Under the pieces are notes generated by a model. That model did not search any database, had not been told where the DNA came from, and worked only from the letters and a program-made list of their open reading frames with translations. A stretch of 31,305 nt of DNA from a virus, in IMG/VR virus record IMGVR_UViG_3300024236_000331, positions 1 to 31,305 of that record. One strand, written 5' to 3'. The position numbers were made by a program, and so were the translations under genes. Below are positions 1 to 31,305 of the stretch, one piece after another. Every line of letters starts with the position of its first letter. Positions within the stretch are counted from its first letter, which is position 1.

Positions 1-54
1 ATCAAAGCAACGAAGTGAGATATGACTTTTATTCGCCCAATCGTGCTATTGACG

Positions 55-729
55 TTAGACGCTGGTAATCCCTTCAACATCAACAGGCGAACCTGTGGCT
101 TGCCATTGTTGAATTTGTTGATGTATGTACTTGTGGTTGTGTGGGTGAAAATGGTTGACTCTGGCATCAACACCTGCTCCGTTGTAGCTGGGATCATCCA
201 GTTTGCTCAACTGCATCAATCCCACACTGGGTACAGTGATGTTGGGTACACACAGTTGTAGTGTGTCATTGAGCAGTGTTAGTGCTGGCCAATACAACAC
301 TTGTCTAAAATGATGTGCTAGTACACTGATTGCACCCAAGTACATAATCTGTCTATTCTGCTGCCAACTGTCTGTCATGTACCAGTCTACTGCGTTTCTA
401 GCAAACTGTTGACTCTTGTGTCTTATCTCACCACTGGCTATTCTACTGAGATGCACTTGCTCGCTGGGCTGTTTGTAGCAGTTGAGATCCAAACGTTCTA
501 TACTACTGCTAACAAATATTAGATCAGTGTGTTTGGTGTTGTTGTGCAGTATGTAGTTGGTTAGTTGGTTGAGACTCCAATCAGGTCCAGTTCCACTAGC
601 AGCTAGGTTATCCACAGTGTTGTGTTGTTTCAATAGTTGTGGCCAAGCAGTATCCCAACTGATCTTTCCATCGTCTGTGGGCCACAATGGATCTACAAAG
701 CTGTCTCCAAATACTGCAACTTTATTCAT
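55..729 (-). CDS. SGNH/GDSL-type hydrolase-like protein
   Basis: A 224-residue protein that begins with a typical SGNH block I: GDSF at residues 8-11, with Ser10 as the expected nucleophile. Near the C-terminus is a His-rich stretch with HPHNH around residues 195-200, where these enzymes carry the catalytic His. A middle segment with AASGTG resembles the oxyanion-hole block. Family members are esterases or lipases acting on acyl or acetyl groups, often on polysaccharides, which would suit a phage with a large sugar module; that substrate is inference. Its ATG lies inside the last codons of the helicase gene (8-base overlap), so it is co-transcribed with gp41. No signal peptide is seen. It could instead be a virion-associated or inactive family member. 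Confidence 0.6.
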   Translation of the reverse strand: MNKVAVFGDSFVDPLWPTDDGKISWDTAWPQLLKQHNTVDNLAASGTGPDWSLNQLTNYILHNNTKHTDLIFVSSSIERLDLNCYKQPSEQVHLSRIASGEIRHKSQQFARNAVDWYMTDSWQQNRQIMYLGAISVLAHHFRQVLYWPALTLLNDTLQLCVPNITVPSVGLMQLSKLDDPSYNGAGVDARVNHFHPHNHKYIHQQIQQWQATGSPVDVEGITSV

Positions 730-2152
730 TGCCTAGTTGACCTAAGAAACTTCTTAGTGCTGTACTGTCTGCTTCTGCACGTATCTTTCCAACATTGCTG
801 CCTTTGTTGGGCTCGTCTGATTCAGTGTTGTTGCTGTTGTTGCGTTGTATTTGACTGAGTACATTGTTGCCACTGGTTTGTGAATTTGCACCGCTATAGT
901 CGTCTTCACCATCTTCACCTAAGTCTTCAATGCGTAGTGTGTCCAAGTTAAAGCCTAGATCAATCTTTTGTCCTACGCCACTACTGTTACGTGTCTTCAT
1001 CAACTGTAGTTGATAGCGTCCACGTTCACGCATAGCTCTACTTGTAAAGATACCAAACACATTGTCTGCTGTTTGAATCTTACTAAGTCCACCACTGATG
1101 TGCGAGTGATCAAATTCAATCTCTTCCACAGCACCACGATTCAACTGTGCCGCTGTAACAAACACTGTGTTCAATTCCATTGCTAGGTTACGTAGCTCTT
1201 CACTTACGTACTTGTCTTTGATAAACAAGTTCTCTGCACTAACCTTTGTACCGGCTGGCATCAACAAGTCCAAGTAGTCAATCAGTAGTACGTCTACCTT
1301 CTTGCCTGTTTTAATCTCATACTCTTTGATGTAACTGCGTACATCATTTGCTGTCTTGCCCGATGGCATATACTTGACTTGGAATGCACCTGACTTCTTG
1401 CCAATAATCTTAACCTTCATCTCAACATCGTCAATGCTCTTAAACACATCACGACTTGGAATGCCTGTGGTCATACTATCAAGTCTCATACTAACTAGAC
1501 TCTCCGCAAGCTCTAGTGTCAAGTAGATCACGTTCAAGCCTTTCTCAGCCATGTTAACACCAATGTTAGCAAGGAACAAACTCTTACCTGCACCTGAGCC
1601 ACCTGCAAAGATATTCAGCTCGCCTCTGTTAAAGCCGCCAAACAGTTTCTTATCCATAGCTGGCCAGCCTGTGCTTACCTGTCCGTTAGTACTCTTAATG
1701 CCTTCTAGTCTTGCTCTTGGATCAGCATAGTAGTCTGTACCCAAGTCTTTTTGCAAGCCAATCTGTACAGCCTTCTTTACTAGATCCTCACATGCACCAT
1801 AGTCGCCATTCTCTAACAAGTCAGCACTCTTTAGGATTGCCGCTTCTAATGCTTTGTGTTTACTAAACGTTTCAAACTCTGCTAGTAACCAATCATAGTG
1901 ATTCTCTTGTAACTTCCCCGGATCTTTTAAATTAACGTCAGTTGCTGCATTAATCATATCAAACGTAGGCAATGCATTGTGTTCACTAACATAGTTGTTT
2001 AAAAACTCTGCAGGTGCTTTTAGTCTTCTATCAAAACTATCTGGATCAAACACAGCCTGACAACGTACAAAGCTCTCAGCATCGCTCATCATCATTTCTA
2101 GATATACTTTTTGTATATCGTATCCATAGTCTGTGTTTTGTCTAGTGCTCAT
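722..2152 (-). CDS. 41: Replicative DNA helicase, T4 gp41-like (DnaB family)
   Basis: A 476-residue DnaB/RecA-fold helicase that unwinds DNA at the phage fork and works with the primase encoded at 4747-5727. An N-terminal helical domain (about residues 1-140) precedes the ATPase domain. Walker A GGSGAGKS is at about 184-191, Walker B LLIDYLDLL near 290, and a QLNRG stretch matches the DnaB Q-containing motif H4. The C-terminal tail is acidic and Asn/Ser-rich. Length matches T4 gp41 (475). GGAAG lies just upstream of the ATG, and a consensus sigma70-type promoter sits in the leader. The SGNH gene follows with an overlap. Confidence 0.93.
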   Translation of the reverse strand: MSTRQNTDYGYDIQKVYLEMMMSDAESFVRCQAVFDPDSFDRRLKAPAEFLNNYVSEHNALPTFDMINAATDVNLKDPGKLQENHYDWLLAEFETFSKHKALEAAILKSADLLENGDYGACEDLVKKAVQIGLQKDLGTDYYADPRARLEGIKSTNGQVSTGWPAMDKKLFGGFNRGELNIFAGGSGAGKSLFLANIGVNMAEKGLNVIYLTLELAESLVSMRLDSMTTGIPSRDVFKSIDDVEMKVKIIGKKSGAFQVKYMPSGKTANDVRSYIKEYEIKTGKKVDVLLIDYLDLLMPAGTKVSAENLFIKDKYVSEELRNLAMELNTVFVTAAQLNRGAVEEIEFDHSHISGGLSKIQTADNVFGIFTSRAMRERGRYQLQLMKTRNSSGVGQKIDLGFNLDTLRIEDLGEDGEDDYSGANSQTSGNNVLSQIQRNNSNNTESDEPNKGSNVGKIRAEADSTALRSFLGQLGNE

Positions 2153-2211
2153 TCTTTGCTTCCGTAATATGAGATTGCGCTTTTACTTGTCCACATGTCT
2201 TACAATATCTT

Positions 2212-2239
2212 ATTATAACACAAAACTTGTGATTGTCAA
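2212..2239 (-). promoter_or_regulatory. sigma70-type promoter for gp41
   Basis: On the minus strand TTGACA (2234-2239) and TATAAT (2212-2217) are separated by 16 bases, both hexamers matching the consensus fully. It lies in the 141-base non-coding gap between the SufT-like gene and gp41. The predicted start is near 2205, giving a leader of about 50 bases that contains the gp41 ribosome binding site. Confidence 0.85.
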
Positions 2240-2293
2240 ACTCAATTATTTGTTTGTTTTCTGTTTGTATTACATTGTTGCAACATCCGTGCA

Positions 2294-2593
2294 TTAATAC
2301 CAGCCCATTAACATTCTAGTTTCTTCAGGTACCATTTCAACACTAAACGGCGGATCAAATACTAGTTCTCTATTTACTGTTTCAACGCCGTTTAGTCCAC
2401 CTACTGCTTCTTCAATGCCTTCGCATATCTCGTCAGCAAACGGACACATCATACTTGTTAGTGTGTGTTTAACGTGTACATGTGTACCTTCGCAATGTAC
2501 TTCGTAAATCAACCCAAGATCCTGTACACTTAGGCTTACTTCAGGATCGTATACTTCTCGTAATGCTTCTCTTACTGCTTCTTCTGTAATCAT
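2294..2593 (-). CDS. MIP18/SufT/PaaD-like (DUF59) Fe-S assembly protein
   Basis: A 99-residue protein with the DUF59 pattern: an N-terminal helix, the YDPEVSLSVQDLGLIYEV segment (about 16-32; family form YDPEIP-V-DLGLIY), a T-x-x-x-CP segment with Cys50 (family T-PGCP, here TSMMCP), and a C-terminal VELVFDPPF-like stretch (here ELVFDPPFSVEMV). Cellular relatives help deliver or mature iron-sulfur clusters. In a phage it may support an Fe-S or Fe(II) enzyme, perhaps the carbamoyltransferase or oxygenases nearby; that is inference. Its ATG overlaps the TGA of the carbamoyltransferase gene (ATGA), so it closes the primase operon. The family assignment is good, the partner unknown. Confidence 0.82.
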   Translation of the reverse strand: MITEEAVREALREVYDPEVSLSVQDLGLIYEVHCEGTHVHVKHTLTSMMCPFADEICEGIEEAVGGLNGVETVNRELVFDPPFSVEMVPEETRMLMGWY

Positions 2594-4077
2594 GTGAATA
2601 CCTTTACTCCGTAGTGTGCTTCAAACTCTTTTGCTTGTTCTACTGTGTTTACCATAGGTTTACCTTTGATGTTAAGGCTAGTGTTTAATAGTATAGGGCA
2701 GCCAGTCTCTTCATACCAACGCTCTAGCAGTTTTCTAAAGCCCACGCTTTCATTTGCAGAAACTGTCTGTACCCTACTGGTGCCATCCCCGTGGATGATT
2801 GCAGGTAGTCCAGGATCCGTGCAAGTTGAAGTGTATTGCATGAAGGGGCTGACATATCCGTCGAAATAGGCAGAGGCATGCTCTTCGAGGATCGCTGGAG
2901 CAAAGGGTCTGAACTTCTGTCTACGCTTGATGGTATTGACTCGGTCTTTAATGTCAGTGCCTCGGGGGTCTGCAAGTAAGGAGCGGTGTCCAAAAGCTCT
3001 GGGCCCGAACTCTGCTCTACCATTGGCAACACCGCAAATACCAGTAGTAAGCAACTCATGTAGAACTTCTTCAACGGGATAATCTCCTTCTATTTCGTAG
3101 CCTGTATACACATGTGGCATAGGCATAAACTCTTTCCTATGCGCTAGTACAGCACCTATAGCTGACCCTGCATCACCCGGGTTGGGCATAATCCATACAT
3201 CGTTCCAATCACTCTTGATAGTGCCGTTTGCACTACAGTTTAGAGCACACCCTCCCATCAACACTAGGTTACCCGATGGTGATTTCCATCTAGCCCAGTT
3301 GCTGATGTACTTCAATATGTACGCATATATTCCTTGCACAGCAGCCGCTATGTCAAACATGTCTTGCTCTGTGGTAAGGTCTGGGCGCCACCACTGACAC
3401 CCCCTATGCAAGTTGTGCTTGAGCTTGACAGTAGGCTTGTTGAAAAATATTTGTTTGAGGCTATCGTCGTCAAGGGGGTGAAAAAATTCTTCTAGTATTT
3501 CGTTAAAGAACCTTAGGGGGTCGCCATATGCTGCCATGCCCATAAGGATATATTCGTCTTCCTGTGGCTTTAGTCCCAGTCTTTGTGTGAACGCTGAATA
3601 CCATAGTCCCACGGAGTGCGGATACGTTTGTCTATAGATACGTTTGAGTCCTTGGTCGTCTCCGTTCCAAATGGTGAGTGTATCAAACTCTCCAATACTG
3701 TCAATACAAACAACAGTGGCTTCTGTAAAAGGACTAGTATAAAAACCGGCAGCAGCATGGGCAAGGTGATGATCAGTATAGCGAATAGGAGCAGATATAC
3801 CATACTGTCGAAGATAACGATTAACATTATTTTCGGCCAGCCGAAGTCCTTGTCCAGCTCGAATCTGTCTAAGAGTTTTTCTAAAGGGTCTTTCGTACCA
3901 AATAACTTCATCTGGTTCTCCGTATTGTTTAGCGTAATCAATCAACGCTGTATTTAAGTGTGCATCATTCTTAACACCACTAAATCGTTCACTGTGACTA
4001 GCAAACTCTAGTCCGTCGTTTGTGAACACTGCTAGTGCTGCATCGTGACTGTTTGCACTGATTCCCCATGTAATCAT
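2590..4077 (-). CDS. Carbamoyltransferase, NodU/CmcH/TobZ family
   Basis: A 495-residue protein with the two-domain plan of this family. The N-terminal Kae1-like part has the HHLAHAA metal-binding segment (103-109), a DSIGEFDT phosphate-loop segment and MGGCALN (274-280). The C-terminal YrdC-like part has EFGPRAFGHRSLLADPR (356-372) and an NTSLNIKGKP segment. Family enzymes use carbamoyl phosphate and ATP to make a carbamoyladenylate and move the carbamoyl group to a hydroxyl, usually on a sugar. It is somewhat shorter than many cellular members. The target here could be a surface sugar or a hydroxylated DNA base; nothing in the sequence decides this. Start and stop overlap both neighbours by ATGA. 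Confidence 0.88.
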   Translation of the reverse strand: MITWGISANSHDAALAVFTNDGLEFASHSERFSGVKNDAHLNTALIDYAKQYGEPDEVIWYERPFRKTLRQIRAGQGLRLAENNVNRYLRQYGISAPIRYTDHHLAHAAAGFYTSPFTEATVVCIDSIGEFDTLTIWNGDDQGLKRIYRQTYPHSVGLWYSAFTQRLGLKPQEDEYILMGMAAYGDPLRFFNEILEEFFHPLDDDSLKQIFFNKPTVKLKHNLHRGCQWWRPDLTTEQDMFDIAAAVQGIYAYILKYISNWARWKSPSGNLVLMGGCALNCSANGTIKSDWNDVWIMPNPGDAGSAIGAVLAHRKEFMPMPHVYTGYEIEGDYPVEEVLHELLTTGICGVANGRAEFGPRAFGHRSLLADPRGTDIKDRVNTIKRRQKFRPFAPAILEEHASAYFDGYVSPFMQYTSTCTDPGLPAIIHGDGTSRVQTVSANESVGFRKLLERWYEETGCPILLNTSLNIKGKPMVNTVEQAKEFEAHYGVKVFT

Positions 4078-4640
4078 AGTAACTGTAATACCTCTTCGGC
4101 ACCATTAGCAACATTCATTTGCCATGTGTCTGCTTGATGAGGAGTACCTACGTAGTCAGTTATGTATTTATAACATGTAAACTGTACATTCATACGCTTA
4201 CATACATGTGCAATAGCATATGCTTCCATGTCAACTACTTCAATATTGTTTTCTACTAGCCAAGGTTCAAGCTCGTGTACAAACTGATCACCTGTTCCTA
4301 GTGTAAGACTAGGCGTCATGTCAGGCGAAAAGTCCAAGTAAGGTAGGCCCGCTTCAAATGGCGTAACGCCTCTTGGTGCTTGTGGCTCTGCGTTCATATC
4401 ACGCTGTACAAACTTTGTAATACGATGCATACCTGTTAACTCAGGTAAACATGACCCTACAGTACCGTAGTTGTATACTTCAGGATGAAATCCTAAACTG
4501 TGTGCTTCTGCAATAGCTTGTGTTGCTGCAAACGCAGCATTAACTTTGCCCACACCTGTATACACTACTTTATAATCATTGGGTGCTTGTTTATAAGGAA
4601 GCTCTGCTTCAAGTGCTACTAATAATATACGATATCTCAT
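4074..4640 (-). CDS. MTA/SAH nucleosidase-like (PNP/UDP family)
   Basis: A 188-residue nucleosidase-like protein, shorter than the roughly 230 residues of bacterial MTAN. It keeps the three expected catalytic elements: a Glu in the N-terminal ALEAEL segment, VVDMEAYAIAHVC (the MEA-x-AIAHVC signature) and ITDYVG with the Asp. The enzyme cleaves adenine from methylthioadenosine or S-adenosylhomocysteine. A plausible role is to clear SAH made by the phage's methyltransferases, or to recycle adenine; this is inference. The ATG overlaps the stop of the 35-residue gene upstream and the stop overlaps the carbamoyltransferase ATG. A related nucleoside phosphorylase activity cannot be excluded. Confidence 0.8.
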   Translation of the reverse strand: MRYRILLVALEAELPYKQAPNDYKVVYTGVGKVNAAFAATQAIAEAHSLGFHPEVYNYGTVGSCLPELTGMHRITKFVQRDMNAEPQAPRGVTPFEAGLPYLDFSPDMTPSLTLGTGDQFVHELEPWLVENNIEVVDMEAYAIAHVCKRMNVQFTCYKYITDYVGTPHQADTWQMNVANGAEEVLQLL

Positions 4641-4744
4641 TTGTATATAAACGGGTCCTTCTTGCGTAGTTCTTTTAGACGTTTTCTAAAACGTATTTCA
4701 TCTCTAATACGTGTATAAGGCCATGTAATAATATTCCAAATCAT
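4637..4744 (-). CDS. 35-residue basic conserved-type small protein
   Basis: A short open frame of 36 codons starting at ATG 4744 and ending in a TGA that overlaps the ATG of the nucleosidase gene. The product begins MIWNIITWPYTRIRDEI and ends in KKDPFIYK; it is rich in Arg and Lys with a hydrophobic, Trp-containing N-terminus, so it may touch membrane or nucleic acid. Marine T4-like phages carry similar tiny proteins, as far as I recall. It fills exactly the gap between the primase stop and the next gene, which supports translation. Function unknown. Confidence 0.68.
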   Translation of the reverse strand: MIWNIITWPYTRIRDEIRFRKRLKELRKKDPFIYK

Positions 4745-4746
4745 TT

Positions 4747-5727
4747 TTAAGTAAACCATTTTTTTGCTTTCAATCTAATCTTTAATGTGCCACTTTCGGC
4801 AGCATTTGCTATACTGTATAATGTGTATAGTCTGCCATATCTTTGTACAGCATCTCCTACATCATTTATATCTAAGTCCCAGTCTGGTAAACTAACATGC
4901 CATCCTAGTTCGATAGCTTGCTCAACCAACTTACTACCAGCTTTGTCTCTGTCTGGTACAACTATAACATCTTTATTTAATCGATTAAGTAGTAATGCCT
5001 GTGCATCATTGATCTCACTACCGCCTAGCGCACATCCATCTACGTGGATAGCATCTACTTGTCCTTCACACAGGATAACAAAAACTTTGTTGTAGCCTTG
5101 TTCATCTAGTCCGTATACAAATCCAGGTTGTGTTTCTGTGAGATACTTGGGCTTCTTATCTGCTGCAACAGTTCTAGCAGTCCAGCCTACAATACGTTTC
5201 TCATAGTAAAACGGAATAATAAGTCTATCTCTATATGCTAGACTAGGGCTCCAATAGTAATCTGTGTCATCTAAGTTTAGTTGTCTTGAAGACATATACT
5301 CTAGTATAGCCATGCTAAACTTGTTGAAGTCTTTTATATCTGTAATCTTTACAGCATCTGGTGGCAGCGGCACAGTTTCAAATGTAGGCAGTTCTATCTT
5401 GCGCTCTGCAACTTCTACACCTTCGTTTATACGCATCACATCAAATGTTAGCTTAGTTATTGTATCGTCACTGCAATTGAGCCACTGTAGAAGCTTACGT
5501 AGCTTGTATGACACTGGCCTGCCTGGCTGCCAACTTGCTTTGTATCCGCAGTTGAAGCAGTGGTAGCTTACTGTGTCTCCTTCAGAGATAAGTCCTCCGC
5601 GACCACGTTTGTCTGCACTATCGCCGTTATGATGACAGCAGGGTGCATTGAAGCTGGTCCAACCACTGGGTGTAGTTTTACGCTTACCAGGCAGGTGTGC
5701 TGTTATTGTGTCAGATACAATACTCAT
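4747..5727 (-). CDS. 61: DNA primase, T4 gp61-like
   Basis: A 326-residue primase. The N-terminus holds a zinc ribbon, CCHHN (about 30-34) followed by CFNC (about 57-60), as in DnaG-type primases. The middle has a TOPRIM-like core: ILCEGQVDAI (the conserved Glu) near 218-227 and VVPDRDKAG (the DxD) near 255-263. It makes RNA primers for lagging-strand synthesis with gp41. The gene opens an operon that continues into the 35-residue protein, nucleosidase, carbamoyltransferase and SufT-like genes. No Shine-Dalgarno sequence precedes the ATG; a perfect promoter ends only 6 bases upstream, so the mRNA is predicted to be leaderless. Confidence 0.9.
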   Translation of the reverse strand: MSIVSDTITAHLPGKRKTTPSGWTSFNAPCCHHNGDSADKRGRGGLISEGDTVSYHCFNCGYKASWQPGRPVSYKLRKLLQWLNCSDDTITKLTFDVMRINEGVEVAERKIELPTFETVPLPPDAVKITDIKDFNKFSMAILEYMSSRQLNLDDTDYYWSPSLAYRDRLIIPFYYEKRIVGWTARTVAADKKPKYLTETQPGFVYGLDEQGYNKVFVILCEGQVDAIHVDGCALGGSEINDAQALLLNRLNKDVIVVPDRDKAGSKLVEQAIELGWHVSLPDWDLDINDVGDAVQRYGRLYTLYSIANAAESGTLKIRLKAKKWFT

Positions 5728-5733
5728 GCTACT

Positions 5734-5761
5734 ATTATAGCATCATTGTATCTGTTGTCAA
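5734..5761 (-). promoter_or_regulatory. sigma70-type promoter for gp61, predicted leaderless start
   Basis: On the minus strand TTGACA (5756-5761) and TATAAT (5734-5739) are spaced by 16 bases. Only AGTAGC separates the -10 box from the primase ATG (5725-5727), so transcription should begin at or within a base or two of that ATG. The -35 box starts inside the stop region of the preceding structural gene. Confidence 0.82.
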
Positions 5762-6751
5762 TCAGTTTCTAACAAGTATCTTTGAAATCTTGTCTGTTGG
5801 ATTCGTTTCTGTATAAAAACGTAAGTGACTGAAAACTCCGTTAAAGTTAACATGTGATGGTTCTGTTTCTGTTCCGTCCAATGTTACTGTAGCAATATCT
5901 GCCCATGTTGTATTAAGTGTCACTTGATTTTCAAGTGTGCCTTGAACTACAATATCTCCAACAAAACTATCTGTATAAAATGCTGCTGTGTGTAATGCAA
6001 TATTACCATTAAGGCCAGGTTGTGCATCTAAACTTTCAGTACTCCAGTCTTCTGGAGATTTTTGATCACTTACAAATCCTGTTATACTGTAAGTATCCAA
6101 CGGCCCTGGAAATGCAAGTCCATCAATAAAGATAGTTCCCTTTGCTTCAAAATGTGCTTCGCTATATGTTAATGTTTTTGCACCAGTGCTGTCTACAAGA
6201 TAGATTGCATATTTTGCATATTGTTGTTTTAGATTTAATAAATCGTTTTCGGTTACATTTACAGTAAACACACCTTTTTGTGTATTTGTTTGAAAGGTAA
6301 TACTAGTGCCAGCAGCGACAGCAGCAGATGAACTTTTATTTAATGTAACCACATTGCCTACTATCGAACTTACTAAAGTATTACGTTTAATATTAGTTCC
6401 TGTAACAGTTTGACCAACAGCAATGCCACTAGTACTACTAAACTCTAGTGTTGTATCAGCTGCACTTTCAGCTGCACTTGTAGTTTTAGATACTACATCG
6501 TCTAAAACAGTTCCATCATGTTCAACAACTAGATTATTATTTTCATCAAACATCATAAACTTAGGCGTATATCCTTGTAGGCTAACTGGTTTCTGATCAT
6601 GGTTCTTAACTTCAAAATGTAATATGTTGTCTATACCTCGATAAACATTTAGGGTTTTTTGATACACTGGTCTATACTCCGTTATGAATCCTGCCAGATT
6701 GGCAACGATGGTAACTTGGTTCTTTGCTAAATATCTATAAGTTTTCTGCAT
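5762..6751 (-). CDS. Virion structural / tail-fibre-type protein
   Basis: A 329-residue protein rich in Thr, Ser, Val and Asn. The N-terminal 80 residues (for example LNVYRGIDNILHFEVKNHDQ and LQGYTPKFMMFD) have the feel of the BppU-type or fibre-attachment beta domain, in which a programmed value is followed by a gain such as -L-GYT-. Residues about 85-155 form a beta-repeat domain of the GIAVGQTVTG...NTLVSSI...VVTLNKS type, common in phage tail proteins. The C-terminal part continues as beta-rich sequence. Marine T4-like phages encode similar virion proteins. The gene is preceded by a late-type ATAAATA element and a weak AAGG ribosome site, which suits late expression. Confidence 0.65.
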   Translation of the reverse strand: MQKTYRYLAKNQVTIVANLAGFITEYRPVYQKTLNVYRGIDNILHFEVKNHDQKPVSLQGYTPKFMMFDENNNLVVEHDGTVLDDVVSKTTSAAESAADTTLEFSSTSGIAVGQTVTGTNIKRNTLVSSIVGNVVTLNKSSSAAVAAGTSITFQTNTQKGVFTVNVTENDLLNLKQQYAKYAIYLVDSTGAKTLTYSEAHFEAKGTIFIDGLAFPGPLDTYSITGFVSDQKSPEDWSTESLDAQPGLNGNIALHTAAFYTDSFVGDIVVQGTLENQVTLNTTWADIATVTLDGTETEPSHVNFNGVFSHLRFYTETNPTDKISKILVRN

Positions 6752-6773
6752 CGGCGGGACCTTTTTTATATAA

Positions 6774-6782
6774 GTATTTATG
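6774..6782 (-). promoter_or_regulatory. T4-type late promoter candidate for the structural gene
   Basis: CATAAATAC on the minus strand resembles the T4-like late -10 element TATAAATA. It lies 22 bases before the ATG of the virion-type gene, with AAAAAAGG between. T4 late promoters have no -35 box and none is seen here. Confidence 0.5.
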
Positions 6783-6784
6783 GT

Positions 6785-7156
6785 ATGTTATTAAAAGATA
6801 TTGAACAAAAATTTCCTTTCTTAAGTGTAGTAGCATATGGCGGCAATGAATATGTAGGAATTATTGTTAATCAAGATGTAACAGTAACAACAATGTATCT
6901 ATATACTAAACTCAAAACACCAGAACACAAAGAGTTAATGATTGAACTTGGAGAAATATGGTGGTGGGAATCAAATAGAATGATTCCTATTAATATTTTC
7001 TTACGTAAAGAAATAAATGATATTAACTATAGTTTAATGACTATGAATACCAAAGATGTTAAAGTTATTGTTGGACCGTGTGTTAATCTAAATAACCTAA
7101 CTATAAAACGTATTAAACGTAAAAGCGTTCAAGTTATGCGGAAGCCTGCTCGTTAA
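6785..7156 (+). CDS. Conserved-type hypothetical protein, plus strand
   Basis: A 123-residue protein of unknown function, one of only two convincing plus-strand genes. It is a mixed alpha/beta, soluble-looking sequence with a striking GEIWWWESNRMIPINIFL segment (about 57-74) and a very basic C-terminus (IKRIKRKSVQVMRKPAR), so nucleic acid binding is possible. Codon use is AT-rich as in its neighbours. The gene diverges from the structural gene and converges with the mini-DnaE gene, whose last 23 bases it overlaps. I see no clear ribosome site before the ATG. The segment resembles small regulators only in size; no family is recognised. Confidence 0.72.
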   Translation: MLLKDIEQKFPFLSVVAYGGNEYVGIIVNQDVTVTTMYLYTKLKTPEHKELMIELGEIWWWESNRMIPINIFLRKEINDINYSLMTMNTKDVKVIVGPCVNLNNLTIKRIKRKSVQVMRKPAR

Positions 7157-7706
7157 GTTGTTCGCATATTAAGTTTACATGTACAACACAGGATAATGCG
7201 TATGCTACAGCATGTGCTTTCTTAAAATAGTAACTGCCGTCTTCAGGCTTCTTCCAAACTTCTTCGAATATCGTTTGCCATGTTTCGTTGGCAAGATGCC
7301 TCTTCGCAGGCCGAATTATCGCTAGTGTCGCTGCTAACTGTTCTACCGAAGTAGGTTTCAATTGCTGCAATAGTTCGCTGTGCCCGTTTAGATGAAAAAC
7401 TTGATCTGAAAAATCCTTGTGTTCTAGTAGTTGCCATAACGGTTGTTTCTCCATTAGCTCAGTTAAATGTTTCTCGTTGCGTACACCTTTATAGATACTT
7501 ACGTTAAGAAAGTCTAGTTTAAAGTAGCCACGCTCTTCTGCGGTCTTATGTTCGATTGTAGATAAGTTGTCTATAGGGTTGTGTGGAACTTCGGTTGCAT
7601 ACACACCAGTGTTATGCTTCTTACCTGTATCTAGTTTTGCCACACGATGCTTGAGTTGAGAAAGTATAATATCTCTATCAGCAAAGTCAATGTCAATATC
7701 CGGCAT
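7134..7706 (-). CDS. Miniature DnaE-like (DNA polymerase III alpha motif) protein
   Basis: A 190-residue protein that carries, in the order found in C-family polymerases, PDIDIDF (2-8), a KKHNTGVYATEVPHNPI segment (29-45; DnaE: RH-x-x-HAAGVVI...PL), GYFKLDFLNV (60-69; DnaE: GL-K-DFLGL), VFHLNGHSELLQQLKPTSVE (103-122; DnaE: GVFQ...LLR-LKPT-FEDL) with IIRPA (130-134; DnaE: LYRPG), and FKKAHAVAYAL (161-171; DnaE: FNKSHAVAYAL). All three Asp positions of the C-family active site have counterparts. Full DnaE is about 1100 residues, so the spacings are heavily compressed and the PHP, beta-binding and OB parts are absent. AGGA lies 6 bases before the ATG. Whether it polymerises DNA or only binds it is unknown; marine T4-like phages seem to carry relatives labelled hypothetical. 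Confidence 0.8.
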   Translation of the reverse strand: MPDIDIDFADRDIILSQLKHRVAKLDTGKKHNTGVYATEVPHNPIDNLSTIEHKTAEERGYFKLDFLNVSIYKGVRNEKHLTELMEKQPLWQLLEHKDFSDQVFHLNGHSELLQQLKPTSVEQLAATLAIIRPAKRHLANETWQTIFEEVWKKPEDGSYYFKKAHAVAYALSCVVHVNLICEQLNEQASA

Positions 7707-7714
7707 ATTCTATC

Positions 7715-7996
7715 CTACAGTATAAACAGTTGCACCATAGCAATACTGTTCATTACAACAAACCATCCGCATAACACAATAGCAAATCCTGCTTTGCGAA
7801 TTATTGTACTTACTACACCAAGTATACTACCTACTAGATACAACGGAATAAAAATCTTTGTTGCAGGATCTAATACTGTTAATGTAAGAATTGCACTTGC
7901 AGAAACCAGTAATATAGTTTCTGCTAGTTCGCAATAAAATGCAATAGGCGACAGTCTATAACTTTCTTTAAAAAAGTTTACTATAGGTTTAATCAT
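7715..7996 (-). CDS. Small integral membrane protein
   Basis: A 93-residue protein with about three predicted membrane segments: FYCELAETILLVSASAILTL (about 18-37), FIPLYLVGSILGVVSTII (about 47-64) and IVLCGWFVVMNSIAMVQLFI (about 72-91). I start it at ATG 7996, whose codon overlaps the last codons of the 59-residue gene (ATGAT before TAA); a longer frame to 8110 would run through that gene. A sigma70-type promoter lies about 47 bases upstream. Its place beside the kinase and mini-DnaE genes gives no clear hint of function. A role in the host membrane during infection is possible. Confidence 0.68.
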   Translation of the reverse strand: MIKPIVNFFKESYRLSPIAFYCELAETILLVSASAILTLTVLDPATKIFIPLYLVGSILGVVSTIIRKAGFAIVLCGWFVVMNSIAMVQLFIL

Positions 7997-8168
7997 TATT
8001 TCTCTTCCAGTGGTATTCACCATTTTTATCTGGTACTTGTCCAGTATACTGTATTCCAGTTTCCATGTCAACCAGTTTCCATTTAGCAGGACACTTGGTA
8101 TGTACTTCAAGTGTTATTGGTTTATCAAAGGCTTGTACCTCGGTACCGTCTTGTAGTTTTCTAAGCAT
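7989..8168 (-). CDS. 59-residue small soluble protein
   Basis: A 60-codon frame beginning at ATG 8168 and ending at TAA 7989-7991. The product starts MLRKLQDGTEVQAFDKPI and contains paired Cys/Lys-rich and aromatic residues (TKCPAKWKLVDMETG) like a small beta-sheet protein. It shares 8 bases with the end of the kinase gene and 8 with the start of the membrane protein, exactly bridging the two, which fits the tight packing of the operon. No family recognised. Its coding sequence also contains a good promoter (8043-8071). Confidence 0.6.
   Translation of the reverse strand: MLRKLQDGTEVQAFDKPITLEVHTKCPAKWKLVDMETGIQYTGQVPDKNGEYHWKRNND
8043..8071 (-). promoter_or_regulatory. Intragenic sigma70-type promoter
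   Basis: On the minus strand TTGACA (8066-8071), 17 bases, then TATACT (8043-8048). It lies inside the 59-residue gene and would start transcription about 40 bases before the membrane-protein ATG, feeding that gene and the mini-DnaE gene. Confidence 0.6.
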
Positions 8169-8511
8169 TGTTGATACTCATCCATCGTTGCACTACTGGC
8201 ATAAGTTGCTCGTGTGCGTTATCAAACCATGCCTCTATATGATAGTCTACTCTGCTAGGACGTTCTGTTTTTACTGTACGCATATCCATCCATACAATAT
8301 AATCAGGATCTAAATACTCAACTGCTTCATTTGTATTACAGCGTTTGTCTATTACTACAGTCTTGCCTGCGGCAACAATGCCGTCTACATATCCACGAAG
8401 TTCATTTGCATAACTATCTTTGTTTACATATACACCATTGATTAGATCAGCAAATGGTTTTGCTATTGTAGTCTTGCCCGAACCTTCAGGACCGCATATT
8501 AAAATTTTCAT
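8161..8511 (-). CDS. Small P-loop kinase-like protein
   Basis: A 116-residue protein with Walker A GPEGSGKTT (7-15) right after the first beta strand, as in adenylylsulfate kinase, polynucleotide kinase and related small-molecule or nucleotide kinases. A second hydrophobic strand, TVVIDKRC (about 51-58), follows the pattern of the CysC-like group, where a DK or DG pair sits near Walker B, and YIVWMDM (about 71-77) forms a further strand. The lid region is very short, so the protein is smaller than a usual CysC (about 180). Substrate unknown; a nucleotide, sulfate or sugar kinase are all possible. Overlaps both neighbours. Confidence 0.68.
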   Translation of the reverse strand: MKILICGPEGSGKTTIAKPFADLINGVYVNKDSYANELRGYVDGIVAAGKTVVIDKRCNTNEAVEYLDPDYIVWMDMRTVKTERPSRVDYHIEAWFDNAHEQLMPVVQRWMSINNA

Positions 8512-9188
8512 AACGTTGCTTCCTTTACAACTTGTTTTACTAACTCAACATCTTTTGGATTACGCTTAAATCTCATTGCCCAGTGGCTTGGTTCTAGAAC
8601 TGTACCTAACATTGTTAGCTGCTCATCATTAAAATTATTTAATGCAGCCTTTCCTGTCTTGGAGTTTAATACCAACCACGGAGATATTTTTCCGTCTCTA
8701 ATATCCCAAGTAATTCTATTTGTACTTGCATTTAAAAAATAATGATTGTACAAGCTATCATTTTTTTCTGCCCAATCTACCATAGTTGCTATACTACGTT
8801 CTAGTGCAGTTTGTACACCTTCTCTGCGTATAAGTTCGTTGGCATATTTTTCATACATTTCTTCTCTGCACCAGTGGTCAAGTTTTACACTACTAGTAAC
8901 AACATAGTCAATATATTTGTCAGGATACAGCGGGCGAACGTTATTTACAAAGCTACCAAACTTGACAAAGGCATTGTAAAAACTACTCTTTACAAATTCT
9001 TCATATGTTTTTTCTTTTTTATTACCTGCACTTAATATATAAAATCTTTGAAACGCATACAACCCAACTTGCACACGCTTTTCATCTTTCTGTAGCCAAC
9101 GTCTTTTTGGCTCACACATATGAGCAATAAGAGTGCTTTCTTTCGAATAGCTCTTATTACAATATTCACATGTGTATTTAGATGTCAA
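8508..9188 (-). CDS. Zinc-finger protein of marine T4-like phage type
   Basis: A 226-residue protein when started at TTG 9188, which overlaps the stop of the gene upstream; the frame itself is open to 9269 but that would run 90 bases into the neighbour. Just after the start is a zinc-finger pattern: CEYC (about 7-10), then HMC (about 24-26), C-x2-C...H-x-C. The rest is a helical, aromatic-rich domain (FQRFYIL, YNAFVKFGSFVNNV, LDHWCREEMYEKYA). From memory, marine T4-like phages have relatives starting with a near-identical finger; function unknown, possibly DNA or RNA binding in replication or transcription control. It ends 3 bases into the kinase gene. Confidence 0.75.
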   Translation of the reverse strand: MTSKYTCEYCNKSYSKESTLIAHMCEPKRRWLQKDEKRVQVGLYAFQRFYILSAGNKKEKTYEEFVKSSFYNAFVKFGSFVNNVRPLYPDKYIDYVVTSSVKLDHWCREEMYEKYANELIRREGVQTALERSIATMVDWAEKNDSLYNHYFLNASTNRITWDIRDGKISPWLVLNSKTGKAALNNFNDEQLTMLGTVLEPSHWAMRFKRNPKDVELVKQVVKEATL

Positions 9189-9648
9189 CTTTTTCGTATC
9201 CGTGATCTTTTGCAAGTTGCTTGATTTCTTTTTTTGTAGATATTCTAGCAAGTGTTTCAACCTCATCAAGTTTCATATTAGGATATATTTGCGATAATAG
9301 TTTTACTGCTTTACTACTATCGTCTTTCTTTTTCTTAAGTCCTATCCAAGGATGGAACTGTTGTTTTCCAGTATTACCTGCTACACACAACAACTGCCAT
9401 TGCAGTTTGATATGGTTAGTGCCGCCTAGCTCATTCCAGTTTTTGTTGTAGTATTCGTTGACTTTGAATACTGCTAGTGCAGTCTTTTCGTAGTTGCCTT
9501 TAACACTACTAATATAGCGATTGAGATTCCATAAATCGCCTTTGATATCTTTCTTGCCAACATCACTAGCAGCATCGTATAACTCTTTCATGTTGTTATC
9601 GATTGCTGGTATTAATACTTTAAACAAGTCAAGTTCTTTATTTGGCAT
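9178..9648 (-). CDS. Conserved-type phage protein, unknown function
   Basis: A 156-residue soluble, Lys- and Asn-rich protein. Notable segments are DIKGDLWNLNRYISSVKG (about 34-51), VNEYYNKNWNEL (about 63-74) and FHPWIGLKKKKDD (about 98-110). The C-terminal 30 residues look like a small helical domain (EVETLARISTKKEIKQLAKDHG). I recall similar proteins next to a zinc-finger protein in marine T4-like phages, but no function. A small clamp-loader subunit (gp62) was considered because of size; no motif supports it. Start and stop overlap both neighbours. Confidence 0.72.
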   Translation of the reverse strand: MPNKELDLFKVLIPAIDNNMKELYDAASDVGKKDIKGDLWNLNRYISSVKGNYEKTALAVFKVNEYYNKNWNELGGTNHIKLQWQLLCVAGNTGKQQFHPWIGLKKKKDDSSKAVKLLSQIYPNMKLDEVETLARISTKKEIKQLAKDHGYEKVDI

Positions 9649-9823
9649 TTTTTGTTTTCTTTGGTGTTACTTTTTTTGGTGCAGCTTTCTTTTTCTTACC
9701 CCAAGTATATACAATATCTTCTTGTTCAGTACGTGCGCCTGGCGGACATACTTCTATTTTATTTCCTTTAGATAACCATTCGTCTATTGCTTTTTGGTCT
9801 TTATTAGTTATTTCATATCTCAT
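9638..9823 (-). CDS. 61-residue basic-tailed small phage protein
   Basis: A 61-residue protein with a folded-looking N-terminal half (MRYEITNKDQKAIDEWLSKG) followed by VCPPGART, then a Lys/Pro/Ala-rich tail (KKKKAAPKKVTPKK). Such tails bind nucleic acid non-specifically. The start overlaps the end of kdsB and the stop overlaps the next gene. Small proteins of this layout are common in marine T4-like phages. Function unknown. Confidence 0.7.
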   Translation of the reverse strand: MRYEITNKDQKAIDEWLSKGNKIEVCPPGARTEQEDIVYTWGKKKKAAPKKVTPKKTKNAK

Positions 9824-10484
9824 TTTTAATGTGCCAATCTTTTAGGTCTTGGGGTGAATTTATTTCAATGCCGTTGAACTCAACTTCAACTACACCTATC
9901 TTAATGCCATTTTGTATCCAACGTAACTGCTCGAGTTGTTCTAATGTTTCTTCAGCATACTTAGTGCTTACATTGTACGTTGCTTTTACTTCTCTATTGT
10001 AGCCATACACTCCTAAGTGATGATCTCCATATTGTAAACTAGCACGTAGAAACCAATGTGCTCTACCTCTGCTGTGTATCATTTTAACACTGTTTGGATC
10101 ATTTCGCAAGTTAAAATCCATTGCTGTATATGCAGTTGCTACATCACTGCGCTGTAGTTCGCCTTCGACTGCACGAATAATATCTTCTGTGATATCAGGC
10201 ATGTCGCCTTGTACATTTATATATCTATCATACTGTAATACTTCGTCAATAACTTGCATACAACGTTCTGTGCCATTTTCTGCATCTTGTGTCATTAGAC
10301 ATTTGCCGCCGCCTATATAGTTGTATACTTCTTGTGCATCTGTTAGTACGTAAGTGTCAAGCCCTGTAGCAACACACTTGTTGTAAACGTGTTCTATTAG
10401 TGGTACACCATTTAGTTTTTCCATCATCTTACCAGGAAAGCGTGTGCTTGCATATCGTGCTGGTATTAGTATAGCTGTTGTCAT
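9813..10484 (-). CDS. kdsB: CMP-Kdo synthetase (3-deoxy-manno-octulosonate cytidylyltransferase)
   Basis: A 223-residue KdsB. It activates Kdo with CTP to give CMP-Kdo, the donor for Kdo transferases of LPS or capsule. Signature segments are IPARYASTRFPGK near the N-terminus (nucleotide-binding loop), NVQGDMPDI in the middle (family NVQGDEP-I), HLGVYGY (family H-G-Y-Y) and EQLEQLRW (family ESLEQLR). It is about 25 residues shorter than most cellular KdsB. I start at the ATG overlapping the TGA of kdsA, with GGAG 6 bases before; an ATG two codons earlier lies too close to that site. Directly coupled to kdsA. Confidence 0.92.
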   Translation of the reverse strand: MTTAILIPARYASTRFPGKMMEKLNGVPLIEHVYNKCVATGLDTYVLTDAQEVYNYIGGGKCLMTQDAENGTERCMQVIDEVLQYDRYINVQGDMPDITEDIIRAVEGELQRSDVATAYTAMDFNLRNDPNSVKMIHSRGRAHWFLRASLQYGDHHLGVYGYNREVKATYNVSTKYAEETLEQLEQLRWIQNGIKIGVVEVEFNGIEINSPQDLKDWHIKNEI

Positions 10485-11272
10485 AACCATCTCCAGTTGT
10501 TAGCAGCATTGTGTATAACTTTGATTTGCTTTACTGTATCTTCAAAGTCTTCTAGTTTAAGCATATTAGGTCCGTCACTAGGTGCGTTATCTGGGTCAGC
10601 ATGTACTTCTAAGAAGAAGTTGCTAACACCCATAGCAGCGGCAGCACGAGCAAGACCTGGAACGTAATCACGATTGCCGCCACTCGATTCACCATTACCT
10701 CCTGGCTTTTGGACAGCGTGGGTAACGTCAAAAACACAAGGTACATCATAATGCTCAAGCATATACTGGAGCCCAGTGTAATCAACAACCAAAGTATTAT
10801 AGCCAAAACTAGTACCTCTTTCTGTTATCCAAACTTCTTCTGCACCTTCTGTTTTACTTAGTATACCTTTAACATCCCACGGTGCTAGGAACTGACCTTT
10901 CTTAATATTAACAATCTTATCTGTATCACAGGCTGCTTGAATAAGATCTGTTTGTCTACACAAGAACGCAGGAATCTGATAGACATCAACTGCATCTTTA
11001 AACTGTCGTTCAATACGTCTAATCTGTACTGCGTCATGCACGTCTGTTAGCGTCTTTACTCCTAGTAATACTTTTAGTGCTAAAAAGTCTGTAAGCGTTG
11101 CTTCCATGCCTGCACCACGCTTGCCTTTGATACTGCTACGATTGGCTTTGTCAAAACTTGCTTTGAAATAATATTCAATGCCGTACTTGTCGCATACACG
11201 TTTGCACTCTCGAGCAATCTCTGATGACTGTGCTAGTCCTTCGTGTTGACAAGGTCCTGCAATAATTCTCAT
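10481..11272 (-). CDS. kdsA: Kdo-8-phosphate synthase
   Basis: A 263-residue KdsA, which condenses phosphoenolpyruvate with arabinose 5-phosphate. Signature segments: IAGPC (4-8), FKASFDKANRSS (37-47), PAFLCRQTDL (101-110), FGYNTLVVD (156-164) and FDVTHAVQKPGG (181-192). Cys8, His185, Glu222 and Asp233 fit the four ligands known for the metal-dependent class (as in Aquifex), whereas the E. coli type has Asn in place of the Cys. The start is ATG 11272 with AAGGA 6 bases upstream; the TTG two codons earlier is less likely. The gene has a good promoter inside the gene before it. No KdsD or KdsC homologue is in the window, so the phage would rely on host arabinose 5-phosphate and phosphatase. Confidence 0.95.
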   Translation of the reverse strand: MRIIAGPCQHEGLAQSSEIARECKRVCDKYGIEYYFKASFDKANRSSIKGKRGAGMEATLTDFLALKVLLGVKTLTDVHDAVQIRRIERQFKDAVDVYQIPAFLCRQTDLIQAACDTDKIVNIKKGQFLAPWDVKGILSKTEGAEEVWITERGTSFGYNTLVVDYTGLQYMLEHYDVPCVFDVTHAVQKPGGNGESSGGNRDYVPGLARAAAAMGVSNFFLEVHADPDNAPSDGPNMLKLEDFEDTVKQIKVIHNAANNWRWL

Positions 11273-11274
11273 AT

Positions 11275-11550
11275 TCAATCCTTAATGCTATCCTTAATAG
11301 TATAGTACACTACTAGTAATCTGTCAAGTTGTTTCTTTAATGTAGGATTTTGATCAGCAGTTATTTGCATGTCTCGCCATTCATCATAACCAAACAACGT
11401 TCCTTGTGCCCGAGATACTGCTGCTGCATCGCCGCCAATAATCCAACGGGGTATCTCAGGTTTGTTAGCATAACGTGCATAAACAACGCCATCCGCGTTT
11501 TCGTATATTAAAGTTTCACCTTCAATAAGACTACCCAACTGATGTTCCAC
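11275..11550 (-). CDS. 91-residue hypothetical protein
   Basis: A 91-residue protein of unknown function. The core YENADGVVYARYANKPEIPRW has the shape of a small beta hairpin; the C-terminus LKKQLDRLLVVYYTIKDS is a likely helix. The stop overlaps the region of the kdsA ribosome site, and the start overlaps the cupin gene. Short conserved proteins with a YARY or R-W-I-G pattern occur in marine T4-like phages, as far as I recall. The kdsA promoter lies in its last third. Confidence 0.65.
   Translation of the reverse strand: MEHQLGSLIEGETLIYENADGVVYARYANKPEIPRWIIGGDAAAVSRAQGTLFGYDEWRDMQITADQNPTLKKQLDRLLVVYYTIKDSIKD
11299..11327 (-). promoter_or_regulatory. Intragenic sigma70-type promoter for kdsA-kdsB
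   Basis: On the minus strand TTGACA (11322-11327), 17 bases, TATACT (11299-11304). Predicted transcription start is near 11292, about 20 bases before the kdsA ATG, leaving the AAGGA ribosome site inside the leader. The position just ahead of kdsA suggests that CMP-Kdo synthesis can be turned on apart from the rest of the operon. Confidence 0.72.
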
Positions 11551-11884
11551 TTGTGCGTCTTACAATATCGTTGTGATTAAACTCGGCCCAGTATAGTTCA
11601 AATGCCACACCGTCTTCCAGTCCTTCAAACTGATGAATCTTGCCTGGTTTTACTTGTGTAAAGTCCCCTGCGTTTAGAATAGTTTCATCAACTAATCCTT
11701 GATCATCTTGCCATACACGCACAAGCATCTGTCCTGACTCTACATAGAAGCCGTTCCATTTAAACTCATGTTCGTGTTCGCTACACTTATAACCTTTGTT
11801 AAACTCAATACGGTGAAATTCTAATACACCGTTTGCGTGGATCAACTCTGTGTTACCCCAAATCTTTCCTGCTTTAATTCCCAT
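11531..11884 (-). CDS. Small cupin protein
   Basis: A 117-residue single-domain cupin. Motif 1 is in CSEHEHEFKWNGFYVESG (about 33-50; His37 and His39 with a following Glu) and motif 2 in PGKIHQFEG (about 81-89; His85), a typical metal-binding set. Phage and cellular relatives include sugar-phosphate isomerases and small-molecule binding or modifying proteins. Its place before kdsA and after two 2-oxoglutarate oxygenases suggests sugar work, but substrate cannot be read. Starts immediately at the end of the upstream oxygenase. Confidence 0.75.
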   Translation of the reverse strand: MGIKAGKIWGNTELIHANGVLEFHRIEFNKGYKCSEHEHEFKWNGFYVESGQMLVRVWQDDQGLVDETILNAGDFTQVKPGKIHQFEGLEDGVAFELYWAEFNHNDIVRRTSGTSVG

Positions 11885-12462
11885 TATGTTATATACTCCT
11901 TTAACATTTCTATTGCATCATTAAAATCTAATACAGTTTCTGTATCCTTGTATATTAATACAAAACACAGTGTATGTCTATCTTCGTCACTATCATTGTA
12001 TGTTCTGTGTAGTTGTCCTACATTACAAAGACTTGGTTTATGTGTAGTTGCTCTGCCTATTTTTGTGCAGGTTTTCATACTTGCTGTTAGTATATGGTCT
12101 TTTAGTTTTTGTTCTTTATCAGGCGGGATTGGAGGTACATTTACAGGATTAGTACTTGTAAACCATTCAATGCCGCTGTCTTTGCCACCTCGACTAATGT
12201 TTAGTTTTGTGTGATTTGATAGCCATGAATAATCACTGTGCAGAACACCGTAATGATTCCTGTGTGTGAAAAAACTTTCTACGTGTATAATATCTATACC
12301 TATGTTGTTTAAAAAGTCAATCAATGGCTGATTATTTGGTTTCCAATCTTCGTCGTTAAAGATAACGTTTTGGAACGCCTTATTATCTTCATCAAATGTA
12401 AACAACTCATCACTGGGCCATTTTATTTCAAAAGGAAGATCTATATATCTATGTACGTCTAT
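11884..12462 (-). CDS. 2-oxoglutarate/Fe(II) oxygenase-like protein, copy 2, apparent AUA start
   Basis: A 192-residue protein with His75-x-Asp77, His152 and Arg162 in the facial-triad and 2-oxoglutarate pattern (HxD...H-x9-R). It is a paralogue of the neighbouring gene at 12459-13058. The only ATG/GTG/TTG choice in frame is TTG at 12405, but that drops VHRYIDLPFEIK, which matches residues 8-19 of the paralogue. An AUA at 12460-12462 restores that sequence, has AAGGAG 8 bases upstream and overlaps the TAG stop of the gene before it. I therefore start there. The reaction is unknown; family members hydroxylate proteins, sugars, nucleobases or small molecules. Confidence 0.7.
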   Translation of the reverse strand: MDVHRYIDLPFEIKWPSDELFTFDEDNKAFQNVIFNDEDWKPNNQPLIDFLNNIGIDIIHVESFFTHRNHYGVLHSDYSWLSNHTKLNISRGGKDSGIEWFTSTNPVNVPPIPPDKEQKLKDHILTASMKTCTKIGRATTHKPSLCNVGQLHRTYNDSDEDRHTLCFVLIYKDTETVLDFNDAIEMLKEYIT

Positions 12463-13058
12463 TTTATATACTCCTTAAATATATCCATTGCCTCATGCCA
12501 ACTAACATACTGTTCTGTTTCAATATCCCAAACTGGTTGAAAGCATACTGTCCATCTTGGCTGATTTCCTGGATTAAGTGTGCCGTGTAATACACCTGTA
12601 TTTACAATACTAGGTTTATTTGTATTGGCTCTATGCAACACTGTGCAGTCTTTTGGCGCTGCTGTAAGTACAGTTATTTCATCGTTGTATATTACACTTT
12701 GGTCACCATCAGTGTTCATGCCAGTTTTAACTGTATACTCAAATGTTTTATTTGCTTTATACCATATTATTTCACCGTCTTCAGGTCCCCACGTTTGATT
12801 TATTTTTACAAACTCTGTTTCGTAATGATAAAAGTCTGTATGTATAGGTACCTTGCCGCCGCTTGGTGGAGTATAAAAGCATTCAATCATCAACAGCTTC
12901 ATATCAAACTGTGCTAAAAAATCTACCATATTTTGATCATAGTGATTTGGCAAATGCTGTTGCATTACAGCTTTTTGATTAGTATCAAATAGATCTGGCT
13001 TTTTTATTTCAAAAGGCAGATCTATATATCGATGATATCTATTATAAAAGTTTTCCAA
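12459..13058 (-). CDS. 2-oxoglutarate/Fe(II) oxygenase-like protein, copy 1
   Basis: A 199-residue protein. His73-x-Asp75 (IHTD) and His158 (VLHG) form the likely iron triad, and Arg168 (QPRW) is the likely 2-oxoglutarate ligand, spaced H-x9-R exactly as in the neighbouring paralogue. The shared N-terminus HRYIDLPFEIK and the shared C-terminal KEYI mark a tandem duplication that has since diverged. It starts at TTG (13058) right after an in-frame TAG, overlapping the previous gene. Substrate unknown; sugar-module or nucleotide modification are the obvious candidates in this setting. Confidence 0.75.
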   Translation of the reverse strand: MENFYNRYHRYIDLPFEIKKPDLFDTNQKAVMQQHLPNHYDQNMVDFLAQFDMKLLMIECFYTPPSGGKVPIHTDFYHYETEFVKINQTWGPEDGEIIWYKANKTFEYTVKTGMNTDGDQSVIYNDEITVLTAAPKDCTVLHRANTNKPSIVNTGVLHGTLNPGNQPRWTVCFQPVWDIETEQYVSWHEAMDIFKEYIK

Positions 13059-13548
13059 AGTCTATTATCTCACACTGTCTACTTATATCCTTAACAAAAA
13101 ATGCACACTGTGGGTTTTCACCTTCAGTAATCGGAACACTTAATAGTTGTCCGTTTTTCATTTTAGGAAAGTACCATTTGACATCATTATAAAAATTTAC
13201 TATTTCAATAGTGCCAAATCCTGGCTGGTAGCTTGTTAATGGATTAAATAGAAATGATTCAAATCCACGTTCATTTAAACTAGTGATCGGTAATACTTCT
13301 AAGTCACTACCTGCTTCACTACATCCAACAGCAATACACCAATCTAATGGCATAGTAACTTGATTACCATTAATATTAATAACTGCTGCAGGGCTATTAA
13401 AACTTTCTAAAAAGATTAACGGTACATAAAAGAAATCAGGATCTTGTGGGCTACTATTATCAAGCACACTAAATCTCATAGTGTCGTCAACTTCGTCTGG
13501 TAAACTATTTAAATTAAAACTTTTATTTTCTAATGTAAGTATATTCAT
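13042..13548 (-). CDS. Conserved-type hypothetical protein between UvsW and oxygenases
   Basis: A 168-residue acidic, beta-rich protein without a family I recognise. Notable segments are SLPDEVDDTMRFSVLD (about 15-30), MPLDWCIAVGC (about 66-76) and GFGTIEIVNFYNDVKWYFP (about 109-127). Marine T4-like phages seem to have proteins with the same MPLDW- and FEDF-like pattern but no function. It begins in the last codons of uvsW and ends in the start of the first oxygenase. Confidence 0.68.
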   Translation of the reverse strand: MNILTLENKSFNLNSLPDEVDDTMRFSVLDNSSPQDPDFFYVPLIFLESFNSPAAVININGNQVTMPLDWCIAVGCSEAGSDLEVLPITSLNERGFESFLFNPLTSYQPGFGTIEIVNFYNDVKWYFPKMKNGQLLSVPITEGENPQCAFFVKDISRQCEIIDFGKLL

Positions 13549-15017
13549 TTATTCCAATCTACTTTCTCTATTGTAAATGGATACTCTGCTTCTTTGTAAA
13601 ATTTCTTACGTTGAGTCAAGTGTCGCTTCGCAAACTTGCATGTAGATGTCAAGTCCCATATTTGAACGAAGTCTTTATCTTTTGCTATTCTTACGCCTCT
13701 ACCAATACTTTGAATTACTCTTACGAAAGACTTACCAGGCTCCAAAAGAACCAAGTTAAAAATACGAGGAATGTTAAGACCCACGGCAGCAACTCCATAG
13801 GTTGCGATAATAACCTCATTAGTTCCTTCACGTATTGTATCATATGTTTCTTTCCTGTCTTTGTTCTTAACAGCGCCGCTTACAAACGTACTGTTTGGAA
13901 TGAGTTCAGCAAGTGCTTGTCCTGCACTTATTCTATCTACTAGTATTAATGTGTTGCCTGAATCTTTTACTGTGTTTAATAGTTTGCCTATGTATTCTAA
14001 TCGTTGTGTATTTGTTGTTAGATATTTTAATTCTTCTTGGTAGCCTGCATGTGCTACTGTGTCCATTAGCTGTACTACATTAACATGACACTGCGATAGC
14101 ACACCTTTGTCTTGTAATTCTTTTGCACTAATGTTTCCGATAACAGGACCAAGACTAGCATGAATACTTTCGAACTCAAACTTCTCTTTAGGTACTGTAC
14201 CAGTTAGTCCCCAACGTATGGGTGCATTCCGTAGGTTGCGAGTGAGCAGGTTCTTGAGAACTTCTGCTTTGGCTTGGTGTACTTCGTCGACAATAATAGT
14301 GCTCACACCTTCTAAGAACTCAGCTAGTGATAACACTGCGCTTCCGTCTTTATGCTTCTTGTCCAAAATATTTAAGGATTGCCAAGTGCAAATAGTATGA
14401 GTCTTACCTAGGTTCTTCCTGTCTCCGAAGTACACCCCTACATCCAAGCCGCAGTTAATATAGTCTTCTTCTGTTTGTTCTACTAACGACTTGTTAGGAA
14501 CAATCACAAGACTCCTACCATACGGCTCGCTTATGTGTGACAGCGTTGCTGTGGTAATAGTTTTACCTGCGCCAGTAGCAATCTGTTGCAAGCTCTGTGG
14601 ATTATTCAAAAAGTTATTGATTGCTTCTACTTGGTAGTCACGCAGAATAATATCTTCGCCTTCTGCTGGATGTCCTTCTGGCCATTGTACACCTTGGTCT
14701 TTCCAGTATGTTTCTGTGACTGGGGTGAAATTTAACTGTATTGGATGCCGCCTATCTTCAATGTCAACAATCTGTACACGGTTCTTTGCAAGTACTTGCT
14801 GTACTACATCTAAGTGATTAACGTATCCAGTGCCCCCGATACCAAAGAAAGCAACTTTGCCATCCCAGCGTCCTAGTTTGTACTGTGGCATATGCTTTGC
14901 ATACGGCACTTCAAACTTTAGTGCATTTGATAGCTTTCTACGTATATCTACATCAAGTCCTTCGATCTTAATGTTTACTTCATCTTCGATTATTAGTTTA
15001 CAACTTGCCACTGGCAT
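13545..15017 (-). CDS. uvsW: UvsW-like DNA helicase
   Basis: A 490-residue superfamily 2 helicase. Motif I is QIATGAGKTI (about 143-152), motif II IIVDEVHQAK (DEVH form, about 235-244), motif III LTGTVPKE (about 269-276), with C-terminal RecA2 motifs LILVDR and FVRVIQSIGRGVRI (motif VI). The N-terminal domain (YKLGRWDGKVAFF) matches T4 UvsW. It reverses branched DNA and remodels R-loops, which in T4 switches origin use. It overlaps both neighbours. An intragenic promoter at 15181-15209 could add separate transcription. Confidence 0.92.
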   Translation of the reverse strand: MPVASCKLIIEDEVNIKIEGLDVDIRRKLSNALKFEVPYAKHMPQYKLGRWDGKVAFFGIGGTGYVNHLDVVQQVLAKNRVQIVDIEDRRHPIQLNFTPVTETYWKDQGVQWPEGHPAEGEDIILRDYQVEAINNFLNNPQSLQQIATGAGKTITTATLSHISEPYGRSLVIVPNKSLVEQTEEDYINCGLDVGVYFGDRKNLGKTHTICTWQSLNILDKKHKDGSAVLSLAEFLEGVSTIIVDEVHQAKAEVLKNLLTRNLRNAPIRWGLTGTVPKEKFEFESIHASLGPVIGNISAKELQDKGVLSQCHVNVVQLMDTVAHAGYQEELKYLTTNTQRLEYIGKLLNTVKDSGNTLILVDRISAGQALAELIPNSTFVSGAVKNKDRKETYDTIREGTNEVIIATYGVAAVGLNIPRIFNLVLLEPGKSFVRVIQSIGRGVRIAKDKDFVQIWDLTSTCKFAKRHLTQRKKFYKEAEYPFTIEKVDWNK

Positions 15018-16161
15018 AACTCCTAAAAAGACCTACATGATTATCATTATATATAATGCAGTCGCAGTTTATTTCTACATAAGACTTTACGTTATTATGA
15101 GAGCGTATACTAGATTTACTTAAACAGCAAATGGGTAAAAAACTAGAACTCAACAAAGGCTTAGGTAGCTTGTTCTTTTTAATATACACTATTTTTGTAC
15201 GATTGTCAACCCAATTGTTTAACTTTTGATTTTTTACATATGCATTTAGTTGATGATTTTGAATATCATTTGAGTCTACTCTAAACATAACCGATTGTAA
15301 CTCATCGTTAACATATGGTAAAAACGCTTGATGTATTTCGGTAAGTTGTCGGTAACAATCGTCTTCGTCAACTGTGACTATTAATGGAAAACGATCAAGT
15401 GTATTAATACTACTAGCAATATCATTTATTGACCACATTGCAGGATCTGCTGGTACAGCAGCATCTGTTCTATAAGCAATCATTTCTGTTAAATTAAATG
15501 CATCGCCTTTGTTTATTGAATATCCATATCTTATTGAACGATCGACTTGTTGCAACGGAGTTAAACTGTGTATGTATTCTTGTTCTGCTACATCCATTCT
15601 TTTTGTTACATTTTCAAACGATGAGTTATATTTTAGTTCAGTAGTTAATATATCTTTAACTTTACTAACATATTCAATCAATACGTTGTCTATTTCAAAG
15701 TTACGCAACTTTAAGGCTTCAACAACCTTAAATGCATTAGTTGGTGTTAGTTTATAAAAATGTTCATGTGATCCACGTACATGATAATATTCTTTACTTG
15801 AAATATTTAGACTTTGTATTTTTACTATATCTTTTTTAGCAAACGGAAATCTTACTTTTATCCATTTACAGTCTTGCTTAAATATTTCGCGCCTTGCGGC
15901 AGTTTCCTGATGGTCAACAATCTTGATATATTTTTGTCTATCAATAGATCTCAAAGGCATACGTGTAGGAATATGTTCTATTAGAACATCATCTAACTCT
16001 GATTCAAATGGTTTTAGTTTTTCTACAACTAATGCATATTGCCTGTCAGTTAAGGCAATATCTTTTTGTGTTTGCTGACATATGCTTTCTAAAATAGAAC
16101 GGGCAGGTGTTTCTATTTTAACATCGTACAATAGTTTGTGGAGTACATTTTCTAAGTTCAT
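14998..16161 (-). CDS. 387-residue hypothetical protein, first gene of the uvsW operon
   Basis: A 387-residue protein of unknown function. The N-terminal 170 residues are charged and helical (LEPARSILESICQQTQ-like); later parts have DAFNLTEMIAYRT (about 217-229), LIVTVDEDDCYRQL (about 263-276), and a Ser/Cys-rich C-terminal region, LLSSSFLPICC (about 335-345). It overlaps the start of uvsW by 20 bases, so it may act with it, for example as an accessory factor, but no motif proves this. It has no Shine-Dalgarno site and a promoter ending 6 bases before its ATG, predicting leaderless translation. Its coding region contains a further promoter. Confidence 0.7.
   Translation of the reverse strand: MNLENVLHKLLYDVKIETPARSILESICQQTQKDIALTDRQYALVVEKLKPFESELDDVLIEHIPTRMPLRSIDRQKYIKIVDHQETAARREIFKQDCKWIKVRFPFAKKDIVKIQSLNISSKEYYHVRGSHEHFYKLTPTNAFKVVEALKLRNFEIDNVLIEYVSKVKDILTTELKYNSSFENVTKRMDVAEQEYIHSLTPLQQVDRSIRYGYSINKGDAFNLTEMIAYRTDAAVPADPAMWSINDIASSINTLDRFPLIVTVDEDDCYRQLTEIHQAFLPYVNDELQSVMFRVDSNDIQNHQLNAYVKNQKLNNWVDNRTKIVYIKKNKLPKPLLSSSFLPICCLSKSSIRSHNNVKSYVEINCDCIIYNDNHVGLFRSYASGKL
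15181..15209 (-). promoter_or_regulatory. Intragenic sigma70-type promoter upstream of uvsW
   Basis: On the minus strand TTGACA (15204-15209), 17 bases, TATATT (15181-15186). It lies inside the last third of the 387-residue gene, about 160 bases before the uvsW ATG, and could drive uvsW and what follows. Confidence 0.55.
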
Positions 16162-16167
16162 ACAAAT

Positions 16168-16196
16168 AATATAGCATATTATAATCTATTAGTCAA
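16168..16196 (-). promoter_or_regulatory. sigma70-type promoter, predicted leaderless start
   Basis: On the minus strand TTGACT (16191-16196), 17 bases, TATATT (16168-16173), then six bases to the ATG of the 387-residue gene (16159-16161). Same ATGCTATA context around the -10 as at the primase promoter. The -35 lies inside the last codons of the gene upstream. Confidence 0.7.
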
Positions 16197-17024
16197 GTTT
16201 TTCAGTGGCAACCCTTGAGATATTTCATCAAGAGTATATTCAGTATGAGCATAATCATTGAGCCATTGTCTACGGTTTGGTTTGTTTGGATGTTCTATAT
16301 CTTTAAAATCAATATTTGAAACATCATATGCAAGACTACTTGGACCAGCAAAGACTGGCACACCGGATAATATAGCCAAAGGTCCAGGATTACTGCTCCA
16401 ACTAACTACAGCATGAACTTTGTTAAATGATAGATTGTAATCGTCGTATGTGTTCAATAGTTTTTGAGGACGATCTCTATAAACATTTTTATATTCTCTT
16501 TCGATATCCGGCAAAGGACATCTTGGATGTGGTCGAAAAACTATAGGCATGTCGGTATATTTTTGTATTTCGTCTATAGTATTCATTACCCAATTACTCA
16601 TACTAGGCATACCTGCCCACTGTAAACTTTTATCATGCTGGCCGCATATTAATATATACTCGCCGTTTTTTTTCCACGACTTTAACGAGAGCTGAAGTAA
16701 ATCACTCCTATAGCTACTGTTACCCATATCGCTAAAGTAAGCATCTCTATTGATACCATTTAATCCTACCTTCCATGTTGTTCCACGCTTGATTCCACCA
16801 ACCTCTAATACAACAACATTACGTCCTGTTTTTGTAAAGTATTCGTATACAGGTTTGTTGCCCGCCATTCTACCATTCCAAAGAACACTCCATATTACAG
16901 CAACATCACTGTGCATATCGTCACCTACTACAGTGTGTCCTGCGTCTGTTAAACTTTTTGCAAAAGCATCAAAAACTGGAACACTATTTAACGCACCATA
17001 TTCTCTAAAAAAACTAAACCTCAT
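16179..17024 (-). CDS. HP-motif transferase-like protein A
   Basis: A 281-residue protein starting at ATG 17024 (GGAG 9 bases upstream; a longer frame to 17060 is less likely). The C-terminal half carries IVFRPHPRCPLPD (about 168-180; HP motif) and VSWSSNPGPLAILSGVPVFA (about 216-235; S/N-rich turn plus GVP), followed by RRQWLN and DEISQG. This arrangement recurs in the two proteins at 17871-18800 and 18787-19599 and resembles the C-terminal half of capsule-type Kdo or sugar transferases (Capsule_synth type). With kdsA and kdsB nearby, a Kdo transferase role is an attractive but unproven guess. Confidence 0.6.
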   Translation of the reverse strand: MRFSFFREYGALNSVPVFDAFAKSLTDAGHTVVGDDMHSDVAVIWSVLWNGRMAGNKPVYEYFTKTGRNVVVLEVGGIKRGTTWKVGLNGINRDAYFSDMGNSSYRSDLLQLSLKSWKKNGEYILICGQHDKSLQWAGMPSMSNWVMNTIDEIQKYTDMPIVFRPHPRCPLPDIEREYKNVYRDRPQKLLNTYDDYNLSFNKVHAVVSWSSNPGPLAILSGVPVFAGPSSLAYDVSNIDFKDIEHPNKPNRRQWLNDYAHTEYTLDEISQGLPLKNLTNRL

Positions 17025-17064
17025 GTGTAAATACTCCAGTAATGTATTTAACAAGGACAAGCTC

Positions 17065-17883
17065 GTGACAACAATTTCTTTCGTATCAACTTTTCATAAA
17101 CCAGTACTAGACCTATATGGCCAACGCTTTGTAGACAGTTTTAGTAAAAATATTGACAATCAGGTCAAGCTATATCTGTATGCAGAAGATTGCATGCCTG
17201 TTACTAACGATCCACGTATACATATCATGGACCATCATGCAACACTGCCAAAGTTAGTTGCATTTAAAAACAAATGGAAAGATGTGCCCAAGGCAAATGG
17301 AAAATGCCCGTGGCCCGAAAGACGTCCAAGAGATCATCATAAAGAGTTTAAATGGAATGCAATACGATTTGCCAACAAAGTATATGCAGTATTTGATGCT
17401 GCAAAACGTTGCGATACAGATTGGCTTGTTTGGCTAGATGCTGATACATATGTACATTCGCCTGCATTGTATATAGACTTGCAAAAGTTTACACCTAAAC
17501 GTGCTTGGATGAGTTATTTAGGTAGAGGAAAGAAATGGCCAGAGTGTGGGTTTTACGGCCTCAATCTTAAAACAGATGCAGCACAAGAGTTTTTAGAAGA
17601 GTTTGAACGTGTATACCAAGATGCAGAAAATGGTATTTTTAGAATGGAAGAATGGCATGATAGTTATGTGTTTGAAGAAGTAAGAAAAAAGATACAACAC
17701 AATCACAGTCGAGTACCGTTTTATAATATAAGTGGAGACTTAATAAATGGTGAAGGGCATCCAATGATCAATAGCGATTTAGGAAAGTATTTTGATCATT
17801 TAAAAGGCGATAGAAAAGAAGTTGGAAAAAGCAACAAACCCAAGGATTTGAAAGTTAAGCGTACCGAACGTTATTGGCAATAG
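17065..17883 (+). CDS. DxD glycosyltransferase-like protein, plus strand
   Basis: A 272-residue protein starting at GTG 17065, with AAGGA 7 bases upstream; the longer frame from 16750 is antisense to another gene. The N-terminal strand TTISFVSTF, VYAVFDAA (about 106-113) and VWLDADTYV (122-130) form a GT-A fold outline with the LDADT metal-binding motif. It is a paralogue of the minus-strand protein at 24146-24895 (same TT-I-TTF start, R-x-x-x-KSY/KVY, WLDADT, SYLGR and F-LN-D stretches). A sugar from a nucleotide donor is presumably moved; acceptor unknown. It converges with the next gene, overlapping its end by 13 bases. Confidence 0.72.
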   Translation: MTTISFVSTFHKPVLDLYGQRFVDSFSKNIDNQVKLYLYAEDCMPVTNDPRIHIMDHHATLPKLVAFKNKWKDVPKANGKCPWPERRPRDHHKEFKWNAIRFANKVYAVFDAAKRCDTDWLVWLDADTYVHSPALYIDLQKFTPKRAWMSYLGRGKKWPECGFYGLNLKTDAAQEFLEEFERVYQDAENGIFRMEEWHDSYVFEEVRKKIQHNHSRVPFYNISGDLINGEGHPMINSDLGKYFDHLKGDRKEVGKSNKPKDLKVKRTERYWQ

Positions 17884-18800
17884 TTGCGCATATGGCGCCA
17901 ACAAGTTCCGTTTCTTAGTTCATCAAATTTCCAATGAAACATACTAATGCGTTGTAGCCATGCTTGTCTGTCAAACTCTTTTGGGCTTTCAATTCTATGA
18001 AAATCATCGTGCGATACATCGGCGCATTGACTATGTGTACTATCGGTTATAAATGAGTGATAGCCTTGTATAATAGGACCTACTACACTACTACTATTGT
18101 GATTAACCACTGCCCATGCTTTATGCATATCTTGTTCTAACGGTGTACCAAACTCGCTTATTCGTACACCTTTTATTTTTGCTAATCTCGAAGTGCGATG
18201 ATTTAGATATTGATGTGCTGCCTTATCACCAGGATGCGCTCTAACAACAATAGGTCTGTCGCTGTGCTTGCGAATACGTTTAATAGTATGTATTGCCCAG
18301 TCTTGTACATCCAAGCCTTTCATACTCCATCCGCCATTACGCTGCATCATTAACACAATTGTTTTGCCTTTTTTAACAATAGGTTTTATTTGTATACCAG
18401 TATCTCTGCTAATAATATTCCATCTGTTAGGATCAATGTGTGCATCGCAATATTCTCCAGTTGTAGGAAATATTCCATTGAAGCTGTATCTTAGATATCC
18501 ATGAGGATTAACTTTATTAGCATATAAAAAAAGATTAGCATCGGCACAGCAAACATGATTATTTGTTTTAGATTGATGATTAATGATGTCGTCTCTTAAC
18601 TTTAAATGAGGAGTAGTTTTTTTATCATACACCCATCCTTGTATAACTCCAACATCAGAGTTTACTAAATGGTCGCCGTCATGTAGTATACCAGTATCGC
18701 CTGCTGCATTAACACCTTGTACAAAATGCTTTAATAACAGCGTCTTTTGTTCATTGCTGTTTGCTCTTGGAACACTTTTAAGATAACTAACTACTTTCAT
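17871..18800 (-). CDS. HP-motif transferase-like protein B
   Basis: A 309-residue protein. It has IVVRAHPGDKAAHQ (about 195-208; HP motif), AVVNHNSSSVVGPIIQGY (about 240-257) and a C-terminal RQAWLQ...FDELRNGTCWRHM (about 282-304). These match, in the same order, proteins A and C on either side, so the three are paralogues. A recent common ancestor is not evident: identity is limited to motif blocks. Start ATG overlaps the end of protein C; GGGAA lies 8 bases before it. A cell-surface sugar transferase is likely but substrate is unknown. Confidence 0.6.
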   Translation of the reverse strand: MKVVSYLKSVPRANSNEQKTLLLKHFVQGVNAAGDTGILHDGDHLVNSDVGVIQGWVYDKKTTPHLKLRDDIINHQSKTNNHVCCADANLFLYANKVNPHGYLRYSFNGIFPTTGEYCDAHIDPNRWNIISRDTGIQIKPIVKKGKTIVLMMQRNGGWSMKGLDVQDWAIHTIKRIRKHSDRPIVVRAHPGDKAAHQYLNHRTSRLAKIKGVRISEFGTPLEQDMHKAWAVVNHNSSSVVGPIIQGYHSFITDSTHSQCADVSHDDFHRIESPKEFDRQAWLQRISMFHWKFDELRNGTCWRHMRNYCQ

Positions 18801-19599
18801 TTAGTATTTCCCAGGCAACTCCTGTACGCATTTCTTTGGCTGTAAACTGACAATAACTTAGATGTGCAGCAAATGCAGTCATATCAACTGCATTAGGTAT
18901 ATACAAATCATTTATCTGAGATATTTCAGTATTACAAAACATCGTTGCTGAATTTTGTGCTAGTGCTATTGCAGGAACGCCGTAAAGCAATGCTTCGGTG
19001 GCTGCAATACTATTATAAGTAACTACGCAATATGCATCTTCCATAGCCTGTTGAATAGTGTTTGTACTAGTTCTATCGTTGCGTGAAGGTTTTAGTCTAA
19101 CTTCAATATCTCTTGATGTATATTTTTTAATCTCTGCTATAGTTTCTTGCATCCACTCATCTAAGTTATATCCATTAAATACCATAACTTTTTCACTAGG
19201 AGGAACTATTAATATTTTTGATCCTGGACGATGATTTCTATATCTCCATTTTAGTGGAGCAAGTCTGTCGTGATCTCGTTCGATACAAGGTCCAATATTT
19301 TGCATAGCGTTTTTTGTAATACGATGATGTTCTTTTTTAATACCGCTCTGAATGTATCCAGTGTCTATAGTATAAAAATCAATATTATTTTGTTTACAAT
19401 AGTTAATAGCTTTACGACTTGTGCCGCCTATTCCTCTGCAAACCAAAGGATTAGTAGTGCCTTTTTTAATGTCCCACTCTCCGAGTTTTCCTCCGCAGCC
19501 AATAATAAATGATTCAAGGTACGGATCATATTTAAGTCCTTTTCTACCTAAATCAAAATCGCCTGTGTCTGGTGCTATTGCTTGTACTTTTCTACCCAT
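18787..19599 (-). CDS. HP-motif transferase-like protein C
   Basis: A 270-residue protein when started at ATG 19599, which has AAGGA 7 bases upstream. It holds the HP-region counterpart VRLKPSRNDRT (about 170-180; here KPS replaces RPHP/RAHP), VTYNSIAATEALLYGVPAIA (about 197-216) and FTAKEMRTGVAWEIL at the C-terminus. The frame is open upstream of 19599 for a further 45 codons with plausible protein sequence but no start codon with a ribosome site; a GTG at 19674 is possible. It overlaps protein B. Same cautious function as A and B. The loss of the His in the HP motif may alter activity. Confidence 0.6.
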   Translation of the reverse strand: MGRKVQAIAPDTGDFDLGRKGLKYDPYLESFIIGCGGKLGEWDIKKGTTNPLVCRGIGGTSRKAINYCKQNNIDFYTIDTGYIQSGIKKEHHRITKNAMQNIGPCIERDHDRLAPLKWRYRNHRPGSKILIVPPSEKVMVFNGYNLDEWMQETIAEIKKYTSRDIEVRLKPSRNDRTSTNTIQQAMEDAYCVVTYNSIAATEALLYGVPAIALAQNSATMFCNTEISQINDLYIPNAVDMTAFAAHLSYCQFTAKEMRTGVAWEILNESS

Positions 19600-19742
19600 A
19601 TTATTATCCTTAACACTTTTTAATATTTCATCTGGTTCGTATACTACCCTATCAGGATCTACTACATCCTGCACTGTTGCATTAAAATAATCGATGAGAT
19701 ATTGTGGATAATCTAAGTCATTTATTTTTCTATCTCTAAATC

Positions 19743-20486
19743 TTAAATCACTGATCTTTTTTTTTGACTTTCGATTATTTCCTCATGCATACGACTTTTT
19801 GCGTTGTACCATTTGTTTGCATATTCACAAGATTCATATTGTTCAAACCAAGGGCCACCTTCTGTGTAGTGTAAGAACTTTGGAGCGCCGTCATCTGGTT
19901 CCTTATACCACCCTACTAGCCAGTTCCACTCGTGGCTCAACTCACCAATCTCACTGTCGTCAAGCCAACTAAATCTGTGAAAGAACGCTCCGGATTTATA
20001 CGGATTATTTACTAACTCTAGTGTAACTTGTTTATTACTAGGATGGCCGCAGTTAATAAGCATCATACTACTCCAGTTTTTACGTGGATACATATGCTGT
20101 ACTTGCCCGTCCATTTTTACAGTTTCTTTTGGTGTATAATCGTGTTGAGCACACATCACTGCATATTTGTTATTTGCTTGTTCAAACAACAGTTTGACGT
20201 CTTCAAGAGCAACAAAGTCGCAGTCAATAAACAACGCCCATCCATTAAAATCTGTTAAATGCGGAATAAGGAATCTTGTAAATGTAAACTCTGTACTTGC
20301 CATAGTATCTTGCGGTCTAGTATATATTTCTTCTTTGCGTAATACTTTTTGTTTTAGTGGTATGACTTCAACAGGTACACTTGCTAGTTGTTCAATGCTG
20401 CTTTTGCAAACTTGGTATGCAATATCTTCTCTACTGTCCCACCCTACAAATATTTTTAATGGTTTAATCTCTTCGTTCAATGTCAT
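19743..20486 (-). CDS. GT8-like glycosyltransferase
   Basis: A 247-residue GT-A type protein. The N-terminal KIFVGWDSRED (about 11-21) and FTRFLIPHL (about 69-77) precede the DxD motif in LFIDCDFVAL (85-94, Asp88 and Asp90). The C-terminal HYTEGGPWFE stretch (near 210) fits the acceptor-site region of family 8-like enzymes. It likely moves glucose, galactose or a similar sugar from UDP-sugar; donor and acceptor not readable. ATG 20486 follows GGAG by one base; TTG 20480 has better spacing. It overlaps the upstream cupin fusion. A run of nine A residues near its end offers a -1 slip into protein C's upstream frame. Confidence 0.78.
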   Translation of the reverse strand: MTLNEEIKPLKIFVGWDSREDIAYQVCKSSIEQLASVPVEVIPLKQKVLRKEEIYTRPQDTMASTEFTFTRFLIPHLTDFNGWALFIDCDFVALEDVKLLFEQANNKYAVMCAQHDYTPKETVKMDGQVQHMYPRKNWSSMMLINCGHPSNKQVTLELVNNPYKSGAFFHRFSWLDDSEIGELSHEWNWLVGWYKEPDDGAPKFLHYTEGGPWFEQYESCEYANKWYNAKSRMHEEIIESQKKRSVI

Positions 20487-21228
20487 TCTCCGTTAACTCT
20501 TTGCCCATCCATACTTCAATAACTTTAGCATTTTTGTTGTCTATGTTAATTGCTTTGTGCCAATATCCTGTAGGAATATCAATACTATCACCCGGTGTTA
20601 ATAATGTAGTAGTTTGATTACCAGACTTGTCTTCTAAGAACATATTGATTACACCGTCAACTACATGCCAATGCTCACTGCGTTTAAAGTGTCGTTGATC
20701 ACTTAATGCATGTCCCTCGTAAAACTCAAGTTGCTTTACTTGCCAACCAGTACCTTTATCTAGTATGGTGTATTTGCCCCAAGCTCGTTCTGTAGTGGGC
20801 TGGCTCCATTCTTTGAGAATCCAACTGCTTGAATTCTTTTTGTCTTCGCCGCCGACACCAAATACAAACTCTACGTCAGGATGATCTCCGTATGTTGCTT
20901 GTTCCGGTATACTACCATCTACTCTATCGCCGCCGTTTGCAACAATTAATTTTCCACTATGTGTTGCAAGTATTAATCCTATGGCTTTTGTTGTGCCACC
21001 GGTTTCGTCATCTTCGACTAATATAACATCGTCAACTACAGACAGTTCTTTGATAATAGATGAACGTTCTCCAAACGGCATAAACGCACGACCTTTTTTA
21101 TTTGTAAGCCATGTATCGCTGTTTAATCCTACAACTAGTTTATCACCCAACTGCCTTGCTGCTTTGAAATATTCAATGTGTCCGGAGTGAAGTGGATCAA
21201 ACCCGCCTGTAACTAATACTGTTTTCAT
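20464..21228 (-). CDS. Nucleotidyltransferase fused to sugar-isomerase-type cupin
   Basis: A 254-residue two-domain protein. Residues 1-140 are a HIGH-type nucleotidyltransferase of the HldE C-domain/glycerol-phosphate cytidylyltransferase group: GGFDPLHSGHIEYFKAAR (8-25), VGLNSDTWL (33-41), FGERSSIIKEL (52-62) and IVANGGDR (95-102). Residues 145-245 are a cupin of the ManC/type II phosphomannose isomerase tail: RAWGKYTIL (148-156), HFKRSEHWHVVDG (180-192), TPGDSIDIPTGYWHKA (211-226). Such a join would let one protein both isomerise or bind and activate a sugar phosphate. I do not recall this exact fusion; the nucleotide and sugar are unknown. It is the GT8-like gene's upstream neighbour and overlaps it. 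Confidence 0.8.
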   Translation of the reverse strand: MKTVLVTGGFDPLHSGHIEYFKAARQLGDKLVVGLNSDTWLTNKKGRAFMPFGERSSIIKELSVVDDVILVEDDETGGTTKAIGLILATHSGKLIVANGGDRVDGSIPEQATYGDHPDVEFVFGVGGEDKKNSSSWILKEWSQPTTERAWGKYTILDKGTGWQVKQLEFYEGHALSDQRHFKRSEHWHVVDGVINMFLEDKSGNQTTTLLTPGDSIDIPTGYWHKAINIDNKNAKVIEVWMGKELTENDIERRD

Positions 21229-21236
21229 AATAGTAC

Positions 21237-21812
21237 TTATATGATAGTTTTATTCTGTTTTAAAAAAGTGGCATATGTTATTTGTTTGTAGTCAATATTA
21301 TTATTTACAAACCATGTTTCGTAGATTTTTTCAGGCTCGTCATTTATGAATACTTGATCTATTGCAACTTTATATCCGTGTTTGGTCATAAACTCTTTTG
21401 CAAGCAGATTATATTTGTTACCTTCTTGATATTCATCATGTTCAAATGTTATACAATCAAATGTAACACCTTGTTCTATTACTCTTTGTAATGCTCGAAA
21501 TGTATTTGCAGCAGGCTCGATATCACAACTTAAATATCCTACATGCATGTTCATATTGTTTTCTTGTATTGCAGATTTATAATCAAATGTTAATGCATTT
21601 TCAAAATAACATTTGTTGTTTCTAGATTGTGCATTCCAATCCGGCAAATGTTTTTTTGAAAGTTCAAGACTGAATCCTTGAAAGTTGTTGTTTTCCAACT
21701 CGTATGTGTTGTTAAACTTTACAGGTTTCTTTGCGCCAATCTCAATATATGATTTTGTTTTACACACTTCTAATGCAAATAGATCTTGACACGATTGCGA
21801 ATATGATTTCAT
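21237..21812 (-). CDS. FkbM-like methyltransferase-type protein, copy 1
   Basis: A 191-residue protein with the FkbM-type opening YSQSCQDLFAL (about 4-14; family SQ-QDLF) and a SAM-site stretch YIEIGAKKPVKFNNTYELE (about 22-40; family VEIGANDG). GYLSCDIEPAANT (about 92-104) is the second conserved region. Some Gly of the SAM loop is replaced (IGAKKP), so activity should be tested. FkbM enzymes put methyl groups on sugars or hydroxyls. Its ATG overlaps the TGA of the next FkbM-type gene (ATGA). Confidence 0.65.
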   Translation of the reverse strand: MKSYSQSCQDLFALEVCKTKSYIEIGAKKPVKFNNTYELENNNFQGFSLELSKKHLPDWNAQSRNNKCYFENALTFDYKSAIQENNMNMHVGYLSCDIEPAANTFRALQRVIEQGVTFDCITFEHDEYQEGNKYNLLAKEFMTKHGYKVAIDQVFINDEPEKIYETWFVNNNIDYKQITYATFLKQNKTII

Positions 21813-22492
21813 ACTATTTCCTTAAAATATTCTTTATAATCTTTAAGGCATTCTTTATTGTGTGTTGGTTGTTTAGTAAATAATATATCTAAATGTACAC
21901 TATTTCTATTTTTTAAATATGTAGATTTATTTTCTTCAACAATCGAATTAATTTTAAATCCAATCGTTTCTAACTCCTTAACAGCTAATATACTTTCTGG
22001 TGCATTAATATTTGTACTTACTGTTTGAAACTCAATAATAATATAGTTTGCTTTTTTAAGTATTTCTTTGCCACCTAATATAACAGGATATTCATTTCCT
22101 TGTGTGTCAATTTTAATCAAATCAAAGATATAGTCTTTAAAAAAATCATCCATTGTTTCAACTTGTACTTCTTCTAACAGATATTCAATATTCTCAGATT
22201 GAGTTGGTTTATAAAATGAACTAGATTTTGATTTTGTTTTTGTTTTTGGCAGAAAAAGTTTTAATATTTCTTTTTTATTTCCCAATCCTATATTATGATA
22301 ATCAACTATTTCATTACGTTTTTTCATATTACGTAACTTATTCATACAGTAAGGATTTGGTTCTACGCAGGTTATTTCCCAATCTTTGTTACTAGAACGC
22401 AGACTAGATGCAAACTGTCCTGCACATGCTCCTATATCTAAAATACTTGTAATATTTAAATCATTAATCCAATCATATTCCCAACGATTCAT
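21809..22492 (-). CDS. FkbM family methyltransferase, copy 2
   Basis: A 227-residue SAM-dependent methyltransferase. The SAM site is SILDIGACAGQFASSL (about 16-31), then CVEPNPYC (about 42-49) as post-II motif, and FDLIKIDTQGNEYPVILGG (about 123-141) is the FkbM DT-G-E block. AT-richer than its neighbours, with a Lys-rich middle. Likely methylates a sugar or glycan end. The start ATG abuts the end of the dehydrogenase gene. Confidence 0.85.
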   Translation of the reverse strand: MNRWEYDWINDLNITSILDIGACAGQFASSLRSSNKDWEITCVEPNPYCMNKLRNMKKRNEIVDYHNIGLGNKKEILKLFLPKTKTKSKSSSFYKPTQSENIEYLLEEVQVETMDDFFKDYIFDLIKIDTQGNEYPVILGGKEILKKANYIIIEFQTVSTNINAPESILAVKELETIGFKINSIVEENKSTYLKNRNSVHLDILFTKQPTHNKECLKDYKEYFKEIV

Positions 22493-23286
22493 TAGCTTCT
22501 CATTCCATTGAATACAGTCTTTTTAAACTTTTCATTATCAGTATGTACACTATTTATTAGTTCAAAATCTAAGTTTAGTTGATTTAATAAAGATGCTATT
22601 GCTTGTGTATCTTTTGGCAAGCACATACCACCATAGCCTCTAAGATTAGGATTTACATCTAAATACATATCAGTTGCTTTGCCTGTCTTGATGTAGGCAT
22701 TTTTAATAGTAGTGTAATCGCAATCAAGTTTGTCACATATTTCATACATCACATTAGCAAATGTAACACGCAATGCAGCATAGACATTGTTGTAATATTT
22801 TAATACTTCTGCTTCGTTGGGTGTTAAGTGTTCTGTGTGCTCAGGCAATGTTCCGTGTACTTGTACTAACTTTCGGTATACCCAAATATCGTGTGTGCCA
22901 ATTGCAAGCAACTTATGATTGTTGATGAAATCTTCTGCTGCACAACGTTCACGTAAAAACTCAGGCACAAAACATATAGTAAGATTTCTATATGTGTCGA
23001 TCATACGTTGTGTAAATCCTGGAACAACTGTACTACGTATTGCAATAATACCTTTGTAGTTAAGTTGTGAGAGTTCAGTAATAACTGATTCTAATATACC
23101 AGTGTTACAACTACCGTCATCTGCTTGCGGTGTAGGTACACATAAAAATGTTATTTCGGTGTCGAGCACATCTTGTATTGTTGTATCAAGTATAATATCA
23201 TGAGGCACAACTGTGTGTCCTACATGTTCAAAACCTTCTTTGTTTGCTGTACCTACTGCACCTAAACCAATAATGCCTATTCTCAT
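22492..23286 (-). CDS. UDP-sugar 6-dehydrogenase-like protein lacking the C-terminal domain
   Basis: A 264-residue member of the UDP-glucose/GDP-mannose dehydrogenase family. NAD-binding GLGAVG (7-12), CVPTPQADDGS (49-59) and RSTVVPG (84-90), then the catalytic-Cys block GYGGMCLPKD (217-226, Cys222). Cellular enzymes run to about 390-450 residues with a third UDP-binding domain; this protein ends about 40 residues after the Cys. Either it works as a shortened form, or it has changed role. Start is ATG 23286, overlapping the epimerase TGA (ATGA); the longer frame lies antisense-free but inside the epimerase. Pairs naturally with the epimerase for sugar-nucleotide supply. Confidence 0.85.
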   Translation of the reverse strand: MRIGIIGLGAVGTANKEGFEHVGHTVVPHDIILDTTIQDVLDTEITFLCVPTPQADDGSCNTGILESVITELSQLNYKGIIAIRSTVVPGFTQRMIDTYRNLTICFVPEFLRERCAAEDFINNHKLLAIGTHDIWVYRKLVQVHGTLPEHTEHLTPNEAEVLKYYNNVYAALRVTFANVMYEICDKLDCDYTTIKNAYIKTGKATDMYLDVNPNLRGYGGMCLPKDTQAIASLLNQLNLDFELINSVHTDNEKFKKTVFNGMRS

Positions 23287-24149
23287 AATAAACTTTCTAC
23301 TGTTTTTCTTAATCCAACTTCTAGCGGTGTATAATCTACAAACCCAGTAAGTGATTGTACTAGTGTTGTATCTGGGCAACGGCGTTTAGCACTACCGACT
23401 GGTCCAGGACGTACTTCTAGCTTGTCTGGATTAATGCCTAATATGTCCATGATTATTTTTGCAACTGTTGCAATAGGAGTTTCTTCATTCCTGCCAACAT
23501 GCACAGTTTTGTTGTTAATATTCTCAACAAGACTGTGTGTCATTTTTACAGCGTCATCGACATAACAAAAACTTCTCGTGTCGTTGCCTTTGATATAGTA
23601 TTCGCCTGCTTTGCAACGTTCAACAAACTCATTGATAAAATGATCTATTTGTCCAGGGCCGTATACATTGAAGTAACGTATAATAAGATAATCTAGGCCG
23701 CTGTTGGCAACTAAGTTTTCGCCGAGAGCTTTTGGAACGCTATAACTCCATCTTGGATTCGTAATGTCGTTAAACATAACTGGTACTTGCTCATCAGTTG
23801 GAATAGGGTAGTAACCTTCATCTATTGCTCCATTAAATATTTCACATGTGCTTGCAAATACAAACTTAGTATTTGTATTTCTATAACGTTCAATTAAGTT
23901 TACAGTAGGAAGTGTATTGTTTATACAAACATCTGTTGGGTTTTCGTAAAACAATCGTGTGCCATTTGTTGCAGCTAAATGTACAACAACATCGCATTCT
24001 GGTGCGTTTCTAGCTACTGTGATATTACTTAGGTCATCTGCAATGCCGTTTTTCCTATCATAAGGATAAACTGCATCGTAACTATTTTTAATGTAGTTGT
24101 AATAGTGATTACCAATAAATCCTTTATGTCCTGTTACTGTTATTTTCAT
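23283..24149 (-). CDS. NAD-dependent sugar epimerase/dehydratase
   Basis: A 288-residue short-chain dehydrogenase of the extended type. Gly-rich loop GHKGFIG (7-13), HLAATNG (57-63), ASTCEIFNG (99-107), catalytic Tyr136 and Lys140 in YSVPK, and RYFNVYGPGQ (about 158-167) typical of UDP-sugar epimerases and UDP-glucuronate decarboxylases. RSFCYVDDA further on binds the nucleotide sugar. Product sugar cannot be told. ATGA overlap on both sides ties it to the dehydrogenase and the glycosyltransferase. Confidence 0.9.
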   Translation of the reverse strand: MKITVTGHKGFIGNHYYNYIKNSYDAVYPYDRKNGIADDLSNITVARNAPECDVVVHLAATNGTRLFYENPTDVCINNTLPTVNLIERYRNTNTKFVFASTCEIFNGAIDEGYYPIPTDEQVPVMFNDITNPRWSYSVPKALGENLVANSGLDYLIIRYFNVYGPGQIDHFINEFVERCKAGEYYIKGNDTRSFCYVDDAVKMTHSLVENINNKTVHVGRNEETPIATVAKIIMDILGINPDKLEVRPGPVGSAKRRCPDTTLVQSLTGFVDYTPLEVGLRKTVESLL

Positions 24150-24895
24150 TTCTTTTTCTTTGTTGCTTTTGCAAAATAAACATCTCGATTTTCTTTTCGA
24201 GTACCTTTATAATGACACATGTGTTTCTTAAATCTTAAATCAAAATGGGCTTTGCCTGTGTTTGGCGGACTAATATTTTGACCTACAATCTTATTTTCAC
24301 TTTCGAGTTTTTCTAAACATGCATCAAATACATGACAGTCGAGCTGTGCTGGTAAGTTGTATATTTCGTCTGTGTTATAATACCATTCCCATAAGTCAAA
24401 AAACTCAGCACTGTTAGGGCTGTCTAAGTTAAAACTTAACCACCCGGTTTCTGTATATTTGTCAATACGTCCGAGATAACTTACAAACTTGTCGTCATCT
24501 AGATGACTACGTAAATAGTCTTCGCTAATGGGTGCAAGTATTTCTGTATCCGCATCAAGCCAAATCATTCTATCAGTCTTAACTTTACGACTAGCGTCAA
24601 TTATACAATAGCTCTTGTAGCTAAACCTTACAGCGTCATAGTAAAATCCTTTAGTACCTTGAGGTACTATTCGACTGCTATTACGCTTTTTAAACTTTTT
24701 AAGTCCTTTAGATTCTTGTGGAAGAATATAGTTTTTCCAGTTTTCACTATCGTCAAATAAAGGCGTGTCAGTATATACTAATACATTGACATTTTTATCT
24801 AAATATTTTTCCAAACTAGTCATAAAGTATTTGGCATACACATCGTAATGTTGGTCTCCAAATGTTGTAACTATTGTTGTGGTATTACCAGCCAA
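24146..24895 (-). CDS. DxD glycosyltransferase-like protein, minus strand
   Basis: A 249-residue GT-A type protein. I start at TTG 24895 (AGGA 8 bases before), which aligns the N-terminus (TTTIVTTF) with the plus-strand paralogue at 17065-17883; an ATG at 24916 would add seven residues. YYDAVRFSYKSYCIIDA (about 85-101) and MIWLDADTEIL (110-120) form the donor site, with SYLGR and TGWLSFNLD after it. The C-terminus is very Lys-rich. It transfers a sugar to an unknown acceptor. Overlaps FkbM copy 3 upstream and the epimerase downstream. Confidence 0.72.
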   Translation of the reverse strand: MAGNTTTIVTTFGDQHYDVYAKYFMTSLEKYLDKNVNVLVYTDTPLFDDSENWKNYILPQESKGLKKFKKRNSSRIVPQGTKGFYYDAVRFSYKSYCIIDASRKVKTDRMIWLDADTEILAPISEDYLRSHLDDDKFVSYLGRIDKYTETGWLSFNLDSPNSAEFFDLWEWYYNTDEIYNLPAQLDCHVFDACLEKLESENKIVGQNISPPNTGKAHFDLRFKKHMCHYKGTRKENRDVYFAKATKKKK

Positions 24896-25505
24896 AAATA
24901 TAATCCTTTCGTACATTTGTTATTTCGCGAGCGCCAAATGATTTTAAATACATGCCAGCACATTCATTTGTATCAGCTTGTTGTTCGCATACAATAATAG
25001 GTTTATATTTTAATATTGTATCTATTGCACCTTGAAGAATTTCGAGTTCGTGTCTTTCACAATCAATTTTTAATAAACCAAACTTAGGTAAATCTAAATC
25101 ATCCATACGCTTAATAGTAATGTTTCCAACACCAACTTTGCTAACAAAACTACCTCCAGTATTTTCACTATCGTAAATCATTTCTATTTTGTCATTTACA
25201 TTACCTAAAGCATGTTTATATATTTCTACATTTAAGTTTTGTACATTACTTTCTAAACACATGTATACTTGTTCAAGAGGCTCAAATGCTATTACACGTT
25301 TAAACTTTTCTGTTAAAGGCTTTGCCCATAATCCAACATTGGCACCAACATCTACAGCAATATCAAAATCTGTGACATACTTATATGCTTCTTCTCTTAC
25401 ATCATCTTGATACTGCGGCGGCCCGCCGTTGTTAACACGTTTGGTTATTAGCCTTTCAAAATGCTCATCAGTACTAGGCATCCAATATTCATAAACTTGT
25501 TTCAT
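24885..25505 (-). CDS. FkbM family methyltransferase, copy 3
   Basis: A 206-residue SAM-dependent methyltransferase. SAM site IAVDVGANVGLWAKPL (about 49-64), VIAFEPLEQVYMCLESN (about 71-87) and the FkbM signature FGLLKIDCERHELEILQGA (about 142-160). It ends the string that begins with UvsX and starts the sugar module: its ATG overlaps the TGA of uvsY (ATGA). Target is likely a sugar or glycan. Confidence 0.87.
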   Translation of the reverse strand: MKQVYEYWMPSTDEHFERLITKRVNNGGPPQYQDDVREEAYKYVTDFDIAVDVGANVGLWAKPLTEKFKRVIAFEPLEQVYMCLESNVQNLNVEIYKHALGNVNDKIEMIYDSENTGGSFVSKVGVGNITIKRMDDLDLPKFGLLKIDCERHELEILQGAIDTILKYKPIIVCEQQADTNECAGMYLKSFGAREITNVRKDYIFGW

Positions 25506-25957
25506 AAAGATGCGTCTTCCATTCCTACTACTCTTAGCTTTACAATATTAGTTATCTGCCATTGTTTTTGGTCTAGAGCTTTTAAAACACCTAACCATTT
25601 GTTGCGTATTAATGCAAACTCGTTGATAATCTTTTCATAATCACATACGTCAACTTCACCGTCAACATACTTTTCAACGTCGCGACTTGACAATGCTCGC
25701 TGATAGTTTTCTAGATATTTTTTAAAAAAAGAACTACGCAACTTGCGTAGTTCAATGTTAAGGAATTCAAGTATGGCTTCAACTTCTTGTAGTTGATTAA
25801 AACGGTATTCAACAATACCTGGCATTTCAGCAGCAGCTTTTTCAATACTACCTTTTAACTTGACTTCAGAACGAGCTGTAATAAGCTCGTTCTCAAAGTG
25901 TTGTATTGCGTTGGGTATTTCCGATATGTCTCGACTAACTCGACTGTACCATCCCAT
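25502..25957 (-). CDS. uvsY: UvsY-like recombination mediator
   Basis: A 151-residue, strongly helical protein. Start ATG 25957 overlaps the TAA of the gene before it (TAATG); an in-frame GTG four codons earlier is less likely. IQHFENELITARSEVKLKG (about 18-36), MPGIVEYRFNQLQEVEAILE (about 45-64) and LRKLRSSFFKKYLENYQRALSSRDVEKYVDGE (basic then acidic) match my memory of marine T4-like UvsY. UvsY loads UvsX onto gp32-covered single strands. Its place two genes after uvsX and downstream of gp32 supports this. Confidence 0.82.
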   Translation of the reverse strand: MGWYSRVSRDISEIPNAIQHFENELITARSEVKLKGSIEKAAAEMPGIVEYRFNQLQEVEAILEFLNIELRKLRSSFFKKYLENYQRALSSRDVEKYVDGEVDVCDYEKIINEFALIRNKWLGVLKALDQKQWQITNIVKLRVVGMEDASL

Positions 25958-26187
25958 TAGTCGTCCCACTCGTCTTCATCAGAATCTTCATCCTGATCTA
26001 GTTCTAGATAATACTGGATAGCAGTGTCAAGTCGTTTACTATTACCCATCATGCTCTGTAACTGAACTTCAGCCATTCCATAGTCAGCCAGCATATCAAC
26101 ATACCGCTCGGCTGCCATTTCGACATGTTTTTTATCTAAATATTCTTTAAACAAGTTCCATAAATCAGCTGCTATTTCTTCGTTCAT
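25957..26187 (-). CDS. 76-residue acidic protein between UvsX and UvsY
   Basis: A small helical protein with a strongly acidic C-terminal tail (DQDEDSDEDEWDD). The body has LWNLFKEYLDKKH and AVEMAAERYVDMLADYG-type helices. Acidic tails like this can mimic DNA or bind gp32/UvsX basic faces; that is inference. It starts three bases after the uvsX stop, with GAGGA 8 bases before the ATG, and its stop overlaps the uvsY ATG. Similar acidic proteins sit beside uvsX in marine T4-like phages. Confidence 0.72.
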   Translation of the reverse strand: MNEEIAADLWNLFKEYLDKKHVEMAAERYVDMLADYGMAEVQLQSMMGNSKRLDTAIQYYLELDQDEDSDEDEWDD

Positions 26188-26189
26188 TA

Positions 26190-27296
26190 CTATTCCTCGA
26201 TTACTTCCTGTGCATCTAACTCAGCTTCTTCTGCTGCTCTAACTGCTTCTTCTTCTGCTTTCGCGATATTTAGCAATTGTTCTTCTTTTGCAGGAAGATC
26301 TTCTATTACACGTTCTAGTAGTTCGCCTGTCCAACGCTTGCGAAACTCAAGGATCTCGTCGCCGTCACTAGTGATGTATTTGTAACGATTGCCTTGTTTC
26401 TCTAATAAGCCACGTGATTCAAACATATCAAATAATCCACTGTAAGGATCCATGCCTGTTTCATATGGAATCTCAACTTGTACACCTTCAAAGGGTTTAT
26501 TGTAACGTGTTTTCATTACCTTACACGCTGCTCTAATACCATGTACTTGTGATGTTTTGTTGCCGTCTGCATCTACTTTAAGTTTAAGTTTCTTCATAGC
26601 AACAACCATTGAACTTGCATACACAAAGCCTGAACCACCTGAGATCTTATCATCCGGATCAAACATATCTTGCGATGCATATGTGTGGTTAGTAACGCAC
26701 ATACCTACATTGTAACTACCAAACATATTCACACAGTTAGTTACAAGTGCTTTTAGTGCTTTTGCCTTACGACCAAAGTCACCTTTCATGTCACCTGCTT
26801 CAAACTGACTAACTTCAGTTGGTGACATAAGCATACCCAACGAGTCAACTACAAACAACACCTTAGGGCGATCTTCTTCTGGCATGTCTTTGAGATCTGA
26901 CATAAACGTACTAACAGTCTTACCTACATCGTCAATCATAGCCATATTAAGTTTTAAAATCTTTTCAGGTGATGTATCAACACCCAACGCCTGTAACCAC
27001 GCTTCGTCTAGAGCGTTTTCACTGTCAATAAGAACAACAAAAATACCTTGCTCTTGTGCATACTTAACAATGTTACCTGATACAATATATGATTTGCCAG
27101 CACCACTTTCGCCTGCAAATACACTTACTTTACCTAATGGAATACCCTTGCGGAAGTCTCCACTTAGTAAATAGTTTAAAGCATAGTTGCCTGTGCTAAT
27201 CCAATCTGTAGGATCGTTAAAGCCTGCACTCATGCCTTTAATACTTTTTGTCAACGAGTTTCTAAACTTCGTTGGATCGAATGACTTATTTGCCAT
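26190..27296 (-). CDS. uvsX: UvsX-like recombinase (RecA family)
   Basis: A 368-residue RecA-fold strand-exchange protein. Walker A GESGAGKS (62-69), Walker B VLFVVDSLG (146-154), a KISGGSG segment like RecA loop L2 region (about 219-225), and an acidic C-terminal tail (EEEAVRAAEEAELDAQ). It forms filaments on single-stranded DNA and drives recombination-dependent replication. AGGAG lies 7 bases upstream of the ATG. It follows gp32 across a terminator-like hairpin, so uvsX expression would depend on read-through or a weak start in that gap. Confidence 0.95.
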   Translation of the reverse strand: MANKSFDPTKFRNSLTKSIKGMSAGFNDPTDWISTGNYALNYLLSGDFRKGIPLGKVSVFAGESGAGKSYIVSGNIVKYAQEQGIFVVLIDSENALDEAWLQALGVDTSPEKILKLNMAMIDDVGKTVSTFMSDLKDMPEEDRPKVLFVVDSLGMLMSPTEVSQFEAGDMKGDFGRKAKALKALVTNCVNMFGSYNVGMCVTNHTYASQDMFDPDDKISGGSGFVYASSMVVAMKKLKLKVDADGNKTSQVHGIRAACKVMKTRYNKPFEGVQVEIPYETGMDPYSGLFDMFESRGLLEKQGNRYKYITSDGDEILEFRKRWTGELLERVIEDLPAKEEQLLNIAKAEEEAVRAAEEAELDAQEVIEE

Positions 27297-27311
27297 GTAT
27301 TTCTCCTATTA

Positions 27312-27344
27312 TAAAAAAGTAAAGGAAAGGGCCGAAGCCCTTTC
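27312..27344 (-). terminator. C(UUCG)G hairpin terminator after gp32
   Basis: On the minus strand, six bases past the gp32 stop, an 8-bp stem GAAAGGGC/GCCCTTTC closes a TTCG tetraloop (27325-27344) and is followed by CTTTACTTTTTT. This is a Rho-independent terminator shape. UUCG hairpins with a C-G closing pair are a known T4 between-gene feature. Confidence 0.85.
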
Positions 27345-27349
27345 TATTA

Positions 27350-28354
27350 TTAACCTTGACGTGAACGAATCATTGCAAGAATATCTTGCGCTCCACCTGC
27401 TGTTTCAGTTGCTGGTTCTGCTGCTGGAGCAGGTTCTTGCCAACCAGTATCAGTTGTAGTTTCTGCTACTGGTGCAGCCGGAGCCGGAGTAGGTGTTGCT
27501 GCTGGAGCACTTTGACTTACAGCAGTTGCTTGTGGGCTCGCCGCTTTTTGCGGATCACCTGTACGTGCAGCCATGCCGCTTGGACGGAAATAGTTGCTCC
27601 AACGATCTGCATCATATGCTTCACCGTCTACTGACGCTTCAAACATTTCTGTTAAGATCTTAACACCAGCTTCGTCTGGTTTTTTAGGAAGGAAATCATT
27701 GAGATTAAACAAGCCGTGTGTGTTCACTGCTGCCATCTCTTGATCACCTAGTGGACGGTCTCTACGTGACCAGTTACTTGCACCATAATCAGCGTATCCA
27801 CCTTTTGATCCTTTTGACAAACGGAAGTCTACACCAGCTGTATAATCAGTTGGTAGTTCTTCCATATCTGGGTCCATAAGTGCTGCTTTGATTAGTTGGA
27901 AAATTTGTGGTCCAATAATAAAGCGACGGATTGGATTTTCTGGTGAATCTTCTTTGAGTGGATCTTCTGTTACAAATCCTTGGAAAATATACGAACGTTT
28001 CTTCCAATACTTACGACCCATGTCTTCAAGACTTGCATCTTTAAACCACCCACGTACTTCTTGTAGGATTGGACATGATTCGCCATACATTTCCATACAT
28101 GGAACTTGTACTTGTACTGGACGTGAATCAGTTTCACCTTTTACGCCTGCAAAAGGAAGTTTGATCATCAAACGTTCTTTCCAAAAGAAAGTGTTGTCTT
28201 GATCGCCATCAGGAAGGAAACGTAGCGTTGCTTGCTCGCCTTCTTTCATATTCCAAAATGGGTAAATTGCGTTGTCGCCACCGCCTGTGCGTTGACCGCC
28301 TGCGCCGGCTTCTTGTTCTTTGAGCTTTGCTCGAATTTCTGCTAATGATGCCAT
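27350..28354 (-). CDS. 32: Single-stranded DNA-binding protein, T4 gp32-like
   Basis: A 334-residue protein starting MASLAEIRAKLKEQE (the LAST/N-terminal B-type region that makes gp32 cooperative). The core holds YPFWNMKEGEQATLRFLPDG (31-50), VPCMEMYGESC (84-94, Cys86 and Cys94) and EDMGRKYWKKRSY, as in marine T4-like gp32. The C-terminal part is an Ala/Pro/Thr/Glu linker (about 275-318) then AQDILAMIRSRQ, the likely partner-binding tip. I choose ATG 28354 (AGGAGA 9 bases before) over the longer frame to 28429. It coats single-stranded DNA and coordinates UvsX, UvsY and gp41. Its own promoter and terminator frame it as a single-gene unit. Confidence 0.93.
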   Translation of the reverse strand: MASLAEIRAKLKEQEAGAGGQRTGGGDNAIYPFWNMKEGEQATLRFLPDGDQDNTFFWKERLMIKLPFAGVKGETDSRPVQVQVPCMEMYGESCPILQEVRGWFKDASLEDMGRKYWKKRSYIFQGFVTEDPLKEDSPENPIRRFIIGPQIFQLIKAALMDPDMEELPTDYTAGVDFRLSKGSKGGYADYGASNWSRRDRPLGDQEMAAVNTHGLFNLNDFLPKKPDEAGVKILTEMFEASVDGEAYDADRWSNYFRPSGMAARTGDPQKAASPQATAVSQSAPAATPTPAPAAPVAETTTDTGWQEPAPAAEPATETAGGAQDILAMIRSRQG

Positions 28355-28435
28355 AGTGCCTTTTCTCCTATATGTTATGCCTATGTTAGAACAACCAATG
28401 TTGCTCTTGTGCCTGTTTGTGTGTAGCACTATTAC

Positions 28436-28464
28436 ATACTACACTGTTAGTTATGACTTGTCAA
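28436..28464 (-). promoter_or_regulatory. sigma70-type promoter for gp32
   Basis: On the minus strand TTGACA (28459-28464), 17 bases, TAGTAT (28436-28441). It lies in the 145-base gap before gp32, with predicted start near 28429 and a leader of about 75 bases carrying AGGAGA. The -35 box is inside an 8-bp inverted repeat. Confidence 0.72.
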
Positions 28465-28480
28465 GTATAAAATGACAAGT
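28456..28480. repeat. Inverted repeat over the gp32 -35 box
   Basis: Arms ACTTGTCA (28456-28463) and TGACAAGT (28473-28480) with a 9-base loop, perfect over 8 bp. Read on the plus strand it is followed by TTTTATT, so it could stop antisense transcription; on the minus strand no T-run follows. Overlap with the -35 box also allows an operator. Confidence 0.6.
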
Positions 28481-28499
28481 TTTATTAGAAGTTAGCTGA

Positions 28500-30296
28500 T
28501 TATTTTAAACCAGCCAACTCCTGAATTCTTGTAAAGTCTGACATCTTACGTGCCTGGTATTTTTCAAATACTTGACCTAGACGTTCTATGAACTGACTTG
28601 CTGGTTTGATGAATTTATCACCATATGATTTTTCAACCATTGTTAACACAGCAGTTTCGCCTTTTGGAAATACACCTTGTTGCCTATCGTAGTAACTTAG
28701 TATAAACTCGCCTAATGGTGTTTTTTCTTTTTCGATTACAATATCATCTTCGTCCGAATCTGGATGATCTATTTCGTCGCCTGGTTCTGCGCCATTCATT
28801 TTGGCTTTTCTTACAGCGTGTGCATATGCGTTGCCTTCGTCAGTATCATCATCAGTTAATACTGATACCATATCGTCGCCATTGCGTAGACCGCCTTTTT
28901 TGATTTTTACATTTTCTTTACCAAACTTTGCTATTGCAAGTTCTGGATCCATTGAAGTTTGTTTCCAACGCATTTCACCTTCTACTTGCGCACTAAAGTT
29001 ATCTGAAAACTGACCTAACATTTTATCAAATGCTGCATCAATAGCTGATTCGGTATTCATACCTGTGCCTCTAGTTGCACCTGGTGTTGTTGGACTTGCG
29101 CCGATATCAACAGTTGGTGCTAACTTGTAAACAAATCCACCTTGTACTGGATGTATGGTATAATCTTCGCCTTTTTCAAATCGTGTTTTAACTTGACCCG
29201 GCTGTGCTGACATTTCTTCTTCAGCAGCTTGAACTGCTTGTGCTGGTGTATCATAAACTTGTGGTCTTGCACGTGGACGAAGCGATGTTGCAGGTGCATC
29301 AGCTTCTGCAATCAAATCATCAAAATGTAGTTCGTCTGCTTGTGTTGCTTCGCCTACTAGTTTATAGATATACGGAAATACATCTTTTAAATCTTCATTA
29401 AACTGTTTGATAGTAAGTTGATCAATCCAGTTACTAGCAACATCAGCAGGAACTTCAGATTCTTCTATAACTACAAATTCTTCAAGTGCTTCTTTGTACA
29501 TTGTAGGTTTTTGTAGTGTTTGTATTCGTTTCTTGACTGTAGTAATACGTTCATTTACTGTACCCATATGTTCTGCTAGACTTTCAGCCATTACACTACT
29601 ACGACCCATGTAAGTTTTGAACTTGCGGAGATTTGAAAGTTCTTCACTTAGGCTTGTAATATGTTTGCCAAAGTCATCGTAAGGATGACCACCTTCACTA
29701 ACATGAATAGCCATTGCTCTTGCACCACTAAGATGTTTAAACGGATATTTAAATTTTTCACCTTGTGAGTTTTCAATAAAAAGAGATCCTATCTTTTTAT
29801 TTCTACTTTCACCTTCGATAATATTACCTGTGTGTTTTATTGAAAGTTTAGCACTTCCAAACTTTTGAAAGCTAGTTTTGTGAGTGCCATACATTTTTGA
29901 CTCTGCCATTTGTGTTTCTCCGCGATTTACTGCCATGCTTGCATAATCTCTTTTTGTAAAGTTAGTTCTGTTAATATCTCTAACTTCAAAATTTAATAAA
30001 CGTTTTTTTGAAAACATTCGCATTTGTTTTAAAAAGTTAAACCAGTCTTTAGTTTCTTCATCTCCAACTTCTTCTGTAAAGTCTTTGTTGTACATTATAG
30101 TTACGCCAGATTTTTCATCTAGTGAAACGCTTACTTTACCCAAGTTAGTGTTTTGACTTTTAAAATCAAATTCGTAAAATCTTGCAAGACTAGGAGCACT
30201 TGTTAAATTTCCTTCTGCGTCACCTGTAGTAACGCTGGAATAACGGCCTCTAATCTCATTAAAAAGTTGTTCTGCTACTGTATCTAAATTTCTCAT
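28500..30296 (-). CDS. 598-residue phage protein between gp17 and gp32
   Basis: A large protein I cannot assign. Its N-terminal half is a mixed alpha/beta region; NFLKQMRMFSKKRLLNFEVRDI (about 87-108) is basic and MAESKMYGTHKTSFQKFGSAKLSI (about 130-153) looks conserved. Residues about 330-400 are a Pro/Ala/Gln-rich linker (ATSLRPRARPQVYDTPAQ). Past it lies an acidic segment (TDDDTDEGN, DHPDSDEDDIVIE, about 480-530). The C-terminus FTRIQELAGLK matches a short motif I recall at the ends of several marine T4-like phage proteins. Possible internal head or assembly protein, but unproven. Preceded by an ATAAATA late-type element and no Shine-Dalgarno site. Confidence 0.7.
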   Translation of the reverse strand: MRNLDTVAEQLFNEIRGRYSSVTTGDAEGNLTSAPSLARFYEFDFKSQNTNLGKVSVSLDEKSGVTIMYNKDFTEEVGDEETKDWFNFLKQMRMFSKKRLLNFEVRDINRTNFTKRDYASMAVNRGETQMAESKMYGTHKTSFQKFGSAKLSIKHTGNIIEGESRNKKIGSLFIENSQGEKFKYPFKHLSGARAMAIHVSEGGHPYDDFGKHITSLSEELSNLRKFKTYMGRSSVMAESLAEHMGTVNERITTVKKRIQTLQKPTMYKEALEEFVVIEESEVPADVASNWIDQLTIKQFNEDLKDVFPYIYKLVGEATQADELHFDDLIAEADAPATSLRPRARPQVYDTPAQAVQAAEEEMSAQPGQVKTRFEKGEDYTIHPVQGGFVYKLAPTVDIGASPTTPGATRGTGMNTESAIDAAFDKMLGQFSDNFSAQVEGEMRWKQTSMDPELAIAKFGKENVKIKKGGLRNGDDMVSVLTDDDTDEGNAYAHAVRKAKMNGAEPGDEIDHPDSDEDDIVIEKEKTPLGEFILSYYDRQQGVFPKGETAVLTMVEKSYGDKFIKPASQFIERLGQVFEKYQARKMSDFTRIQELAGLK

Positions 30297-30303
30297 TGTA
30301 TAC

Positions 30304-30310
30304 TATTTAT
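30304..30310 (-). promoter_or_regulatory. Late-type ATAAATA element before the 598-residue gene
   Basis: ATAAATA on the minus strand, overlapping the gp17 stop and only 7 bases ahead of the ATG at 30296. It resembles the T4 late promoter; if used, the message would have almost no leader. Weak evidence in AT-rich DNA. Confidence 0.3.
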
Positions 30311-31305
30311 CAATAACTGCTACTAACAAAGATCGGCATTGGCATTTCATAATCCTCATCTGCTTCAATCTGATTAAATGTTTCATACACTGTTGGATCC
30401 CAGTCTTTCATTACACTCATAATTCGTAATGTTAATAATAAACTACTAACTAGATCATCATGGTGTCCGGGCTTTGCTTGAAAACTACTACCTGATGCAA
30501 TGTATGCTTTTAGTTCACTAATCAATGCTTTGCTGTTTAAAGTAAGTTTGTTACTCTCAACCATTGTTTTAAGTCTAGCACATGCTGTAGTTTTACTGCT
30601 GTGTGTTGTATTAAATCCCTTACGAAACTTTCTTACGTGTCCTTTTTTCATAGGCTCACTTATAAACAATCCTGGAATATTCTCTTCACCAAAATCATTG
30701 ATAACAAGCAAACATGCTTCACCTATTCCATTGTTTTCCACACTCCAGTATATGTTGTTAGTAGATTTTGTTTCTGTTTCGATATATTTGCATACGTCAG
30801 CAAGTACTCTAACTTGCCCCGGTATAGCTGTAAGATTATGTTGCCATTCTCCTACTTGTTCATATCCAGGAAGTTCTACGATTTGTATTGCAGCATAATC
30901 TCCACCAGTGCCCATACTAGGATCAAGTGCTACTACATATGATCTTTTTGGGTTAGGTTTTTTATACCATCGTACTTGACCCATATTAATAACAGGACTA
31001 ACACCTGACATTGTTGCTAGTTTGATACTGTTGATAAGTGTTTCGTCAAAGATCAAAAACTCGCAGCCGTATTCACGTCTAAACTTTTCTTCGCCAATAC
31101 GTCCTATTTCTTCTTTCTTCCACTCTTCATCTCTGTCTGGATGTTCATGCCACTCTGCAATAAAACTATGAAATCCGTTTATACCTACATCTTGTTCGTT
31201 GCCGTATTCATCAAACTTTTGTTCTGCCTGTTTCCAGATAGTAGCAAACGTATCTTCATCACTGTTTGGTGTGCTAGTAATAATAGCACGACCACCTGTT
31301 GCTAG
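30310..31305 (-). CDS. 17: Terminase large subunit, T4 gp17-like, C-terminal part (cut by window edge)
   Basis: The frame runs to the end of the window with no start, so the gene is 5'-truncated here; the 331 residues seen are the ATPase end plus the nuclease. TSTPNSDEDTFATIWKQA (about 10-27) is the ATPase coupling motif, and FRREYGCEFLIFDETLI links to the nuclease. YVVALDPSMGTGGDYAAIQI (about 124-143) carries the first catalytic Asp, SVENNGIG (near 191) the Glu and PGHHDDLVSSLLL (about 280-292) the last Asp pair. A TTG near 31056 would give only the nuclease but lies inside the conserved gp17 core and has no ribosome site. Cuts and pumps DNA into heads. Confidence 0.94.
   Translation of the reverse strand, partial: LATGGRAIITSTPNSDEDTFATIWKQAEQKFDEYGNEQDVGINGFHSFIAEWHEHPDRDEEWKKEEIGRIGEEKFRREYGCEFLIFDETLINSIKLATMSGVSPVINMGQVRWYKKPNPKRSYVVALDPSMGTGGDYAAIQIVELPGYEQVGEWQHNLTAIPGQVRVLADVCKYIETETKSTNNIYWSVENNGIGEACLLVINDFGEENIPGLFISEPMKKGHVRKFRKGFNTTHSSKTTACARLKTMVESNKLTLNSKALISELKAYIASGSSFQAKPGHHDDLVSSLLLTLRIMSVMKDWDPTVYETFNQIEADEDYEMPMPIFVSSSY

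Follow-up and report, generated by a model that had tools for sequence, protein, structure and literature searches.

An ORF of 190 codons from an uncultured phage is probably the gene for one part, the C-terminal subunit, of a C-family DNA polymerase that comes in two pieces and lacks a thumb; this enzyme would serve a large T4-like phage as an accessory to its family-B replicase. The ORF product (hereafter the C-half) is encoded in a virus fragment of 31,305 bases (IMG/VR record IMGVR_UViG_3300024236_000331, positions 1-31,305), which was analysed as a whole and is called the window here. Split minimal Pol III alpha enzymes have been on record since 2021, and the ORF of the window adds one member to this group. 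New here are the exact break point between the two pieces, the invariance of residues among marine relatives, the absence of the thumb and of the fingers arginines, the conserved uvsW/primase/helicase neighbourhood, and the occurrence of the family in a 141-kb phage, below 200 kb. The features of the window that bear on the argument are given in Table 1.

Table 1. Positions in the 31,305-base window of the C-half gene and of neighbouring genes; counts are out of 169 loci with a C-half (IMG/VR, 160; isolates, nine), many of which do not extend far enough to include the outer genes.
Feature	Position	Strand	Remarks
DnaB-type replicative helicase	722..2152	-	Pfam match; downstream of C-half, 116/169 loci
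DNA primase	4747..5727	-	Toprim/DnaG_N matches; downstream of C-half, 133/169 loci
PHROG 11637 protein, convergent neighbour	6785..7156	+	overlaps last 23 bases of C-half gene; 141/169 loci
C-half, C-terminal subunit of a predicted split minimal C-family DNA polymerase	7134..7706	-	190 aa; conserved Asp3, Asp5, Lys63, Asp65, Arg132-Pro133, Lys135, His165
PHROG 11058 protein, sub-threshold C2H2-type zinc-finger match	8508..9269	-	upstream of C-half, 151/169 loci
PHROG 11758 protein	9178..9648	-	upstream of C-half, 134/169 loci
UvsW-type helicase	13545..15017	-	Pfam match; upstream of C-half, 97/169 loci

The original prediction took this ORF for a genuine gene related to Pol III, and both profile searches and selection agree with it. 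PHROG 11778, annotated as "DNA polymerase", matches residues 3-183 of the C-half with positions 8-194 of its 197 (E 6.6e-58), and dN/dS against relatives is 0.04-0.11. A weaker match is seen with phrog_405, which holds full-length Pol III-type phage polymerases (E 6.8e-9), while Pfam and NCBIfam searches returned weak, sub-threshold Pol III matches only, since the family is divergent. A profile made from 66 relatives retrieved from the PDB nothing but Pol III alpha chains, with E-values of 0.0012 to 0.096. The C-half is homologous to the palm and fingers of C-family polymerases, with a match far beyond chance, and the DnaE motifs described earlier in this protein are present and in DnaE order. 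The protein starts with MPDIDIDF, which places the catalytic motif at residues 2-8. This start is fixed by an in-frame stop that precedes the ATG by two codons and by an AGGA upstream, so that the motif truly occupies these residues.

The predicted structure of the C-half is confident (pLDDT 93.5, pTM 0.81) and, above noise, it resembles C-family structures only, in agreement with the fold proposed at first. When the model was searched against the PDB with Foldseek, the top 15 rows were all C-family polymerases, and in a second structural alignment the 14 rows with Z-scores of 6.5-10.0 were C-family without exception, the next row, an unrelated one, having a Z of 3.5. Residues 1-187 of the model align to residues 400-784 of E. 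coli DnaE (2hnh) with a Z of 9.1 and an rmsd of 3.8, over 182 aligned residues with 19% identity.

When the C-half is aligned by profile to E. coli DnaE, Met1-Phe8 fall on residues 399-406, Asp3, Asp5 and Asp65 on D401, D403 and D555, Lys63 on K553, and His165 on H760. In E. coli Pol III alpha, the active-site residues are D401, D403 and D555, with H760 as the steric gate, the histidine that tells dNTP from rNTP (PMC8485763). The catalytic aspartates had been predicted to be Asp5, Asp7 and Asp65. Asp5 and Asp65 stand, whereas Asp7 corresponds to D405, which is invariant but does not belong to the published trio, whose third member in the C-half is Asp3. Conservation of the aspartates held up among relatives, the ORFs being taken by tblastn: Asp3, Asp5, Asp7, His31, Gly34, Lys63 and Asp65 are invariant in 155 distinct C-half sequences, some of whose loci were gathered by peptide patterns including the MPDIDIDF or KKxHA motif, with Lys63, Asp65, His31 and Gly34 in none of the patterns used. 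Arg132, Pro133 and His165 are found in 154 of the 155 sequences, and the remaining row is gapped there.

The rest of DnaE is absent from the ORF, as had been claimed, and a further part is missing. The C-half begins at DnaE 399/400 and has neither PHP domain nor thumb; in the local profile alignment no C-half residues are aligned with DnaE about 407-478, the thumb region, and the fingers segment LRRAMGKKK is missing. In E. coli DnaE, the nucleotide-binding part of the palm, with the GRGS motif (R-G-S at 362-364), precedes the PDFDVDF at 400-406. This N-terminal half of the palm is also absent from the ORF, and in relatives it is a separate protein, hereafter the N-half.

The N-half was met in contig G002, where a search for phage DnaE gave a further small ORF containing G-V-G-R-G-S-S and ending in ...DWREFLR, which belongs to PHROG 11127, "DNA polymerase". 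Its model has a pLDDT of 88, and residues 76-183 align to the palms of DnaE and PolC with Z-scores of 8.2-13.1, against 2.6 for an unrelated row; no match was obtained for the first 75 residues. The aligned part corresponds to 278-393 of E. coli DnaE in 2hnh. The G-x-G-R-G-S residues are invariant in 131 N-halves, and the position that aligns with the palm residue R390 of E. coli is occupied by Glu or Asp.

The ends of the N-half and the starts of the C-half fit each other closely. N-halves end 1-10 residues past the palm motif, most of them after 1 (138 of 160 loci stop one residue after the E-F-L motif), and in all complete loci the DxDxD of the C-half lies at most 39 residues from the upstream stop. 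Since, in the alignments to E. coli DnaE, the N-half reaches as far as 393 and the C-half starts from 400, the two proteins are complementary and the break falls between these residues. A search by motif for a fused ORF found none in 392 fetched loci, with a screen that keeps only ORFs resembling the known halves. A long N-half frame in locus L326 was considered as a fusion and rejected, as it is merely an upstream open frame.

The two halves also travel together. By tblastn, 59 of the 62 phage records listed with a C-half are among the 60 listed with an N-half; the three unpaired records are two Slicko-type phages and one record of 109.5 kb, and a profile search did find the N-half of Slicko01 (E 1.2e-18). 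All nine isolate genomes examined (PA5oct, Phosso, Atu_ph07, Vibrio 2.275.O, RaK2, SCTP-2, XacN1, Slicko01 and RAS14) carry the N-half, the C-half and a family-B polymerase, and so do contigs G002, G028, G029, G030, G032 and G033. Two open-ended contigs lack an N-half match: G031 (292 kb) has the C-half, at its very end, plus the family-B polymerase, and G001 (262 kb) has the C-half alone of the three. The N-half gene is absent from the 31-kb window, and conversely no C-half was found in 14 contigs of 49-152 kb that carry an N-half, as can occur when widely spaced genes are sampled in fragments. Indeed, in the genomes examined the two genes are never adjacent and lie from 7 to over 200 kb from each other: 7 kb in G033, 11 kb in Slicko01, 14-15 kb in RAS14 and XacN1, about 30-44 kb in Vibrio 2.275.O, G030, RaK2 and PA5oct, 84 kb in G032, 116-122 kb in SCTP-2 and G002, and about 180-224 kb in Atu_ph07, G028 and Phosso. 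In G029 they are 324 kb apart along the linear contig; were the genome circular, the distance might be less.

The family is widespread in viral data, with at least 566 C-half and at least 400 N-half stretches in IMG/VR. Cellular genomes gave 13 matches among 84,980 species genomes; all are in MAGs and are probably phage contigs. One MAG contig of 335 kb (G028:C57) has the N-half, the C-half and the family-B polymerase together, its C-half being 77% identical to that of the window. This contig was binned with Neomarinimicrobiota and is probably a misbinned jumbo phage, and a second contig of the bin repeats the C-half (loci L393/L399, PBPT01000016.1 and PBPT01000082.1). The Slicko01 genome measures only 141 kb, so the pair occurs outside jumbo phages too.

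We propose that the cut through the palm falls in the loop joining its nucleotide-binding part (the N-half, DnaE about 277-393) to its metal-binding strands (the C-half, about 400-784), that the two halves would assemble non-covalently into one active site, and that the assembled site would add dNTPs to a primer. Since it is without thumb, PHP, clamp-binding and OB parts, the enzyme is probably distributive and accessory, binding DNA weakly and helped by other replisome proteins. It would act beside the family-B replicase within the primase/helicase/UvsW replication-recombination machinery, and not as the main replicase, in tasks such as primer extension or gap filling. Its catalysis may be weak or altered, because thumb and RRAMGKKK are missing and the R390 position holds Glu or Asp. 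A bolder version, which we put forward tentatively and with some doubt, is that the pair could be the smallest known active C-family polymerase: thumb-less, with a palm built from two chains and its grip on DNA taken from other phage proteins (for example the zinc-finger protein), a dedicated second polymerase beside the family-B replicase that might resemble an ancestral DnaE. If active, such a two-gene, thumb-less palm would define the minimum for C-family catalysis, and would be relevant to the question why large T4-like phages retain a polymerase of bacterial type next to their family-B enzyme.

The main rival to a polymerase is a complex of the same two halves that keeps the residues for binding metal and nucleotide but does not extend primers, having lost polymerase activity while retaining nucleotidyl transfer, or having taken a structural role; it would then serve as a nucleotidyltransferase with no part in replication, as a factor that handles primers, or as a structural part of the replisome. 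The missing thumb, PHP, clamp-binding and OB parts, the missing RRAMGKKK segment of the fingers, and the family-B polymerase in every isolate examined all fit such a role. Against it, the three catalytic aspartates and the lysine before the third are invariant and the steric-gate histidine is kept, and we consider it rather unlikely. Far less probable is that the C-half works alone as a miniature polymerase of 190 residues, a stand-alone palm-fingers core and "smallest C-family polymerase" as the original prediction had it. The ORF does contain all three catalytic aspartates and is confidently folded on its own, but half of the palm, the one with GRGS, is missing from it and is supplied by a separate gene which co-occurs with it (the 59 of 62 records above), so we reject the C-half as a stand-alone enzyme. 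The split DnaE of cyanobacteria is joined by inteins, and a split intein could in principle join the two phage pieces after translation; since N-halves run on for only 1-10 residues past the palm motif and C-halves open with theirs, there is no room for intein pieces at the junction, and we rejected this reading as having hardly any chance of being right. Equally improbable, and also rejected, is the reading as the decaying remnant of a dnaE gene that was formerly complete: only part of DnaE is covered, but the active site is invariant, hundreds of relatives share identical boundaries, and purifying selection is strong (dN/dS as above).

The reading as a two-piece accessory polymerase agrees with the account of Iyer et al. 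2021 for group 2.2 jumbo phages. They reported a "phage-specific minimal version" of Pol III alpha whose two proteins are encoded by genes far from each other and which comes with a family-B enzyme, and they suggested that the two pieces reconstitute an enzyme (PMC7824862). In our literature search, which had most subscription journals outside it, the split was named by these authors only and no biochemistry was found for the split polymerase. The Atu_ph07 paper names gp316 as Pol III alpha (PMC6102473), and gp316 is the N-half gene. The family of the window's C-half shares with the group 2.2 enzyme its two pieces, the separate genes, the family-B polymerase in relatives and membership of PHROG 11778 (C-half) and 11127 (N-half), for which the RaK2, Atu_ph07, PA5oct, XacN1 and SCTP-2 records are examples. 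It differs in that the window comes from an uncultured phage, as a fragment showing the C-half alone, and in that the family also occurs in the 141-kb Slicko01, below the jumbo limit.

Compared with E. coli DnaE (2hnh), the C-half shares the Asp triad, the Lys before the third Asp, the RP motif, the steric-gate His and the order of the fold elements, whereas the split enzyme lacks PHP, thumb and OB as well as the clamp- and tau-binding parts, its fingers are reduced and its palm is in two. The palm of PolC (Geobacillus kaustophilus 3f2b/3f2c) aligns with the N-half with Z-scores of 8.2-8.7, but in PolC the palm belongs to one long chain that also has exonuclease and PHP domains. Besides the C-half, we noticed a second PHP-less C-family polymerase in two related contigs, L083 from 1434 (G009 near 83456-84694) and L084 (G011 18-1040). 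This compact DnaE, of 551 aa in L083 and partial in L084, is encoded directly after a DnaB helicase gene and has its closest phage match in an uncultured phage of 484 kb (36% identity). Like the split enzyme it is without PHP domain; unlike it, the protein of L083 keeps RRAFAKK and consists of a single chain extended at its C-terminus.

In marine jumbo phages, a survey detected PF07733 in 51.9% of the members of one major cluster (PMC9123017). Since PF07733 is also the annotation of one N-half in its GenBank record, the split polymerase may rank among the commoner polymerases of phages in the sea.

The replication genes around the C-half, noted from the start, are conserved across related loci, primase, DnaB and UvsW among them, and the conserved block runs uvsW - zinc finger - C-half - primase - DnaB. 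The PHROG 11637 gene is on the strand opposite to the C-half in all 141 loci with a match. The zinc-finger protein of PHROG 11058 is a possible candidate partner of the C-half. RecA/UvsX-like, gp32-like and terminase-like ORFs of T4 type, named by eye, are also present in the window. The N-half gene lies near a GroES-like gene and often also near a clamp-loader gene. Apart from replication, the window carries KdsB- and KdsA-like genes for KDO sugar synthesis (identified by eye; 9813-11278, minus strand), with matches near the same position in 54 and 43 related loci, respectively, which suggests phage-encoded synthesis of surface sugars.
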